Part shown: positions 1 to 64,000 of the stretch, piece after piece
Layout: the number at the start of each line of letters is the position of its first letter
Numbering within the stretch: position 1 is the stretch's first letter
NCBI RefSeq assembly: GCF_030123065.1
Contig: NZ_CP126093.1
Span: 3,912,001-3,976,000, forward strand
Reading direction: 5' to 3'
From: Neobacillus sp. DY30
Lineage (GTDB): Bacteria; Bacillota; Bacilli; Bacillales; Cytobacillaceae
DNA length: 64,000 bases
Notes under the pieces: model-generated
Database searches by the model: none
Seen by the model: the letters and a program-made list of their open reading frames with translations, nothing else
What the model was told of the DNA's origin: nothing
Program-made: the position numbers and the translations under genes

Positions 1-1075
1 GCATCATTAATCCGCCTGGGCTTTTTTCTGCTTCTGCGACGGCTGCGGTTAAATGAGCATTAATTCCTTCACGATAATTAATAAGTTGAGAGATTTTCTC
101 TTTTACTGCTTGTAGATGAGTCAAACCAGTTTGTTCGACATTCAATAAGGCGGCTCCGATTAAATAATCGGCCCTGCGCAACATTCTAAGGGTGTAATTA
201 AAGGCAGAATAACGATGAAGAGTGGAACGGATATAAGCGGCAGATTCTAAGGAGCGATGGAAAAGGACATTTTCCCATGGAATTAAGACGTTATCGAAAA
301 TAAGTAATGTATCAATTTCTTCAAATTTTGTGGCAATCGGATAATCTTGAGGGTTTCTGTTAGTACCTAGAGATGTCCGGCAAATATGCTTCAATCCCGA
401 TGAACCCATATCACAAATGAATCCGCAGGCGAATGGAGCCATTTTTTCCGACCCAGCGTTCCAGTCTAAAATGGTTGGTTTTACAAATGCTTGATGTGCA
501 TAGGCAGCGGCTGTTTCAAATTTAGCACCCTTTACCACAATTCCTTTATCGTTTTCTTCAACGACATGAAGCAGGGTTCCACCATCTTTTCCACTGAATA
601 ATTTACTTCTATCGCCTTTTGGATCTGTATTCGCTGATACATGAAACAAATCTTCTCTTGCGACACGGTCAATGTGATACTTAATATTTTTGGCATAGGT
701 TGGATCAATTTCATTTAGTTTATCTTGGGCATCAAAGAGGGACCACATTTCACCAATGGTTTCATCTCCAACTCGGTAAACTACCCCGCCAAGGTCGTCT
801 AGAACGGTTTCCACATGTGTGCGAATAGCTCTCAAATCTTCCTTCGTCTCAGGTGCTTTGTATGCTCGAGATACAATCTCACCATCTGGCAGTCTGGTCG
901 TTAACGTATTGGTATACTTCTCTTCAAACGCAATATCATACATTCTAGCTTTTACATCAATGATGGGCTTAAAGGATGGGTGTTCGGCCACGTTCCGAAC
1001 TTTTTCACCATCAATATAGATTTCCCTTCCGTCATTCAGCGATTCACGGTACTCTTTACCTGTCATTAATCCCAT
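1..1075 (-). CDS. hpaB: 4-hydroxyphenylacetate 3-monooxygenase-type oxygenase, copy A (C-terminus outside window)
   Basis: Large oxygenase component of a two-component FADH2-dependent phenolic monooxygenase, which ortho-hydroxylates 4-hydroxyphenylacetate or a related phenol using reduced flavin from a partner reductase. About 358 codons are present; the 3' end lies beyond base 1. The ATG at 1075 follows AGGAGG with 6-nt spacing, and the protein starts MGLMTGKEYRESL. It aligns without gaps to the complete copy at 3438-4901. By eye I count about a dozen amino-acid differences (for example A2G, Q8E, L29V, K82R), while many more bases differ, so most changes are silent. It has its own promoter region and no reductase gene beside it, so it probably shares the reductase at 4939-5451. 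The exact substrate cannot be read from sequence; phenol and nitrophenol hydroxylases belong to the same family. Confidence 0.9.
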   Translation of the reverse strand, partial: MGLMTGKEYRESLNDGREIYIDGEKVRNVAEHPSFKPIIDVKARMYDIAFEEKYTNTLTTRLPDGEIVSRAYKAPETKEDLRAIRTHVETVLDDLGGVVYRVGDETIGEMWSLFDAQDKLNEIDPTYAKNIKYHIDRVAREDLFHVSANTDPKGDRSKLFSGKDGGTLLHVVEENDKGIVVKGAKFETAAAYAHQAFVKPTILDWNAGSEKMAPFACGFICDMGSSGLKHICRTSLGTNRNPQDYPIATKFEEIDTLLIFDNVLIPWENVLFHRSLESAAYIRSTLHRYSAFNYTLRMLRRADYLIGAALLNVEQTGLTHLQAVKEKISQLINYREGINAHLTAAVAEAEKSPGGLMM

Positions 1076-1149
1076 ATGATTCCTCCTATAATTTCATTGA
1101 TGGCTAGAACCCGCTACATGAATTTCAAAGATTAAGTTTTCTTTGTTCA

Positions 1150-1250
1150 TTTACGGAACTTTTCTTTAATTGTTCTTTAATTAAAAATAACAAATTCACA
1201 GTGTTAATGTCAATTAAATATTCAAAAAATTCTTTATTTTATAAATTCAA
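1150..1250 (-). promoter_or_regulatory. Promoter/operator region of hpaB copy A
   Basis: The 359-bp gap at 1076-1434 holds a minus-strand -35 TTGACA (1208-1213), a 17-bp spacer and a weak -10 TTATTT (1185-1190). The stretch from TTTACGGAA (1150-1158) to the AT-rich block near 1250 is recognisably related to the promoter region of hpaC at 5475-5575: same TTTACGGAA, the TTCTTTAAT/TGTTC blocks, AATGTCAA and TTCAAAAAATTCT. Both copies therefore probably carry the operator of one regulator. The rest of the gap holds the terminator at 1349-1376 and otherwise nothing I recognise. Confidence 0.6.
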
Positions 1251-1348
1251 TATTATTACTATATCAAATTTTAATTTAATTTTTTACATTAAAAATACTA
1301 TTTTAATAGAGAAACTAGAAAGCATTCAAAAAGACCTATACTACAAAT

Positions 1349-1376
1349 GAAGGCCCGCTAATATTAGCAAGCCTTC
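1349..1376 (-). terminator. Hairpin after the M20 hydrolase gene
   Basis: A 28-nt almost perfect inverted repeat (GAAGGC arms, centre TAAT/ATTA, two G-T wobbles) lies just beyond the stop of the hydrolase gene on the minus strand. Only a modest T-rich tail follows, so termination efficiency is uncertain. Confidence 0.55.
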
Positions 1377-1434
1377 TATCGTAACATTAAAAGGAAAAAG
1401 ACTTTATTCCTATCCTTTTCTTTCTTCAATCTTC

Positions 1435-2691
1435 TTAAACGCTAATCTCCTTTCCTGAAATCTTTCTGTCCAATTGAATAACTCCTTGCAAAATTAAATT
1501 TCCAACCTTCTCAATATCATCGGGTTCACTAAACTCTTCCGGGCAATGGCTTTTCCCACCGATACTCTTTACAAAAACCATAACCGATTTCGTTATACTT
1601 GCCATATGGGCGGCATCATGCACAGCCATGCTTGGCAGCGTTAAACAAGGTTCGTTCATTTCCCTAGCAGTGTTTTCAAGTACAGATACCATATCCTGAT
1701 CTAAAATCACTGGTTTTTGGTCAAGAAATACTTCTTGATTGACTTTTACTTTTCTTCTACAAGAAACCTCGTTCCAAACACCTTGGATGGAATCAACCGC
1801 CTCATGAATAATCTCCTCCGACTCAGCTCTTATTTCCAAAATAAAATCAACTTGTCCAGGGATGATATTGGCAGCATTGGGAATTACATTTATTTTCCCT
1901 ACTGTTCCGACAACATTACCCTTGGATTTGCAATACCGCTCCACTTCAAGAATCATTTCCGACGCGGCTGTAAGAGCATCTCGTCTATTAACCATCATGG
2001 TAGTACCAGAATGATTGGGGTCCCCTTTTACGGATACAAAACTTCGATAGGTACCAACAACACTGTTAATCACCGCCATCGGAATATTCGTGTTTTCTAG
2101 CCGCTGCCCCTGCTCAATATGAAGCTCAATAAAAGCTTTTTTATCATTGTGCATATTTTTCATTTCTGGGAATTTATCAAGTCCTCCGCCAACCTTCTTC
2201 AGTTCCTCACTCAGAAGGACTCCTTTTGAATCACGAATATTCTCTAACATTCCTGACGTTAAACGTCCGACAAAGCAACGGCTGCCAAAAGTGGATAGAT
2301 TAAAATCGTTCGACTCTTCTGCAGTGAAGGAAACAATTTCAATATCATGGTCAAGGAGAATGTTATGGTCTTTTATCGTTTGGATAATTTCTTTTGCCAT
2401 AAGAACTCCCAGAGGTCCATCGTAATTTCCCCCATTAGGAACAGAATCCAAATGTGAGCCAATAACGATACTGCCTTTCTTTTTTCCAGTACCTTTATAT
2501 TTCCCCCAAATATTGGCTGCACCATCAATGGTAATTTGAAGTCCCATTTCCTTTAATTCATCTATAAACAATCGACGTACTTGATGATCTTCGTATGAGA
2601 AACTAGGTCTAGTCACACCTCCATGTTCATTCTTTCCATATTCGCTATATCGCTCAATATCTTGTAGTAAACGACTAAGAGTAATGTTCAC
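1435..2691 (-). CDS. M20 family amidohydrolase (allantoate / N-carbamoyl-L-amino-acid hydrolase type)
   Basis: Zinc-dependent cytosolic hydrolase that cleaves N-carbamoyl or ureido groups from amino-acid-like substrates. Family signatures are visible: GSHLDSVPNGGNYDGPLG near the N-terminus (metal His and Asp), TAEESNDF (catalytic Glu and bridging metal ligand), IELHIEQG, then HDAAHMA and GKSHCPEEFS towards the C-terminus. I chose GTG at 2691 (418 residues) because GGGG lies 8 nt upstream; the longer TTG reading at 2721 has no better site. About 420 residues is normal for the family. It lies between two hpaB copies on the same strand but has a hairpin on each side, so it may be an independent unit. 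Its substrate and any link to aromatic degradation are unknown. Confidence 0.85.
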   Translation of the reverse strand: MNITLSRLLQDIERYSEYGKNEHGGVTRPSFSYEDHQVRRLFIDELKEMGLQITIDGAANIWGKYKGTGKKKGSIVIGSHLDSVPNGGNYDGPLGVLMAKEIIQTIKDHNILLDHDIEIVSFTAEESNDFNLSTFGSRCFVGRLTSGMLENIRDSKGVLLSEELKKVGGGLDKFPEMKNMHNDKKAFIELHIEQGQRLENTNIPMAVINSVVGTYRSFVSVKGDPNHSGTTMMVNRRDALTAASEMILEVERYCKSKGNVVGTVGKINVIPNAANIIPGQVDFILEIRAESEEIIHEAVDSIQGVWNEVSCRRKVKVNQEVFLDQKPVILDQDMVSVLENTAREMNEPCLTLPSMAVHDAAHMASITKSVMVFVKSIGGKSHCPEEFSEPDDIEKVGNLILQGVIQLDRKISGKEISV

Positions 2692-2761
2692 TTTATTTTC
2701 CCCACTTTCACAGACTACCAATTTATCATTCTTTTTCTATTTTTTCTCAAGAAATAAAATG

Positions 2762-2799
2762 GGAGCAACAATTTTGAATAACTCCATCATTGCTGCTCC
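2762..2799 (-). terminator. Terminator of the hpaC-hpaB-FAD synthetase operon
   Basis: On the minus strand GGAGCAGCAAT pairs with ATTGTTGCTCC around a 16-nt loop and is followed by CATTTTATTT. It lies directly downstream of the FAD-synthetase-like gene and separates it from the M20 hydrolase gene. Confidence 0.75.
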
Positions 2800-2852
2800 A
2801 GTTTTATAAGATTACTTATACAGAATGAATCTACTAATAAAACTCGAATTCT

Positions 2853-3419
2853 TTAAACGGCAAAGTTTTTTTCTGCCAAAAAGGAAATATGGCGGACATC
2901 TCCCAGTAATTTTTTGGCCGAAGAGTAGTTTCCTTGCAGTAATAATTTGCGAATACGAGTGGAAGAGATTAATTCACCTTGGTCACATTGCAGTGGATTT
3001 AAAACACCTACATTAAAATGAGCCCTTAAATCGTCGATAGTACCTTTTCGATCTTTCCCAAATTGAAAGTTTGGCCCTTCCCAGATTTCAACCGGTTTGA
3101 TTAGGTGTAGTTCTTCTATAAAAGCAGAAACAGTTTGTTTGGTAAATGCTTCGTTAAATTGCCCTACAATCACATGCTCAGCACCCAGCATCTCAAGCCG
3201 GTTTAGCTTTTCATCGAGTGAAGTGATCATTTGGCAATTTTTAAAATATACCTTCGGAGGCGGATCAAAGGTATAGACGACAAAAGGAACTTCAAGTTGC
3301 TCCGCCCGTAATTTTGTTTTAACGAGCAATGCTTTGTGCCCTAAATGTACACCGTCAAGTGCACCAATCGTGAGAGCTGATGCTGGGAGCTTTAAAGTAC
3401 CTGGTGCATGAATTTCCAA
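2853..3419 (-). CDS. FAD synthetase (FMN adenylyltransferase)-like protein, single domain
   Basis: Nucleotidyltransferase of the RibF N-terminal type, which adenylates FMN to FAD. Visible signatures are IGALDGVHLGH (nucleotide-binding HxGH, residues about 18-28), FDPPPKVYF, LVGPNFQFG-like EGPNFQFGKDRKG (about 115-127) and the ISSTRIRKLL motif (about 152-161). At 188 residues it has only the adenylyltransferase half; the riboflavin-kinase domain of housekeeping RibF (about 310 residues) is missing. Start TTG at 3419 has AAAGGAG 8 nt upstream and follows the oxygenase stop by 18 nt, so the two are cotranscribed. A dedicated FAD supplier for a flavin-consuming hydroxylase is the natural inference, although activity is not proven. 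Confidence 0.8.
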   Translation of the reverse strand: MEIHAPGTLKLPASALTIGALDGVHLGHKALLVKTKLRAEQLEVPFVVYTFDPPPKVYFKNCQMITSLDEKLNRLEMLGAEHVIVGQFNEAFTKQTVSAFIEELHLIKPVEIWEGPNFQFGKDRKGTIDDLRAHFNVGVLNPLQCDQGELISSTRIRKLLLQGNYSSAKKLLGDVRHISFLAEKNFAV

Positions 3420-3437
3420 AGTAAAAACTCCTTTCTA

Positions 3438-4901
3438 CTATATGCTAGAAACAGGTACAGACGATTTAATCCCTGCTGCTTTTCGCACCAGCTCACGATT
3501 AGGTTCCAAATCAAAATTGTTAAACACAGCCATCTGTTGAGCAAATGGCGGACTTTGGGCAAATAATTCAAAGGTGGTTCGGTGACCCGCATAAGAGGAA
3601 TTTAACAAATCTCTTGCGAAATAAAGTAATTTCCCACGATCTTCTGGTGTCCATTCTCCAACAGAGTAATATTGATCAATATAAGGTTGGATTTCAGGGT
3701 CTGCCATCGTAGTAGAGTCCGGAGTAACCGCTAATTGTCCGCCAACAAGCTCTCTTGTTAAGTGGGCCATTGCCGGGAAATTAACTAATGCGAAGACACG
3801 ACCGGTGTACAGTAATGATTGATTTGGCATCATTAATCCGCCTGGACTTCTTTCCGCTTCTGCGACGGCAGCGGTTAAATGAGCATTAATTCCTTCACGA
3901 TAATTAATTAGTTGAGAAATTTTCTCTTTTACTGCTTGTAGATGAGTCAAACCAGTTTGCTCAACATTCAATAAGGCGGCTCCGATTAAATAATCGGCTC
4001 TGCGAAGCATTCTAAGGGTGTAATTAAAGGCAGAATAACGATGAAGAGTAGAACGGATATAAGCGGCAGATTCTAAGGAGCGATGAAAAAGGACATTTTC
4101 CCATGGAATTAAGACGTTATCGAAAATAAGCAATGTATCAATTTCTTCAAATTTTGTGGCAATCGGATAATCTTGTGGATTTCGGTCAGCACCGAGGGAT
4201 GTACGGCAAATATGCTTTAGACCAGGTGAACCCATATCGCAAATAAATCCACAAGCGAAAGGAGCCATTTTCTCTGATCCGGCATTCCAATCTAAAATAG
4301 TTGGTTTTACAAATGCTTGATGGGCATAGGCTGCGGCGGTTTCAAACTTAGCGCCTTTTACGACAATTCCTTTATCATTTTCCTCGACCACATGAAGCAG
4401 CGTTCCACCGTCTTTTCCACTGAATAATTTACTTCTATCCCCTTTTGGATCCGTGTTTGCCGATACATGGAACAAGTCTTCTCTTGCGACACGGTCAATG
4501 TGATACTTAATATTTTTTGCATAGGTTGGATCAATTTCGTTTAATTTATCTTGGGCATCAAAGAGGGACCACATTTCTCCAATGGTTTCATCACCAACCC
4601 GGTAAACTACCCCGCCAAGGTCGTCTAGCACGGTTTCCACATGTGTGCGAATAGCTTTCAAATCTTCCTTCGTCTCAGGTGCTTTGTATGCTCGGGATAC
4701 AATCTCCCCATCTGGAAGTCTAGTTGTTAACGTATTAGCATACTTCTCTTCAAACGCCATATCATACATTCTAGCTTTTACATCAATGATGGGCTTAAAG
4801 GACGGGTGTTCAGCTAGATTCCGAACCTTCTCACCATCAATATAGACTTCCCTCCCATCATTCAGTGACTCTCTATACTGTTTACCTGTCATTAATGCCA
4901 T
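3438..4901 (-). CDS. hpaB: 4-hydroxyphenylacetate 3-monooxygenase-type oxygenase, copy B (complete)
   Basis: Complete 487-residue oxygenase component of a two-component, FADH2-using phenolic hydroxylase, in the usual size range for HpaB-family proteins of Gram-positive bacteria. It sits between the flavin reductase gene (37 nt upstream) and the FAD-synthetase-like gene (18 nt downstream), giving an operon reductase-oxygenase-FAD supply. The acyl-CoA-dehydrogenase-like fold is suggested by the mid-protein segment with ICRTSLGADRNPQDYP and the helical stretch with HRSLESAAYIRSTLHRYSAF. It closely matches the partial copy at 1-1075, with mainly synonymous divergence. Hydroxylation of 4-hydroxyphenylacetate is the family default, but a phenol or nitrophenol substrate is possible. 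Ring-cleavage genes of the homoprotocatechuate path are not in the window. Confidence 0.92.
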   Translation of the reverse strand: MALMTGKQYRESLNDGREVYIDGEKVRNLAEHPSFKPIIDVKARMYDMAFEEKYANTLTTRLPDGEIVSRAYKAPETKEDLKAIRTHVETVLDDLGGVVYRVGDETIGEMWSLFDAQDKLNEIDPTYAKNIKYHIDRVAREDLFHVSANTDPKGDRSKLFSGKDGGTLLHVVEENDKGIVVKGAKFETAAAYAHQAFVKPTILDWNAGSEKMAPFACGFICDMGSPGLKHICRTSLGADRNPQDYPIATKFEEIDTLLIFDNVLIPWENVLFHRSLESAAYIRSTLHRYSAFNYTLRMLRRADYLIGAALLNVEQTGLTHLQAVKEKISQLINYREGINAHLTAAVAEAERSPGGLMMPNQSLLYTGRVFALVNFPAMAHLTRELVGGQLAVTPDSTTMADPEIQPYIDQYYSVGEWTPEDRGKLLYFARDLLNSSYAGHRTTFELFAQSPPFAQQMAVFNNFDLEPNRELVRKAAGIKSSVPVSSI

Positions 4902-4938
4902 TCCAATTTCCTCCCTATAAAATTATATTTTTTTCATT

Positions 4939-5451
4939 CTACTTAGCTTCAATAAATTGACCAAATTTCCCACGATAATAGACTAGTGGATCCGCGCTTG
5001 CTGAGTGAGCATTTTGTACCTCAGCTAGAAAAACGGAATGAGTACCACCAGTTACTTCTTCAACGACACGACATTCAAGATGTGCAAGTGTATCTTCGAG
5101 GACAGGATTGCCTAGATCCCCGTAAGAGAAATGAACATTCTTAAATTTATCAGTATTTGCTCTAGCAAATCTAAGAGCTAAATCTTTTTGATTTTCATTC
5201 ATAATGTTGACTGTAAAAGATTCTGCAGCCGATATCGCATGACATGTTCCTGTGCTTTTATTGACACAAACGAGCAGCATTGGCGGCTCAACGGATACAG
5301 AACTAACTGCGCTGGCAGTAATTCCAAAATCTACTCCGTTGTTTCTAACGGTAATAATCGATACACCGCTGGCAAAATGGCCAATAACATGTTTGAATTG
5401 ATCTTGTTCAACCAAAGGTAACCGTTCTTTATTCTCCTTCGATGAATTCAT
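4939..5451 (-). CDS. hpaC: Flavin reductase component of the phenolic monooxygenase
   Basis: NAD(P)H:flavin oxidoreductase that supplies free reduced FAD to the oxygenase. It is 170 residues with the flavin-reductase fold signatures FKHVIGHFASGVSIIT (about 19-34), GITASAVSSVSVEPPMLLVCVN (about 43-64) and the C-terminal GGTHSVFLAEV...PLVYYRGKFG. ATG at 5451 has GAGGAG 9 nt upstream. It is the first gene of the operon read from the strong promoter at 5511-5539, and is divergent from the regulator gene at 5678. Paired with the adjacent oxygenase it makes a standard HpaBC/PheA1A2-like system. No other reductase in the window could serve the second oxygenase copy. Confidence 0.9.
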   Translation of the reverse strand: MNSSKENKERLPLVEQDQFKHVIGHFASGVSIITVRNNGVDFGITASAVSSVSVEPPMLLVCVNKSTGTCHAISAAESFTVNIMNENQKDLALRFARANTDKFKNVHFSYGDLGNPVLEDTLAHLECRVVEEVTGGTHSVFLAEVQNAHSASADPLVYYRGKFGQFIEAK

Positions 5452-5474
5452 TTACAAACACTCCTCATTTTTTA

Positions 5475-5539
5475 TTTACGGAATAATTCTTAATATGTTC
5501 CTTAAATAAAACTATACAGAGGGTATAGAGTAATGTCAA
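5475..5539 (-). promoter_or_regulatory. Promoter and candidate operator of the hpaC-hpaB operon
   Basis: Minus strand: -35 TTGACA (5534-5539), 17-bp spacer, -10 TATAGT (5511-5516), a near-consensus sigma-A promoter. Just downstream the transcript start region contains GGAAC...TTCC arms ending in the TTTACGGAA shared with copy A (here at 5475-5483). A site placed over or after the start fits a repressor, presumably the divergent regulator at 5678. Confidence 0.75.
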
Positions 5540-5677
5540 CAGAATTTTCAAAAAATTCTCTATAATTATATTGAAAATATTGTTTAATGTTAGGTAAACT
5601 TAAAATACATTTATTGATACCTAAATATTTTCATAATTGATATAATTAAATACAATCTTTTTATTGGGGGGAATTAT

Positions 5678-7006
5678 TTGAAACCAAGAGTTGGAATTAT
5701 TGGACCAGATGACTCGGTCCAACTTATTTCTGAAATTGCAATGGAATATAGTGACCACATCCAACCTGTGCCATTTATTTATTCCAATACAAATGAAGCT
5801 TCTGACTTGATACAAAAAAATCAACAGGCAGTTGATCTTTGGATTCTGGCAGGACCTGCATTATATAATTCATTTCTAGAGAGTGGTGTCAATCAACCCT
5901 TCTTTTTACTAAAGTTAGATGGTGCCAGCCTAACAAAGACTTTAGTAGAGATTGGATACAATGATAAAAAAGCGCTTGAATCCATTAGCATTGATATGCT
6001 AACAGAACGTGATGTCTATGAAACCTACAACGACCTTTATATTTCAAGCAATCAGGTTTATGTTCAAGAGTATACACATGAAACTCCGCTAGAAAGTCTT
6101 CTAACCTTTCATCAAAATCTTTATCAAAAAGGAAAAGTAGAACTTTGTATCACTTGTTTGCGTTCAATATATGATCAATTACGATTGGAAAATATTCCTG
6201 CCTATAGAGTTACTCCGACAAGAAGCAACATTCGTGAGACCCTATCAACGGCCATACAACAATGGGAAACCATGCATTTTAAACAATCACAAATTGCAGC
6301 AATACTTGTAAAGATTCAAGGTATAGAGAAAAAAGATGATCATCATATGGTATCGTACGAATTACATCGCTTAATTTTAGATATTCAGGCTGCCATCTTA
6401 AATTTTGCAGAATCTATTTCTGGCTCTTTTATCACCATTGGAACCGGAGCCTTTGTTATATTTTCCACGAGAGGTTCTGTTCAAGAAACAGAGAAACCGA
6501 TTGGATCTCTTCTAGAAGAATTATCGTTAATTTCTGATTTACCATCCAATATCGGTATAGGTTATGGCGATACCGCTCTGTCAGCCGAAGAAAACGCAAG
6601 ACTTGCTTTAAATCATGCTCAAAACTATGATTCTTTTTGTGCTTTTCTTGTTGATAATAATGGATCCATTGAAGGACCTTTAGAAGAAAAAGAAGTCATC
6701 ACCTTCAAATACCGAACTGAAAATAAGGAAATAAGCGATAAACTTAAACATAGTGGGATAACTATCACAACATTTAATAAAATTTTGTCGGTGCAAAAAA
6801 GAGTTGGTAATGGTACCATTACCGCAACTCAGATAGCAGACACACTAAAAATGACTCCAAGAAACGCCCGCCGTATTCTAACGGGTCTACTGGACCAAGG
6901 AATTGCTGAAATCATCGGAGATGAGGCTCCAACCTCTAAAGGGCGGCCGCGGAAAATATATCGAGTGAGTGGTGGAGTAGAAACGGGGACAAGCAAAACC
7001 ATTTAA
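5678..7006 (+). CDS. Transcriptional regulator with degenerate cyclase-like and C-terminal HTH domains
   Basis: 442 residues; start TTG at 5678 follows GGGGGG 6 nt upstream. The N-terminal region (MKPRVGIIGPDDSVQLI) resembles a sensory alpha/beta domain. The middle (about residues 190-330) has a GGDEF/cyclase-like pattern, ILVKIQGI...GTGAFVIFSTRG...IGIGYGDTALSAEENARLAL, without a recognisable GGDEF catalytic signature. The last 80 residues hold a winged-helix HTH (TATQIADTLKMTPRNARRILTGLLDQGIAEIIG) followed by a basic GRPRKIYRV end. It is divergent from hpaC with a shared intergenic region, so it is the likely regulator of both hpa promoters. I cannot give a gene name, and whether it activates or represses is unknown. 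An inverted repeat TAGGTA/TACCTA at 5591-5623 in its own leader could be an autoregulatory site. Confidence 0.75.
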   Translation: MKPRVGIIGPDDSVQLISEIAMEYSDHIQPVPFIYSNTNEASDLIQKNQQAVDLWILAGPALYNSFLESGVNQPFFLLKLDGASLTKTLVEIGYNDKKALESISIDMLTERDVYETYNDLYISSNQVYVQEYTHETPLESLLTFHQNLYQKGKVELCITCLRSIYDQLRLENIPAYRVTPTRSNIRETLSTAIQQWETMHFKQSQIAAILVKIQGIEKKDDHHMVSYELHRLILDIQAAILNFAESISGSFITIGTGAFVIFSTRGSVQETEKPIGSLLEELSLISDLPSNIGIGYGDTALSAEENARLALNHAQNYDSFCAFLVDNNGSIEGPLEEKEVITFKYRTENKEISDKLKHSGITITTFNKILSVQKRVGNGTITATQIADTLKMTPRNARRILTGLLDQGIAEIIGDEAPTSKGRPRKIYRVSGGVETGTSKTI

Positions 7007-7047
7007 TGGCTATTTTAATAATAAATCTACTTCTGTTGTAATCTTTG

Positions 7048-7080
7048 AGTCCTATCCCATTTAAGATAGGACTTATTTTT
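7048..7080 (+). terminator. Terminator after the regulator gene
   Basis: AGTCCTATC and GATAGGACT form a 9-bp perfect stem with an 8-nt loop, followed by TATTTTT: a classic intrinsic terminator 42 nt past the stop at 7006. Confidence 0.9.
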
Positions 7081-7264
7081 ATCTAACCCTTTTTATATTT
7101 ATTTTTAGGATAGGTGCGATTGGGATAATCTACAAAGTGCATTCTCATATAAAGACAAAAATAATTGAAAATATTAGTGTTAATCGCTATATTTGATAAG
7201 GTAATAAAAGTAAAGTGACTGAGTTGATTGATTGTTCAGCACTTTTATTGGAGGATTGAGCATT

Positions 7265-8284
7265 GTGAAGTTAGGACCTCGCGTCATTAAAACAGGAATC
7301 GCTGTTACATTGGCCTTATATATATGTTCGGTATTAAATCTTGAATCCGCAGTCTTTGCGGGAATTGCTGCGATTTTTACGATTCAACCCTCCATTTACC
7401 GCACATGGAAACAAGTATGGAATCAAGCTCAAACCAATATCTTAGGTGCTATTTTTGCCTTTCTGGGATTATACTTTCTTGGCAATGACCCATTTTCTAT
7501 TGGACTCGTAATCATTATTCTGATATCGATTAGTTTAAAGTTAAAAATGGGAGAAACGATTTCGCTAACGGTCGTGACGGTGTTAGCGATTATGAGTGCA
7601 CCAGGTAACGATTGGCTCTTTGCTTTGAACCGTTTTATCGTTACCTTCATTGGAATGGCAATCGCATTATTGGTGAATATTTTTGTCTACCCGCCAAACT
7701 ACAAGAAAAATTACGTAAATAAAATCAATGAAATTTTCCAAGATTTCTCTATTTTAATGAGAACCGCGATCTCTGACGAAATGACGGAAAAGTCGTTTAA
7801 GGAGCAAATGGAACAATTAGAGAATGATATTTTTCAATTAGAAGAGCAATTTATGTTATTTGATGAAGAACGCGAAAAAATGTCCAAGATCAATAATATG
7901 GATGTACGAGAAATTGTTGTGTTTAAGCAAATGTTTAAATCACTCCAACATGGATATATGGTCTTAGAGGATATTGATTCCATCTATTTTACCAGTAAGC
8001 CGACACCTGAAGAAAATCGGCTTTTTGATCAACACCTCGAGTATCTTATCAAGTATCATGAGCTGTTTCTATTAAAATATGATGGAAAAATAAAAATGGA
8101 TCTACCTTCATTAGAAGATGAGTTTTTGAAACAAACAGAGGTCTTTTTGGAAAAAGTAATGAAGTCCTATCTTGAAAATCATAAAATTCAAATGACCGTT
8201 ATTGGGGCTTCTGTTTATCATTATGCCTTTCAATTGGACCGTTTGAATACCTTGGTAGAACAATATATGAAGAAATCACATTAG
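7265..8284 (+). CDS. Aromatic acid exporter family (FUSC/ArAE-type) membrane protein
   Basis: 339 residues from GTG 7265, which has GGAGG 10 nt upstream; an in-frame TTG at 7232 is less well placed. The N-terminal half has four to five hydrophobic helices with the family pattern (VKLGPRVIKTGIAVTLALYI, then ESAVFAGIAAIFTIQPSIYRTWKQVWNQAQTN split over the first cytosolic loop, then GAIFAFLGLYFLG). The C-terminal half is soluble, helical and acidic, typical of the small Gram-positive ArAE group. Export of aromatic acids is the family idea, and the hydroxylase operon next door fits, but there is no direct evidence for its substrate. Genes for the outer-membrane partners used by Gram-negative relatives are absent, as expected. 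Confidence 0.8.
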   Translation: MKLGPRVIKTGIAVTLALYICSVLNLESAVFAGIAAIFTIQPSIYRTWKQVWNQAQTNILGAIFAFLGLYFLGNDPFSIGLVIIILISISLKLKMGETISLTVVTVLAIMSAPGNDWLFALNRFIVTFIGMAIALLVNIFVYPPNYKKNYVNKINEIFQDFSILMRTAISDEMTEKSFKEQMEQLENDIFQLEEQFMLFDEEREKMSKINNMDVREIVVFKQMFKSLQHGYMVLEDIDSIYFTSKPTPEENRLFDQHLEYLIKYHELFLLKYDGKIKMDLPSLEDEFLKQTEVFLEKVMKSYLENHKIQMTVIGASVYHYAFQLDRLNTLVEQYMKKSH

Positions 8285-8360
8285 AATATAGTTAACTTTT
8301 TTAAATTTATATTTTGTTCTTGAAGATCCAATTCAACTTACACTTGAAACTAACTAGTAA

Positions 8361-8388
8361 AAAAGCAACCTAAGGTTGCTTTCTTTAT
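8361..8388. terminator. Bidirectional terminator between convergent genes
   Basis: AAGCAACC-taa-GGTTGCTT flanked by A-run and T-run (aaaaaagcaacc ... ggttgctttcttt) between the convergent exporter (+) and MATE (-) genes. It can serve both strands. Confidence 0.85.
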
Positions 8389-8422
8389 TAATAATATCTT
8401 TTCAATTTATAGTTGCATCTAT

Positions 8423-9748
8423 CTATAAGGCGTTTTTTACGTTCTTTATTTCGAACAATTTATTGTTCAATCTAGGAGTATAGATAATTAGAAATCCAGA
8501 TCTCCCAATCGTATAGACAATGAACGCAAGCCATAAGCCATGATTATGCCAGATAGGTGTTACCGTAATTTGAATAAGAATATAGACAATCATTGCATAA
8601 ATCATAGAGTTTCGGACGGGAGCAATTTCAGTCGCTCCGGTAAAGACACCATAAATCACAAGGCCAAAACACGCAGCAAACGGATAAAGAATTAACCATA
8701 TTCCATATTGAGTTGAAAGTTCGATAATGCTAGGTATATTTGTAAATAGGGCAATAATTTGTTCATGAAAAAATCCATATACAAAAGCGATAGAAAACGC
8801 GGTAATCACCGCCCATTGCTTTGATAAAGTAAGTGTTTTTTTATATAATTCCTTGTCGTTCGCTCCTACCGCTTTGCCGACAAGAATACTTGTGGCATTC
8901 GCAAACCCTTCGAAAAAATAAGCCATTATGTAATGAATTTGAAAAAGCACTGCATTTGCAGCTAGAAAATCTGTTCCAAACGAAGCACCCTTTGCCGTAA
9001 ACATATTAATAACGACTAATAAACAAATAGTTCGAATAAACAAATCCTTGTTAACGTTGAACATCTTTTTCATCGACACAGTATCTATCAGTTCTTGAAA
9101 GGATGGTAATCTCCATACGAATGGTGATGCCTTTATCACAATAAGTAATCCTAATATAAAGGCTGTCACTTCAGCAATCAAAGCCGCCGTAGCAACCCCT
9201 TTAACAGCAAATGAAAAGACATGAACAAAAACAATAGCCAATATCATATTCAAAACATTCATAAACACTTGTAAAAATAATGATTCTTTAATCTTAGCCA
9301 TCCCCATTAGCCAGCCAAGGATGACATAGTTCATCAAGGTAAAAGGTGCTCCCCAAATTCTAATTCGAAAATATTCTGCAGCAAACTTACTGACATCAGA
9401 ATCAGAGGAAAACAATATCAGAGCCAAATATTCAATCGGCCATTGTAAGAGAATAAAACAAATTCCCACCACAACAGCTAATAGAAAGGGACGCGCTAAA
9501 GCAAGTATTCCTTGATCTGGGTCGCTTGCCCCGTTCGCTTGTGCAGCAAAAGCAGACGTACTAACCCGTAAAAAACCGAATACCCAATATAATGTATTAA
9601 AAATTAAAGTCCCAACTGCAACTCCGCCAATATAAGCCGAATCAGGAAGCTGCCCTACTACGGCTGTATCTACGGCGCCTATCAAGGGCGTTGTCATCGT
9701 CGAAATTGTTAAGGGAATTGCCAAAGCAAGGTACGCTCGATGATTCAT
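8423..9748 (-). CDS. MATE family efflux transporter
   Basis: 441 residues, about 12 hydrophobic helices, cytoplasmic membrane. The start MNHRAYLALAIPLTISTMTTPL and the pattern PLIGAVDTAVVGQLPDSAYIGGVAVGTLIF are typical of DinF-type MATE proteins, which exchange Na+ or H+ for organic cations or metabolites. A second internal repeat begins near ANAVLFQIHYIMAYFFEGFANATSILVGKAVG. It is the last gene on the minus strand after nikABCDE, but a terminator at 9786-9813 separates them, so cotranscription is at best partial. Substrate unknown; the family makes a drug or metabolite exporter most likely. Confidence 0.9.
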   Translation of the reverse strand: MNHRAYLALAIPLTISTMTTPLIGAVDTAVVGQLPDSAYIGGVAVGTLIFNTLYWVFGFLRVSTSAFAAQANGASDPDQGILALARPFLLAVVVGICFILLQWPIEYLALILFSSDSDVSKFAAEYFRIRIWGAPFTLMNYVILGWLMGMAKIKESLFLQVFMNVLNMILAIVFVHVFSFAVKGVATAALIAEVTAFILGLLIVIKASPFVWRLPSFQELIDTVSMKKMFNVNKDLFIRTICLLVVINMFTAKGASFGTDFLAANAVLFQIHYIMAYFFEGFANATSILVGKAVGANDKELYKKTLTLSKQWAVITAFSIAFVYGFFHEQIIALFTNIPSIIELSTQYGIWLILYPFAACFGLVIYGVFTGATEIAPVRNSMIYAMIVYILIQITVTPIWHNHGLWLAFIVYTIGRSGFLIIYTPRLNNKLFEIKNVKNAL

Positions 9749-9785
9749 TCGGAACGGCCTCCTTCTATATCAATTAAAAACAATA

Positions 9786-9813
9786 GCCCCGATTTTTTAA
9801 ATGAAATCGAGGC
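9786..9813 (-). terminator. Terminator of the nik operon
   Basis: On the minus strand GCCTCGATTT pairs with AAATCGGGGC (one wobble) and is followed by TATTGTTTTT, 26 nt beyond the nikE stop. Confidence 0.75.
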
Positions 9814-9838
9814 ATTCGAAAATGTAAATACTTTATAA

Positions 9839-10648
9839 TTAAGCACGTCTAACCGAGCGAAAACGCGGATGACTAGCAAGCATTGAATCTCTCATTTCAT
9901 TTACCACAGGATGTTTTGATGTGAAAAACAGATTTTTCTCATCGTATAAATCGACTAGTTCCCCTTTTTCTAACACACCTAGTCGATCACTAATGGTATA
10001 GGCAGCGTTAATGTCATGGGTAATAAAAAGATACGATAACCCGAAGTCTGCTTTTAACTCTTTTAGTAATTCCAAAATCAGGGTTTGATTCACCATATCC
10101 AGACTACTAACAGATTCGTCAAGGACAATCAGCTTTGGCTTGAGTGAGATGGCTCGAGCAACATTGATTCTTTGCAATTGCCCGCCGCTAAATTGATTTG
10201 GATATTTTTTCAAATCTTTTTCACTGAGCCCTACCCTTTCCAATAATTCAATTACGGTTCGTTTTTGTTCAGTGGGTGTAAGCTTTTCATAGTTTTCCAA
10301 CGGTTCTGCAATAATTCGTTCGGCCGTCATTCGTGGGTTGACCGATGAATATGAGTCCTGAAAGACTGCCTGAAGGTCCCGGCGTATATTTTGACGAATA
10401 TGTTTATCTGCGGAATAAATATCATGCCCTTGAAACAGAACCTGTCCAAGTTGCGGCCGTTCCAAACCGAGAATCACTTTTCCTAAGGTACTTTTTCCAG
10501 CACCACTCGTACCGAGCAATCCTAAACAAGTTCCTTCCTCTATATTAAGAGAAATGTTAGAAAGTATTTTTTTAGAACGGTCTTTCCAGTTGAACAACTT
10601 TCGGGATCCGTAGCTATGAGTTACATCCTTTACTTGTAATAAACTCAT
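9839..10648 (-). CDS. nikE: Nickel/metal ABC transporter ATP-binding protein
   Basis: 269 residues, second ATPase of a peptide/nickel-type importer. Walker A is GTSGAGKST (about 46-54), the Q-loop lies in LQAVFQDSYSSVNPRMT, the ABC signature is FSGGQLQRINVARAISLKPKLIVLDE-type (written here in pieces: FSGGQLQRI and PKLIVLDESVSSLD with Walker B), and the switch His is in YLFITHDI. It is cytosolic and couples ATP hydrolysis to the NikBC channel. It follows nikD by 15 nt. Oligopeptide-family ATPases look alike, so the nickel assignment rests on the NikA partner. Confidence 0.85.
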   Translation of the reverse strand: MSLLQVKDVTHSYGSRKLFNWKDRSKKILSNISLNIEEGTCLGLLGTSGAGKSTLGKVILGLERPQLGQVLFQGHDIYSADKHIRQNIRRDLQAVFQDSYSSVNPRMTAERIIAEPLENYEKLTPTEQKRTVIELLERVGLSEKDLKKYPNQFSGGQLQRINVARAISLKPKLIVLDESVSSLDMVNQTLILELLKELKADFGLSYLFITHDINAAYTISDRLGVLEKGELVDLYDEKNLFFTSKHPVVNEMRDSMLASHPRFRSVRRA

Positions 10649-10663
10649 TTTTCCACCCCTTAT

Positions 10664-11500
10664 TTAAGCCAAATGGATGACAGATTCATTTAATGGTAAT
10701 ACTGAGCGTGCATTTAAAAGTTTTTTCGTATACTCATGCTGTGGCGCGTCAAATAGCTGGAACACGTCCGCTTTTTCTACGATTCGACCATTCTGCATAA
10801 CAGCCACTTCATCCGCCATTTCAGCAATGACCCCAAGATCATGGGATACTAATAATATAGCCGAACCATATTCAGAGCGAATTTTATCTAGGTGATATAG
10901 CACTCTCTTTTGATTAGTTACGTCAAGAGCAGTTGTTGGTTCATCGGCAATAATAACCGACGGATGTAAGCATGCTGCGATCGCAATCATCACCCGTTGA
11001 AGCATACCCCCACTCAATTGAAAAGGATAATGTTTTAATAGTTTATCGGGATTTGGTAAATTCACATGACACATCGCTTCAATAGCAAGCTCTTTTGCCT
11101 GTTTTTTATTCCATTGTGTATGGGAGCGTATGGTTTCAATAAATTGATGACCTATCGTAAAAACAGGCGTAAAAGCATTCATGGGATTCTGCATTATAAA
11201 GGCGATATCCTTACCACGAATCTTACGCATTTCTTTCTCACCTAAACCGTTCAATTCGTGCCCTTGTAATTCTATGCTTCCGTCAACCTTGGTAGTTATC
11301 CGGTCGAGCAGCTGAAGAATGGCCATACTCGTAACGGTTTTACCGCATCCACTTTCTCCAACTAGCCCAAGGACCTTTCCATGCTTTAATTCAAAATTTA
11401 TATCTTGAACGAGAGTGGCAGCCCCATTCTTTGAATTTACCTGAACATGTAAATCTCTAACTTGCAGCACATTTGACTCTTCTCTACCCAACATTCTCAT
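10664..11500 (-). CDS. nikD: Nickel/metal ABC transporter ATP-binding protein
   Basis: 278 residues. Walker A is GESGCGKT (about 50-57), the Q-loop is in AFIMQNPMNAFTPVFTIG, the signature is LSGGMLQRVMIAIA, Walker B is VIIADEPTTALD and the switch His is in LLVSHDLGV. It pairs with nikE as the two ATPases of the importer. The ATG at 11500 overlaps the nikC stop (ATGA); a second ATG two codons later (11494) has AAAGGA at a better distance and may be the true start. This difference does not affect the domain. Confidence 0.85.
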   Translation of the reverse strand: MRMLGREESNVLQVRDLHVQVNSKNGAATLVQDINFELKHGKVLGLVGESGCGKTVTSMAILQLLDRITTKVDGSIELQGHELNGLGEKEMRKIRGKDIAFIMQNPMNAFTPVFTIGHQFIETIRSHTQWNKKQAKELAIEAMCHVNLPNPDKLLKHYPFQLSGGMLQRVMIAIAACLHPSVIIADEPTTALDVTNQKRVLYHLDKIRSEYGSAILLVSHDLGVIAEMADEVAVMQNGRIVEKADVFQLFDAPQHEYTKKLLNARSVLPLNESVIHLA

Positions 11501-12339
11501 TCCTTTTTAAAATCGCGTTTGACTCCGTAACGTTCTGATAACGCTTCGCCCAATAAATTGAAAGTTACAATAACTATCATAATCATTAAACCAGGATAAA
11601 TCATCAATGCAGGATTTGTACGAATATACGACTTTCCTTCGTGAATCATGGCTCCCCATTCAGGTGTTGGCGGTTGTACCCCTAACCCAAGAAACGACAT
11701 GGCGGAAATATCCATAATCGCCCAACCCATTTCTAGTGTTCCCATGACAACAAGCGGTGGAAGCACATTTGGGACAATATGATTTTTAATAATCTTCCAT
11801 TGCGAAGATCCACTTATTTTCGCAGCAGCTATAAAGTTTTGTTCCCTAAGACTAAGTACCATTCCTCGGAACATTCTTGCATAGTAAACCCATTGGACAA
11901 GCATTAGCGCGAAGATAACCTGCCGAAGTCCAGGACCGAAAATACCAACCAAACCAAGTATTAGGATAAGACTAGGAAAAGCCATCACACCATCACAAAA
12001 TCTCATCAAAACCTGATCAACCCAGCCGCCTTTATACCCCGAGATGGTTCCTACGATTAACCCAATCACTAATGATGAAATGAAGATCAGCATGGCAAAG
12101 CCTAATGAAATTCGAGCTCCATATAACAGACGTGATAAATTACATCTTCCTAGGTGGTCGGTTCCTAATGGAAATTCCCATGAAGGAGGCTGTAGTTTAT
12201 AAACTAAATTTACCGCTATTGGATCATTCGGTGCCAGCCATGGAGCAAATATCGCCATTATAAAAAGTATACCTAAAATGATTGAACATATGGGAATCAC
12301 TTTTTGGTTTATGAATATCTTACGTAGACTGGTTATCAT
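11497..12339 (-). CDS. nikC: Nickel/metal ABC transporter permease
   Basis: 280 residues with about six membrane helices. It has the DppC/NikC-type N-terminus (single helix, then WLAPNDPIAVNL and LGTDHLGRCNLSRLLYGARISL) and the EAA-type loop MRFCDGVMAFPSLILIL...FIAAAKISGSSQWKIIKNHIVPNVLP that contacts the ATPases. Its start overlaps the nikB stop by one base and its stop overlaps the nikD start, so the genes are translationally coupled. It forms the membrane channel with NikB. Confidence 0.88.
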   Translation of the reverse strand: MITSLRKIFINQKVIPICSIILGILFIMAIFAPWLAPNDPIAVNLVYKLQPPSWEFPLGTDHLGRCNLSRLLYGARISLGFAMLIFISSLVIGLIVGTISGYKGGWVDQVLMRFCDGVMAFPSLILILGLVGIFGPGLRQVIFALMLVQWVYYARMFRGMVLSLREQNFIAAAKISGSSQWKIIKNHIVPNVLPPLVVMGTLEMGWAIMDISAMSFLGLGVQPPTPEWGAMIHEGKSYIRTNPALMIYPGLMIMIVIVTFNLLGEALSERYGVKRDFKKE

Positions 12340-13280
12340 CAGCGGTGCCCTTCTTTCCTGGAGATGCGCGGGTCAATGTACATTTGAATTAGATCCACTA
12401 TCAAATTGCTAAAAATAAATAAGCCAGCTGCAATAAACACATAACATTGAATGACAGGTATATCACGATTAAAAATCGCTTCTATAAAATACCGGCCAAA
12501 CCCCGGCCAAGAAAAAACGGTCTCAACGATAATCGTTCCCGTCAAAAGTTTTCCAAGATTCATCCCTAGTCCAGTAATCATCGGTGAAATAGCAATCCTT
12601 AAGACATGCTTGACCATAATCGTTTTTTCTTTAATTCCCCTTGTTCTTGCGAATAGCACATAAGGCTGTTGTAAATTTTCAAGGATGCTGGTACGCAATA
12701 ACCTTGTGTACATCGCAATTAACGGAAGTGCAAGTGTAACCGAAGGCAGAACTAGATGCTGCCATGTACCAATCCCCTCTACTGGGAAAAGATCAAGCTT
12801 AACAGAAAAGAAAAATATTAATATATATCCGAGCCAAAATGAGGGAATGGAAGCCCCGAAAAAAGAAAGTAAGCGGCTAAAATGATCAATTGCACTGTTT
12901 TTCCTAATTCCGGCAAAAAAGCCAAGGGGGACACTAACAAGCACCGCAATCGCTAAACTTCCAAGAGCCAGCTGGATGGTCGCTGGAATACGAGTTGAAA
13001 CCTCGTCCCAAACAGGCTTATTCGAAAGATAAGATATGCCAAAATCAAGTTGGCATATCTTCATAATAGAGTTTACATATTGGATGAAGAATGGTTGATC
13101 CAAACCAAACTCATGTCTTTTTTGGGCTAAAATCTCATCAGTCGGTTCAATATGGGCCGCTGTTAAATAAGCCTCAGCCGGATCCACCGGTGATAGGTGA
13201 ATCATCCCAGTCGTTAGAAGTGCCGCCAAAAGAAAAACTGGGATAATAGACATCACGCGTTTTATGATATAAGTGCCCAT
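12339..13280 (-). CDS. nikB: Nickel/metal ABC transporter permease
   Basis: 313 residues starting MGTYIIKRVMSIIPVFLLAALL, the classic DppB/NikB start. I chose ATG 13280 because AGGAGGC lies immediately upstream and only 16 nt separate it from the nikA stop. A longer open frame reaching to 13418 overlaps nikA and lacks such a site. The EAA loop ARTRGIKEKTIMVKHVLRIAISPMI and the PxE-type periplasmic segment after helix 1 are present. Partner of NikC in the membrane. Confidence 0.88.
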   Translation of the reverse strand: MGTYIIKRVMSIIPVFLLAALLTTGMIHLSPVDPAEAYLTAAHIEPTDEILAQKRHEFGLDQPFFIQYVNSIMKICQLDFGISYLSNKPVWDEVSTRIPATIQLALGSLAIAVLVSVPLGFFAGIRKNSAIDHFSRLLSFFGASIPSFWLGYILIFFFSVKLDLFPVEGIGTWQHLVLPSVTLALPLIAMYTRLLRTSILENLQQPYVLFARTRGIKEKTIMVKHVLRIAISPMITGLGMNLGKLLTGTIIVETVFSWPGFGRYFIEAIFNRDIPVIQCYVFIAAGLFIFSNLIVDLIQMYIDPRISRKEGHR

Positions 13281-13296
13281 AATAGCCTCCTGTTGC

Positions 13297-14922
13297 TTAC
13301 TGCTTGATGCTAATTCCTGTAAATGGATGTTCATCACGATTAGCAGGGAAAGTGAAATTCGTGACATCCTTTTGATAAATCGCTGTTTTCTTAAGATAAG
13401 AAATAGGAACAATCGCACCTTGAACTTGCAGTGATGTTAAAATTGATGTGTAAAGCTGCTGACGTTCTGTTTCGGCTGTAGTTAGAGGAACTTGTGCAAT
13501 TTGTTGTATTATTTCAGCTTTGTTTGGATACGCTGAAATGGCTTCATTAAATCCAAATCCTTCTTTTGCTACAATATTGATAAATGTATGTGGATCATAA
13601 GGAGCACCAAAGTTACTATATATATTGATATCAAAATCATTATCTTTAAATCTCTGAACCTGAACCGCAAGTTCTACCGGAGCAATATTTAATTTAACAC
13701 CAATAGCTGCCCACTCTGATTGAAGCGTTTCTGCCATCGCTTTTTGAATCATTTCGGCTGAATTGTACATCATCTCAATTTCAAGTAATTTCCCATCTTT
13801 TTCACGAACTGTTTTTCCCTTCGGAAGAGTCCAGCCCGCTTCGTCTAACAAGGACTTTGCTTTCTTCACATCATTTTTAATGGTCTTCACATCAATATCG
13901 GAAGTGTAGGGCAAGTTTGTCGGTAAAATAAATTCTGCCGTTTCTTCTAGTCCAGACGTAATCCCTTCTACCATTGCTTCTTTATTAAATCCATAATGCA
14001 GCGCCTGGCGAACACGTTCATCAGAAAGATTTTCTCTTGCTGAATTTAGTACAAGCTGTCTTGTCGCTACTGGCTCAGAAATACTAGTTTCATATTTACC
14101 AGTAGATTCTAGTTGTTTGAAACTATCTAAACTGATCATTCCTTCTCCATAAATTAAGTCTATTTCACCTTTTTCAAACGCAAGTACTCTCGTTTCCGCA
14201 TCAGGAATGACTTTTACTTGAATTTTTTCTACTTTTGGGATTTCACCCCAATAATTTTCATTGCGTTTATAAATAGCATATTCATCTGCTTTATGCTCTT
14301 CCAAAATCCATGGTCCTGTACCAACCGGTTTAACAACACCTTTTGAGGTATCCCCATCCTCCGGGAAACCAGCTTCACCTAAGAAACGGACTGGTCGAAC
14401 AACGGCTAACTCCTGGATGGTTGGGTAATAAGGTTCTGTTAATATCATTTTAAACGTATGCTCGTCAATGACTTCAATACTGTTTATTTTCGAAAGGAAC
14501 CCCAACCAGCTATGTAAATCCATATGCTTTAAAATCGTATCAAAATTCTTTTTTGCAATGTCTGCATTAAAGCTAGTTCCATCAGTAAACTTCACATCTT
14601 GACGTAGATGAAATGTATATTCTTTGCCATCTTCTGAGATATCCCATGATTCAGCAAGATGTGGTTTCAACTCGCCTCCATCTCCATAGCTTACTAACGG
14701 CTCATAAACCATGGACTGTGCGAATAATTGTGAAGGATTATAAACATGTGGATTCATTTCTCCCACATCCCTTGGGTAAGCGATTGTTAGCATATTTTCT
14801 TTTACGTCCTTTGACGTTGCAACCTTATCACTAGCATTTGCACAACCTAGTAATATCGTCGATAATAGAAAAATAGACAGCAAAGTTAATAAAATATTCC
14901 GACCTTTTTTTGCATAGAACAT
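13297..14922 (-). CDS. nikA: Nickel/metal ABC transporter substrate-binding lipoprotein
   Basis: 541 residues. Signal peptide with lipobox LLGC gives a membrane-anchored lipoprotein after cleavage at residue 27. The mature part closely follows NikA: YPRDVGEMNPHVYNPSQLFAQSMVYEPLV, then GTGPWILEEHKADEYAIYKRNENYWGE, then FNKEAMVEGITSG and GAPYDPHTFIN (quoted pieces come from separate sites). This resembles E. coli NikA and S. aureus NikA/CntA by recall, so the cargo is a nickel or other transition-metal chelate, possibly a histidine or opine-metallophore complex. No metallophore synthesis genes (cntKLM-type) lie nearby. First gene of nikABCDE; ATG has GGAGG upstream. The Fur-box-like promoter suggests low-metal induction. 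Confidence 0.88.
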   Translation of the reverse strand: MFYAKKGRNILLTLLSIFLLSTILLGCANASDKVATSKDVKENMLTIAYPRDVGEMNPHVYNPSQLFAQSMVYEPLVSYGDGGELKPHLAESWDISEDGKEYTFHLRQDVKFTDGTSFNADIAKKNFDTILKHMDLHSWLGFLSKINSIEVIDEHTFKMILTEPYYPTIQELAVVRPVRFLGEAGFPEDGDTSKGVVKPVGTGPWILEEHKADEYAIYKRNENYWGEIPKVEKIQVKVIPDAETRVLAFEKGEIDLIYGEGMISLDSFKQLESTGKYETSISEPVATRQLVLNSARENLSDERVRQALHYGFNKEAMVEGITSGLEETAEFILPTNLPYTSDIDVKTIKNDVKKAKSLLDEAGWTLPKGKTVREKDGKLLEIEMMYNSAEMIQKAMAETLQSEWAAIGVKLNIAPVELAVQVQRFKDNDFDINIYSNFGAPYDPHTFINIVAKEGFGFNEAISAYPNKAEIIQQIAQVPLTTAETERQQLYTSILTSLQVQGAIVPISYLKKTAIYQKDVTNFTFPANRDEHPFTGISIKQ

Positions 14923-14943
14923 ATAGTTTCCTCCAAATGACGT

Positions 14944-14987
14944 TGATAATCATTTTCAATTGTATGGGCTTTATATATTCTTGTCAA
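14944..14987 (-). promoter_or_regulatory. nik promoter with Fur-box-like operator
   Basis: Minus strand: -35 TTGACA (14982-14987), 17-bp spacer, -10 TACAAT (14959-14964). Directly after the -10, at 14944-14958, the plus strand reads TGATAATCATTTTCA, a 7-1-7 inverted repeat one base away from the Bacillus Fur consensus TGATAATnATTATCA. A repressor there would block the transcription start. Confidence 0.78.
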
Positions 14988-15121
14988 TGTAAATTTTGTG
15001 ACTTATTTGTTAACCCACTAGCCCAAAACAATAAGGCAAGAAGAGATTCCATTGTCTTTTTATAATAATTGGATACGTTTTAAATGAGTAGAGTATTCTA
15101 ATACTTGTATATTAGAATAAA

Positions 15122-15162
15122 AAACACTCACAAACATTGATATATCAAAATTTGTGAGTGTT
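15122..15162 (-). terminator. Terminator after the ketopantoate-reductase-family gene
   Basis: AACACTCACAAA pairs with TTTGTGAGTGTT; the loop contains the palindrome TTGATATATCAA. The minus strand ends in GTGTTTTTTATT. A closely similar hairpin follows the pectate lyase gene at 23592-23633. Confidence 0.85.
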
Positions 15163-15209
15163 TACTATTCCATAGCGTGATTGCCGCCTTGTGGGTGAAA
15201 GACCTATTA

Positions 15210-16142
15210 TTAAAGTATATTCGGTTTCCCATATTCATACGGTTTTAAAATCCCATACAAAGTTTCAATAACCGGAACTGCCACCTTATGTTTGACAGCC
15301 AAACGCAGTGCTCCTCCCTGGAGGTGTTCGACTTCAATCGGGTGCCCTTTTCTCATATCTTGATGCATGGAAGATGTCGCTTCTTTCTTGAAACCTGTTA
15401 AGGTTTTTATTACCGTCTCCACTTCCTTCTCTGTTAAGACGGCCCCCTCTTGACCAGCGAGCATGGCCATTTCACGAATCACCTTCTTCGCAACCGTAAA
15501 GGTAGCTTCTGAATCTACTATAAAACCTGACGGCAGCTGCATCGCTGATGTGACCCCTGAAAATGCCGTAATAAATATGTACTTCTTCCACATTGATTTT
15601 AAAATATTCTCTTCCCTAACGAATTTTGTCTTCATTTGATGATGTAATCCTTCTAGCTGCTCACATATTTCGGTTTGCTGTTCATGAAGAATCCCAAATT
15701 TAAACGTACTGCTTCCACTAGTATGCTCCACATGACCTTGTTCATTTAACGTAGCAACGATTGAGGCAAATCCCCCTAATACCTTCTCGTTTCCGATTGC
15801 CTCCTGTAATTTTCCAATATGCTCCATCCCATTTAACAAAGGCAGCACGAATGCCCCCGTCTGTTTAGCAATGGTTTGAACCTGCGGGATCACTTGGTCA
15901 AGATGGTAGCCTTTGATAGCCAGTATAACCAAGTCTATATTTCTCACTTTTTCAGGCGTTGTATAAATCGTTATCTCTCTGCTTACAAAATTTCCTTCGG
16001 GGCTTTTTATCTTTAATCCTTCCTTTGTTAATTGAACAGCCCTTTTTTCTCTGACAAAAAAGGAAACATTTTGACCTGCTTCTAACAGCCTACCGCCTAA
16101 ATATGCTCCTAAAGCTCCTGCACCAAATACTAAAATATTCAT
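15210..16142 (-). CDS. 2-dehydropantoate 2-reductase family (ApbA/PanE) oxidoreductase
   Basis: 310 residues. N-terminal Rossmann fold MNILVFGAGALGAYLGGRLL (NADPH-binding GxGxxG), then LVILAIKGYHLDQVI and LPLLNGMEH, and the C-terminal helical domain with the family lysine region (SMWKKYIFITAFSGVTSAM) and EVEHLQGG. It reduces ketopantoate to pantoate for CoA synthesis, or acts on another 2-keto acid; bacteria often have several paralogues. It lies 31 nt after the AraC gene on the same strand, so they may be cotranscribed, and ends at a strong terminator. No other pantothenate gene is near, so I do not use the panE symbol. Confidence 0.82.
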   Translation of the reverse strand: MNILVFGAGALGAYLGGRLLEAGQNVSFFVREKRAVQLTKEGLKIKSPEGNFVSREITIYTTPEKVRNIDLVILAIKGYHLDQVIPQVQTIAKQTGAFVLPLLNGMEHIGKLQEAIGNEKVLGGFASIVATLNEQGHVEHTSGSSTFKFGILHEQQTEICEQLEGLHHQMKTKFVREENILKSMWKKYIFITAFSGVTSAMQLPSGFIVDSEATFTVAKKVIREMAMLAGQEGAVLTEKEVETVIKTLTGFKKEATSSMHQDMRKGHPIEVEHLQGGALRLAVKHKVAVPVIETLYGILKPYEYGKPNIL

Positions 16143-16173
16143 TAAAACATAGCCTCCCTATCGTTTTATTAGT

Positions 16174-16953
16174 TCATTGCAATGTTAGAAATGTTTGCTT
16201 TTCCCGGTATTCCTTTGGTGTACATAATTTTATTTTTATAAAATTGCGATTGAATGAACGAATGTTCTCATAGCCACAAAGATGGGCAATTTCGGTAATC
16301 GGTTTTTCTGAGGTACTTAGTAAATAGCAAGCATAGTTAATCCTTGTTTCATTTAGAAAATCTACAAAAGACGTTTTGACATGGGCATTAAAATATTTTG
16401 ATAAATAATTGTAACTGTAGCCTAATGTACGAGCAATGCTGTTTAATGAAATAGATTCGGTAAAGTGTTCTTGTATGTAGGATAAGATGTAATGGAGCAA
16501 ATCTGGTTCTTTTTTTGCATTGATAAGAGTGGTTTGTTGAATCAGCTCTGATAATAGTAAATAAAGACTACCTTTTTGTTCTAGTAAATTGGATTGACCG
16601 GAAAAGAGAGCTTTAGAAATAAGTGTTTGTGCTTCTAAAGAGAGGTCGAAAACTGGATTTTCCAAAGACCTCTTTTCAATCATCTTTTGAAAAGTCGGAA
16701 CATAATCAGGAGAAAAAATACAAAGTCTAGCTCGGGATTGTGATTTTGTGATAAGAGAATGGATTTCATACGGTAATATGAGTAAGAATTGTCCACTTTT
16801 CAACTGGAAACATCTCTCACTAATAATGACTTCCATTTCACCTTCAACTACAAAGATTAATTCAAAACAGCGATGTAGATGACTTGGGAAGTTTAGGTTC
16901 TCCGTTTGATAGGTTGTGAGTAAATCAAAATGTTGCGATTCATATAATAACAT
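16174..16953 (-). CDS. AraC family transcriptional regulator
   Basis: 259 residues. The N-terminal cupin-like sensor domain (HLHRCFELIFVVEGEMEV, about 26-43) is followed by a C-terminal double HTH (about 155-255): SLNSIARTLGYSYNYLSKYF and ITEIAHLCGYENIRSFNRNF. It is divergent from the oxidoreductase/ThuA operon at 17086, which is its probable target; sugars or sugar acids are typical inducers. A good promoter lies at 16995-17023. The ketopantoate-reductase-family gene follows after 31 nt. Confidence 0.88.
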   Translation of the reverse strand: MLLYESQHFDLLTTYQTENLNFPSHLHRCFELIFVVEGEMEVIISERCFQLKSGQFLLILPYEIHSLITKSQSRARLCIFSPDYVPTFQKMIEKRSLENPVFDLSLEAQTLISKALFSGQSNLLEQKGSLYLLLSELIQQTTLINAKKEPDLLHYILSYIQEHFTESISLNSIARTLGYSYNYLSKYFNAHVKTSFVDFLNETRINYACYLLSTSEKPITEIAHLCGYENIRSFNRNFIKIKLCTPKEYREKQTFLTLQ

Positions 16954-16994
16954 TTTAATAGTTTCCTCTTCTAATAGGATAAATTTTGTCTAGA

Positions 16995-17023
16995 ATTTTA
17001 TAAGTTTTTTCTTGTTGTGTCAA
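16995..17023 (-). promoter_or_regulatory. Promoter of the AraC gene
   Basis: Minus strand TTGACA (17018-17023), 17-bp spacer, TAAAAT (16995-17000). The 132-bp region between the AraC gene and the divergent operon must also hold the operon promoter, for which I see no clear -35/-10 pair, as is usual for an activator-dependent promoter. Confidence 0.65.
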
Positions 17024-17085
17024 TTCGAAAAATGATACATTTACCATCAATTAGAAGCTTTCAATCTATTTAAAGGAGATCGATT

Positions 17086-18246
17086 ATGGAGAATATCAGA
17101 ATTGGGATGGTCGGTTATAAATTTATGGGGAAAGCACATAGTCATGCATACCGTGATCTTCCTCTCTTTTTCCCAGACACCGTTCATCCTGAAATGAAGG
17201 TGATCTGTGGCCGCGACCCTCAAGGAGCAGCGACGGCAGCCAAACAATTTGGCTGGGAGGAATACACAACAGACTGGAGATCTCTCCTGGACAGAGACGA
17301 TATTGATTTAATCGATATAAATGCACCAAGCGATGTCCATAAAGAAATCACAATTGCTGCTGCACAAGCAGGCAAACACGTTTTTTGCGAAAAACCGTTA
17401 GCGCTTACATTAGAAGACTCTAGGGAAATGCTTCGTGTTGTTGAAGAGGCTGGGGTTAAGCATATGGTTGGATTTAATTACCGCTTTGCCCCTGCCGTCA
17501 TGCTTGCAAAAAAGCTTGTGGACGAAGGACGGCTTGGCAAGATCTATCATTTTCGTGCTTGGTTTCTACAAGATTGGCTCGTCGATGAAAACTTTCCATT
17601 AGCCTGGAGACTTCAGAAAGAAATCGCGGGTTCTGGTTCTCACGGAGATCTTGGTGCCCATCTAATCGATTTAGCGCACTATCTCATTGGGGATATTAGC
17701 GAAGTCATTGGAATGAACGAGACATTTATAAAAGAAAGACCTCTTCCTGCTCACATGACAGGGCTGTCAGCGAAAGTCAGTGATAGCAATGAAAAAGGAG
17801 AAGTAACGGTGGATGACGCTACCCTCTTCTTGGCACGATTTGCAAATGGAACGTTAGGAAGCTTTGAAGCTACTCGTTTTGCTGCCGGACACCGCTGTAC
17901 GAATTCATTCGAAATTAATGGAAGTAAAGGCAGTGTCATCTTTGACTTTGAACGGATGAATGAACTGCAGGTTTATTTTGTTGATGACAAAGAGGATGTC
18001 CAAGGCTTCCGCCGTGTCTTAGCGACTGACCCTCCTCATGCGTTTGCGCAAAACTGGTGGCCGCCTGGTCACACAATTGGATATGAACATACCTTTATTC
18101 ATGAAGTGGTGGAACTAATGGAGTCTTTCCGTGAAAACCGACAGCCCATTCCAAACTTCCGTGATGGCGTCAAGTGCCAGGAGGTTTTAGAAGCAGTTGA
18201 TTTATCGATTGAAAAACGACAATGGATTCGAATTTCTGATGTCTAA
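17086..18246 (+). CDS. Gfo/Idh/MocA family oxidoreductase
   Basis: 386 residues, NAD(P)-dependent dehydrogenase acting on a sugar or sugar derivative. Rossmann start RIGMVGYKFMGKAHSHAY, then the signature HVFCEKPLALTLEDS with the catalytic-type lysine (EKP, about residue 101), then FNYRFAPAVMLAKKLVDEGRLGK. The C-terminal substrate domain has SGSHGDLGAHLIDLAHYLIG. ATG at 17086 has AAAGGAG. It is the first gene of a three-gene operon with a ThuA-like gene and a second oxidoreductase of the same superfamily, which resembles pathways for disaccharides or inositol-type compounds. Exact substrate unknown. Confidence 0.88.
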   Translation: MENIRIGMVGYKFMGKAHSHAYRDLPLFFPDTVHPEMKVICGRDPQGAATAAKQFGWEEYTTDWRSLLDRDDIDLIDINAPSDVHKEITIAAAQAGKHVFCEKPLALTLEDSREMLRVVEEAGVKHMVGFNYRFAPAVMLAKKLVDEGRLGKIYHFRAWFLQDWLVDENFPLAWRLQKEIAGSGSHGDLGAHLIDLAHYLIGDISEVIGMNETFIKERPLPAHMTGLSAKVSDSNEKGEVTVDDATLFLARFANGTLGSFEATRFAAGHRCTNSFEINGSKGSVIFDFERMNELQVYFVDDKEDVQGFRRVLATDPPHAFAQNWWPPGHTIGYEHTFIHEVVELMESFRENRQPIPNFRDGVKCQEVLEAVDLSIEKRQWIRISDV

Positions 18247-18276
18247 AATATAAAACAAACAAAGGAGTGCATAGTT

Positions 18277-19014
18277 ATGACAAAAAAAGCATTAATCGTT
18301 TGGGGCGGCTGGGATGGGCACGAGCCAGAACAGGTAGCTGAAATCTTTAAAGGAATCCTTGAGGAAGAAAACTTCCAAGTGGAAGTATCCAATTCACTTG
18401 ACTCCTATGCCGACAAGGAAAAGCTGAAAGAATTGGATCTCATCATCCCTCACTGGACTATGGGAGAAATTCAAAAAAAATATGTTCTCAATATCTCCGA
18501 AGCCATTGCCGCTGGTGTAGGTTTAGCTGGGTGTCATGGCGGCATGTGTGATTCGTTCCGAAATAGTGTGGACTGGCAATTTATGACGGGTGGTAATTGG
18601 GTGGCCCATCCCGGAAATGATGGTGTCGAATACATGGTCAATATTAAGCATTCCTCAAGTCCATTACTAGAAGGTCTTTCTGATTTTAAAGTGGTTAGTG
18701 AACAATATTACCTTCACTATGATCCCGCTGTTGAAGTGTTAGCGACAACACGCTTCCCAGTTTTTCACGGTCCACATGCAACCAATAAGGCTGTCGATAT
18801 GCCTGTTGTTTGGACGAAACGCTGGGGCTTAGGCAATGTTTTTTATAGTTCACTCGGTCATCAAGCCAACATCATTGCCATGCCGGAAGTCTCGCTCATC
18901 ATGCGCCGAGGATTCTTGTGGGCTGCTGACGGAAAGACACGCTCAAAAGAATTCGATGTTGAGTCGATTTATGGAAATATTCGAAGCTATACAGGAATGG
19001 GAGACAGTCAATAA
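18277..19014 (+). CDS. ThuA-like domain protein
   Basis: 245 residues of the ThuA/glutamine-amidotransferase-like fold. Visible features: KALIVWGGWDGHEPEQVAEI at the start, LVIPHWTMGEI-like DLIIPHWTMGEI, GVGLAGCHGGMCDSF, the HPGNDGVEYMVNI segment and PVVWTKRWGLGNVFYSSLGH near the end. ThuA proteins act in trehalose and other disaccharide catabolism with 3-keto-sugar intermediates; the mechanism is not settled for most members. It sits 30 nt after the first oxidoreductase and 53 nt before the second, with strong ribosome binding sites, so one transcript is likely. Confidence 0.88.
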   Translation: MTKKALIVWGGWDGHEPEQVAEIFKGILEEENFQVEVSNSLDSYADKEKLKELDLIIPHWTMGEIQKKYVLNISEAIAAGVGLAGCHGGMCDSFRNSVDWQFMTGGNWVAHPGNDGVEYMVNIKHSSSPLLEGLSDFKVVSEQYYLHYDPAVEVLATTRFPVFHGPHATNKAVDMPVVWTKRWGLGNVFYSSLGHQANIIAMPEVSLIMRRGFLWAADGKTRSKEFDVESIYGNIRSYTGMGDSQ

Positions 19015-19067
19015 GCTGTGATGGATGCAGAATAGAAAGTTGATTAATAATTATTTGGAGGTCCTTT

Positions 19068-20162
19068 ATGGAAAAACTTAAAATCGGTATCATTGGATGC
19101 GGAAATATTAGTTCTATTTATATGGAAAACTGTCAGAAATTCCCTCACCTCGAGCTTATCGCCTGTGCCGATCTTGATCTAGAACGTGCCCAGTCCCAAG
19201 CAGACAAGTACGGTATCCCTAAAGCGATGTCAGTAGTTGAGCTGCTTTCTGACCCAGAAATTCAACTCATCATCAATTTAACAATTCCAAAAGCCCATGC
19301 CTCTGTCTGTATCCAAGCACTTGAAGCAGGTAAGCATGTTTATACAGAAAAACCACTTGCCGTGACACGTGAAGAAGGAAAACAAATTCTAGAAACTGCC
19401 AAGAAGAAAAATCTCCTTGTTGGCAGTGCTCCGGACACCTTCCTCGGTGCTGGTATTCAAACAGCAATTCATGTCATCGAACAAGGTGAAATTGGTCAAC
19501 CCATTGGGGCATCTGCCTTCATGATTTGCCGCGGACACGAACATTGGCATCCAGACCCTGCCTTCTATTATGATATTGGCGGCGGACCTATGTTCGATAT
19601 GGGACCGTATTACTTAACAGCATTAGTTGCCCTCTTAGGACCAATAAAACGAATTTCCGGATCCGCTCGTATAAGTTATCCAGAACGAACTGTGCTTAGC
19701 CAGCCTAAAGCAGGTACAAAAATCGAAGTATCGATTCCTACCCACATCTCAGGTGTGATCGATTTTGATTCGGGCGTAATCGGAACAATTACAACAAGTT
19801 TTGATGCGTTCGGCGGTACTTCCCTCCCGCCAATTGAAATCTACGGAAGTGAAGGGACGTTACTTGTTCCCGATCCCAATACATTCGGGGGTCCTGTTAA
19901 AATTAGAAAACGAGATGAAGCTGAATTTAGAGATGTCCCTCTCGCCTATGGCTACCTACAAAACAGTCGAGGACTTGGTGTGGCGGACATGGCCAAAGCG
20001 ATTCTTGAAGGCGGAAATTATCGAGCAAATGGAGAATTAGCGTATCATGTATTGGAAGCGATGCATGGATTCCATGATTCCTCGGATCGTGGTCAGCACT
20101 ATATCATGGAAAGTACGTGCAGCCGTCCGGAATCAGTACCTTATGAATTGCAGGCTAAATAA
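19068..20162 (+). CDS. Gfo/Idh/MocA family oxidoreductase, second in operon
   Basis: 364 residues. Rossmann start LKIGIIGCGNISSIYMENC, signature HVYTEKPLAVTREEG (EKP lysine about residue 93), and the C-terminal domain with YYDIGGGPMFDMGPYYLTALVALLGPI. It differs clearly from the first oxidoreductase (about half of obvious positions), so the two probably catalyse separate redox steps on one sugar, such as oxidation to a 3-keto form and later reduction. GGAGG precedes ATG 19068. The operon ends at the terminator 20248-20282. Confidence 0.88.
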   Translation: MEKLKIGIIGCGNISSIYMENCQKFPHLELIACADLDLERAQSQADKYGIPKAMSVVELLSDPEIQLIINLTIPKAHASVCIQALEAGKHVYTEKPLAVTREEGKQILETAKKKNLLVGSAPDTFLGAGIQTAIHVIEQGEIGQPIGASAFMICRGHEHWHPDPAFYYDIGGGPMFDMGPYYLTALVALLGPIKRISGSARISYPERTVLSQPKAGTKIEVSIPTHISGVIDFDSGVIGTITTSFDAFGGTSLPPIEIYGSEGTLLVPDPNTFGGPVKIRKRDEAEFRDVPLAYGYLQNSRGLGVADMAKAILEGGNYRANGELAYHVLEAMHGFHDSSDRGQHYIMESTCSRPESVPYELQAK

Positions 20163-20247
20163 GCGCCTATTAATTCTTAGCACTACACGAAAATCAACAA
20201 TGAATAATAACAGAGCTAAAAATAAAAACCGGTCAATGACCAGTCGG

Positions 20248-20282
20248 ATTGTCGAGAAGGGTATTTCTCGGCAATTTTTTAA
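20248..20282 (+). terminator. Terminator of the oxidoreductase/ThuA operon
   Basis: ATTGTCGAGAA and TTCTCGGCAAT form an 11-bp stem with a GGGTAT-type loop, followed by TTTTTTAATTTT. The remaining gap 20163-20464 between the convergent operon and AraC gene shows nothing else. Confidence 0.88.
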
Positions 20283-20464
20283 TTTTATCTTAGTACTCTA
20301 ACTTATTCTTGGATTTTCATCATTGCCAAACTTCATCGTACTTTCCCTTAGGCTATTTCTTTCCTAGTTCAACTTAATAAATCACATTGGAGTTAAAAAA
20401 ATTCCCACAAAGCTTGGATTAAGCAACATTTGTGCATTTCCTCTTTGCAGTATAGAGTGCTCGG

Positions 20465-21352
20465 TCAGCTTTTCATATTCGTTTTTGCATGTTTAGGCGA
20501 TAATCTATATTGGTACGGGGATACGCCTGTATTCTTTTTAAAAACACGCCAGAAATGAACATTGTTAGCATACCCCACCTTATTCGCGATTTGGTTCACT
20601 TTCATGGTCGTTTCAGTTAAAAATCTTTTTGCTTCATTAATACGGATTGCATGTAAGTAGTCAATAAAACTACATCCCGTATATTTTTTAAATAACCTAC
20701 TGATATACTGCTCATTTAAATGGAAATGATGAGCTAGTAAAGCAAGTGATATGTTAGTTGCATATTCTTTGTTTATAAATGTGATAATCTTCCCAATTTC
20801 ATTTCTACCTGTCATTTGTTGGTTATTGGGAGCTTTAGTTGTTTTTTTGGGGCTTACCACTTCTAACAATCTACTACTTTCAATCAATAATTGAGACAAT
20901 AGTGATCTCAGATAAATATCCCTTTCCTTTAGATTCATTTGATATTCCTCAAATAGTCTCATAATAATGCTGTTGATTAATGCCTTTTTATTTGGAGGAA
21001 TAGGCAAAACATGTGGGCCTTTTTCAAAAAGTTGCTTTAACAAATGATGTTCGCTTGAATTTAAAAAGCACTCACGGAAATTAATGACTACGCGCTCATA
21101 CCCCTGATTGTTCTTACCTAACGTTTTATGAATCACATTTTTATCAATAAAGACTAAATTCTGGTTCTCTACCATGTACTTTTCTCCATTAATTACATAA
21201 ATCCGTTCTCCTTCATTTAAATAATAAATTTCGTAATCCTGGTGCAGGTGTTGTGTTGACATTGATGGATGGTGTCCAATAAATCGATCTATGTAAAATG
21301 GTTGCTCACGCAAAGAGACACTTACTTTTTGTATCACAGTTAATACCTCCAA
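20465..21352 (-). CDS. AraC family transcriptional regulator
   Basis: 295 residues. N-terminal cupin-type domain with HLHQDYEIYYLNEGERIYVI (about 36-55); C-terminal AraC domain (about 185-285) with SLALLAHHFHLNEQYISRLFKKY and VNQIANKVGYANNVHFWRVFKK, followed by the typical GVSPYQYR. It is divergent from the pectate lyase gene, separated by 499 bp, and is the probable pectin or oligogalacturonide sensor for it. It is convergent with the ThuA operon, so control of that operon is less likely. Confidence 0.88.
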   Translation of the reverse strand: MEVLTVIQKVSVSLREQPFYIDRFIGHHPSMSTQHLHQDYEIYYLNEGERIYVINGEKYMVENQNLVFIDKNVIHKTLGKNNQGYERVVINFRECFLNSSEHHLLKQLFEKGPHVLPIPPNKKALINSIIMRLFEEYQMNLKERDIYLRSLLSQLLIESSRLLEVVSPKKTTKAPNNQQMTGRNEIGKIITFINKEYATNISLALLAHHFHLNEQYISRLFKKYTGCSFIDYLHAIRINEAKRFLTETTMKVNQIANKVGYANNVHFWRVFKKNTGVSPYQYRLSPKHAKTNMKS

Positions 21353-21674
21353 ATTTTAAGGAGTCAACGAAAATCTATTTAGGCTGATGTTGTCCTTAAT
21401 CAAGTTAGATTCGTCCATTCTGTCGCTGTACCTTATACATTTATCAAACTTCCATGTATTTCCTTCCTCATTTAAACAATCACTACTTTCTTCCTACTTC
21501 AAGTAGATTAATTGTAGACGGTACGCTTACAAAATAGTCATAAAGTAGCCCCTTTTTTATTTAACTCTTTTTTGGCATTCCATCCAGAACTCATAAAGGA
21601 TTAGAGCCTCCCTAACGCATACTCATTTCAGCTTGTCAGAAGCATCTGACATTAAGCAAAGCAGAAATACGAAT

Positions 21675-21713
21675 TTGTAAACATTTGCAGTTTATACCTA
21701 CAAAATATGTAAT
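21675..21713 (+). promoter_or_regulatory. Pectate lyase promoter with overlapping cre-like site
   Basis: -35 TTGCAG (21685-21690), 17-bp spacer, -10 TGTAAT (21708-21713). TTGTAAACATTTGCAG at 21675-21690 matches the catabolite-responsive element pattern WTGNAANCGNWNNCAW except for A instead of G in the centre and the last base. It overlaps the -35, which suits CcpA repression. The rest of the 499-bp gap 21353-21851 shows no gene or clear structure. Confidence 0.5.
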
Positions 21714-21851
21714 AGAGAGGTTGCTATACTTAAGTGGTGATAATGAATACGGTTACAAAAATAACTTATGGCTTTAAGGAGGTGAGGTTTGGCGGAATGT
21801 TACATCCAGACATACATATGTTTTTATAAATTTTTAGAAGGTGGTAATGCT

Positions 21852-23525
21852 ATGAGATTTAATAAGGCATTAATCTGGATATTGGTTCTATCATTTTTTA
21901 CTTCCTCCTTATTATTAGGAGGAAATGGTGTAGTTAATGCAGCTGAAATTGATTCCATCCCGCATACAAACAGAGCATTTAAAGATTACGACAATAGTTT
22001 TCTATCAGTATCTGGGTACGCATCATTAGGAGTTAAAGACAGAAGCCAATACATTGATACTTCCAATTATCGTCAGGTTAAAACAGAAAGAGAGTTTTTG
22101 CAGGCCATTTTGGATGCACAAGCTGGAAATGTGAAAGTAATCGAAGTAGCGAAAGATTTGAACTTTGGTTGGACATCATTAAATCTAAGTTCAGATGAAG
22201 CCAAGAAATATCGTTTTATCACTAAATACCGGAATCCTATGAATGGATTTACAAATCCAAAAATAGCCTCCTCCGGTGTTTCACAATTAAATATAGATGG
22301 TGTTGATGGGTTAACGATCTTTTCAAAAAAAGGGCAAACCATTAGGTCTGTAGAAATAAAATTACAAAGATCGATGAATGATATTGTCTTAAGAAATCTC
22401 AATTTTGATGGAATGTGGCAATGGGATGATACTGGTAAACATAAGGAAGTGGGCTGGTCATTTATTAAGATAAATGGCGCGAATAATGTTTGGATTGACC
22501 ATTGTAAATTTACCATTGCATCGGATGGATTAATCGATACAGAAAATGGCGGCTCCAATATTACGATTTCTTGGTCTGAATTCGGGCTACCTGCAAATGA
22601 GAATCCACCAGAAGATAGTGATATTTATCAGTCGATTCAGTTTATGGAAGAAAAATATGCTTCAAATGAACTGAATTATGATAGTGTGTACTATAACATG
22701 CGAAATGGTGGTGCCACCAAAGAACAAATCATGGCATATGCAGCCTATCATAGTAAGGTTCATTTATCAGGTTCAGGTGATAAAGACTATGTGAATTATG
22801 TTTCTAGTAGTGGAAATGAGATAAAAGATGGAAATCAAAGAATTCGTATCACGCTTGCCTATAACAGTTATACAAATGTTGGGCAACGAATCCCAATGGT
22901 ACGCCAAGGTACGGGTCATGCATACAACTTGTATTTGGACAATTCAACGCATAATGATGTTTTGGAGAATGTAAGCGCAATTGCAGAATATGGAACCGAT
23001 ACACTTTCCCGAGCACTTAATGCAAGGAATGGAGCGTCAATCGCAGCTGATACATCTGTATTCAATGACATTAACGAGCCAATCACAGGTGCTGAGATTC
23101 AAGGTTTAGATACAAGTAACATGGACGCACAATGGGCTGAACTATTCCAAAGCGCTTATAATAGAAATTTAATTGTAAACTCCAAAATCACTAATCAATA
23201 TGGGACGTATACAGGAAGCAGCTGGGACAATAATGGGGAAAATCTGTTCACAAAAGGATTTACATGGCATGACAAATCAACGATAGGAAATTGGGCATGG
23301 TCTTCTCAAATTGTGGGAATTGAAAATATGAGTAAAACGAATCCACCGATAGATCCATTTACCTTCGAATATATGTATGACGAAGTGCTACCTTACACTT
23401 ATAACGTGCTTCCTTTGGATAGTGTAGTACCTACACTTACAAAACATGCAGGTGCTAACAAAGTGAATATGAGCCCAATCGGTTGGTTAAAAACAGATTA
23501 CAGCTCCAAGAATAAAGAGAATTAA
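21852..23525 (+). CDS. Secreted pectate lyase (polysaccharide lyase family 1)
   Basis: 557 residues from ATG 21852, preceded by AAGGTGG; a TTG-initiated extension to 21789 would spoil the signal peptide. Signal peptide MRFNKALIWILVLSFFTSS with cleavage likely after VNA near residue 35. The parallel beta-helix lyase domain shows NVWIDHCKF (family WiDH motif), SDGLIDTENGGSNITISWSEF-type Ca-binding region and RIPMVRQGTGHAYNLYLDN (the family PxVR...GxxHxxN motif with catalytic Arg). It cleaves polygalacturonate by beta-elimination outside the cell. A roughly 80-residue insertion before the RxGxxH motif makes it longer than the usual 400-450 residues. Probably controlled by the divergent AraC gene. 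Confidence 0.92.
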   Translation: MRFNKALIWILVLSFFTSSLLLGGNGVVNAAEIDSIPHTNRAFKDYDNSFLSVSGYASLGVKDRSQYIDTSNYRQVKTEREFLQAILDAQAGNVKVIEVAKDLNFGWTSLNLSSDEAKKYRFITKYRNPMNGFTNPKIASSGVSQLNIDGVDGLTIFSKKGQTIRSVEIKLQRSMNDIVLRNLNFDGMWQWDDTGKHKEVGWSFIKINGANNVWIDHCKFTIASDGLIDTENGGSNITISWSEFGLPANENPPEDSDIYQSIQFMEEKYASNELNYDSVYYNMRNGGATKEQIMAYAAYHSKVHLSGSGDKDYVNYVSSSGNEIKDGNQRIRITLAYNSYTNVGQRIPMVRQGTGHAYNLYLDNSTHNDVLENVSAIAEYGTDTLSRALNARNGASIAADTSVFNDINEPITGAEIQGLDTSNMDAQWAELFQSAYNRNLIVNSKITNQYGTYTGSSWDNNGENLFTKGFTWHDKSTIGNWAWSSQIVGIENMSKTNPPIDPFTFEYMYDEVLPYTYNVLPLDSVVPTLTKHAGANKVNMSPIGWLKTDYSSKNKEN

Positions 23526-23591
23526 TAAATCTTTCGTAATCGGAAAGCTTCCGCTTAACACCTTGTTTAGCGGATTTTGCGAAAAACAAAA

Positions 23592-23633
23592 AACACCTAC
23601 AAATGTTGATATAGCAATGTTTGCAGGTGTTTT
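23592..23633. terminator. Terminator after the pectate lyase, bidirectional
   Basis: AACACCTACAAATGTTG pairs with CAATGTTTGCAGGTGTT (about 17 bp, one mismatch, two wobbles). T-runs occur on both sides, so it can also end the lipoprotein gene transcript coming from the right. It is a relative of the hairpin at 15122-15162. Confidence 0.85.
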
Positions 23634-23728
23634 ATCGTTTATGAAATAATCTCATTATTTGATTTCTACCTGTTTTCCAACGCACTTAATCTATGTACTC
23701 TAAATTTGGCTAAAAGACCTGACTGGAC

Positions 23729-24193
23729 TTATTTATTCAAAAAGATATTTTCTAATGTCTTGGCAACTTCTTTATCTAAAGTTCCATATCCTTCTTTTTC
23801 ATTATTGCTAATAATTGTTGCCGTATCATTACTTTGTTTGAACCAAATCTGGTATTCAAATAATCTCTCGGGCATATTCGCATCATACTTGAAAAATAGG
23901 GTTGCCTTTACATCTTCTTTTCTTGCCATTTTTGGTTCCGCATTCGGTTCCCAGTTAACTTGTTTAAATGCTTTTCTTAACACATCTACTGTTTCCTCAT
24001 CCGTAATCATGAAAGCTTCTTCATAGGTATCATCTTCCTTAACTACTTCTACATCTACTCTAGTAAGTTGACTTAAATCATATTCAATCTGAGCCTTATT
24101 TGTACAGCCTGTTAAAAACAGTACAAAAATCATAAAGATGATACGGAAAACATTTGTTTTTTCCAATTTACTAGAAATGTCATTAACATTCAC
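23729..24193 (-). CDS. Putative lipoprotein of unknown function
   Basis: 154 residues from GTG 24193 with AAGGAGG 7 nt upstream. A hydrophobic segment (RIIFMIFVLFL) ends in the lipobox LTGC (Cys about residue 30), preceded by an unusually long polar N-terminus of about 16 residues. The mature part is acidic with no family motif I recognise. It is last in the row of minus-strand genes from the MarR regulator, 46 nt after the glycosylase gene. Confidence 0.7.
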   Translation of the reverse strand: MNVNDISSKLEKTNVFRIIFMIFVLFLTGCTNKAQIEYDLSQLTRVDVEVVKEDDTYEEAFMITDEETVDVLRKAFKQVNWEPNAEPKMARKEDVKATLFFKYDANMPERLFEYQIWFKQSNDTATIISNNEKEGYGTLDKEVAKTLENIFLNK

Positions 24194-24239
24194 CTGAACA
24201 CCTCCTTATCTAATGTAGGTTACCGTAAAAATCTCCCAA

Positions 24240-25016
24240 TCAACGTCTCGTGTACTTCCGTTTAAGTGAAATGATTTTACCGGACGAGGTTATTTCATAA
24301 AGGTTTTCGTAATCTTCAATTGGTTTCTTCGCTTCCTCCAGATGTATCCCCTTTTCGGATAAAAGATCGGCTATTGATTTGAAATGAACAACATAATCCC
24401 TATTGACTGTTTCCCACAAATATAGTGAAGCAATAGAATAATATGGTTTCCACTTCTCGGATTTTTGTGCTAAAAATTCTTTCCCATTTGTATCTTTGTC
24501 TGCTTGATATAACCATTTGCAAGCACGTTGAAGTCCAACATCACCGAACGACAAAACATTATTTCTTCCTAATGAAAAAATAAGAAACATTTCCGCAGTC
24601 CATTGTCCAATCCCTTTAATTTTTGTAAGTTCAGCAATTACTTCACCATTACTTAAATGATCTAAAAGCTCTAACTTAAGTTCATTAGACAAATATTTTT
24701 CAGTTAAATCCTTTATGTAATTAATTTTTGATTTTGAAACACCTGTCGCTCTTAATTGATCTATGGATGCATTATAAATGGATTGAGGGGTTATACCGTT
24801 ACAGAGTGCTTCTACCCTCCCTATAATCGTACCCGCAGCTTTTACGGAAAGTTGTTGTCCGATTATAGACTTTACAAGAGACTCATATCGATTTCCCCTA
24901 ATCGGGATTTCAATGTTCCCAATGATGTTAATCAATTTACCCATAGTATTATCCGATTTGCATAAAAACTGAACATCTTCGTTTTTTAAATTCGCTTCAA
25001 TTTTTACCTTCATCAC
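24240..25016 (-). CDS. DNA-3-methyladenine glycosylase II (AlkA-like, HhH-GPD family)
   Basis: 258 residues; removes alkylated bases from DNA in base-excision repair. The helix-hairpin-helix is LTKIKGIGQWTAEMFLIFSLG (about 128-148) and the catalytic Asp lies in the following SFGDVGLQRA. The substrate region includes SLVKSIIGQQLSVKAAG. Start GTG-ATG at 25016 has GAGGGA nearby. Its C-terminus extends about 40 residues beyond the GPD domain. It follows a GNAT gene by 28 nt in a MarR-headed cluster. Confidence 0.88.
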   Translation of the reverse strand: MMKVKIEANLKNEDVQFLCKSDNTMGKLINIIGNIEIPIRGNRYESLVKSIIGQQLSVKAAGTIIGRVEALCNGITPQSIYNASIDQLRATGVSKSKINYIKDLTEKYLSNELKLELLDHLSNGEVIAELTKIKGIGQWTAEMFLIFSLGRNNVLSFGDVGLQRACKWLYQADKDTNGKEFLAQKSEKWKPYYSIASLYLWETVNRDYVVHFKSIADLLSEKGIHLEEAKKPIEDYENLYEITSSGKIISLKRKYTRR

Positions 25017-25044
25017 TTTTCCCTCAATTGTTTTTTTCTTTATC

Positions 25045-25707
25045 TCAAACGGTCTTCACCATATAATCATACAGATGTTCATTAATTTTGATTTCTTTTT
25101 CATCCTTAAAGCCGATCTGCTCGTATAGCTTCTTTGCGTACGGATTATCTTTAGCCACATTTAGAGAGAGTCTTGAATATCCCTTTTGTATTGCTGTTTT
25201 TTCGGCTTCTTTTAGAAGTATTGATCCAATTCCATTACCTCTTAACCGTTCTTTAACACACACGGTGTCAATATAAAAATCACTCTCGTCAGCCTCTTTA
25301 TCCAAGGAGATCATTTCATTCCTTCTTTTCATTCTTAATCGTTTTAAGATTGGCTCGTCTAATTGAGATGCAACCTCTCCTGGATAAGTAATCACGACCC
25401 CTACTACTTCTCCAAAAACATCTGCAACAATCGTATTCTGATAGCTTAAACGATTATTCTCTTCGCGAAAGAAATCCGCCAGCGTTTCACGGATATTTTC
25501 TATCTTCGTTTGTCCAGTTAACTTCTCGGCTATATCACCAATTGCAATATGAATGAGTTCCGCAGCTTTCTTGGCGTCCTTTTTCACTGCTCCCCTTAAC
25601 CTTAAATCTTGGGCAATGATTTCTTCCCAAGTCATTAAGTTTTCGTCAGAATCTTCCTTAAAATATTGGGTTTGTTTATAGCGTTTTGTTTTTGCTTTTA
25701 TCTTCAA
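25045..25707 (-). CDS. GNAT family N-acetyltransferase
   Basis: About 220 residues if translation starts at TTG 25707, which has GGAGGG 6 nt upstream; this start overlaps the end of the NmrA-like gene by 32 nt. A frame open to 25770 exists but has no better site. The acetyl-CoA-binding motif A is VCVKERLRGNGIGSILLKEAEK, followed by LSLNVAKDNPYAKKLYEQIGF (motif B). Substrate unknown. The overlap implies translational coupling in the MarR cluster. Confidence 0.8.
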   Translation of the reverse strand: MKIKAKTKRYKQTQYFKEDSDENLMTWEEIIAQDLRLRGAVKKDAKKAAELIHIAIGDIAEKLTGQTKIENIRETLADFFREENNRLSYQNTIVADVFGEVVGVVITYPGEVASQLDEPILKRLRMKRRNEMISLDKEADESDFYIDTVCVKERLRGNGIGSILLKEAEKTAIQKGYSRLSLNVAKDNPYAKKLYEQIGFKDEKEIKINEHLYDYMVKTV

Positions 25708-26596
25708 CAATTTCCCTCCGTACTGTTGTCCCATTATCATTTTTAAAAAAATGCTGATAATCCTTAACATATTGTCTAAATGTAATAGGCTTCCGTTTTA
25801 ATAGCCTCTCTACCTTATCTGTCACATTTTTCGCATTCCCTAACCGGGTCATGGTGTATAATACCGTCATTACATTAGCAAAGTTTCTAGGTGTACCTCT
25901 TGCAATAAGCTTTTTTCTAAATTCTATTATACCGGGATTTTGATAGGTGATTTTACGTTTAAGTACATCCGACATAATCGATGCAGCTTCGTAATAAGTA
26001 ATAGCTTCGCTGCCTGTGAGGGTATAAGCCTTATAAAAGTGCCCATCTTCTGTTAAACAGACAGCGGCCACTTCAGCAATGTCTCTCGTATCGATAAAAC
26101 TCGTTTTGGCTTTTCCAACAGGCATAAACAATTCATTTCTAAGGAGTACATCTTCGCGGTGAGTGGTATTTAAATTTTGCATAAAAAAGCTAGGTCTTAA
26201 AAAAGTATACTGAAATTCCAAATTACGAATCAAATCTTCAATTTTCCGGTGAGGGACAACAGGTTTTTTTTCTACCCCTAGTAAAGAAACAAACACAATA
26301 TGGTTAACCCCCAATTTTTTTGCTTCGTTCAAAAAAGGAAGCATATCTTCTTTCGGTTTCGCTAAATGAGGCGGCCTCATTAAAAATATCTTTGATACTC
26401 CTTCTAATGCTTGAGGATATGTATCTTTCCTTAAAAAATCAAATTCTACCAGTTCTACATTTATATCAGAAAAGACTTTTTTACCTCTATCCAAATTTGT
26501 AACCGCAGCTTTTACCTTACCATCTCTCTTAATTAATTCTTCAACCACATGGCAACCTATATTTCCTGTTGAACCCGTTACTAAAATTTTAGTCAA
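25676..26596 (-). CDS. NmrA-like NAD(P)-binding protein (atypical SDR)
   Basis: 306 residues. N-terminal Rossmann motif ILVTGSTGNIGCHVVEELIKR, then VSKIFLMRPPHLAKP and HIVFVSLLGVEKK, and TFLRPSFFMQNL in the substrate region. The NmrA/quinone-oxidoreductase-like group includes redox sensors and NAD(P)H-dependent reductases. Two bases after the MarR gene, so cotranscribed with it. MarR-linked genes of this type often answer quinones or electrophiles, but that is inference. Confidence 0.82.
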   Translation of the reverse strand: MTKILVTGSTGNIGCHVVEELIKRDGKVKAAVTNLDRGKKVFSDINVELVEFDFLRKDTYPQALEGVSKIFLMRPPHLAKPKEDMLPFLNEAKKLGVNHIVFVSLLGVEKKPVVPHRKIEDLIRNLEFQYTFLRPSFFMQNLNTTHREDVLLRNELFMPVGKAKTSFIDTRDIAEVAAVCLTEDGHFYKAYTLTGSEAITYYEAASIMSDVLKRKITYQNPGIIEFRKKLIARGTPRNFANVMTVLYTMTRLGNAKNVTDKVERLLKRKPITFRQYVKDYQHFFKNDNGTTVRREIVEDKSKNKTL

Positions 26597-26598
26597 GT

Positions 26599-27039
26599 TT
26601 ATCTCCCCTTACATAATGTACGATCTAATTTTCTCAATAAAGTTAAAAAGGTCTCTCTCTCCCCAGTTGTAAAATTTATTAATGATTGTTCTATTACTGT
26701 GTCACTGACTTTTTCTATAGTTGGGATTATTTTTCTTGCTTCCTCTGTTAAGGATAAAATAACAACTCGACGATCACTCGGATGTTGCTCCTTCTTAATC
26801 ATCCTTTTATCAAAAAGCCTGGATAAAATACCGGATATTGTTGGTTTATCAAAATCAAGTGCAGCTGCAATCTCAACAGCTGTTCGACTTTGGTATGTTG
26901 ATCCGCAAGCTTCTTCTATTTGTAACCTTTTTAATACCGCCCATTGTGAAGTGGTCAGTCCAAATGCTTTCAAATCAGTCGTTAAATTATATCTTAGTTC
27001 TTTCGAAACCTTCATCAATATATAACCTATATTATCCAT
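26599..27039 (-). CDS. MarR family transcriptional regulator
   Basis: 146 residues with a winged helix: RTAVEIAAALDFDKPTISGILSRLFDKRMIKKEQHPSDRRVVILSLTEEARK, shown here as the recognition helix DKPTISGILSRL and wing DRRVVIL. It is first in a minus-strand cluster with an NmrA-like protein, a GNAT, an AlkA-like glycosylase and a lipoprotein. Start ATG follows GGGAGG. A perfect palindrome 17 bp upstream of the start codon is the likely autoregulatory operator. Confidence 0.88.
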   Translation of the reverse strand: MDNIGYILMKVSKELRYNLTTDLKAFGLTTSQWAVLKRLQIEEACGSTYQSRTAVEIAAALDFDKPTISGILSRLFDKRMIKKEQHPSDRRVVILSLTEEARKIIPTIEKVSDTVIEQSLINFTTGERETFLTLLRKLDRTLCKGR

Positions 27040-27055
27040 AAAAAAACCTCCCTAA

Positions 27056-27073
27056 TAGTTAGTATACTAACTA
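27056..27073 (-). promoter_or_regulatory. Candidate MarR operator, 18-bp perfect palindrome
   Basis: TAGTTAGTATACTAACTA is fully symmetric and lies just upstream of the marR-type start codon. Length and TTAGTATACTAA core fit MarR-family operators. Confidence 0.7.
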
Positions 27074-27172
27074 ATTTTTATTCGCAAATGACATTAATCA
27101 CTAAAAAATACATAAAAAAAAGATGAAACCTATAGATTTCACCCAAATTCGTATGCACTTGGCACCATTACT

Positions 27173-27979
27173 CTAATTTTTTGCAAATTGTCCATCGACT
27201 TCAACGGTTTCAAATATATTGATAAAGGCTTTGTCATCATGGAAGCGGACTATTTTTTTTATTTGCATTGTTTCGTAACGTGTTACCACCATCATTAAAA
27301 TCTGCTTTGGTTCCTTTGTATAGCCGCCAAAACCCTCTGTGATGGTGATGCCTCGATAGATTGAGTCTAATAAATCCTTCCGAATAACTTCTCCTTTTGT
27401 TGTAACAATCTGCATTGTTAATTTGATGTGATTCGTGTGAATGGTATCAATCATTTTACCTGTTAAATAAATCGACAACAGCGTGTATAATGCGATATTC
27501 CAATTGAAAGCAGCACCTGAAATTAAAACAATGACGCCGTTCATCGCCGTCAGTAGAAGACCGATACTAACATTACTTGTGCGTGAAAGGATAATCGCAA
27601 TGATATCCAATCCGCCAGAGGTGCCGGAATACTTCAAAATCACGCCAACTCCAATACCACCTATGATTCCTCCGAATATCGCCGACAGGAGTATATTGTC
27701 AGTTACAGGAACGATTGGCAATAGATATAAGAAAACGGAGAGTGATACCACACAAATCAGTGTATTGACCGTAATCATCTTTCCAAGCTTAAAGTATCCC
27801 AAAATGAGTAATGGAATATTGAGCAAGAGATTCATTAAACCAATATCAAATGGAGTGACTAACCCAATCAAAATCGCAATACCACTTATTCCACTGCTCA
27901 AAATCCCATACGGAACCAGAAAGAAGTTAAAGCCAAATGCAACAATCAACGAACCTACAACAACAATTAAGTTTTTCAT
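27173..27979 (-). CDS. YitT family membrane protein
   Basis: 268 residues from ATG 27979 (GGAG 9 nt upstream); a TTG at 28006 would add nine residues. Five to six N-terminal hydrophobic helices (NLIVVVGSLIVAFGFNFFLVPYGI, GISGIAILIG, GVILKYSGTSGGLDIIAII) are followed by a soluble C-terminal domain of about 80 residues (DUF2179-type) ending RFHDDKAFINIFETVEVDGQFAKN. Members are cytoplasmic-membrane proteins of undefined transport function. Here it lies downstream of a T-box leader, which suggests control by charging of a specific tRNA. Confidence 0.88.
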   Translation of the reverse strand: MKNLIVVVGSLIVAFGFNFFLVPYGILSSGISGIAILIGLVTPFDIGLMNLLLNIPLLILGYFKLGKMITVNTLICVVSLSVFLYLLPIVPVTDNILLSAIFGGIIGGIGVGVILKYSGTSGGLDIIAIILSRTSNVSIGLLLTAMNGVIVLISGAAFNWNIALYTLLSIYLTGKMIDTIHTNHIKLTMQIVTTKGEVIRKDLLDSIYRGITITEGFGGYTKEPKQILMMVVTRYETMQIKKIVRFHDDKAFINIFETVEVDGQFAKN

Positions 27980-28084
27980 ACCGGTAAAAACTCCGTTTCC
28001 AGACAAAATAATTTAGAACATAAAATAGTTAGGATTTAAAAGAATAGTCGATTCATTATGGATGTACCTGACTATTTTTTGTAT

Positions 28085-28352
28085 AAAAAAACTCGCCCCA
28101 AAATAGGGACGAGTTCTTGCTCGCGTTACCACCCATATTCCGCAAGTTTCGCAACATGAAACATTCCGCTCACAGTCAACGTACCATCATACGTTTTCCC
28201 TTGTAACGGTGGAAATCCCTCAAAGCTACTCCGAACAGCTTTGCATTCGCAGATGATTTTTAGAAAAAAAAGTGTCCCTAGGCTCTCACCAACCTCAACA
28301 CCAAAGGAACCAGATTCTTTTCTTACTTTTACTCGTCACTGTTTGAAATTAT
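28085..28352 (-). promoter_or_regulatory. T-box riboswitch leader upstream of yitT
   Basis: On the minus strand the T-box sequence GGGTGGTAACGCG (28122-28134) is followed by a rho-independent terminator, ACTCGTCCC / GGGGCGAGT plus seven T (28085-28114). Upstream are the expected elements: CAGTGACGAG and an AGTA motif at the base of stem I, GGTTGGTG in the distal loop, and a stem III-like AAAGCT/AGCTTT hairpin. The UGGU bulge would pair with a tRNA whose discriminator is A. The specifier is not certain; the 3' strand of the specifier loop reads CUAAAAAUC, allowing AAA (Lys) or AUC (Ile) by eye. A second weak hairpin (28043-28076) lies before yitT. Confidence 0.85.
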
Positions 28353-28359
28353 TAATAGT

Positions 28360-28389
28360 AATCTACCAGAGGGCAAATAAAGTTGTCAA
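28360..28389 (-). promoter_or_regulatory. Promoter of the T-box leader
   Basis: Minus strand TTGACA (28384-28389), 18-bp spacer, TAGATT (28360-28365). It would start the transcript about 10 nt before stem I of the T-box. Confidence 0.6.
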
Positions 28390-28542
28390 TATACTTTTCC
28401 AATATATCAATATTATGAATATTTAGGATTTAATTTCCAGTTTTAACAAATTATAATTCACGTACAAAAAAGAAGTCGCACGATACCCATCGGTTTGTAC
28501 GGCTTATTATTTACTACTTATGCCATTCGTATCTGGCTGTTG

Positions 28543-28611
28543 CAAATGGAGTCAGTCCCCTCGTGGGATAAAGTATTACGGGACAGGGGACCTTACCCCG
28601 AAGTCTGTTTT
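28543..28611. repeat. Dispersed palindromic repeat, copy 1
   Basis: CAAATGGAGTCAGTCCCCTC, then GTGGGATAAAG...GGGACAGGGGAC: arms GTCCCCT/AGGGGAC. The same pattern (AAATGAGGTCAGTCCCTC... hairpin) recurs at 29271-29333, flanking one membrane-protein gene. It resembles intergenic GTCAGTCCC-type repeats common in Bacillus genomes (recall, not checked). The remainder of 28390-28689 holds no gene. Confidence 0.6.
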
Positions 28612-28689
28612 TTTAAGAATACACCACATAAATTAATCCCTAACTGAAAAATATATACTATTACTATTTTTTTGGGGAGTGTTATAAAA

Positions 28690-29247
28690 ATGGCGTTTGA
28701 GAAGGGGCTCGCTCAATCAGAAAAAGCTTATAACCAGTTGCATGATGTTAGTTCTTTATTTGCAAAGATAGTGAGGGAAGACTTTCTGTCAACATGGCAA
28801 TGGTGGTTTGGTCTCGCTCTTTTTATAATTCCTTGGATTGTTTGGTTTAAATTCAGGAAGAAAGATAGTACAGGACGTCTCCTTTTAGGTGGCCTGCTAA
28901 CGATATTACTATCACTATCAATAGATCTTGTAGCCTTATCTTTAGGGCTCTGGTCATACCCTATGGTCATTATTCCTCTAGCACCTTTTCTATTTTTACC
29001 CTATCACTTTTCTTTGGCACCCGTTGCCGTAATGTTCGCTCTGCAAATAAAACCAAAAATGAATCCCTTGTTAAAAGGAATCATTTTTTCTGCAATTGCT
29101 GCGTTTGGAGGAATGAATTTCTTTGATGCCATCGACTTTTACAACCCTAAAAATTGGTCCACTTTTTATGATTTTTTTATCTTTTTAACTATTTACTATT
29201 CGGCTTATTCGCTTACAAAAGTGGATGGCTATTCTGAATTAAGTTAG
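28690..29247 (+). CDS. Predicted membrane protein (CBO0543-like), function unknown
   Basis: 185 residues from ATG 28690, which has GGGGAG 8 nt upstream; an in-frame start at 28672 overlaps that site. After a polar N-terminus of about 35 residues come five hydrophobic helices, including WWFGLALFIIPWIVWFKF, LLLGGLLTILLSLSIDLVAL and GLWSYPMVIIPLAPFLFLPY. Aromatic-rich helices with the WPxxxxx pattern recall the CBO0543 family of unknown membrane proteins, but this is a tentative match. It is a single gene between two copies of a palindromic repeat. Confidence 0.75.
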   Translation: MAFEKGLAQSEKAYNQLHDVSSLFAKIVREDFLSTWQWWFGLALFIIPWIVWFKFRKKDSTGRLLLGGLLTILLSLSIDLVALSLGLWSYPMVIIPLAPFLFLPYHFSLAPVAVMFALQIKPKMNPLLKGIIFSAIAAFGGMNFFDAIDFYNPKNWSTFYDFFIFLTIYYSAYSLTKVDGYSELS

Positions 29248-29270
29248 GGGAAAACTTTAATAGGGTTGGA

Positions 29271-29333
29271 ACAAATGAGGTCAGTCCCTCGGTGATGTAA
29301 AGCTTTAACTCACCGGAGGACTCACCCTTAAAT
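29271..29333. repeat. Dispersed palindromic repeat, copy 2
   Basis: AGTCCCTCGGTGA (29283-29295) pairs with TCACCGGAGGACT (29310-29322) around TGTAAAGCTTTAAC. It begins with the same AAATGAGGTCAGTCCC block as copy 1 at 28543-28611. It may also act as a terminator-like end for the membrane-protein gene, although no T-run follows. Confidence 0.65.
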
Positions 29334-29385
29334 CCTAAATACAATTTTAAAAGTTCTATCTTTTCGAAATTTATCCCTTGCTTTC

Positions 29386-30105
29386 CTAGTCCCCTAAAAT
29401 AGAGACATACTGATTTTGCAAAACAAATCGATTATCTAGCCATCCTAGTGTATTCAAAACATACCCTAAAGAATCTGCGTTATATCTTCCAGCAATTTTT
29501 TGATACGCCAATAGCTCATACACTTTATTTGAATCAAAATCTACCGGATATAATCCACTTAGAGGATTTACAAAACCAGTAATAGGACTTTTCAGCTTAC
29601 CGTTTTCATCATATATTTCATTTAAATACTCAGGACCTTTTGTTGATATGTCTATGATGTACTTTTTATTATTTACCTTGCTGACAACTTCTACTTTGTA
29701 ATTATCTTGATAACTAACCTCATATTGGTATTGCATATTATATAGATTGAAATCAAATAGTAATTGTGGTGTATGTTCCACAAAGGAATAAATATAATGG
29801 TACATGATTCCACCACTTCCACCTGTAGCAATACTTATTAAAATATCCTTTACTCCATTGCCTGTAAAATCCCCTAAGAATACAGTTGGATTGTAGCCAG
29901 CATTTTCACGAAGTGGAACATTGTTTACGCTGCCAGTTCTTCCATCTTGGACGACTAGAGTAATATTTTGAGTAAATGGACTAGCTGGAGTCTTTATTCC
30001 GGTTAGATAGACATTATCAGGTATTCGATCCCCAGTTACATCACCACTTGCACTCGAAACAACACTTGGCTGATTCATCGTTGCCCTAGAATAATAGTTA
30101 TTCAT
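29386..30105 (-). CDS. FG-GAP/VCBS-like repeat protein, function unknown
   Basis: 239 residues without signal peptide. Two calcium-loop-like motifs of the integrin/VCBS type are visible: SGDVTGDRIPDNVYL (about 20-34) and LGDFTGNGVKDILIS (about 72-86), and a weaker PVDFDSNKVYELLAY (about 190-204), each with the DxxxDxxxD pattern. ATG 30105 has AAAGGAG. Similar proteins occur in spore-formers, where some are spore-associated, but nothing here proves this. It stands alone, divergent from the gene at 30301. Confidence 0.75.
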   Translation of the reverse strand: MNNYYSRATMNQPSVVSSASGDVTGDRIPDNVYLTGIKTPASPFTQNITLVVQDGRTGSVNNVPLRENAGYNPTVFLGDFTGNGVKDILISIATGGSGGIMYHYIYSFVEHTPQLLFDFNLYNMQYQYEVSYQDNYKVEVVSKVNNKKYIIDISTKGPEYLNEIYDENGKLKSPITGFVNPLSGLYPVDFDSNKVYELLAYQKIAGRYNADSLGYVLNTLGWLDNRFVLQNQYVSILGD

Positions 30106-30300
30106 ACCATACTCCTTTTCTTGAAGACTTTCATCATTATTTTCTAACAGCCAATATCAAGCCTTCATTGAGTAATATCTAGTCACAGGCGTCATAAAAT
30201 TTATAAGGTAATTTGAATTTATATTTGAATATAATACGCTCCCCGCTCTCAAAGTTTCCGCAGGATGTCGTTAATGATTCATCAAAATGGAGGGGAAATA

Positions 30301-30792
30301 ATGAAAAAATACGGTTCATTTTCTGGTACGGTTACCATGATTCAAGATTATTTAGTGGGTTCAGAAGAGGAATTAAACGGGTGTTTTAAATTAATGTCCT
30401 TATTAAGAGAAGATGGTTCAATCGTAAATTTCGTGATTAGTACAACCACCTATTTTCTAGACCATGTAATAGTTTCAGTTGGAGACCATGTAACTGGTTT
30501 TTATGATGTCAATGTACCTGTCATTCTTATTTATCCGCCACAATATCAAGCCCTCATAATCGTAAAAGATCACTCTTATCAAAATGTAAAGGTAGACTAT
30601 TTTAACAGCCAGCTGGTGAGTAGTGATGGTCAACTACAATTGAATATTTCTAGTTATACTCCATTATTATTACAAAACGATCAACCCTTCACTTTGAATC
30701 CGGCAAATCGAAATCTGCTGGTTGTATATGGTCCTGCCACATTTAGCATTCCAGCCCAAACCACTCCCTATAAAATCATTGTTTTATGTTAG
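30301..30792 (+). CDS. Hypothetical protein, beta-rich
   Basis: 163 residues from ATG 30301 with GGAGGGG upstream; the frame opens earlier at 30265 but without a site. I do not recognise the family. No signal peptide. The sequence is rich in beta-forming and hydrophobic residues (GSFSGTVTMIQDYLVG, HVIVSVGDHVTGFYD, PATFSIPAQTTPYKIIVLC), with one Cys at the C-terminal end and one near residue 29. It is divergent from the VCBS-like gene, sharing a 195-bp intergenic region. Both may belong to one process, but this cannot be shown. Confidence 0.7.
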   Translation: MKKYGSFSGTVTMIQDYLVGSEEELNGCFKLMSLLREDGSIVNFVISTTTYFLDHVIVSVGDHVTGFYDVNVPVILIYPPQYQALIIVKDHSYQNVKVDYFNSQLVSSDGQLQLNISSYTPLLLQNDQPFTLNPANRNLLVVYGPATFSIPAQTTPYKIIVLC

Positions 30793-31025
30793 TCATATTT
30801 AGAAAAGTAACGGGGCGTAAAAATGACCAACAAATTGGATGTTAAAATTTGCGGGTCTATTTTTGTTGATATAAAGAGATTTTGGTTGCTTGCAATTATA
30901 AGAATATTTAAAGATACATACGGAAAGGTTTTTGGATATTTATGTTAAAATGGCAGTAGCAGAACCTTTGAAATAAAAATATAAAGTTGCTCAGTTCAAA
31001 AATTGCTTGAAAAAGGATGCGTATC

Positions 31026-32414
31026 ATGCCGATTAATTCTTTTAAGAACTATCCGATGAGCTGGAAGCCATCGATTGATAAAACAGAAAAGCCCATTTAT
31101 AAAGCACTCGCAGGGCAATTGGAACAGGATATAGTTGATGGGGTTTTATTACCTGGAACAAAACTCCCCCCACAGCGAGAACTTGCTGATTATTTGGATT
31201 TAAATGTAAGTACCATTTCAAAAGCTTTTAAAGTGTGTGAATTAAAGGGCTTGTTAAGTGCAACTGTTGGAAGTGGGACATTTGTATCGTATGATGCGTT
31301 ATCGAATGCGTATTTACTTGAAGATACAAAGCCGAAACACTTAATTGAAATGGGAGCAACACTTCCAGATAATGCTTCTTACGAGCCACTGCTGTTACAA
31401 CTTAAAAGCATGCTGCAAGAAACAGATTATGAAAAATGGTTTGGTTACGGTCGTGCAGGCGAAAGCATTTGGCAAAAAGACGCTGCTATAAAGCTAATCC
31501 GAAGAGTTGGGTTAGAAACCACCGTTGATCACATTTTATTTGCCAATGGTGGTCAAAATGCAATTGCTGCTACACTTGCAAGTCTTTGTAAGCCTGGAGA
31601 ACGCATTGGTGTTGACCAGCATACGTACCCTGGCCTAAAAACTGTTGCAGCGATGCTTAATGTACAAATAGTTCCGATAAAATCAGAGAACTATGAAATG
31701 AGTCCAACGTCTTTTGAATATGCATGTAAAAATGAAAATATTAAAGGCATTTACTTGATTCCAGATTATCATAATCCGACTTCTTCCTTTATGTCCGTAG
31801 AGAATCGAAAAATGATTGCAGCAATTGCCAAAAAGTATAATCAGTTCATTATTGAAGATGGCTCGTACCATCTTCTATGCAAAAAAACACTGCCAGCAGT
31901 CGCATCATTCGCCCCTGAACAGGTCATCTATATTGCAAGTTTATCGAAAGCATTAGCACCAGGCTTACGACTGGCCTATGTAGTAGTCCCTAGTCAATTC
32001 AAAAAGCCCATTTCAAAGGGACTTTATAACTTAAATATAACAGTTTCCCCGTTATTAGCAGAACTGACAGCACGTACGATTGTTTCGAATGAATTTGAAG
32101 TCTTAATTGAGGGTCATCGGAAACAAACCATTCGCAGAAACCAAGTCGTAAAAAAATATTTGGCAGACTATACGTGCCTTGGTGATGAGACAGGCATTTT
32201 TCGTTGGCTGTTATTACCAGGCAAGATTACAGGTGCCGAATTTGAATCATTAGCAGCGCATCAGGGGGTACAAGTGTATGCGGCTGAACGTTTTGTAGTT
32301 GGAAATAGTTGTCCAGATAGAGCTGTTAGGGTTTCTGTCTGTGCACCTAAAACAATTGAAGAGCTTGAACAAGGGTTGATAATCCTTAAACGTTTGTTGG
32401 ACGATCTTAGCTAA
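31026..32414 (+). CDS. MocR/PdxR-type regulator (GntR HTH fused to aminotransferase fold)
   Basis: 462 residues from ATG 31026, chosen because AAAGGA lies 8 nt before it; another ATG at 31017 overlaps that site. The N-terminal GntR winged helix is LPPQRELADYLDLNVSTISKAF (about 48-69). From residue 110 it has the fold-type I aminotransferase domain with the PLP-lysine in IYIASLSKALAPGLRLAYV and the cofactor Asp/Tyr region IYLIPDYHNPTS. Such regulators sense PLP or an amino acid. The MFS exporter gene downstream in the same direction is the likely target, although a terminator lies between them. Confidence 0.88.
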   Translation: MPINSFKNYPMSWKPSIDKTEKPIYKALAGQLEQDIVDGVLLPGTKLPPQRELADYLDLNVSTISKAFKVCELKGLLSATVGSGTFVSYDALSNAYLLEDTKPKHLIEMGATLPDNASYEPLLLQLKSMLQETDYEKWFGYGRAGESIWQKDAAIKLIRRVGLETTVDHILFANGGQNAIAATLASLCKPGERIGVDQHTYPGLKTVAAMLNVQIVPIKSENYEMSPTSFEYACKNENIKGIYLIPDYHNPTSSFMSVENRKMIAAIAKKYNQFIIEDGSYHLLCKKTLPAVASFAPEQVIYIASLSKALAPGLRLAYVVVPSQFKKPISKGLYNLNITVSPLLAELTARTIVSNEFEVLIEGHRKQTIRRNQVVKKYLADYTCLGDETGIFRWLLLPGKITGAEFESLAAHQGVQVYAAERFVVGNSCPDRAVRVSVCAPKTIEELEQGLIILKRLLDDLS

Positions 32415-32423
32415 TATTGTTTG

Positions 32424-32454
32424 CCATACAATTATAATATTGTGTGGTTTTTTT
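32424..32454 (+). terminator. Terminator between MocR regulator and MFS gene
   Basis: CCATACAAT pairs with ATTGTGTGG (one wobble), followed by TTTTTTTGT, ten nucleotides past the regulator stop. Confidence 0.85.
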
Positions 32455-32524
32455 GTACGTGTTATGATGATTCAAATCTAGTTGGAGGTAATAGAGTTAA
32501 TTTTCCTAGAAAGGTAGGTTATAT

Positions 32525-33820
32525 ATGTCACACCAAGATAATGTTAAAGCGTTAGACGCCCAATCCGTTCGGTTACAAAGCTACATTCATTCTTCAGTAC
32601 AACAAAAATCGTTATACAAACGTACATTACTTGTTGTAAGTATTTCACAAATTTTAGGTGGTGCAGGGTTAGCAGCAGGCGTTACAGTAGGTGCACTTCT
32701 TGCACAACAAATGCTCGGGACTGATGCGTTTGCTGGACTTCCTTCAGGTTTACTAACTCTAGGTTCGGCAGGAGCAGCTTTATTTGTTGGGAAACTATCT
32801 CAACGTTATGGTCGTCGTACAGGTCTATCAACTGGTTTTATGATTGGTGGACTTGGAGCAATAGGGGTCATTATTTCAGCGATCATAAATAGTGTTTTCC
32901 TTTTATTTACTTCCCTACTTGTTTATGGTGCAGGGTCAGCAACAAATTTACAAGCTCGTTATGCGGGTACGGACTTAGCAAGTAGTAAGCAGCGAGCGAC
33001 TGCCATTAGTATTACGCTGGTTTTTACTACATTTGGTGCGGTAGCAGGTCCAAATTTAGTAGATGTGATGGGTGATTTCGCCCTTTCTATTGGTGTTCCA
33101 TCACTTGCAGGTCCTTTCATTTTAGCAGCCGCCGCATATATCTTAGCAGGTCTTGTCCTTTTCAGTTTGCTACGTCCCGATCCATTCGTTATTGCTAGAA
33201 TGATTGAAGCAACCAACCAAAAACCTAGTGATAAAGGACATTTGGTAGCAACTGAACATACTGAAAATAAAAGAGGCATCATCGTTGGTGCAACGATTAT
33301 GGTTCTTACTCAAATTGTAATGGTAGCTATTATGACCATGACACCCGTTCATATGATGCATCATGGACATAGTTTGGGTGCAGTAGGACTTGTTATTGGA
33401 TTTCATATAGGTGCCATGTATCTCCCTTCACTCATTACAGGTTTCCTCGTTGATAAGTTGGGGCGTACGGTGATGGCTATTGCTTCAGCTACTACGTTAC
33501 TTCTTGCAGGTTTACTATCATCATTTGCACCAGGTAATTCCATGGTTTTTATGGTAATCGCTCTATCATTACTTGGATTAGGATGGAATTTTGGTTTAAT
33601 AAGTGGGACAGCGCTTATTGTTGATTCGACTGAAACTGCCACACGGGCAAAAACACAAGGTACAGTGGATGTTTTAATTGCGTTGTCAGGAGCTGCTGGC
33701 GGATCATTGTCGGGAATGATTGTGGCAGGTTCAAGTTATCCAACATTATCTTTTGTTGGAGGAATTTTGTCCTTATTACTAATCCCAGTGGTGATATGGT
33801 CTCGTGGAGGTAAAAAATAA
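32525..33820 (+). CDS. MFS transporter
   Basis: 431 residues with about 12 hydrophobic helices. The MFS A-motif-like segment GKLSQRYGRRTGLSTGF (loop 2-3) and the second-half counterpart GFLVDKLGRTVMAIAS are present. A polar N-terminus of about 38 residues precedes helix 1. ATG has AAAGGTAGG upstream. Exporter of unknown substrate. Cytoplasmic membrane. It is adjacent to the MocR-type regulator and followed by the 20-bp tandem repeat array. Confidence 0.88.
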   Translation: MSHQDNVKALDAQSVRLQSYIHSSVQQKSLYKRTLLVVSISQILGGAGLAAGVTVGALLAQQMLGTDAFAGLPSGLLTLGSAGAALFVGKLSQRYGRRTGLSTGFMIGGLGAIGVIISAIINSVFLLFTSLLVYGAGSATNLQARYAGTDLASSKQRATAISITLVFTTFGAVAGPNLVDVMGDFALSIGVPSLAGPFILAAAAYILAGLVLFSLLRPDPFVIARMIEATNQKPSDKGHLVATEHTENKRGIIVGATIMVLTQIVMVAIMTMTPVHMMHHGHSLGAVGLVIGFHIGAMYLPSLITGFLVDKLGRTVMAIASATTLLLAGLLSSFAPGNSMVFMVIALSLLGLGWNFGLISGTALIVDSTETATRAKTQGTVDVLIALSGAAGGSLSGMIVAGSSYPTLSFVGGILSLLLIPVVIWSRGGKK

Positions 33821-33850
33821 GACAGATTGTTTTACGAAGAAAGTATTTTT

Positions 33851-34010
33851 GGAGTAAATTCGCTTATCCGAGAGTAATTTCACTTTATGCGAGAGTAACT
33901 TTGCTTATCCGAGAGTATTTACCGTTATGCGAGATTAACTTTGCTTATCCGCGAGTATATTTCGTTTTCTGAGAGTAATTTTGCTCTTCCTAGAGTAATT
34001 TCCATTATAC
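33851..34010. repeat. Tandem array of about eight 20-bp units
   Basis: Units begin at 33851, 33870, 33891, 33911, 33931, 33951, 33971 and 33991 and follow the consensus GAGAGTAAYTTYGCTTATSC. The unit from 33870 is 21 bp and the first is 19 bp; the rest are exactly 20. Unit ends alternate TATCC and TATGC in the first five, giving a 40-bp higher-order period, and drift afterwards. The 507-bp gap 33821-34327 between the MFS and PhzF genes shows no gene; the array is its only clear structure. Confidence 0.85.
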
Positions 34011-34327
34011 GAGGGAAATATTTGTGGAACTATTGTCTGCGATTGTTCAATAAGAGCAGTCGTTGATTTACTAGCAGGCAGGATAGTTATGAGAATCCTT
34101 AATAACCCAAGGATACGGAAGCTTCTACACAAAACTAGTATCCTTGGATTTTATATTATCTATTTCAAAGATCCCATTTACTTATGAGAAAGTACTCCAT
34201 AATAAATCTAAATTAGGTTTAAATTGCATTAGTATTTTCGATTTATTACATAAAAAAGATTCATTTTACTAATGCATGATTAAGGCATAGTATGGAGGTA
34301 TCAACGAATTTGAAAGGAGTTACTAAG

Positions 34328-35224
34328 ATGAGAGAAATAAGAGTTTATCATGTGGATGCTTTTACAACAGAAAAATTTGGAGGTAATACAGCAGGTGTTG
34401 TGTTAGATGCAGAAAAATTAACGGAAAATGAGATGCAAAGTATCGCAAAAGAATTAAATTTACCGGAATCCGTATTTTTACTGCCTTCAAATAACGAGGA
34501 AATTGATTATAAAGTGAAATACTTTACTCCTACTGAAGAAATCAACTTCTGCGGCCATGCAACTGTTGGGTTAACATGGCTTTTGGCAACAGAGTTTGGC
34601 CTAGCAGAGAAAAAAGGAGGCATTTTGTTAGAAACGAATATTGGTAAAATACCTGTTGTATGGCATAAAGAAAACGGAAACATAATTGATGTGGAAATGA
34701 CACAAGTTACTCCAAAAACCCAAGATTTCACAATTGTTCTGGAAGAGCTTAGTCAATTGATCGGCGTCAAAACGGAAAGCATCGACACAACCTATCCAAT
34801 CAAGCTGGCGAATACAGGAAACTGGCATTTACTTGTTCCTCTGAAAAATCAAATGGACATTGACAATGCAATGCCAGACTTAGCAGCTTTAGGGAAGCAT
34901 AATAAAGAACATAATATCAGCACGACACACCTTTATACTTTTAACACCTCGAAGGAATGTGATTTATATACCAGAGATTTCGCACCGGGGATTGGCATAC
35001 CTGAGGATCCCGTAACGGGGGCAGCAAACGGCGCATTAGCTGGTTTCCTCTATTTGGAAAATATTATCCCTCAAAGTGAGAATACACATCTTAAAATCGC
35101 TCAAGGAGACGCGATTGGAAGACCTGGAATGCTTTACGTGGCTGTCATTCCTAATGAATCAGAACCAGTTATCAAAGTAGCAGGAGCAGCAACCATCACT
35201 ATTCGCGGTATATTAACAATATAA
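34328..35224 (+). CDS. PhzF family protein
   Basis: 298 residues from ATG 34328 (AAAGGAG 8 nt upstream); an upstream in-frame ATG at 34292 has no site. Family signatures: YHVDAFTTEKFGGNTAGVVL, LNLPESVFL with the catalytic-type Glu, NFCGHATVGLTWLL (about 74-87) and the C-terminal GIPEDPVTGAANGALAGF. The fold is that of diaminopimelate epimerase; activities range from phenazine isomerisation to unknown isomerases. No phenazine genes are present, so this is an orphan metabolic isomerase. The protein is cytosolic. Confidence 0.9.
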   Translation: MREIRVYHVDAFTTEKFGGNTAGVVLDAEKLTENEMQSIAKELNLPESVFLLPSNNEEIDYKVKYFTPTEEINFCGHATVGLTWLLATEFGLAEKKGGILLETNIGKIPVVWHKENGNIIDVEMTQVTPKTQDFTIVLEELSQLIGVKTESIDTTYPIKLANTGNWHLLVPLKNQMDIDNAMPDLAALGKHNKEHNISTTHLYTFNTSKECDLYTRDFAPGIGIPEDPVTGAANGALAGFLYLENIIPQSENTHLKIAQGDAIGRPGMLYVAVIPNESEPVIKVAGAATITIRGILTI

Positions 35225-35228
35225 ACAT

Positions 35229-35264
35229 ATCAGCTTGAAGAGAGGAAATCTTATTCAAGCTGAT
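35229..35264. terminator. Hairpin between convergent PhzF and LysR genes
   Basis: ATCAGCTTGAA and TTCAAGCTGAT form an 11-bp perfect stem with a 14-nt loop. It lies exactly between the two stop codons. T-runs are weak on both sides. Confidence 0.6.
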
Positions 35265-35265
35265 C

Positions 35266-36129
35266 TTAATTAAAATGTTCTTTTACTATTTCCATAAACT
35301 CCCTTATGGAAGGGGATGATTGCTTAAAAGATTTTATGGCAATACCTATTTCACGATACAAATCCGTATCAATTGGAATCACTTTCGCGTAAGGAATGTA
35401 TTTCGGTAAGACCATTTCCGGAAGAATGGTTATCCCTAGCCCTTCTTGAACCATCGAAATGATTGTATTGTTATCTACTATTTCAAAAATAACATTAGGA
35501 AGTACGTTATTTTCTCTAAACAGCCTCTTTAATAAAACATCACAACCTGCTTTTGGCATAATAAATGTTTCATTATGTATTGATTTTACTTGAACTAGTT
35601 TCATTGTGTTCAATGGGTGATTTTCAGGTACTAAAACAAATAATTTGTCTTTTAGTAATTGAATTGTATCAAATTCTCTGGCTGGAAGCGTTAAAAATCC
35701 AATATCAACCATTCCTGAGGCGATCCAATCTTGGATATCGTCGTAGCCACCTTCGAATAACTCTATCTGGATACCCGGATATTTATTTATAAAATTACGA
35801 ATGAGACCTGGAAGAAATTTAGACGAAAAACTAGGGAAGGTACCAATTTTAATGCTTCCTACTTCGATTCCTTGAATAAGGGCAGCTTCTTGCTCAAGCA
35901 ATTTTGCATGGTGAACGAGCTGACGAACATACGGTAAAACTCGTTCACCTGCATCTGTTAAAGATATTCCGTTCCGATTACGCCGGAGCAATACGATTCC
36001 TAATTCTGTTTCAAGTGTTGAAATATTATGACTTACTCCTGATTGTGACAACCCTAGTTTTTCACCAGCTTTTGTAAAACTGCCCCTTTCAACAACCGTT
36101 AAAAAAACTTCGTACTGGAAAATAGCCAA
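35266..36129 (-). CDS. LysR family transcriptional regulator
   Basis: 287 residues from TTG 36129, with GAGGTG six nt upstream; this gives the normal start MAIFQYEVFLTVVERGSFT, whereas the ATG at 36147 adds six residues. HTH: GSFTKAGEKLGLSQSGVSHN (about 17-36), then LETELGIVLLRRNRNGISLT. The effector domain (about 90-287) contains the usual IGTFPSFSSKFLPGLI and PENHPLNTM segments. Convergent with the PhzF gene. Its target is not evident; a divergent promoter would face the empty stretch 36148-36560. Confidence 0.88.
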   Translation of the reverse strand: MAIFQYEVFLTVVERGSFTKAGEKLGLSQSGVSHNISTLETELGIVLLRRNRNGISLTDAGERVLPYVRQLVHHAKLLEQEAALIQGIEVGSIKIGTFPSFSSKFLPGLIRNFINKYPGIQIELFEGGYDDIQDWIASGMVDIGFLTLPAREFDTIQLLKDKLFVLVPENHPLNTMKLVQVKSIHNETFIMPKAGCDVLLKRLFRENNVLPNVIFEIVDNNTIISMVQEGLGITILPEMVLPKYIPYAKVIPIDTDLYREIGIAIKSFKQSSPSIREFMEIVKEHFN

Positions 36130-36570
36130 TACTCTCACCTCATTCATTCCTATTTTGAATTTTGAATTCCAAATTCAACAAAGGATATAAAATCATTCCT
36201 AAACTGTAATGAGTTTGGTTTTCTGCCAATCTAATATGTTACTTAAAATATACGTAAGATAAATAAATTCATCAACACTAGTTCAAGAAAATAGATAAAA
36301 AATGCAATCTTGAAAATACTAGATTACCCTTTTGATTTTCCTCTAAAGTTATTCATTTGTAACCTCAATTATTTATGATACCGTTCAGAGGTTTTATTAA
36401 TTACCTCCTCAATGAGGAAATAAGTTAAGCTTTGGTGTCATAACAGTTGTTCTTATTACCATTAATAGCTCTTATCAAAAGCATATCTTTATCTTTTTAA
36501 AAAAACACTTAACTATATAAAGAATTTCCCCTACCTAATTCAGTGAACTATAAAAATTAAATCATAGCGC

Positions 36571-36614
36571 TTGCATATTTTGAAAATCCTATTATAATAC
36601 TTGTATACAAGTAG
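36571..36614 (+). promoter_or_regulatory. gnt promoter and GntR operator
   Basis: -35 TTGCAT (36571-36576), 16-bp spacer, -10 TATAAT (36593-36598), with ATACTTGTATACAAGTAG at 36597-36614. This operator matches the B. subtilis gnt operator ATACTTGTATACAAGTAT except for the last base and overlaps the transcription start. TCATAGCGCTTGCA (36563-36576) is cre-like with two mismatches. The preceding 36148-36560 shows nothing else clear. Confidence 0.88.
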
Positions 36615-36639
36615 ACTTGAATTAACAAGAGGTGAGTTT

Positions 36640-37371
36640 ATGGCCGAACAAAAGGAATATCTCTATCCCGTAAAATGGCTTTCCAAGGCTTCTGCCGGAG
36701 ACCGTGTTACCTGCGAACTTAGAATGCGAATTATTTCGGGCATGATTGAAAGCGGTACCGTCCTATCTGAAAATAAATTAGCTGCAGATTTTGCTGTGAG
36801 CCGGTCACCCATCCGCGAAGCACTAAAAACCCTAGCATCTGAAAAAATCATTCGATTAGAAAGAATGGGAGCCACTGTAGTAGGACTAACGAAAAAAGAA
36901 TATGCGGAAATTTATGATGCCCGTATCCTGATCGAAACGTTTGTATTTGAACGGCTTGCCAGAGTGGAAACGACTGAATTAGTCATGGAACTAAGTAAAA
37001 TACTAGAAATGATGAAAATCGCCATAAAATATCAAGATGCGGATGAGTTTTCCTTTCAGGATGTCCTATTCCACGAAACTATTATTCGGGCAATCAATCA
37101 TTCTTACATCCTGATGATCTGGGATAATTTAAAACCTGTGATGGAAAGCTTAATTCTCCTTTCTATGCGCAGTCGTTTTAAAGAAAAGTATGAAGATTTT
37201 ACCAGAATCATAAATAATCATCAACTATACATTGAAGCAATCCAAACAAAGGATCGAGACCTTATGGTTAGATCGTTACATCAAAACTTTGATGATGTTC
37301 AAGAGAAAGTTGAAGATTCGTGGAGATCACAAATGAGGCTTTCAAAAGGAGTCGAACAACAAAATGACTAA
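36640..37371 (+). CDS. gntR: Gluconate operon repressor
   Basis: 243 residues from ATG 36640 with GAGGTGA upstream, the same length as B. subtilis GntR. FadR-type GntR protein: HTH SENKLAADFAVSRSPIREALKTLASEKIIRLE in pieces ENKLAADFAVSRSPIREAL (about 47-65), then an all-helical FCD effector domain with D/H metal-site residues (DARILIETF, LFHETII, NNHQLYIEAI). Binds the operator over its own promoter; gluconate releases it. It overlaps gntK by eight bases. Confidence 0.92.
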   Translation: MAEQKEYLYPVKWLSKASAGDRVTCELRMRIISGMIESGTVLSENKLAADFAVSRSPIREALKTLASEKIIRLERMGATVVGLTKKEYAEIYDARILIETFVFERLARVETTELVMELSKILEMMKIAIKYQDADEFSFQDVLFHETIIRAINHSYILMIWDNLKPVMESLILLSMRSRFKEKYEDFTRIINNHQLYIEAIQTKDRDLMVRSLHQNFDDVQEKVEDSWRSQMRLSKGVEQQND

Positions 37372-38905
37372 TTATATGTTAGGTATAGACATCGGTACAA
37401 CCAGTACAAAAGCTGTTTTATTCACAGAAAATGGTAATGTCATTCAAACAGAAAATATCGGTTATCCGCTTTTCACACCGAATATATCAACAGCAGAACA
37501 AAACCCGGATGAAATTTTCCAAGCGGTTTTGACAGCCATTTCTTCGATAACGAAAAAGCATTTAGATAAAAAACTTTCATTTATTTCATTTAGCAGTGCG
37601 ATGCATAGTGTTATTGCAATGGATGAAAATGCCCAGCCACTCACACCTTGTATCACTTGGGCTGATAATCGAAGTGAAGCTTGGGCACATAAAATTAAAG
37701 ATGAATTAGATGGGCATAACGTATACAAACGAACCGGAACACCGATTCACCCGATGTCACCACTATCCAAGATTACTTGGATTGTAAATGAACGTCCCGA
37801 AATCGCTGTTAACGCAAAAAAATATATCGGTATTAAGGAATATATTTTTAAAAAATTCTTTGATCAATATGTTGTTGATTATTCCCTGGCTTCAAGTATG
37901 GGGATGATGAATCTGAAAAACTTAGATTGGGATGAAGAAGCCCTGGAAATTGCTGGTATCTCGCGTGATCAATTATCGAAGCTCGTACCAACAACTAAGA
38001 TTTTTACCAACTGTAATCTGGTTTTAGCCAACCAGATTGGGATCGACCCGCAAACACCTTTTGTTATCGGAGCAAGTGATGGAGTCCTTTCGAATCTAGG
38101 TGTAAACGCTATCCGTAAAGGTGAAATCGCTATCACGATTGGGACAAGCGGTGCGATTCGAACCATTATTGACAAGCCGAGAACAGACGAAAAAGGAAGA
38201 ATCTTTTGTTATGCTTTAACGGAAAAACATTGGGTGATTGGAGGACCGGTAAACAATGGAGGTATGGTCCTTCGTTGGATTCGTGATGAATTCGCCTCTT
38301 CAGAGGTAGAAACAGCCAAACGACTCGGAATCGATCCTTATGAAGTCTTAACTAAGATTGCGGAACGTGTACGACCAGGTGCCGATGGATTGTTATTCCA
38401 TCCTTACCTCGCCGGAGAACGTGCACCATTATGGAATCCAGACGTGCGCGGTTCATTCTTTGGTTTAACCTTGTCACATAAAAAGGAACATATGATTCGA
38501 GCAGCTCTAGAAGGTGTTATATTCAATTTATACACCGTATTTTTAGCCTTAATTGAATGCATGGACGGGCCCGTTACCCGTATTCAAGCTACGGGAGGAT
38601 TCGCACGGTCGGATGTATGGAGACAAATGATGTCCGATATATTCGAATCGGAAGTCGTTGTTCCAGAAAGCTACGAAAGTTCGTGCCTTGGTGCTTGTAT
38701 TTTAGGTTTATATGCCATTGGAAAAATAGACTCATTTGAGAGTGTTTCTGAAATGATTGGGAGTACCTATAAGCACGCACCAAAAGGAGAAGCTGTAAAA
38801 GAGTATAGGCAATTGCTGCCAATCTTTATTAACCTATCAAGAGTATTAGAAAACGAATATACACAGATTGCAAATTATCAAAGAAGCTTACTAAAAACAA
38901 CTTGA
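37364..38905 (+). CDS. gntK: Gluconokinase
   Basis: 513 residues, FGGY kinase that phosphorylates gluconate to 6-phosphogluconate. N-terminal phosphate motif MLGIDIGTTSTKAVLF; catalytic-type Asp in CITWADNRSE; family signature region GADGLLFHPYLAGERAPLWNP; C-terminal ATP-binding GPVTRIQATGGFARSDVW. Its start overlaps gntR, and gntP follows after 21 nt. Length and order match the Bacillus gntRKPZ operon. Confidence 0.94.
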   Translation: MTNYMLGIDIGTTSTKAVLFTENGNVIQTENIGYPLFTPNISTAEQNPDEIFQAVLTAISSITKKHLDKKLSFISFSSAMHSVIAMDENAQPLTPCITWADNRSEAWAHKIKDELDGHNVYKRTGTPIHPMSPLSKITWIVNERPEIAVNAKKYIGIKEYIFKKFFDQYVVDYSLASSMGMMNLKNLDWDEEALEIAGISRDQLSKLVPTTKIFTNCNLVLANQIGIDPQTPFVIGASDGVLSNLGVNAIRKGEIAITIGTSGAIRTIIDKPRTDEKGRIFCYALTEKHWVIGGPVNNGGMVLRWIRDEFASSEVETAKRLGIDPYEVLTKIAERVRPGADGLLFHPYLAGERAPLWNPDVRGSFFGLTLSHKKEHMIRAALEGVIFNLYTVFLALIECMDGPVTRIQATGGFARSDVWRQMMSDIFESEVVVPESYESSCLGACILGLYAIGKIDSFESVSEMIGSTYKHAPKGEAVKEYRQLLPIFINLSRVLENEYTQIANYQRSLLKTT

Positions 38906-38926
38906 TAAACATCAGGAGGAAGTAAA

Positions 38927-40273
38927 ATGCCATTAGTTATAGTAGCATTAGGAATTATTGCCTTATTAATTCTAATCATGGGCTTAAAATTAAACACCTT
39001 TATTTCATTAATCATTGTATCGTTTGGAGTAGCCTTAGCACTTGGCATGCCACTAGAGGAAGTGGTTAAAACCATCGAAGCCGGATTAGGCGGAACACTT
39101 GGACATATTGGTTTAATCTTTGGGCTTGGAGCTATGCTCGGTAAGTTAATCGCTGATTCAGGCGGTGCGCAGCGAATTGCGATGACTCTTGTGAAAAAGT
39201 TCGGTGAAAAAAACACTCAATGGGCAGTAGTTGTTGCTTCATTCATTATCGGTGTTGCGTTATTTTTTGAAGTAGGTTTAGTATTATTGATTCCAATTGT
39301 CTTTGCGATTTCAAGAGAATTAAAAGTTTCGATCTTGTCACTTGGTATTTCCATGACAGCAGCTTTATCCGTCACACACGGCTTCTTGCCGCCTCACCCA
39401 GGGCCAACTACGATTGCTGGTGAATTGGGTGCCGACATTGGTGAAGTTTTACTTTACGGTTTCATTGTTGCTGTCCCTACGGTTATCTTAGCTGGACCAG
39501 TTTTTACAAAGATTGCGAAAAAACTTGTTCCTGAATCATTTACAAAAATGGGCAGCATTGCTTCATTAGGTGAACAAAAAACATTTAAACTTGAAGATAC
39601 GCCTGGATTTGGTATCAGTGTTTTTACCGCTTTACTTCCTGTTATTTTAATGTCCATTGCTACCATTATAACTTTAATGCAAAAAACAATGGGCATTGAA
39701 GATAACTCTGTACTAGCAGTCATCCGATTTATCGGTGAAGCTGGTACGGCTATGTTGCTCTCGCTATTATTTGCTGTTTATTCAATGGGGATTGCAAGAA
39801 AGATTCCTATGAAGGATGTTATGGAGTCTTGTACACAAGCGGTTCTGCACATTGGTATGATGTTATTAATCATCGGAGGCGGCGGAGCCTTCAAACAAGT
39901 ATTAATTAACGGCGGCGTAGGTGACTATGTTGCAGAATTATTCAAAGGGACTGCTATATCACCGATTATCCTCGCATGGGTGATCGCTGCAATTTTACGT
40001 ATTGCATTAGGATCTGCAACCGTTGCTGCTTTAACGACAGCTGGTTTAGTGATTCCAATGTTAGGACAAACGGACGTTAACCTTGCTCTCGTCGTTCTTG
40101 CAACAGGTGCCGGAAGTGTCATTCTTTCCCACGTAAACGATGCTGGTTTCTGGATGTTTAAAGAATACTTTGGGTTAAGCATGAAAGAAACATTTGCAAC
40201 ATGGACCTTGCTGGAAACGATTATTTCCGTAGCTGGATTAGGTTTTGTACTATTATTAAGTTTGTTTGTATAA
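38927..40273 (+). CDS. gntP: Gluconate permease
   Basis: 448 residues with 12-14 hydrophobic helices, GntP family H+ symporter for gluconate. Family features: GLGAMLGKLIADSGGAQRIA, FFEVGLVLLIPIVF and THGFLPPHPGPTTIAGELGAD (loop with conserved HGFLPPHPGP), later AAILRIALGSATVAALTTAG. AGGAGG precedes the ATG. The stop is followed by two mutually exclusive hairpins before gntZ. Confidence 0.94.
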   Translation: MPLVIVALGIIALLILIMGLKLNTFISLIIVSFGVALALGMPLEEVVKTIEAGLGGTLGHIGLIFGLGAMLGKLIADSGGAQRIAMTLVKKFGEKNTQWAVVVASFIIGVALFFEVGLVLLIPIVFAISRELKVSILSLGISMTAALSVTHGFLPPHPGPTTIAGELGADIGEVLLYGFIVAVPTVILAGPVFTKIAKKLVPESFTKMGSIASLGEQKTFKLEDTPGFGISVFTALLPVILMSIATIITLMQKTMGIEDNSVLAVIRFIGEAGTAMLLSLLFAVYSMGIARKIPMKDVMESCTQAVLHIGMMLLIIGGGGAFKQVLINGGVGDYVAELFKGTAISPIILAWVIAAILRIALGSATVAALTTAGLVIPMLGQTDVNLALVVLATGAGSVILSHVNDAGFWMFKEYFGLSMKETFATWTLLETIISVAGLGFVLLLSLFV

Positions 40274-40321
40274 ACCTTCCAGGCAGTAAATCCCCACTTT
40301 TAGAGTGAAGGTTTTACTGCC
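40272..40321 (+). promoter_or_regulatory. Alternative hairpins between gntP and gntZ
   Basis: AAACCTTC (40272-40279) can pair with GAAGGTTT (40307-40314), while GGCAGTAAA (40282-40290) can pair with TTTACTGCC (40313-40321). The two helices cross, so they cannot form fully together. The first overlaps the gntP stop codon and would be melted by a terminating ribosome. No strong T-run follows; it could be an mRNA-processing or weak attenuation element. Confidence 0.5.
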
Positions 40322-40351
40322 TATTAATTTGATATAAAGGAGCACGAATAA

Positions 40352-41758
40352 ATGGTAAATACAATTGGTGTCATAGGTTTAGGAGTAATGGGAAGCAACA
40401 TCGCGTTAAACATGGCGAATAAAGGCGAACAAGTCGCTGTTTATAATTACACAAGAGATTTAACTGATCAGCTTGTAGCTAAATTGGACGGGCAATCGAT
40501 CCATCCATACTATGAAGTCCAAGATTTTGTTCATTCCTTGGAAACGCCTAGAAAGATATTTCTAATGGTAACAGCAGGTAAACCTATCGACTCGGTCATT
40601 CAAGCTTTACTCCCCCATCTTGACCAAGGTGATATTATCATGGACGGCGGCAACTCCCATTACGAAGATACGGAACGCAGATATGATGAATTAAAGTCTA
40701 AAGGAATTGGATATTTAGGAATTGGTATTTCCGGCGGTGAAGTCGGGGCATTAAATGGGCCTTCGATCATGCCAGGCGGAGATAAAGACGTCTATGAAAA
40801 AACAGCTCCGATTCTGACAAAAATCGCCGCTCAAGCAAATGGTGACCCTTGCTGTACCTATATCGGTCCCAAAGGATCAGGGCATTTCGTAAAAATGGTA
40901 CATAACGGAATTGAGTATGCAGATATGCAGCTAATTGCCGAAGCCTATACATTTTTGCGAGAAAAATTGGAATTACCCGTTGAAGAAATTGCCGGCATTT
41001 TAGAAACCTGGAATGAGGGCGAACTCAAAAGTTATTTAATCGAAATCACGGCTCAAATTTTACGAAAAAGGGATGAAATAACAGGGTTGCCTCTGATTGA
41101 TGTGATATTAGATAAAGCCGGCCAAAAAGGAACCGGTAAATGGACCAGTATCCAAGCGATTGATAATGGCATCCCGGCTTCGATTATTACCGAGTCATTA
41201 TTTGCCCGCTACATCTCTGCGATAAAAGAGGAACGTGTTCATGCCGAATCGATCTTAACCGGCCCTAAGAACGGACAGCAACATTTAGATAAAAATGAAT
41301 GGATTGACTACATTAGACAAGCCTTATATATGGGAAAAGTTTGTGCCTACGCACAAGGATTTACCCAATATAAAATGACTTCGGAACTTTTCGGATGGAA
41401 TTTACCATTAAAGGATATTGCGCTGATTTTCCGCGGTGGATGTATTATTCGTGCAGAGTTCTTAAACGTCATCAGCGAAGCCTATCAAGATCAAACCGAT
41501 TTAGCGAATTTATTAATCTCTCCATATTTTGCTGAAAAAGTTCAGGACTATCAAATGGGTTTGCGTAAAGTAGTGTGTGAGGGTATTAATTCTGGAATCT
41601 CGTTCCCATGTTTAAGTGCTTCACTTACTTATTACGATAGCTATCGAGCTGGTCGATCAAGTGCAAATCTTTTGCAAGCACAACGTGATTATTTTGGTGC
41701 CCATACCTATGAACGACGTGATTTAGCGGGAGTATATCACACCAACTGGCAGTCATAA
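40352..41758 (+). CDS. gntZ: 6-phosphogluconate dehydrogenase, decarboxylating
   Basis: 468 residues; oxidises 6-phosphogluconate to ribulose 5-phosphate and CO2. Rossmann motif IGVIGLGVMGSNIALNMANKG with a following YNYTRD that suits NADP, signature MDGGNSHYEDTERR, GIGISGGEVGALNGPSIMPGG, catalytic Lys/His region GSGHFVKMVHNGIEYADMQ and the C-terminal SSANLLQAQRDYFGAHTYERRD. Last gene of the gluconate operon, completing uptake, phosphorylation and entry to the pentose phosphate path. GGAGC precedes the ATG. Confidence 0.94.
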   Translation: MVNTIGVIGLGVMGSNIALNMANKGEQVAVYNYTRDLTDQLVAKLDGQSIHPYYEVQDFVHSLETPRKIFLMVTAGKPIDSVIQALLPHLDQGDIIMDGGNSHYEDTERRYDELKSKGIGYLGIGISGGEVGALNGPSIMPGGDKDVYEKTAPILTKIAAQANGDPCCTYIGPKGSGHFVKMVHNGIEYADMQLIAEAYTFLREKLELPVEEIAGILETWNEGELKSYLIEITAQILRKRDEITGLPLIDVILDKAGQKGTGKWTSIQAIDNGIPASIITESLFARYISAIKEERVHAESILTGPKNGQQHLDKNEWIDYIRQALYMGKVCAYAQGFTQYKMTSELFGWNLPLKDIALIFRGGCIIRAEFLNVISEAYQDQTDLANLLISPYFAEKVQDYQMGLRKVVCEGINSGISFPCLSASLTYYDSYRAGRSSANLLQAQRDYFGAHTYERRDLAGVYHTNWQS

Positions 41759-41844
41759 GAGCATTAAACCGTTCAAGGAATTTGAGATTAAATAACCGGA
41801 TAAACTCTAAAAAAGCAGGTAAAAAATAATTACTTAAATAATTT

Positions 41845-41898
41845 AAGCTGAAGTATACAGCCCATTCCATGAGCTTTGTATATTTCAGCTTTTTTTAT
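41845..41898 (+). terminator. Terminator of the gnt operon
   Basis: AAGCTGAAGTATACA pairs with TGTATATTTCAGCTT (15 positions, one wobble), followed by TTTTTTATT. Confidence 0.92.
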
Positions 41899-41923
41899 TA
41901 TAAAACTTCAATTAGACACGGCT

Positions 41924-43354
41924 TTAAAGGGAATTTAATGCTTCTGCAAATCTTTTTATTCCTTCATGTATGGATTCGGTATCTTCCCTTGCGAACGTAA
42001 AACGGACAAAACTCTTTTGCGATCCCATCGTGGAGCCCGGAACATATATGACTCCTTTTTTAATCGATTCTTCCAATAATTGTGTTTCATTAAAGTCCTT
42101 TTTCAACTTACACCAAAGATGGATACCTCCATGAGGGATAGCGAATTCAACTTGATCCTTTAAATAAAAATTAAGACTCGTAACAATTTGATCCCTTCGT
42201 TTTTCTAATTCTTTCACCAATCGTTTAATATGTAAATGAAAACTACCAGATTCCAGAAAATCGTTTGCAATCCATTGAGTAAAGCTGGCATGCCCGAAGT
42301 CTATTTGTTGCTTTGCATCGGAAAGTCTTTCTATTACAGGTTTCGGTCCAATAATCCAGCCAATTCGCAGCCCGGAAGCAACAATCTTTGATAAAGAACT
42401 GATATAAAGGACATTTCCGTGAGCATCCATCGACTTTAATGCCGTAACTTCTTCTCCTGTGAAAGAGGTTAAACTATAAGGATCATCTTCCACTACAGGA
42501 ATCCCATGTTCAGATGATATATCCAGTATTGCTTTCCTCTTTCCTTCACTAATTAAAGTTCCTGTAGGATTTTGAAAAGAAGGGTTTAAGAATATCATTT
42601 TAATTCGATGTTTCTTATGCAAATCCACTAATTCACCTGGATTTATTCCATCCTTATCTACTGATAAATAATATGGTTTTATCCCCGCTGATTTAAATAT
42701 TGGCAGATTAAAGTTATAGGAAGGGTCTTCTAGTGCTACTGCATCACCTGGCTTTAAAAGACATTGAACCACTAAATGAAGAGCCTGTTGTGCTCCCGAT
42801 GTAACTAATATGGAAGAAGGATCTGTTTCAATTCTCCGAAATTGCTTCACGTGCTCTGTAATGGTTTCCCTCAGTATCGCATTCCCCTGCGGATGATCAT
42901 AACCTAAGCTTCCAATAAATGATCTTGAAGATGTAATTTGTCTTAAGGAGCCAACTGGAAACAGATCTTCTGATAATTCACCGCTAGCTAAATTGATGAG
43001 TTTATGTTCTACCGCTTCTTTTCGTATCCTTTGGGTTACAGGTAGATTAGGTAAAAACGACCCCGCCTCAATATACCGGTTCCAGCTTGGGATACGTTTC
43101 TTCGTAATGCCCCAAATATCCTTGCTTATCGTTGTCCCGCTTCCTCTATTTCTCTGAATCAGTCCATTTGATTCCAACTCATCATATGCGGCCACTACGG
43201 TACTTCTATTTACGTTAAGTTCTTTCGCTAAGGAACGTTCTGATGGTAAGGGTTTATCCGGCGGGAAAGTACCATGTGCTATCCCATTTTCTATGTATTC
43301 AGCAAGCTGTTTATAGATCGCTTTTTTAGCGTTTCGATCTGGCTTCCAGTCCAT
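41924..43354 (-). CDS. MocR/PdxR-type PLP-dependent transcriptional regulator
   Basis: 476 residues. GntR winged helix PSERSLAKELNVNRSTVVAAYDEL (about 42-65), then fold-type I aminotransferase domain with ILVTSGAQQALHLVVQCLLKPGD, VEDDPYSL (PLP-contact Asp) and VLYISSLSKIVASGLRIGW with the PLP lysine. It is convergent with gntZ and isolated from other genes. Target unknown; PdxR members control PLP synthesis, others control transport or GABA use. It differs clearly from the paralogue at 31026. Confidence 0.88.
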   Translation of the reverse strand: MDWKPDRNAKKAIYKQLAEYIENGIAHGTFPPDKPLPSERSLAKELNVNRSTVVAAYDELESNGLIQRNRGSGTTISKDIWGITKKRIPSWNRYIEAGSFLPNLPVTQRIRKEAVEHKLINLASGELSEDLFPVGSLRQITSSRSFIGSLGYDHPQGNAILRETITEHVKQFRRIETDPSSILVTSGAQQALHLVVQCLLKPGDAVALEDPSYNFNLPIFKSAGIKPYYLSVDKDGINPGELVDLHKKHRIKMIFLNPSFQNPTGTLISEGKRKAILDISSEHGIPVVEDDPYSLTSFTGEEVTALKSMDAHGNVLYISSLSKIVASGLRIGWIIGPKPVIERLSDAKQQIDFGHASFTQWIANDFLESGSFHLHIKRLVKELEKRRDQIVTSLNFYLKDQVEFAIPHGGIHLWCKLKKDFNETQLLEESIKKGVIYVPGSTMGSQKSFVRFTFAREDTESIHEGIKRFAEALNSL

Positions 43355-43487
43355 TTTCTACAGTCCTTTTTAATTTTCTAATTATTAATATACTATATAT
43401 TATTTTCCTATATATTTTTACTCAGATACACAATGATATAAAAAAATTACCTATCGATTTATTCGTCGATAGGTAAACAAATAGTAT

Positions 43488-43682
43488 TTATGCATAGAAC
43501 TTAATATAAACCCCCAGTGCAATTAATGACAAAAAAATAACTACTACATATATTAGCGTTAAATTTGTGGTATTTCTTTTTGCCGAACTACTATAATTTT
43601 CATCACTTTTACCTAGAATTAATAATGTAGAAACAATCGCTATTAATAAAATACTGATTACCAAAACAGACAATACATTCAT
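43488..43682 (-). CDS. Small two-helix membrane protein, unknown
   Basis: 64 residues; ATG 43682 has AGAGGTG at the right distance. Helix 1 NVLSVLVISILLIAIVSTLLIL and helix 2 LTLIYVVVIFLSLIALGVYI flank a short polar loop KSDENYSSSAKRNT. No family recognised. Stands alone after the MocR gene. Confidence 0.65.
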   Translation of the reverse strand: MNVLSVLVISILLIAIVSTLLILGKSDENYSSSAKRNTTNLTLIYVVVIFLSLIALGVYIKFYA

Positions 43683-43739
43683 GCTACACCTCTATGAATC
43701 TAGATTTTTCGCTATCATTCTACTATACAATTTTTAAAT

Positions 43740-43769
43740 AGATTTATTATAAAGCTTTATTATAAATCT
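43740..43769. repeat. 30-bp near-perfect palindrome in a gene-free gap
   Basis: AGATTTATTATAAAG followed by CTTTATTATAAATCT, symmetric except for one base pair of positions, then TTTTTT on the plus strand. It lies in the 336-bp gap 43683-44018 between divergent genes, in which I see no other element. It could be an operator or a plus-strand terminator remnant. Confidence 0.5.
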
Positions 43770-44018
43770 TTTTTACCAGCAAACAACCATCCACTTGACA
43801 AGAATTTTAGCCATCCACTTTTAATTATTGGTGGTAACTGCTTTTTGGGGAATAGAAGGAGTATTCTTAATAAAGTGGTTGGTTAAATTCATTGGGAATT
43901 GGATGGTTCATTAAATGAAGAATTACCTTAATATAAGTTTTGATAATCTTAACCGTAAATATGAATGATTTAAAAATGAGGACTTACAGGTAGATTATTA
44001 CTTAAGGAGGCGGTTTAT

Positions 44019-44474
44019 ATGACATGGACGGTTGTTCTTTCAGTAGTGATTGGAATAGTTATTAAAATGGTTATGAGTCCACCTAGTGCAGTTGTGGAAT
44101 GGGTGGTAAGTAAAATTGCACTTCATCCAAAACTGGTCCTTAATGAAGTTACTATAACCTATAATAAAAAACACTTAGAAAAGGAAGAAAAGAATAAATT
44201 TACTGACTATTTTAATGAAGCTATGTTTTTAAAACAATATGATATCTTTCCAGGCAATGAAAAGTTTTTTCTACAACCAGAAACGAATGTTATACCATTT
44301 GTGGTCAATGTAAAAAGAGGCAAAAAAGAATTGAATTTCTTTGTTTTTTGTTACGCTGATCATGTTGATGTAGTGAAGCAGTTCAATAAAAAGGTTGTTT
44401 CTTATCGGCTTCGGTCTGATTATTTACAAAAATACCAAGAATATTTACTAAAACAAAAAGAAATATCTATATAA
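44019..44474 (+). CDS. YfmQ-like protein of unknown function
   Basis: 151 residues; ATG 44019 preceded by AAGGAGG. One N-terminal hydrophobic helix (TWTVVLSVVIGIVIKMVM) with a PPSAVVEWVVSKIALHP segment, then a mixed charged domain with two long basic stretches. It resembles Bacillus YfmQ by recall; I cannot confirm this. The role is unknown. Confidence 0.65.
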   Translation: MTWTVVLSVVIGIVIKMVMSPPSAVVEWVVSKIALHPKLVLNEVTITYNKKHLEKEEKNKFTDYFNEAMFLKQYDIFPGNEKFFLQPETNVIPFVVNVKRGKKELNFFVFCYADHVDVVKQFNKKVVSYRLRSDYLQKYQEYLLKQKEISI

Positions 44475-44634
44475 ATAGAAATAGTATAAACACCTTCCCG
44501 TTCGGTAATCAAATATGATTTCTTGGAGGGTTTTTTTCCGTGGAACAAAAGAACATTATTGAGAAAAAAATAAAATCAACACATTTGGTAAATACTTAAA
44601 GAAGTTTTAATTAGAACGTGTAATAGGAGGAAAT

Positions 44635-44856
44635 ATGAAAAATATTGCTGACATTATCCATATAGGTGAATTAATAGCTGTATCCAAGGTTTTCCAACTT
44701 AATCCTTATAAAATGGTAACATTAATAGAAAATGGTTTAATGGAAGTATTCGAAAATAAGGAAGCATTTTTAAAAAAATATGGAAATCACGAAACAAATG
44801 AGGATTTAGACTGGTGTGAGTTAAATAATGGAAAAATCTTCACTAAACCGAAATAG
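44635..44856 (+). CDS. Hypothetical small protein
   Basis: 73 residues, ATG 44635 with AGGAGG four nt upstream, a strong translation signal. Soluble and acidic (MKNIADIIHIGELIAVSKVF..., NHETNEDLDWCELNN). No motif recognised. The gap before it contains a weak CTTCC/GGAGG hairpin ending in TTTTTTT (about 44492-44537). Confidence 0.6.
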   Translation: MKNIADIIHIGELIAVSKVFQLNPYKMVTLIENGLMEVFENKEAFLKKYGNHETNEDLDWCELNNGKIFTKPK

Positions 44857-44915
44857 CCCCCCAAGAGCATTATTTATCTATTAATCCCCATAGGATATTT
44901 AATCGTATGTATTTA

Positions 44916-45098
44916 TTAATTATTGTTTTTATCAAACTTAAATAAAAGGAACGATATTAACCCTGATAAGATTCCTGCACCTATAGCAATAATAATTCTC
45001 GTCATAATATTAATTTCCGAGTAGTCCTTTTCAAGCATCCACAATGCCAACACTACTACAATAAACATAATTGGAAAAGTTATAGGAAATTTCTTCAT
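44916..45098 (-). CDS. Small two-helix membrane protein, unknown
   Basis: 60 residues; ATG 45098 follows GGAAGGT. Hydrophobic helices ITFPIMFIVVVLALWML and IIIAIGAGILSGLISFLLF are separated by EKDYSEINIMTR, with a basic C-terminus. No family recognised. Convergent with the gene at 44635. Confidence 0.6.
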   Translation of the reverse strand: MKKFPITFPIMFIVVVLALWMLEKDYSEINIMTRIIIAIGAGILSGLISFLLFKFDKNNN

Positions 45099-45218
45099 TT
45101 ATTCTACCTTCCATTCTGAAGAATCAAGTATATTACAATCTATTCTTTCACAATAACAAACGTGTATAGACTAAGCCTATACACGTTTTGAAATTGGCTA
45201 AACGCCCCGAAACGCGGT

Positions 45219-45941
45219 TTATCTACTTACAGGAAGGACTAATTTTTTTCCTGATTTTAAGCTTAAACGGGTACTGATCATGGACCTTTTTCGGAAATGG
45301 TTATAACTTGAAATTTCTGCTAATTGTACTTTTTTCAAACCGAACCACCATAAGAACATCATATAAGGAGACATCGCAAACCAAGATCCTTGGTTTAGCA
45401 ATAAAAAATTAAATATCCCATGTAAAAAGGCTGGAAGCAGTAAAGATAACAGGAACAAAGGCCATTTCGATCCTTTTGTAAACTTTGCTTTACTAATATA
45501 ATATCCCATAACAACACCAAACAAGGCGTGGCCTGAAACAGGAAGTAAAGCACGAGTTAAAGCATATTCCATACCATTATTCATTAAATACAGTATATTC
45601 TCTGCGGTTGCAAACCCCAAAGATATGGAAGTACCATAGACAATTCCATCAAACGGCTCATCAAATTCCGCACTCTTGTATGCAATAAAAAATAAAATCG
45701 ACCACTTAAAAAATTCCTCTATCAGACCCGAAGAAAAAATGGCATAAATAGAATCATATTGAACAATGTTTTCTACTTTTAGAACATATTCAATAAAGGC
45801 AATTGGAATGATAATCAACGCACCAGAAAAAAACGTGTTTAATACCATCGATACCGGTTCTGGTTCATACTTATCTTTTAAATAAAAATAACTCAATAAA
45901 GCAAAACCAGGGGCAATACCAGCTAATAGGATTCCTAACAT
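45219..45941 (-). CDS. prsW: PrsW family glutamic-type intramembrane protease
   Basis: 240 residues with seven to eight hydrophobic helices. Conserved PrsW features: a SSGLIEEFFKWSILF segment with the paired glutamates (EExxK, about residue 75), DGIVYGTSISLGFATAENILY (about 97-117) and GHALFGVVMGYYI with the conserved His. In B. subtilis PrsW performs site-1 cleavage of anti-sigma RsiW. GGGGG precedes ATG 45941. No sigW or rsiW is in the window; the order found in B. subtilis is not informative here. Confidence 0.9.
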   Translation of the reverse strand: MLGILLAGIAPGFALLSYFYLKDKYEPEPVSMVLNTFFSGALIIIPIAFIEYVLKVENIVQYDSIYAIFSSGLIEEFFKWSILFFIAYKSAEFDEPFDGIVYGTSISLGFATAENILYLMNNGMEYALTRALLPVSGHALFGVVMGYYISKAKFTKGSKWPLFLLSLLLPAFLHGIFNFLLLNQGSWFAMSPYMMFLWWFGLKKVQLAEISSYNHFRKRSMISTRLSLKSGKKLVLPVSR

Positions 45942-46051
45942 TTACAACCCCCTAGGTACATTTAAAATATATTTTTAATAATACCCTAAAAGTGATTGAA
46001 TTGAAACTACTTCAATGCTCATTTTGAGTCTGTTTTGATTATGTAAAAACA

Positions 46052-46084
46052 AAAGAAAGTAAGCTTTCCGCCTCCACTTTCTTT
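46052..46084 (-). terminator. Terminator after the put regulator
   Basis: AAAGAAAGT pairs with ACTTTCTTT around a 15-nt loop; the minus strand continues TTTGTTTTT. It separates the regulator from prsW. Confidence 0.8.
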
Positions 46085-46106
46085 TTTTAAAGATTTCATT
46101 AAAATT

Positions 46107-47801
46107 TCAACTTAATCCATATTCTTTTATTTTGTTATATAATGTGCCTCTGGAGATGCCAAGTAAACTGGCTGCAGCACTTTTGTTTCCGTATGTTTTT
46201 TTTAATGCTTCCTCAATCTCTAACGCTTCTGAATTTTTTAATCCTTGCTCCTGTGGATTGTTTTCGCCTTTTTTTAAGACGGTTTGGTTTGCTGTTATCT
46301 TGCTTCTGATATGCTCTGGCAGATGCGCACTCAATATCAATGATTTATCAATAAGGAGGATTATCCGTTCAATCGTGTTTCTAAGCTCCCGGACATTTCC
46401 AGGCCAATCATAATTAACTAACTGTGTGATTACTTCCGGATCCATATCTGGCACGGGCTTTTTATACTTGGAGCTAAATTCCTGAATATAATTGTTAACT
46501 AGTGATACAATATCCTCTTTTCTAAACCGAAGAGGCGGAATATCGATACTGATCACAGATATATGATAATAGAGCTGCTCGTTGAAATTTCCTTCTCTCA
46601 GAAGAAGATCAATGGATTTTGAAGTAGAAGTAATAATTCGAGTTGGAGATGTAATTTCATCGACCCCTCCCACACGGTAAAATCGATAATCAATCAGGTA
46701 ATTTAATAATTTACCCTGAATTGTAAGCGGCATCTTATCGATATCTTCTATAAATAAAGTGCCATTTAAAGCTTGCTCAATCCTGCCGATCTGTAATGTT
46801 TGCTGGTCTGTTGAATAAACATCCTTTTGAAAACCAAAAAGTTCAATTTCTAACAATCCAGGAGGAATAACTGAACAGTTTATAGTGATAAATGGGCCAT
46901 CCGCTTTTGTCCCTCCATAATGTATCGCTTGAGCCAACATTTCCTTTCCAGACCCGGGTTCCCCGGTTAAATGGACCGGAATATCAGCATGTGCAACCTT
47001 TTGTGCAATTTTTAAGGCTTCCTGAAATTTCGGACTTCCGCTCTCCATTTTTGCGAATGGATTTGACTTGGGGACAAGTACCGCTGAATTTGAATCCAAT
47101 TCTTCGTTCAGCCGAATAATATTTGTAATATTATGTTCGGCAGCAACCCCACCAATGATTTTATTATCAATCATAATAGGTGAGGCGTTAATCAAAACAT
47201 GTGTATCCTTATTCGGCCGATGGTATTGTCCTCTTACGGGAAGTCCTTCGTTTAAAATTCTATGGAGGACTATAGATTCATCACTAAAGTGCTCACCTAA
47301 TTTTTTCCCTATTATAAACTCTTTTTTTATTTTATAGGTTTCTTCTGCCGTTACATTCCAGTAAACCACTTCTCCAGCTTCATCCACTGCAGTAACAGAG
47401 TCATTGATTGTCTCAGCTAAGGTTTGAAAATAGGCTGAGAGTTGACGATTCTCTTCTTCCAGCTTCTCAATCCGTTTTTCAAATGTATATACACCAATGA
47501 TTTTTCTTCCATTTTCGATGAGTACTGGCCTGCGCCAATCAACATTTGCCAAAATTCCTGTTTCAGAAGAAATGACTGTAGATGGCAGCCAATTAAGCTG
47601 TTCAAGCCAATCAATTATCTTTGCTGTATCAATACCCAATTCGATCAGCCGATATTCATAGTTATGAATGATAAAGTATGCTCCACCAGCCACAACGACA
47701 AATTTATACTTTTCTAATTTCTTTTTTACTTCTGCTAAAGTCATATGGTCATTTACAATTGTAAAGGAGTCATCAAGTTGAATTTGCCCACTTCTGAACA
47801 T
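46107..47801 (-). CDS. PAS/AAA+/Fis-type regulator of proline utilisation, TyrR-like (no GAFTGA)
   Basis: 564 residues. N-terminal ligand region (1-110), coiled coil RIEKLEEENRQLSAYFQ, PAS domain (about 120-235), AAA+ domain (about 255-480) with Walker A GEPGSGKE, Walker B-like GTLFIEDIDKM, arginine-finger region RIITSTSK and VNYDWPGNVRELRNTIERI, then a Fis-type HTH (EEALKKTYGNKSAAASLLGISRGTLYNK). The L1 loop normally reading GAFTGA is replaced by FQKDVYSTDQQ, so contact with sigma-54 is not expected; TyrR works this way with sigma-70. It follows putP by 148 nt, so it probably controls the put operon. Confidence 0.85.
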   Translation of the reverse strand: MFRSGQIQLDDSFTIVNDHMTLAEVKKKLEKYKFVVVAGGAYFIIHNYEYRLIELGIDTAKIIDWLEQLNWLPSTVISSETGILANVDWRRPVLIENGRKIIGVYTFEKRIEKLEEENRQLSAYFQTLAETINDSVTAVDEAGEVVYWNVTAEETYKIKKEFIIGKKLGEHFSDESIVLHRILNEGLPVRGQYHRPNKDTHVLINASPIMIDNKIIGGVAAEHNITNIIRLNEELDSNSAVLVPKSNPFAKMESGSPKFQEALKIAQKVAHADIPVHLTGEPGSGKEMLAQAIHYGGTKADGPFITINCSVIPPGLLEIELFGFQKDVYSTDQQTLQIGRIEQALNGTLFIEDIDKMPLTIQGKLLNYLIDYRFYRVGGVDEITSPTRIITSTSKSIDLLLREGNFNEQLYYHISVISIDIPPLRFRKEDIVSLVNNYIQEFSSKYKKPVPDMDPEVITQLVNYDWPGNVRELRNTIERIILLIDKSLILSAHLPEHIRSKITANQTVLKKGENNPQEQGLKNSEALEIEEALKKTYGNKSAAASLLGISRGTLYNKIKEYGLS

Positions 47802-47949
47802 ACTAAAATCCTTTCAAGCCTTTTTTTTCACTTTAACATAAAATGAACTGCACTTTCTAGCAATAGAAATTAAAAAGCTGAACCTGAAAAACACAGGTAT
47901 CAGCTTTCATACTCTTTCTCTAAAGGTTCCATAAAAGATGGGCTCTACT

Positions 47950-49413
47950 TTACGCAGATTGCTTATACTGATCAAATTCTCTTTGTAATTTTTCGCTTGG
48001 TTCTGGAGTCAGTAAACTAACAATCCAGATTGCTGCCAAACCGACAATGAAACCTGGAATAATTTCATAAAGGGTGTTTACTAATACTGGCACATTTGCC
48101 CAAATGATGACAGTAACAGCCCCGCCAATGATGCCGGCAAGAGCACCCCATCGATTCATCCGCTTCCAATAAAGACTGAGGAGAATGACAGGTCCAAAAG
48201 AAGCGCCAAAACCCGCCCATGCATAACCAACCAGTGATAAAATAGTTCCATTCTTATCAAATGCAATGATAACAGAAATAATTGAAACCACTAATACGGA
48301 AATTCTGCTAATAAACATTAATTCTTTATCTGTTGCTGATCTGCGAAAAAATGTCTTATAAACATCTTCTGTCAGTGAGCTTGCCGTAACAAGAAGCTGC
48401 GATGAAATGGTGCTCATAACTGCAGCTAATAGAGCCGCCAACAAAAATCCAGTAATGATTGGATGAAATAAAATTTCACTTAGTTTAATAAAAATGGTTT
48501 CAGGATCTGATAGAGTGAGTCCCTGGTTTGAATAATAGGCCAAGCCGATGAATCCTGTAAACATCGCACCGCAAACGGAGAAAATCATCCAGCCCATCCC
48601 AATCCGCCTTGCTTTTTTGATTTCTTTGACAGAGGATATAGCCATAAAGCGAACAATAATATGTGGCTGCCCAAAATAGCCCAAGCCCCATGCCATCAAG
48701 GAAATAATCCCTAACAAAGTGGTCCCTTTAAAAATATCAAATAATTTAGGATCAATTCCTTTTATCTCATTAAATGCCGGTCCTATTCCGCCTACTTCCA
48801 TGATCGTTACCGCCGGAACCAGAATAAGGGCAATGACCATAATCAACCCCTGGACAAAATCAGTCCAACTCACTGCTAAAAATCCACCGAATAACGTATA
48901 GCCAATCACAACAGCCGCAATAATCCAAAGTCCCACCTGGTAATCAAGATTAAACGTTGTCTCGAAAAGAACACCTCCCGATACCATTCCGGAAGAAACA
49001 TAGAAGGTAAAGAAAACAATAATGACAAGTCCTGAAGTTAAACGCAGCATCGACGACTGATCACCAAAGCGATTCTCAAGGAAAGCGGGAATGGTCATCG
49101 AATTGTTGGCGTTTTCAGTATAAACCCTTAATCTTGGTGCTACATACAGCCAGTTAAAATACGCACCAATCGTTAACCCGATCGCAATCCATGATGCACT
49201 TAGACCTTGAGCAAACATTGCACCAGGAAGACCCATTAGGAGCCATCCGCTCATATCAGATGCCCCGGCACTCAGCGCTGTTACGGCAGCTCCAAGCCCT
49301 CTTCCGCCAATCATATAATCTGATAGATTGGACGTACGCTTGTAAGCAAAGTATCCGATTAACAACATACCAAGCATATAAATACCGATAGAAATAAGTA
49401 TTTGTGTATTCAA
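47950..49413 (-). CDS. putP: Sodium/proline symporter
   Basis: 487 residues, 12-13 hydrophobic helices, SSS family. Features: YFAYKRTSNLSDYMIGGRGLG, ALSAGASDMSGWLLMGLPG (Na+/proline-site helix 2, about 46-64), SWTDFVQGLIMVIALILVP and GYAWAGFGASFGPVILLSLYWKRMN. TTG start at 49413 with GGGGGG ten nt upstream. Imports proline for PutB/PutC. It is third in the put cluster, 136 nt after putC, with a hairpin between. Confidence 0.92.
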   Translation of the reverse strand: MNTQILISIGIYMLGMLLIGYFAYKRTSNLSDYMIGGRGLGAAVTALSAGASDMSGWLLMGLPGAMFAQGLSASWIAIGLTIGAYFNWLYVAPRLRVYTENANNSMTIPAFLENRFGDQSSMLRLTSGLVIIVFFTFYVSSGMVSGGVLFETTFNLDYQVGLWIIAAVVIGYTLFGGFLAVSWTDFVQGLIMVIALILVPAVTIMEVGGIGPAFNEIKGIDPKLFDIFKGTTLLGIISLMAWGLGYFGQPHIIVRFMAISSVKEIKKARRIGMGWMIFSVCGAMFTGFIGLAYYSNQGLTLSDPETIFIKLSEILFHPIITGFLLAALLAAVMSTISSQLLVTASSLTEDVYKTFFRRSATDKELMFISRISVLVVSIISVIIAFDKNGTILSLVGYAWAGFGASFGPVILLSLYWKRMNRWGALAGIIGGAVTVIIWANVPVLVNTLYEIIPGFIVGLAAIWIVSLLTPEPSEKLQREFDQYKQSA

Positions 49414-49507
49414 ACCTCATCCCCCCGTTCTGTTTTTTGAATAGAAAAATAACAATTGTTCATTGAAGCGCTTTCAATAAAATTTGATATTTTTTAGATT
49501 AAGGTGT

Positions 49508-49534
49508 AGGAAATCCCCACTAAAGGGATTTCCT
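49508..49534 (-). other. Hairpin between putC and putP
   Basis: AGGAAATCCC pairs perfectly with GGGATTTCCT around a 7-nt loop. No T-run follows on the minus strand, so it is more likely to stabilise the putBC mRNA or lower putP expression than to terminate. Upstream at 49463-49475 TGAAGCGCTTTCA is one base short of a cre site. Confidence 0.5.
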
Positions 49535-49549
49535 AGCTTTTCTATTTTT

Positions 49550-51121
49550 TTATAATTTTCTAGATTTCAGCTTAGCTTGAGTAAACAACAGCAAATAGTC
49601 GTATCCGCCGGCTTTTGAATCTGTGCCAGACATATTAAAACCGCCAAATGGATGAGCTCCAACTAACGCACCTGTACATTTTTTATTGATATAAAGGTTA
49701 CCACAATGCATATTTTCAAGCGCAAAGTCGATTCGCTCCGCATCCTTTGAATGATAGGCACCTGTCAATCCATAGTCAGTGTCATTATAAATCTCAATTG
49801 CTTCCTTCCAGTCAGCTGCTTTAGCAAGTGCAAGAACTGGGCCAAAGATTTCCTCCTGCATGATTCGTGCTTTCGGTTCCACATCAGCAAATACAGTTGG
49901 TTCAATATAGAAGCCGTTCCCATCTGCGCTTGATCCGCCAGTCAGCATTCTGCCTTCTGTTTTGCCAATTTCAATATAGCTCATGATTTTATCAACTGAC
50001 TTTTGATCGATAACTGGTCCAATGGCATGGTTTTCTTCAGGAAGACCAACCGTTAATTTCTTGGTTAACTCCGTTACTTTCTCAACCACTTCATCATAAA
50101 CCGATTCAACGATAATCGCTCTTGATCCAGCAGAACATTTTTGCCCCTGGAAACCAAAAGCGGAAGCAACAATGGCGGCCGCTGCTGCATCCAAATCAGC
50201 AGTTTCATCGACAACTACGCCGTCTTTACCGCCCATCTCGGCAATAACACGCTTTAACCACAATTGTCCCGGCTGCACTTTTGACGCTCTTTCATAAATT
50301 CGGCATCCCACCGCACGGGATCCTGTGAATGAGATAAAACGAGTTTTAGGGTGCTCTACTAGATATTCACCAACGTCGATTCCATCTCCAGGGATAAAGT
50401 TAAGTACTCCGGAAGGAAGGCCAACCTCTTCCATCAATTCTACAAACTTAGCTGCAATGACAGGTGTAGCATCCGCAGGCTTCAAAATAACCGTATTCCC
50501 TGAAACAATCGCTGCTACTGTTGTCCCTGCCATAATGGCTAATGGGAAGTTGAACGGAGAAATCACAATCCCTACACCAAGAGGAATATAAGAGATTTGA
50601 TTGTCTTCTCCCTCAATTTTTGTGAGCGGCTGGTGAATACTTGTTTCACTGAGGCGAATCATTTCTCTTGCATAAAATTCTAGAAAATCAATGGCCTCTG
50701 CAGTATCTGCATCTGCCTCTGCCCAGTTCTTTCCTGATTCATATACTAGATAAGAAGAAAACTCATGCTTTCGCTGTCTCATTAATTCTGCCGCTTTGAA
50801 CAAATACTCTGCACGATCAGAAGGTGCAACCTTTTTCCAAGTTTCAAAGGTTTTCAACGCTTCCTGCATTGCTTTTTCAGCTAATTCTTTATTCCCTTTA
50901 CTAACGTAACCTACTACCTCATCCACATTTCCTGGGTTGATAGAAATCGTTTGTTCCCCAGTAAATAGTTTTTCACTGCCAATCACCAATGGGTACTTCT
51001 TTCCAAGCTCTTTTTTGACTTTCGCAAGTGCCGAATACATGGCTTGCTTATTTTCTTCAATCGAAAAATTAGTAAAAGGTTCATTTTTGAAAGGTGCGAT
51101 TTGTGTCGTTGTTGTTGTCAT
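49550..51121 (-). CDS. putC: 1-pyrroline-5-carboxylate dehydrogenase
   Basis: 523 residues; oxidises glutamate semialdehyde (from P5C) to glutamate with NAD+. ALDH signatures: [30 protein letters not shown] (quoted core [10 protein letters not shown]), [13 protein letters not shown] (cofactor loop), [15 protein letters not shown] with catalytic-base Glu and [16 protein letters not shown] with nucleophile Cys (about residue 322). Length and sequence type match RocA/PutC of Bacillus. It lies 28 nt after putB, so the two steps of proline oxidation are cotranscribed. Confidence 0.94.
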
Positions 51122-51149
51122 AATGGTTTAACTCCTTTATGTAAGATTT

Positions 51150-52064
51150 TTATTTTAGTAGATTTTTTAACACGAACCAAACATTGGCAGGCCTTTCCGC
51201 AAGGCGTCTCATAAAATAGCCAAACCAGTCGACTCCGTACGGAACATAAACACGTACTTTAAAGCCTTCTTTTACAAGCTTGTCTTGAATATCCTCACAG
51301 ATGCCGTATAACATTTGGAATTCAAATTGTTCTTTTGGTATTTGATACTCACTAACAACAGATTTAGTATAATCAATCATCGTTGCATCATGGGTTGCAA
51401 CAGCGGTATAATTCCCGTTCAGGAGATGCTGCTTTATAATTTTTTTGAAATTATCATCCACATCTTTCTTCTCAGGAAAAGCGACGGTCGGAGATTCTTT
51501 GTAAGCTCCTTTTACAAGACGCAGATTGGCCTTTTGAAGATTCAAGTCAGCAATATCCTGCTCCGTTCTATAAAGGTATGCTTGAATGACCACACCGACA
51601 TTGTCGTATTCCTGGCGTAATTCTCTGAAAATATCCAATGTGATTTGGCAATGCTCGTAATCTTCCATATCGATTCTGACAAAATTTTGATGAAGTTTGG
51701 CACAATCAAGAATTTTGCGCATATTTCTCATACATAAATCCCGGCTAATATCCAGTCCTAGTGAGGTCATTTTTAGAGAAAGATTTGACTTTACCCCTGC
51801 TTCTGCAATCGCATCTAGAGTTTGGATACACATTTCCGTTGACTCCAGCGCTTCTTCTTCCGTATAGACAAATTCCCCAAGATGATCCAGGGTTACAACT
51901 TTACCTTCACGATTTAACTTTTTCACAGCCTCAATAGCTGTCTTAATCGTTTCTCCGGCGACAAATCGTCCCGCACCGAAACGCAATCCGTATTTCTTTG
52001 CAAGTTTATTGGCTGAGGTATTTTTCCCTAATGACTGAAACATATTTCTCATCAGTAATTCCAA
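51150..52064 (-). CDS. putB: Proline dehydrogenase
   Basis: 304 residues, FAD-dependent TIM-barrel enzyme oxidising proline to P5C and passing electrons to the membrane quinone pool. Conserved: GLRFGAGRFVAGETI (N-terminal), VTLDHLGEFV, NLSLKMTSLGLDIS, VRIDMEDYEHCQITLDIFREL, QAYLYRTEQDI, LRLVKGAYKES, ATHDATMIDY and the C-terminal RVYVPYGVDWFGYFMRRLAERPANV with catalytic arginines. Start TTG 52064 has AGGGGG ten nt upstream. First gene of the put operon. Confidence 0.94.
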   Translation of the reverse strand: MELLMRNMFQSLGKNTSANKLAKKYGLRFGAGRFVAGETIKTAIEAVKKLNREGKVVTLDHLGEFVYTEEEALESTEMCIQTLDAIAEAGVKSNLSLKMTSLGLDISRDLCMRNMRKILDCAKLHQNFVRIDMEDYEHCQITLDIFRELRQEYDNVGVVIQAYLYRTEQDIADLNLQKANLRLVKGAYKESPTVAFPEKKDVDDNFKKIIKQHLLNGNYTAVATHDATMIDYTKSVVSEYQIPKEQFEFQMLYGICEDIQDKLVKEGFKVRVYVPYGVDWFGYFMRRLAERPANVWFVLKNLLK

Positions 52065-52089
52065 AACAATCCATCCCCCTTTTTAACAT

Positions 52090-52235
52090 AAACACTGTTG
52101 TTTATCATTTAACACCTTTACATAATTTTATAACATTTTTAAACACATGTGTCTATATTTTTCGAAAATAAACAATATTGTTTAATTGTTAAATTGAATA
52201 TAACCTTTATTCAATACTTTTAAACACTTTTGTTA
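52090..52235 (-). promoter_or_regulatory. put promoter with four AAACA-N4-TGTTT sites
   Basis: Minus-strand sigma-A promoter: -35 TAGACA (52150-52155), 17-bp spacer, -10 TATAAA (52127-52132). Inverted repeats AAACA-N4-TGTTT occur at 52090-52103 and 52170-52183 (both perfect in the arms), and at 52141-52154 and 52222-52235 (one arm mismatch each). One overlaps the -35. I see no -24/-12 promoter. The 316-bp gap 52065-52380 also holds two terminators. Confidence 0.7.
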
Positions 52236-52280
52236 GTATTTCTGACACACTTTTTTATTATGATCATCAAAAAAAATAAT

Positions 52281-52313
52281 GGTAAATGCTTTGAATGTCT
52301 CAAAGCATTTACC
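52281..52313 (-). terminator. Second terminator between cadA and putB
   Basis: GGTAAATGCTTTGA pairs perfectly (14 bp) with TCAAAGCATTTACC, and the minus strand continues ATTATTTTTTTT. With the terminator at 52347 it isolates the put operon from cadA readthrough. Confidence 0.9.
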
Positions 52314-52346
52314 TATGAGCATAAATACTTAAAAAAGGGACAAAAG

Positions 52347-52370
52347 GGCTTCCCAAACTGTTGGGAAGCC
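52347..52370 (-). terminator. Terminator of the cadA-like gene
   Basis: GGCTTCCCAA-CAGT-TTGGGAAGCC on the minus strand, 10 bp perfect, followed by CTTTTGTCCC, ten bases after the cadA stop. Confidence 0.9.
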
Positions 52371-52380
52371 TCTTCTCTTT

Positions 52381-54519
52381 TTATTTGTCTTTTACTCTGA
52401 GAAGTCGTAAACCATTTAATGTGACAATAAGTGTTGCTCCCATATCAGCAAATATAGCAATCCATAGTGTTAGCCATCCGGGAATCACTAATAGCAATGC
52501 CACGAGCTTAATTCCCAACGAGAACGTGATGTTTTGTTTTATGATTGTTAAGGCTTTTCTACTTAGTTTGACCGTAAACGGAAGTTTTCCGAGGTCATCT
52601 GCCATTAAAGCAATATCTGCCGTTTCAAGAGCCGTATCTGTTCCCGCTCCACCCATTGCGATTCCCACTGAAGAAGCAGCCAGTGCTGGGGCATCATTCA
52701 CACCGTCTCCAACCATTGCCACACGGTCATATTTGCCTCTGAGTTCTTTAATGAATGTTAACTTATCCTGCGGTAAAAGTTCTGCTTGTAAATCAGACAC
52801 TCCAACCTGTTTTCCAATGGCATTTGCTGTTCCAGCGTTGTCACCCGTCAACATAATGGTTTTTTTGATATTTAATGAGTGCAGTTTTTTTATGACACCC
52901 TTACTGTTCTCTCTTAACTCATCCGCAACAGCGACGAGACCCATTACTTCATTAGATGTACCCGCTACCATAACAGTTTTTCCTTGATTTTGCAGTTCAG
53001 AAATTTGGGATTTAATATCAATTGGGATTCCTTTTGTCATGGTCTCCTCAAACAAATTAGGACTACCAACGTAATAGGTCTTACCATTAATAATTCCTTT
53101 AATCCCTTTGCCAGTTATGGATGAAAAGTCTTCTATTAAAACTTTTTGATAGGGTGAATTTTCTTGTTCAGCTTTTTTCATGATGGCTGATGCCAACGGA
53201 TGCTGAGAACCATTTTCTAATGCTGCGATAATGGTTAGAAGCTCGTTCGGATCATTAATTTGCAGTGGAAGGTAATCCGTAACAGCTGGAATACCCTTTG
53301 TTAAGGTACCTGTTTTATCAAAAGCAATGGCTTTAATTGCCCCCATTTCTTCTAAATGAATTCCGCCTTTTATTAAAACTCCATTTCTAGCTGCATTACC
53401 TATAGCAGTTACGATTGCAACTGGAGTAGAAATAACTAACGCACAAGGACAACCAACTACTAGCGCAGCCAAACCTTGATAAATCCATTTGTCCCAGCTT
53501 GCTCCAAAGAATAAAGGTGGTACCACTGCGACTCCTAATGCTACGAGCATAATAAGCGGTGTGTAATATTTTGCAAACCGATCCACAAAGGCCTGAGAAG
53601 GTGCTCTTTCAGCTTGAGCTTCTTCGACTAGGTGAATAATCTTTGCAATCGTCGTATCGTCAACATGTTTGGTTACTTTGACTTCTAGTAAACCTTCTGC
53701 ATTTAACGTTCCTGCAAATACTTCATCGTCAACCGATTTTGCTACAGGGACTGATTCACCTGTAATCGCTGCTTGATTAACGGCTGATAACCCTTTTACC
53801 ACGATTCCATCCATCGCTATTTTTTTCCCAGGTTTGACAATCATAATGTCACCAATACGAATATCGTTGACTTCAACCGTCATCTCCTTATTTCCTCTTC
53901 GAATCAACGCTTCTTTAGGTGCAATATCCATTAAAGAGCGAATAGACTGACGGGCTTTATCCATTGAGTAAGACTCAAGCGCTTCGCTTATCGCAAAAAG
54001 AATCACAACAGTTGCCCCTTCACCCCATTCTCCAATAAAAGCAGCACCAATAACAGCAATGGTCATCAACGTTTTCATATCAAAATCTAAACGGGTTAAG
54101 TTCTTTAATCCTGTACGAAATAGGCGGTAACCACCGATTAATATAGAAGCTCCATATGCTAAAATGGATGAAATACTCTCTTCCCCATTCAGTTGGACTG
54201 AAATCCACCCAATGAGTAAGAAGGCCAGCGAAGCAATGACGGTTGAATGTTTTTGTAGGAATGGTTCTTTTTTTTCTTCGATTTTTTGCTTTTCAGGAAA
54301 AACTTTTATGTTTTCAAAAGCCCCTGCTTTTTCTATTTCTTCAATGGTTGTTGCACCATAAACGGTAAGTTTAGCAGCACCAAAGTTTACACTTGCATCA
54401 GAAACACCATCCAGGTGTTTTACGTTCTTTTCGAACTTTGTCGCACAGCCTGCTCAAGTAAACCCCTGTACACGGTAAACGGTTTTCTCATTTTCTTTCT
54501 CTAAACCAGCATTACTCAT
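52381..54519 (-). CDS. cadA: Cd/Zn-type P1B ATPase, complete except for one in-frame TGA at the metal-binding CxxC
   Basis: 713 codons from ATG 54519 (GGGGGAAAAACTT upstream) to the stop at 52381. Codon 22 is TGA (54454-54456). The frame stays open on both sides: [38 protein letters not shown], where CadA proteins read GFTCxxC, so TGA replaces the first metal-binding Cys. The rest is intact: [16 protein letters not shown] (ion-site CPC), DKTGTLTKG (phosphorylated Asp), [31 protein letters not shown] and the C-terminal [13 protein letters not shown] with [14 protein letters not shown] typical of Cd/Zn pumps. If TGA is not read through, an internal start at 54078 would miss the HMA domain and first helices. 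It may be a selenoprotein, a nonsense allele or a sequence error. Confidence 0.85.
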
Positions 54520-54560
54520 AAGTTTTTCCCCCTAATTGGTGAGTAAAGGTAATTACTCTT

Positions 54561-54627
54561 ATCATTCAAACGTTCATTTGATTATAGTATATACAAATGG
54601 CATTTCGATGGTCAAACAATTGTTTGA
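54561..54627 (-). promoter_or_regulatory. cadA promoter with two inverted repeats
   Basis: Minus strand -35 TTGACC (54610-54615), 18-bp spacer, -10 TATACT (54586-54591). TCAAACAATTGTTTGA (54612-54627) is a perfect 16-bp palindrome over the -35; ATCATTCAAACGTTCATTTG (54561-54580, arms continue to 54582) is an imperfect repeat just downstream of the -10. Such pairs suit an ArsR/SmtB-type metal repressor. Confidence 0.65.
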
Positions 54628-54680
54628 ATGTTTTAATAAAATTTCCTCACCTGGTAAATTTTCGTAGTTCCGATGGCTAT

Positions 54681-54708
54681 TGCTGCATTATGAACGGATA
54701 ATGCAGCA
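54681..54708. other. Perfect inverted repeat between ars and cad genes
   Basis: TGCTGCATTAT and ATAATGCAGCA, 11 bp perfect with a GAACGG loop and no T-run. It is part of the 427-bp gap 54520-54946. Confidence 0.5.
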
Positions 54709-54768
54709 GTCAGGCTTTATAATACGCATGCTACTATAAGCTACAAAATAACTGGATTTTTCTGTTCT

Positions 54769-54938
54769 TGAGGACTAAACTTATGAGCTTTTCGAATGAA
54801 TTGTCTTTCATATAGGGACTTAAGGACAAATTTTTGGAGGCTTCTGAAAGATTTGTCTTTCATACTATGGCTTAAGGACAAATCCTTGGAGGATTCTCAA
54901 AGATTTGTCCTTCATACACGTACTTGAGGAAAAATCAC
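54769..54938. repeat. 52-bp tandem repeat, three units plus a partial fourth
   Basis: Units 54769-54820, 54821-54872 and 54873-54924 are each exactly 52 bp; a partial one starts at 54925 (TGAGGAAAAATCAC). Units two and three are close copies; the first is more diverged. Each carries a hairpin, for example AAGGACAAATC / GATTTGTCCTT in the third. They follow arsC, so they may act as 3' mRNA structures. Confidence 0.8.
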
Positions 54939-54946
54939 AAAACATT

Positions 54947-55369
54947 TTACTCTCCAGTTAAGGCAAAACGCTTAATTCGACCACCAATCTCATCCCGAAC
55001 CCGCTGGAAAAAAGCCCATTTTTCTTCGTCAGTTCCTTGTGCTTTGGCAGGATCCTCAAATCCCCAATGAACTCGCTTTACCGTTGGCGGTGTGATGGGA
55101 CACTTATCAGCCGCGTCTCCACAAAGAGTCACTACTAAATCAGCATTGTTCAAGTACTCAGGATCGATAATATCAGAAGTATGCGTAGAAATATCAATTC
55201 CTGCTTCTTTCATCGCTTTTACAGCATTCGGATTTAAACCATGTGCTTCAATCCCAGCACTGCGCACTTCCCATTCTTCACTGAGCTGTTTTTTAGCCCA
55301 TCCTTCAGCCATCTGGCTTCTGCATGAGTTCCCTGTACATAAGAAGTAAAGTTTCTTTTTATTGTCCAT
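54947..55369 (-). CDS. arsC: Arsenate reductase, thioredoxin-coupled
   Basis: 140 residues from ATG 55369 (AAGGAG nine nt upstream); the frame opens earlier to 55408 without a site. Low-molecular-weight-phosphatase fold: P-loop [16 protein letters not shown] with nucleophile Cys11, and the redox pair in [17 protein letters not shown]. Reduces arsenate to arsenite, recycled by thioredoxin. It follows arsB by 20 nt, completing export of the product. Confidence 0.93.
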
Positions 55370-55389
55370 GATGAATTCTCCTTTTTGTC

Positions 55390-56685
55390 CTAAATAAATA
55401 TCAACCATATATAGAGACCCACCAGAGTAATAAACAAAGTTGGGATGGTTAACACAATTCCCGTTTTAAAATAGGTTACCCAAGAAATCTTAACTCCTTT
55501 TTGCGATAATACATGTAACCATAATAATGTTGCAAGGGAGCCAATCGGGGTGATTTTGGGTCCTAAATCAGAACCTATGACATTGGCGTATATTAGAGCT
55601 TCTCTAATCAAACCACTTGTATTGGTATCCGCAATTGCTAAAGCATCGATCATTACAGTTGGCATATTATTCATAATGGAAGATAGAATAGCCGCAATAA
55701 AACCCATTCCAATTGTAGCTGCAAATAATCCTTGGTCGGCTGTTACTTGGATCAGGTCCGCTAAGACATTAGTTAATCCTACGTTTCGTAAACCATAAAC
55801 CACCACATACATTCCAACTGAGAAAAATACGATGGCCCATGGTGCTCCTTTAATAACCCGTTTTATTTCAACTGCATGGCTTCTTCTTCCCATGAATAAG
55901 AAAAATATAGCCACTATCCCTGCAATGATGGATACTGGAACATTTAGTAATTCACTAATAAAATATCCCGCTAATAATATAGCGAGGACAACCCATGACA
56001 AGCGAAACATTTTCTGGTCCCGAATGGCTTCTATGGGTTGCTTTAAATGAGCTAAATCATATTCCTTTGGTATGTTCCTTCGGAAATAAAGGTATAAGAC
56101 TAAAATACTTGCCACTAAAGAAAATAAATTTGGAACAAACATTCTTGAGGCAAACTCTGCAAATCCGATTCCGAAATAGTCAGCAGAAACGATATTTACC
56201 AGATTGCTTACCACTAGCGGCAATGACGTTGTATCAGCTATAAAACCACTCGCAATAATGAATGGAAAAACCATTTTTTCTTCCAACTTCAAGTTTCTAA
56301 CCATGGCTAATACAATTGGCGTTAAAATAAGTGCTGCCCCGTCATTTGCAAAGAATGCAGCCACTAGAGCACCAAGAATGCTCACATAAACAAACATTTT
56401 AATCCCATTTCCTTTGGCAGCTCTTGCCATATGGAGGGCTGACCATTCAAAGAACCCAATTTCATCTAATATTAATGAAATAATGATGATGGCAATAAAA
56501 GAAAAAGTTGCATTCCATACAATATTGGTCACTTCCAGAACGTCATGGAAGTCAACCACTCCAACGATTAGGGCGAGAATACCACCACCACAAGCAGACC
56601 AACCAATAGATAGATTTCTTGGCTGCCATATAACGAGAATAAGCGTAATTAAAAAAATCAATGATGCAAGTATGGTTGATACCAA
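55390..56685 (-). CDS. arsB: Arsenite efflux permease
   Basis: 431 residues from TTG 56685 with GGAGG eight nt upstream; the TTG at 56700 overlaps that site. 11-12 hydrophobic helices of the ArsB/NhaD ion-transporter superfamily: [64 protein letters not shown] (quoted in part) and [23 protein letters not shown] near the end. Expels arsenite and antimonite. It directly follows the truncated arsR (stop at 56701), so expression now depends on the upstream fusion. Confidence 0.93.
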
Positions 56686-56700
56686 AGTTGAAACCTCCAA

Positions 56701-56940
56701 TTATTCACATGAAATTCTTAAACCCTGCTCTTCTAATTCCTTCAATCTAAAATCTTGATTTGGAAGATGGTGAAGTAAATCTTGGACCAAGGGATAATAA
56801 GGGCCCTCTTTACTCAACGAATAAATAATCCATTGTCCTCTTCTTGTTTCCCGCACCAACCCAGCATCTTTTAATTTACGAATATGCTGGCTGATTGCCG
56901 GCTGTCCCCTTCCTTCTAAACCACTTATTCCAAACTTCAA
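56701..56940 (-). pseudogene. arsR: arsR 3' fragment (N-terminal half deleted)
   Basis: The homologous part begins with QPAISQHIRKLKDAGLVRET (the ArsR recognition helix and wing) at about 56908 and runs to the normal-looking C-terminus LRISCE. About the first 45-50 residues expected in ArsR, including dimer helices and the DPTRL segment and arsenic-site cysteines, are missing. Upstream, the frame continues into out-of-frame codons of the His-rich protein gene (MKFGISGLEGRG), and there is no ribosome binding site before TTG 56940. A deletion has therefore joined the two genes. A working repressor is not expected. Confidence 0.85.
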
Positions 56941-57328
56941 TTAAAATAAATGAAAGATTTACAGCTCCATAGCTTCCTAGCACCTTATAATTTGGCGGCG
57001 TTTCCACCACTGGTCCATGATGGTCATCAGCTACAGATTCCTCTCCATGGGCTCCTTCTTTTTCGGAATGAGTATCCGCCTCTTTTCCGTGAGCTTCCTC
57101 CTCACCATGAGCATTTGCTGCATCAGAGGGAGCATCTGCCTCTTCTGAATAAGTATTGGCCCCCACTGAATGAGAATTGGACTCTTCACTATGTTCATTA
57201 TTCGTTTTATTTTTTATATTTTCGGCAGCCTTCTTGATATCTTCTTCGTGTCCCTCATCCGCCAATACCGTAACATTAAAGGAGAAGATAAAGGCTGCTG
57301 TAAATAAAATTAAAAAACATCTTTTCAA
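56876..57328 (-). CDS. His/Glu/Ala-rich exported protein, C-terminus altered by the arsR deletion
   Basis: 150 residues from TTG 57328 (GGAGG eight nt upstream; TTG 57343 overlaps that site). Signal peptide KRCFLILFTAAFIFSFNVTVLA, then a low-complexity stretch rich in HxxE, HGEE and HSEE clusters (about 28-105) suited to metal binding, then VLGSYGAVNLSFILIEVWNKWFRRK, a membrane anchor with a basic tail. The last nine residues (TAGNQPAYS) are arsR sequence in another frame. Function unknown; the His pattern suggests metal sequestration at the surface. It probably supplies the promoter for arsBC now. Confidence 0.75.
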   Translation of the reverse strand: MKRCFLILFTAAFIFSFNVTVLADEGHEEDIKKAAENIKNKTNNEHSEESNSHSVGANTYSEEADAPSDAANAHGEEEAHGKEADTHSEKEGAHGEESVADDHHGPVVETPPNYKVLGSYGAVNLSFILIEVWNKWFRRKGTAGNQPAYS

Positions 57329-57525
57329 TCTTTCCACCTCCAAAAAGTTAATTAAGCATAAAATATTTTATTTGATTACAACATTAATTTAATGGATATA
57401 TTTGCAGTTTTTATGCATTTTTAATGGAGATAATATGGCAGAACGATTTATTTGTTATATGTTGATAGTTTTGTAATAACCAACCAATATAAAACTTCAT
57501 AATATCTACACGATATTTCCATTCT

Positions 57526-57547
57526 TTCTGCAAATTTCTACTATATG
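57526..57547 (+). promoter_or_regulatory. Response-regulator-type motif upstream of the Met-rich exported protein
   Basis: TTCTGCAAATTTCTACTATA matches the motif TCTGCAnA..TTCTnCATAT found before the response regulator (58576-58598) and kinase (59651-59673) genes, at a similar distance (33 nt) from the start codon. Confidence 0.5.
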
Positions 57548-57580
57548 ATGAAGGTAATAAAAGAAAGGAGTTGTCGAGAG

Positions 57581-57838
57581 ATGAAAAGATGGGCAGTAGG
57601 ATTTTTAAGTTCTATATTAATCCTTGGAGCGGGAACAGCAGTATTCGCAGCAGGAACTAACAACTCGGTTGAAAGTAATAACTTTGAAAAATTGTTACCT
57701 TTTATGCAAAAAATGCACCCAGATTCTTCAAAAGAGGAGCTTCAAGAAATGTACAATTCTTGCCATAAAGAAGGAGGAATGATGGACGGAACAAATCAAG
57801 AGGGAATGAATAGTGAAAAAATGATGAACCGATTTTAA
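57581..57838 (+). CDS. Small exported Met/His-rich protein
   Basis: 85 residues from ATG 57581 (AAAGGAG ten nt upstream). Signal peptide MKRWAVGFLSSILILGAGTA with cleavage after VFA. The mature part has FEKLLPFMQKMHPDSSKEEL, one Cys followed by His (NSCHKEGG), and a Met-rich tail MMDGTNQEGMNSEKMMNRF. The composition suggests copper or silver binding outside the cell (inference). Followed by a strong terminator, so monocistronic. Upstream motif links it to the neighbouring two-component system. Confidence 0.75.
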   Translation: MKRWAVGFLSSILILGAGTAVFAAGTNNSVESNNFEKLLPFMQKMHPDSSKEELQEMYNSCHKEGGMMDGTNQEGMNSEKMMNRF

Positions 57839-57861
57839 TAGTTTTGGAGACGTCTCACTAT

Positions 57862-57895
57862 AAAACCCCTGCTTTTCCATTAGCAGGGGTTTTTC
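57862..57895 (+). terminator. Terminator after the Met-rich exported protein
   Basis: AAAACCCCTGC pairs with GCAGGGGTTTT around a 10-nt loop, followed by TTTTTC; a perfect intrinsic terminator between convergent genes. Confidence 0.93.
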
Positions 57896-57923
57896 TTACG
57901 AATTAAATATTGTTGCTCTCTTA

Positions 57924-58460
57924 TTATTTTGTTGGCGATAATTCACCTTCTGTTACCCATTTGTGATTTGTAACTTTTTCTCCGTCAGTTGTTTTGAAAT
58001 CAACCATATATACTGTTGTTTCGTCAGCTGAATCAATTTCAGCTTTCGCACCGTCCATACCTTCCATATGTTCCGTATTCAGTGTTACTTCTTCACCAGG
58101 TTTAAATGGTTCTTCACCTGCATCTTTAATTTCCTCATGAATGACCCATTTATGGTTCTCCACTCTTTCTCCCCCATTTGTTGGCGTATAAGAAACAGTA
58201 TAAACAGTAGTGTCAAAAGACCCTACAATCGTTGCTTCAGCACCCTTCATCCCTGGCATGTGATCTGATTCAATCATAGCTTTGCTGCCCACTTTATATT
58301 TTGGGTTTTCAGATTCCTTTAAGCCTTTAGGGACTTCACTTGAACCCGAGTGGTTCATATCAGAGTGATCATCATTATTAGCATTTGAGCATGCTCCTAA
58401 AAATAAGAGCAGGGCTGCTAACAATAATAAAGCTGGCTTTTTCATTCTATTTTTGTTCAT
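57924..58460 (-). CDS. YdhK-like lipoprotein with two DUF1541 repeats
   Basis: 178 residues. Signal peptide with lipobox FLGAC (Cys 24). Two homologous segments of about 55 residues follow: YKVGSKAMIESDHMPGMKGAEATI... ending VENHKWVIHEE, and PGEEVTLNTEHMEGMDGAKAEID... ending VTNHKWVTEGE. Each has an HMxGM motif and an NHKW motif, suited to soft-metal binding. The N-terminal linker DDHSDMNHSG is also His/Met-rich. Cell-surface lipoprotein. A copy of the TCTGCA motif lies upstream at 58507-58524 (minus strand). Confidence 0.85.
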   Translation of the reverse strand: MNKNRMKKPALLLLAALLLFLGACSNANNDDHSDMNHSGSSEVPKGLKESENPKYKVGSKAMIESDHMPGMKGAEATIVGSFDTTVYTVSYTPTNGGERVENHKWVIHEEIKDAGEEPFKPGEEVTLNTEHMEGMDGAKAEIDSADETTVYMVDFKTTDGEKVTNHKWVTEGELSPTK

Positions 58461-58506
58461 GTAAATAACTACTCCTTTTTCTTTTATTTAACAATTCATA
58501 TGCTAA

Positions 58507-58524
58507 CAAAAATTTGTGCAGAAA
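58507..58524 (-). promoter_or_regulatory. Response-regulator-type motif upstream of ydhK-like gene
   Basis: Minus strand TTTCTGCACAAATTTTTG, 47 nt before the start codon. Shares the TTCTGCA core with the sites at 57526, 58576, 59581 and 59651. Confidence 0.45.
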
Positions 58525-58575
58525 TTATGGAGCTTGCATTAAAAAATAAATAACAAAATATGAAAATGAGTTAAA

Positions 58576-58598
58576 TCTGCATACATTCTTCATATTTT
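58576..58598 (+). promoter_or_regulatory. Response-regulator-type motif upstream of its own gene
   Basis: TCTGCATACATTCTTCATAT plus TTT, 42 nt before ATG 58641. It is identical in 22 of 23 positions to the site before the kinase gene (59651-59673). It takes the place of a -35 hexamer, as expected for an OmpR-family activator. Confidence 0.65.
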
Positions 58599-58640
58599 CC
58601 CTTTATTATATTGATAAACTGTATATAAGGTTGTGGAAGT

Positions 58641-59342
58641 ATGAAAACAATTTTGCTCGTTGATGATGAGACCCGAATGCTTGATCTTTTGGATCTTTTT
58701 TTAAAACCTCATGGTTATAGGTGTATAAAGTTGGAATCCGGCAAAGAAGCCTTAACTTTTTTAGAAGAAGCAGAAGAAGCAATTGACCTAGTAATTCTTG
58801 ATGTAATGATGCCAGAAATGGATGGCTGGACTACTTGTAAAAAGATACGGGAGTTTTCAAAAGTTCCCATTATTATGCTAACAGCAAGAAGTGAAACAGT
58901 TGATGTCATAAAAGGATTAAAATTCGGAGCAGATGATTATGTAACAAAGCCTTTCAGTGAAGATGAATTATTAGCAAGGATAGAAGCATTGTTAAGAAGA
59001 ACTAGTAATTTAACAGAGAAACAAATTGTTTTTAAGGGTTTAGAGTGGAAAGAAGAATCTGTCGAATTAAAATTTCAAAACCAGGTTATTCAAGTAACGC
59101 CCAAAGAATTTGCATTAATAGGATTGTTTTTGAAAAATCCTCAAAAAGTATTTTCACGAGATCATTTATTGTCAACCATATGGGGATTAAACTCACATAT
59201 CGATGATCGAACAGTAGATTCCCATATTAGAAATTTGCGTGAAAAATTACGAAATGCCGGATTTTCAGTTGATAACCATCTTTTTACTGTTTGGGGCATC
59301 GGGTATAAATGGCTAACTGAAGACTCCGAAACATCTAATTGA
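58641..59342 (+). CDS. OmpR-family response regulator
   Basis: 233 residues. Receiver domain 1-120 with acidic pair DDE (7-9), phosphorylated Asp in LVILDVMMPEMDGW (about 54), T in IIMLTARSE and Lys in YVTKPFSEDELLARI. C-terminal winged helix (about 130-230) with VTPKEFALIGLFLKNPQKVFSRDHLLS and DDRTVDSHIRNLREKLRNAG in pieces. Partner of the kinase at 59714, which is a separate transcription unit after a terminator and a small minus-strand ORF. Neighbouring metal-binding exported proteins suggest CopR/CusR-like metal sensing. Confidence 0.9.
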   Translation: MKTILLVDDETRMLDLLDLFLKPHGYRCIKLESGKEALTFLEEAEEAIDLVILDVMMPEMDGWTTCKKIREFSKVPIIMLTARSETVDVIKGLKFGADDYVTKPFSEDELLARIEALLRRTSNLTEKQIVFKGLEWKEESVELKFQNQVIQVTPKEFALIGLFLKNPQKVFSRDHLLSTIWGLNSHIDDRTVDSHIRNLREKLRNAGFSVDNHLFTVWGIGYKWLTEDSETSN

Positions 59343-59353
59343 AAATGAAAAAA

Positions 59354-59386
59354 CAAAAATCGTTCCCAAATGGGAAGCGATTTTTG
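59354..59386. terminator. Bidirectional terminator after the response regulator
   Basis: AAAATCGTTCCC / GGGAAGCGATTTT (one bulge) with T-runs on the right for the plus strand and GTTTTTTC on the minus strand. The minus T-run supports a transcript from the small ORF at 59390-59530. Confidence 0.85.
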
Positions 59387-59389
59387 CAT

Positions 59390-59530
59390 TTAGTTTGATC
59401 TATTATCGACAATTATTGTTTTGTACAAATTACCCATTAAGTTTAGTAGTGTTTTTTTCTTTAATAGTAATGGTTTTGTTTCTTTTTCCATTTGCCGAAG
59501 TCTAAATTTCATTAGGTGCTGATGATTCAT
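59390..59530 (-). CDS. Unannotated small ORF (46 codons), candidate member of the two-component regulon
   Basis: Starts at ATG 59530 with AGAGG nine nt upstream, begins MNHQHLMKFRLRQMEKE and ends IIVDNRSN. It is basic (runs of Lys, KKKTLL), without a membrane helix. The upstream sequence at 59581-59604 has TTTTCTGCACAATTCTT, the motif seen before the neighbouring regulated genes, at 50 nt from the start. A terminator with a minus-strand T-run lies at its end. No homologue recognised; the rest of the 371-bp gap 59343-59713 holds only motifs and terminator. Confidence 0.45.
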   Translation of the reverse strand: MNHQHLMKFRLRQMEKETKPLLLKKKTLLNLMGNLYKTIIVDNRSN

Positions 59531-59580
59531 TCATATCGACCTCTCTTTTAATGTAAATCTATGTATTAATCTATCTTTGA

Positions 59581-59604
59581 GTTTATTTAAGAATTGTGCA
59601 GAAA
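59581..59604 (-). promoter_or_regulatory. Response-regulator-type motif upstream of the small ORF
   Basis: Minus strand TTTTCTGCACAATTCTTAAA. It is divergent to the kinase-gene site at 59651-59673, so one regulator could serve both directions. Confidence 0.4.
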
Positions 59605-59650
59605 ATAACAAGATTTTGTAACAATTTTCCAAACATTCAATTCATAATTA

Positions 59651-59673
59651 TCTGCATACTTTCTTCATATTTT
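59651..59673 (+). promoter_or_regulatory. Response-regulator-type motif upstream of the kinase gene
   Basis: TCTGCATACTTTCTTCATAT plus TTT, 40 nt before ATG 59714; one mismatch to the site before the response regulator gene. Matching sequence and distance suggest coordinated control. Confidence 0.65.
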
Positions 59674-59713
59674 TTTATTAAATAACCTATTTAAGACCAA
59701 GAGGTGTTTACCT

Positions 59714-61084
59714 ATGAAGATATCAATAAAATTAGGGTTATGGTTCTCATTATGTATATTGTTAATAGAAATTATTTCTATGACTTTTTTACATAGAAAT
59801 CTAGTACACTCACGAGTTCACCAAGAATTAGATTCACTACTGGCAAAAGGAAATGGTCATCGTGCAGTATTGGAAATTAAATCTGACCCACACACACTAA
59901 GTCATATAGGATTAATGGGGTCACAATCTGATTCCCAGGTAGTTGTCACAAACACAAAGGGTGATATAGTAATTTCTTCTGGAAAGATTACGAGCAGTAT
60001 AGAGCACATATTAAATATTCCGATTCCTGTCTCTAACCTTCCTAAAACCGGAAAAATCATACAAGATGACTGGAAAAAGAAACAGTTTATCGCTACGTTA
60101 ACACCATTTTACCAAAAGGGTCAGATGTCTGGTTATATTTATATGTTCAAGAATACGGACGAGGTCCAAAAACTAATTAACCAATTGAATAAACATCTAT
60201 TTGTGGCATCCGTATCCATCCTTATTTTCGTTCTCATTACTGTTTTCTTTTTATCTAAAGCTCTAACAAAACCTCTTATTATTATGAAAGAAGCTACTAA
60301 AAAATTGAGCAAAGGGGATTTTTCTGTTAGTCTGCCAAAACCTTCTAATGACGAATTAGGGGAACTTTCATTTTCTATTCAAACGCTTGCTAATGATTTA
60401 AATTATATAAAACAAGCGCGAAATGAATTTTTAGCAAGTATTTCGCATGAACTTCGTACCCCTTTGACCTATATTAATGGATACGCAAATATCGCTAGAA
60501 GAATAAACCTTGAAGAAAAGGATCGATTACAATACCTAAATATTATCCAGGAAGAAGCCCAACGTGTAAGCATATTACTTAAAGAGTTATTTGATTTAGC
60601 AAAATTGGACCAGAATACTTTTTCGATAACTAAAGAAAAAGTAAATTTGGACCAATTCACAAAATCCATCTATGAACGGGTTTTTCCTGCTTTTAGTAAT
60701 AAGGGGATAAAGTTAGAAAGAAGCTGTCCAGACAATATAATGATTGATATAGATCCAATCCGATTTGAACAAGTATTAATCAACTTGTTAGACAATAGTC
60801 TCAAATACTCGAAAGTATCAACCACAACCTTCATAGGGATACTTGAAGAAAACGAAAAAGTACAAATTACTGTTAAGGACCAAGGAGCAGGTATACCAAA
60901 AGATGACCTTCCTCATATTTTTGACCGCCTATACAGAGTAGATAAATCACGCTCAAGGGCTACAGGTGGATTTGGTTTGGGTCTAGCTATTGTTAAACAA
61001 CTAGTCGAAGCACACGGAGGAGAAATTACCGTTGAAAGCCAAGTTGGAGAAGGCACCAGCTTTACTATTATTTTACAACGATGA
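59714..61084 (+). CDS. Sensor histidine kinase
   Basis: 456 residues. Helix 1 (about 7-27), extracellular sensor of about 130 residues, helix 2 (about 163-183), HAMP (KALTKPLIIMKEATKKLSKGDFSV), HisKA with phosphorylated His in FLASISHELRTPLTYING, and HATPase with N box INLLDNSLKYS, G1 DQGAGIP and G2 GGFGLGLAIVKQL. The sensor has no cysteine pair or clear His cluster. It pairs with the OmpR-type regulator at 58641. GAGGTG precedes the ATG. Confidence 0.92.
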   Translation: MKISIKLGLWFSLCILLIEIISMTFLHRNLVHSRVHQELDSLLAKGNGHRAVLEIKSDPHTLSHIGLMGSQSDSQVVVTNTKGDIVISSGKITSSIEHILNIPIPVSNLPKTGKIIQDDWKKKQFIATLTPFYQKGQMSGYIYMFKNTDEVQKLINQLNKHLFVASVSILIFVLITVFFLSKALTKPLIIMKEATKKLSKGDFSVSLPKPSNDELGELSFSIQTLANDLNYIKQARNEFLASISHELRTPLTYINGYANIARRINLEEKDRLQYLNIIQEEAQRVSILLKELFDLAKLDQNTFSITKEKVNLDQFTKSIYERVFPAFSNKGIKLERSCPDNIMIDIDPIRFEQVLINLLDNSLKYSKVSTTTFIGILEENEKVQITVKDQGAGIPKDDLPHIFDRLYRVDKSRSRATGGFGLGLAIVKQLVEAHGGEITVESQVGEGTSFTIILQR

Positions 61085-61138
61085 AAACCCTTTTTTTGAT
61101 TATTGATTAAGTCCGTGATTACGTACATTTAAATAAAG

Positions 61139-61176
61139 GAAAATAACGAATTCACAAAGGAATTCGTTATTTTTTA
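61139..61176. terminator. Bidirectional terminator between kinase and MFS genes
   Basis: AAATAACGAATTC-ACAAAG-GAATTCGTTATTT, 13 bp perfect with A- and T-runs on both sides. Confidence 0.92.
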
Positions 61177-61202
61177 CCATGCATTCTGTCATAGAGTACT
61201 AA

Positions 61203-62387
61203 TTAATTAGCCTTTACTTCAAAAGAAGATCGATTTGCCTGTTTCTTCCAGATCAAAGTAATAATGATTCCTACTGTTAGAATAACCGTCGCAAAATAAT
61301 ATGGATAGTTAACATCAACATCAAATAGTATCCCCCCTAGAATGGGTCCACTGATATTGGCTAAACTAGTAAACATCGAGTTCATTCCTCCAACAAAACC
61401 TTGTTCATTCCCAGCTATATTTGATAGATAAGACGTAATGGCTGGCCGGAATAAATCGAATCCTACAAAAACAATAAAGGTAACAAGTAAAATAGAAAAA
61501 TAGGAATGCACAACGGTCATTAAAAAGACCAATACAGCTGATAATAGTAAGCTGTAGCGAATCAGTTTAATTTCTCCCCACATTCGTGTAAGCCGGTCAA
61601 ATAATATCACTTGTGAAATGGCGCCAAAAATGGCACCTCCTGTGATAACAATCGCGATATCAGATGGTTTGAATTGAAATTTGTGATCCACAAATAGACT
61701 AAAGAATGATTCAAACGCTGCTAAACCAAATGAGGCAATAAAAATTAAGATAAACGCAAGGAAATATTTTGGTGCAATCATCCGTTTGAACCCATTTTTA
61801 GTTTCTAAGTTTGGTTCATGATTTTCCTCTAGTCGATTTGGTTCAGATAATAAAATAATCGAAAGAATAGCAGCGATTGCACCAAGAGCACCCGCGAACA
61901 AGAATGGTACACGTGTTCCAAATTCTGCTAAGAATCCGCCAATTCCCGGACCAATGATAAATCCTGTACTAATAGCAGCAGACATATACCCAAGTGCTTT
62001 GGGACGAGTATCCAAAGTGGTGATATCTGCAATATAAGCAGTAACTGCTGGCATAATGAACGCCGCACTAATTCCGCCTAATATCCGTGAGATAAATAAC
62101 ATTTCAATTTCTTTTCCGATTCCAAATAAAAATTCTGAGAGACCGAAAATAAACAAGCCAATGACAATCATAATTTTCCTGCCGAATTTATCTGCCGCCT
62201 TCCCTGCAAATGGTGAAACAATTAATTGGGCAATGGCGAAAGCTGCTGTTAAATACCCCACTGTTGTTCCTGTTATGCCTAATTCATTCATCAACGTGGG
62301 TAAAACTGGAATCACTAGTCCAATTCCTAAGAAGGCTATGAATAAATTCATTAATAATAATACTAAGGTAACCTTTTGATTCTTCAT
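61203..62387 (-). CDS. MFS multidrug exporter, Bmr/Blt/NorA type
   Basis: 394 residues, 12 hydrophobic helices. DHA1 signatures: motif A GKAADKFGRKIMIVIGL (loop 2-3) and motif C GYMSAAISTGFIIGPGIGGFLAEFG, specific to proton-driven exporters. Arrangement divergent from a MerR regulator with a drug-binding-like domain copies the blt/bltR layout of B. subtilis. Expected substrates are cationic drugs and polyamine-like compounds. Promoter with a 19-bp spacer at 62445-62475. Confidence 0.9.
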   Translation of the reverse strand: MKNQKVTLVLLLMNLFIAFLGIGLVIPVLPTLMNELGITGTTVGYLTAAFAIAQLIVSPFAGKAADKFGRKIMIVIGLFIFGLSEFLFGIGKEIEMLFISRILGGISAAFIMPAVTAYIADITTLDTRPKALGYMSAAISTGFIIGPGIGGFLAEFGTRVPFLFAGALGAIAAILSIILLSEPNRLEENHEPNLETKNGFKRMIAPKYFLAFILIFIASFGLAAFESFFSLFVDHKFQFKPSDIAIVITGGAIFGAISQVILFDRLTRMWGEIKLIRYSLLLSAVLVFLMTVVHSYFSILLVTFIVFVGFDLFRPAITSYLSNIAGNEQGFVGGMNSMFTSLANISGPILGGILFDVDVNYPYYFATVILTVGIIITLIWKKQANRSSFEVKAN

Positions 62388-62432
62388 CTTTTACATTCTC
62401 CTTAACCAAACGAACACTGTTAATCATTTGTT

Positions 62433-62475
62433 TTTACAATTTCCATCGTAATGTATATAGTAACTATATACTCAA
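62433..62475. promoter_or_regulatory. Overlapping divergent promoters with MerR operator
   Basis: GTATATAG-TAA-CTATATAC (62453-62471) is a perfect inverted repeat. It lies in the 19-bp spacer between minus-strand -35 TTGAGT (62470-62475) and -10 TACGAT (62445-62450), the long spacer typical of MerR-activated promoters of the exporter. In the plus direction TTTACA (62433-62438), 17 bp and TATAGT (62456-62461) give a normal promoter for the regulator that the bound protein would block. Confidence 0.75.
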
Positions 62476-62492
62476 GGGTGGTGTTATAAAAA

Positions 62493-63317
62493 ATGGATAA
62501 AAAGTATGGAAAATATTTAACGACGGGTGAATTTGCGAAGCTTTGCAAGGTAAACAAACAGACTCTCTTCTATTACGATCAAATTGGACTTTTATCTCCG
62601 ATATTGAAAAATGAAAAAGGGTACCGTTATTATTCAATTCGCCAAATAGAGTTATTCTTTGTTATTGATTTATTAAAAGATCTTGATATGTCGCTTCACG
62701 ATATTCAACTCTACATGAAAAATAAATCTCCTGAACGGTATTTGTCTTTAATGCATCAAAAGAAAGAAGAGATTATGAAAAAGCGTCAGGAGATCGAAAT
62801 GAAGGAAAAATTTATCGAAGCACAAATAGCATTAATGGAAGAAGCTTCACACCTTGATTTTCAGCAGGTTACACTTGAAATATTACCAGAAGCAACGCTT
62901 TATTTAAGTAAAAACATCGAGAATATAACGGAAGAGGAATTTGTAGAGGTGGTTTCAGAGTTCATAAATGAACTGAATGAATCACATCTTGATACAGGTT
63001 ATCCGATTGGGGTTATCACAAAACGGGAGCAAATACTAAAGGGAGAATTCACGAATTATAGCTACCTATATATAGAACAACCGAATCCAAAGGAAGGACA
63101 TCCGTATTTTAAATCGGTTAAGGGGAATTTTATCATCGGCTATCATATTGGGGATGAAAATACCATCCATCATACATACAAGCGACTTTTTTCCGAGATG
63201 GAACGGTTAAATGTAACCATTGGAGAGTATGTTTTTGAAGAGTATATCTATGATTCCGTTGTAAAGAATCTTAAGGAGCATTATGTTACCAAAATTATGA
63301 TACAAGTTGCTCAGTAA
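62493..63317 (+). CDS. MerR family regulator with effector domain, BltR/BmrR type
   Basis: 274 residues. N-terminal MerR HTH YLTTGEFAKLCKVNKQTLFYYDQIGLLSP (core TTGEFAKLCKVNKQTL, about 11-26), then coiled-coil dimer helix (about 80-118), then a GyrI-like effector domain (about 125-274) of the kind that binds cationic drugs in BmrR. Activates the divergent exporter, most likely by twisting the 19-bp spacer promoter. Confidence 0.9.
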   Translation: MDKKYGKYLTTGEFAKLCKVNKQTLFYYDQIGLLSPILKNEKGYRYYSIRQIELFFVIDLLKDLDMSLHDIQLYMKNKSPERYLSLMHQKKEEIMKKRQEIEMKEKFIEAQIALMEEASHLDFQQVTLEILPEATLYLSKNIENITEEEFVEVVSEFINELNESHLDTGYPIGVITKREQILKGEFTNYSYLYIEQPNPKEGHPYFKSVKGNFIIGYHIGDENTIHHTYKRLFSEMERLNVTIGEYVFEEYIYDSVVKNLKEHYVTKIMIQVAQ

Positions 63318-63349
63318 TTAAATGGAATAGTAAAGCAGCCTCTCCCCGC

Positions 63350-63388
63350 TTAATGAATAAACAAAATAACGTTTTGTTCATTCATTAA
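63350..63388. terminator. Hairpin between convergent regulator genes
   Basis: TTAATGAATAAACAAAA pairs with TTTTGTTCATTCATTAA (17 positions, one mismatch). Outside it GCAGCC (near 63335) can pair with GGCTGC (near 63403). No clean T-run, so a weak terminator at best. Confidence 0.5.
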
Positions 63389-63455
63389 GGGTTGGTCGAA
63401 ACGGCTGCGGTCTTGTTTGCCTATTGGGCGCATATCTATGGTAAATGTCAATACG

Positions 63456-64000
63456 CTAATAACCTGTTTGCTTTTCCGGCTTGATTAATTGAGCATCCTT
63501 TCCAGATACTTTATCTTTATATTTATATGATTTCGGGGAAACCCCATAAAACCGTTTAAATGTTTTCAAAAAATAACTTTTACTTTCAAAGCCTAATTCA
63601 TATGCAATCTGTTCTACTGTATTTGACGAAAGATCTAGTAATTCTATTGCTTTTTCCATTTTAACTCTTGTCACATATTCAACAAAACCTTCTCCCGTTT
63701 CTTTCTTATACATTCTGCTGAAATAACTAGAATTTAAATGTAAATGGGCTGCTACCTCAGTCAATGATATCTTTTCGCCAAGATGAGTTTGTACATATTT
63801 TTGTGCTTTTAACACATCGTCATTTCTAGTACTTCTTTCTAGAAACTTGGTGACTTTTGCCTGCTGATCATTGACATAAAGTTCTTGATCCAGCTTAATC
63901 TTTAATCTTTCAAGTAATTCAATGATATTACTTTCTTCCATTGATTCTTTTAAAATATAATCATAGGCTTCTAACTTTATAGCTTGTTGTGCGAAGGTAA
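63456..64000 (-). CDS. YesN-type response regulator, C-terminal part (N-terminus outside window)
   Basis: The reading frame continues upstream of the internal ATG 63941 to the window edge: TFAQQAIKLEAYDYILKES, the end of a receiver domain with the conserved Lys of AYDYILK. It is followed by a linker and an AraC-type double HTH (SLTEVAAHLHLNSSYFSRMYKKE and VEQIAYELGFESKSYFLKTFKRFYG, ending GVSPKSYKY). So the gene encodes a two-component regulator like YesN, usually paired with a YesM-type kinase for sugar transport. About 180 residues are visible. Confidence 0.9.
   Translation of the reverse strand, partial: TFAQQAIKLEAYDYILKESMEESNIIELLERLKIKLDQELYVNDQQAKVTKFLERSTRNDDVLKAQKYVQTHLGEKISLTEVAAHLHLNSSYFSRMYKKETGEGFVEYVTRVKMEKAIELLDLSSNTVEQIAYELGFESKSYFLKTFKRFYGVSPKSYKYKDKVSGKDAQLIKPEKQTGY

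Follow-up and report, generated by a model that had tools for sequence, protein, structure and literature searches.

The stretch of DNA analyzed here (the window, 64,000 nucleotides of Neobacillus sp. DY30, contig NZ_CP126093.1, positions 3,912,001 to 3,976,000) carries on its minus strand a promoter, a T-box-like leader and a gene for a YitT-family membrane protein. The features, in window coordinates, are the following.

28360..28389, minus strand: promoter, TTGACA - 18 bases - TAGATT, from a consensus scan
28102..28348, minus strand: isoleucine T-box leader in eroded form, from Stem I to the 5' arm of the terminator (RF00230, 54.3 bits)
28293..28306, minus strand: part of Stem I without the AG bulge, which reads AGAGA where the leader is intact; changed alignment columns 50, 52, 53, 54 and 58
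28255..28257, minus strand: predicted specifier codon AUC (Ile), from an offset rule within the same genome and alignment with intact leaders
28243..28252, minus strand: 3' strand of the K-turn, CTGCGAATGC replacing CTCCGAGATGC (columns 108 and 112)
28122..28134, minus strand: T-box motif GGGTGGTAACGCG with UGGU, read from the sequence
28087..28118, minus strand: intrinsic terminator, -20.2 kcal/mol, equalled by none of 200 shuffles
27173..27979, minus strand: yitT, 268 aa, PF02588 membrane part and DUF2179 domain, start at 27979 as in orthologues

An earlier, sequence-only reading of this DNA had proposed a T-box leader in front of yitT, with its T-box motif, terminator and promoter, and yitT as the only gene behind it. 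All of this was borne out; the next gene on the minus strand, a marR-like gene, starts 133 bases past the yitT stop. Just upstream of that gene, at 27056-27073, is a perfect 18-base palindrome, TAGTTAGTATACTAACTA, that looks like a candidate operator of the marR-like regulator. Elsewhere in the window, positions 31017-33820 hold a MocR-like gene (GntR and aminotransferase domains) followed by an MFS transporter gene on the same strand. A weak hairpin had also been noted between leader and gene, at 28043-28076; the stretch does fold moderately well (z -2.6, equalled by 5 of 200 shuffles), but no such hairpin forms at the corresponding place in the closest relative, and it is probably a product of chance.

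The leader matches the Rfam T-box model over the full length of the latter (model 1-219; E 1.1e-10 with 1501 bases searched), though its score lies below the curated gathering cut-off of 93 bits and no match is returned when that cut-off is applied. The 6.14 Mb genome contains 26 RF00230 matches, 22 of them above the cut-off; the window leader is the lowest, the second lowest having 80.5 bits. Tandem T-boxes occur in the same genome before trpE (L008/L011, G000:C1:4121872-4122410) and before a thrS (L016/L019, G000:C1:1945962-1946450), both genes being named by eye. The description of the window leader as full-looking does not hold, as it scores below the cut-off and as the AG-bulge AGAGA and the K-turn 3'-strand GAGA, invariant in 17 aligned intact leaders of yitT orthologues, are gone. 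Stem I thus lacks part of the usual set of K-turn, AG bulge and apical loop, with the apical-loop GGUG still there, and the leader has retained a T-box motif with a UGGN bulge and the terminator/antiterminator alternative. Judged by its sequence, we class it as a decayed T-box homologue, a predicted rather than a proven working member of the family.

Between the two specifiers originally considered, AUC (isoleucine) stood and AAA (lysine) did not. In T-boxes of this genome the specifier is usually found nine bases ahead of the K-turn GA[GA], a rule that recovers a codon for the amino acid expected from the gene behind in 20 of 25 leaders when any GA[GA] is counted and genes are named by eye, with at least one of the 20 successes dubious (ilvB, L024, with the codon at another place) and with hisS, pheS, proC, one thrS and proB as the misses. 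Applied to the window leader, the rule gives AUC, and this codon is in register with the intact orthologous leaders, 16 of the 17 aligned having AUC and one CUC. The CUC leader, L113:2627-2905 of Paucisalibacillus sp. EB02, would specify leucine, likewise a branched-chain amino acid. Both the rule and the alignment speak against AAA, which in the Rfam alignment sits, by our reading, under the GAA of the model. The expected discriminator base A also proved right: the motif has UGGU, which fits the A found in the genome's own tRNA-Ile with anticodon GAU (two of six copies read).

The conservation of this arrangement was followed through YitT orthologues. A scan of named genomes gave 48, the nearest named relative being that of Neobacillus niacini NBRC 15566 (96% identical), and further samples at E 1e-100 or better came from the genus (11 of 61 genomes, own included), an order sample (7 of 397 genomes, own included) and the family of Sporosarcina sp. 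HYO08 (58 of 261 genomes; 30 loci used of 60 matches). Removal of 13 repeats from 95 loci gave the 82 rows of a YitT tree, and two later repeats (L209 = L105, L194 = L083) reduced these to 80 loci. The leader is intact in 18, eroded in 2, present as remnants in 13 and absent in 47, with Rfam run on 46 of the 80, the others judged by an upstream motif search and remnants by reading the sequence. The same leader does occur before yitT orthologues: the 18 intact leaders stand directly upstream of yitT in several genera and score 118.4-141.4 bits, all above the cut-off. The eroded pair consists of the window leader and its sister (L069/L118, 57.1 bits), and L123 alone among the remnants put through Rfam gave a score (35.6 bits). 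Intact, eroded and remnant leaders all fall inside one YitT-tree clade of 43 rows (41 loci; SH-aLRT 95), and none was found in the 39 tree rows outside it. The DY30 genome encodes 12 YitT-family proteins above the Pfam cut-off, and no T-box motif was found upstream of the other 11. By these sequence comparisons the leader belongs to this yitT, and the link is real and conserved. A BsrG-type RNA match (108 bits, cut-off 55) was also observed near one yitT orthologue, at L190:32-290.

A second gene recurs at these loci. Among the 48 named loci, nine have a BrnQ-type carrier gene immediately behind yitT and in the same orientation (one a fragment, L078), beginning about 11-16 bases past the yitT stop where the start is clear; among the 80, distinct near-full-length brnQ genes directly follow yitT in 12 (with the frame broken in L198) and fragments in four more (L074, L078, L089, L185). 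The two carriers tested, of L070 and L079, score 418 and 414.8 bits with TIGR00796 (cut-off 243.4). This operon-type BrnQ is only 40-47% identical to the carriers found behind a T-box alone and 30-41% identical to the three BrnQ proteins of the DY30 genome, and the window holds no trace of brnQ. Further operon-type BrnQ proteins are encoded elsewhere in the L116 genome (G482:C11:466450-467730, 64% to that of L070) and the L103 genome (G479:C4:1615274-1616548, 54% to that of L070). Pairs of yitT and brnQ also occur without a T-box, at L084 and L103 outside the T-box clade (absence by motif only) and at L207 inside it, which suggests that the pairing has its own history and is not a mere by-product of the leader. 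Within the clade, near-full-length brnQ follows yitT at 9 of 18 intact-leader loci versus 1 of 23 without an intact leader (Fisher p 0.0007, uncorrected for kinship, with the latter group taken as 25 rows, two repeats included). The idea that T-box decay follows brnQ loss was set aside, a kinship-corrected independent-pairs test being not significant with 5 pairs. At seven of the 18 loci with an intact leader brnQ does not follow yitT, and loss of this gene alone thus fails to explain the decay; at six of the seven (L072, L090, L113, L122, L210, L212) the next gene that is clear runs in the opposite direction, and the switch there seems to serve yitT alone.

We also rejected a role for YitT as a BrnQ substitute, since a BrnQ-family match is present in 60 of 61 genus genomes, including all 11 that bear yitT. 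A leader match stands directly before brnQ in at least 16 of the 50 yitT-less genus genomes (by eye from coordinates), and no T-box motif was found upstream of BrnQ in 24 of the 26 loci in the 11 yitT-bearing genomes, the fragments L181 and L182 being left out. Three of these 24 (L169, L175, L176) have a GGTGGAATCAC string 356 bases upstream that was not counted because the DY30 genome (L175) has no T-box match there. The contrast, with Fisher p 0.05 two-sided and 0.02 one-sided, uncorrected for kinship, gives only a hint that a T-box before brnQ is commoner in yitT-less genomes of the genus.

YitT might also be a passenger caught between leader and carrier gene, the T-box having served brnQ and YitT having a function unrelated to amino acids. 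The closest leaders elsewhere, among the matches listed, stand before brnQ, then before ilvA and ileS; brnQ is concentrated at intact-leader loci as given above, kinship ignored; and yitT outlasts the decay of its leader. These three points speak for a passenger. Such a gene does not readily account for the intact leaders that lack brnQ, for the yitT-brnQ pairs that lack a T-box, or for the brnQ-less intact pair L072-L186, in which a leader 81% identical has persisted at dS 1.41 while fourfold sites have fallen to 46% identity. We consider this alternative unlikely, though it is the one that survives best, and prefer an isoleucine T-box inherited together with yitT, whose sensor in the window is now decaying.

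The decay is uneven along the leader. An alignment of 17 of the 18 intact leaders has 122 invariant columns, of which the window leader has changed 17: Stem I accounts for 11 (of 49), the middle for 6 (of 43) and the antiterminator/terminator for none (of 30); L118 has changed 18 (7, 7 and 4, respectively), including the specifier column, and any intact member left out in turn has changed at most 8. Five changed columns are common to the window leader and L118, an indication that decay had set in by the time the two split. Between the window and L069, dN is 0.025 and dS 0.513, and identity is 69% at fourfold sites, 75% in the leader and 71% in Stem I, a test of decay that uses this one close relative within a comparison of 15 pairs of our choosing. 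The intact pairs with brnQ retain leader identities of 96% at dS 0.44 (L081-L087) and 93% at dS 0.72 (L081-L187). A conserved YitT next to a Stem I that diverges at about the fourfold-site rate suggests that the protein is under selection while the sensor drifts. Retention of the specifier, UGGU and terminator suggests that some response may remain.

These retained parts invite the view that the window leader is a still-working isoleucine switch of unusual shape that serves yitT alone, the changes in Stem I being tolerated. AUC and UGGU are kept, the invariant antiterminator/terminator positions are untouched, and six intact leaders seem to serve yitT alone. Against this, none of the 17 intact leaders varies in the AG bulge and K-turn that are lost here, the score is the lowest of 26 in the genome, the divergence of Stem I is near-neutral and the sister leader L118 is altered at both specifier and antiterminator. 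We judge a working switch to be improbable, and decay of an inherited sensor to account better for the leader as it stands.

Relatives show a parallel dismantling of the leader. Ten other loci (L071, L082, L088, L114, L116, L120, L123, L125, L126, L127) have core-deleted leaders upstream of yitT, in which the sensor core is lost, promoter and terminator are kept and 23 to 141 bases separate the end of the terminator from the gene; the T-box motif persists in L071, which has extra leader sequence, L114 and L123, and is absent in the other seven. The promoter that precedes these remnant leaders is the same as that in the window. Scattered remnants were recognized by eye at L077, L078 and L089. 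In six of the ten (L082, L088, L120, L125, L126, L127) a 5' stub, GACGAG, is complementary to CTCGTC in the 5' arm of the terminator, and the pairing is worth -6.7 to -7.4 kcal/mol versus -14.5 to -16.3 for the terminators alone; we rejected these short leaders as a new switch, the stub pairing being too weak to claim antitermination.

Leader kinship bears on where the window leader came from. Among the matches listed, 26 loci without yitT comprise 17 with BrnQ by tblastn (one partial) and, by eye, 6 with ilvA and 3 with ileS; the brnQ leaders among them are 72-79% identical to the window leader over part of its length. In a tree of 35 leaders (17 of yitT, two of them eroded, 11 of brnQ, 4 of ilvA and 3 of ileS) the yitT leaders form one group (support 95/95), adjoining two brnQ leaders (89/82) and apart from those of ileS (97/100). 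On this sequence evidence the yitT leaders share one origin. The earlier reading had named as a refuting case a leader that elsewhere precedes a synthetase gene lost here; this was not seen, yitT being the first gene after the leader at all 18 intact-leader loci. That an orphan T-box from another transcription unit came to lie before yitT by chance or rearrangement, as the damaged leader and the lack of a synthetase or biosynthesis gene behind it might suggest, is hardly credible given the same leader directly before yitT in 18 orthologous loci of several genera and its single origin in the leader tree.

YitT-family proteins are common, and none has, to our knowledge, a known substrate. The window protein scores well above the curated cut-offs in both domains (PF02588, 199.6 bits versus 24.3; PF10035, DUF2179, 65.4 versus 22.8). 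In the AlphaFold model mean pLDDT is 55.7 and 145 of 268 residues are under 50; the membrane part is unusable, and the structural comparison covers the PII-like part only. There, DUF2179 adopts a PII-like fold: PstA, DarA and GlnK are among the nearest structures to residues about 179-268 of the model, at Z 10.5-12.0 (50 rows listed). By sequence, the domain matches a DUF2179 domain of solved structure, 3hlu (E 0.00039). Matches to CTP synthase sequences (E about 0.4) were taken as chance, and NCBIfam NF043063 (34 bits, cut-off 550) gave no assignment. Among the fold matches listed is 2ns1, GlnK on the ammonia channel AmtB; by analogy with this PII protein that regulates a transporter, a gated transporter is plausible for YitT, and the PII-like domain would perhaps gate its membrane part. 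Judged by its genomic associations, this YitT, with its PII-like domain, probably functions in branched-chain amino acid transport. The proposal that it is tied to the amino acid of the specifier thus stands in part. The link to an amino-acid-sensing leader is conserved, and the yitT-brnQ pair points independently to branched-chain amino acids; the window leader, being in erosion, is weak evidence for present isoleucine control, and the T-box may have served brnQ equally.

Taken together, we think it quite likely that an isoleucine T-box was inherited with yitT, that its sensor is now decaying and that YitT acts in branched-chain amino acid transport. The ancestral unit would have been promoter, isoleucine T-box and yitT, in some cases with brnQ. 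In the intact form, working as other T-boxes do, uncharged tRNA-Ile(GAU) would be bound at two places, AUC pairing with its anticodon and UGGU with its ACCA end, favoring the antiterminator, so that isoleucine shortage leads to transcription of yitT, and of brnQ where present; intact relatives would accordingly be induced by isoleucine starvation. In the lineage of DY30, where brnQ is absent, Stem I and the middle of the leader appear to be decaying with little or nothing to constrain them, while the promoter and the antiterminator/terminator part persist. The window leader today most likely acts as an attenuator, inducible weakly if at all, with some readthrough into a still-selected yitT, and yitT expression would be low and mostly uninduced. 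A bolder version, which we put forward tentatively and hold as somewhat doubtful, is that this YitT branch transports isoleucine or branched-chain amino acids, or else assists BrnQ as its PII-gated partner, that it was recruited to an isoleucine T-box regulon, and that lineages then repeatedly deleted or eroded only the sensor, keeping promoter and terminator and turning a switch into a fixed attenuator.

A conserved isoleucine T-box with a recurrent brnQ partner offers a specific, testable prediction for one branch of YitT, and the decaying switch, together with intact relatives that carry brnQ, would tie yitT to branched-chain amino acid supply. At this locus one riboswitch can also be followed in natural stages, from intact through eroded and sensor-deleted to gone. 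Our literature search, with the TBDB tables and the supplements of T-box surveys outside its range, found no paper tying a T-box, isoleucine or branched-chain amino acids to YitT.

In relation to known systems, the yitT leaders resemble the isoleucine class of T-boxes (RF00230) found before brnQ, ilvA and ileS in Bacillales in architecture, AUC specifier, UGGU and terminator switch. They differ in that the gene behind them is of the YitT family, and the window leader in its eroded sensor and a score below the family cut-off. Two papers describe a T-box before brnQ in B. methanolicus (PMC4342826) and an isoleucine T-box before a LIVCS carrier in B. anthracis, the latter within a survey in which 8% of T-boxes sit before genes of unknown or unrelated function (PMC2494555). 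PMC4342826 also reports a T-box at B. methanolicus cstA1 that its authors think residual and no longer in control of cstA1, putting this down to rearrangement. The window leader likewise seems left over, but it was inherited with its gene and is decaying in place. A parallel on the protein side is provided by MocR-YczE pairs, in which, according to PMC4944035, a DUF161 membrane protein is likewise tied by regulation to amino acid metabolism; its authors propose that the protein has a transport role, especially for amino acids. In these pairs the regulator is a protein and YczE is without DUF2179, whereas yitT of the window has an RNA regulator and its product carries DUF2179.
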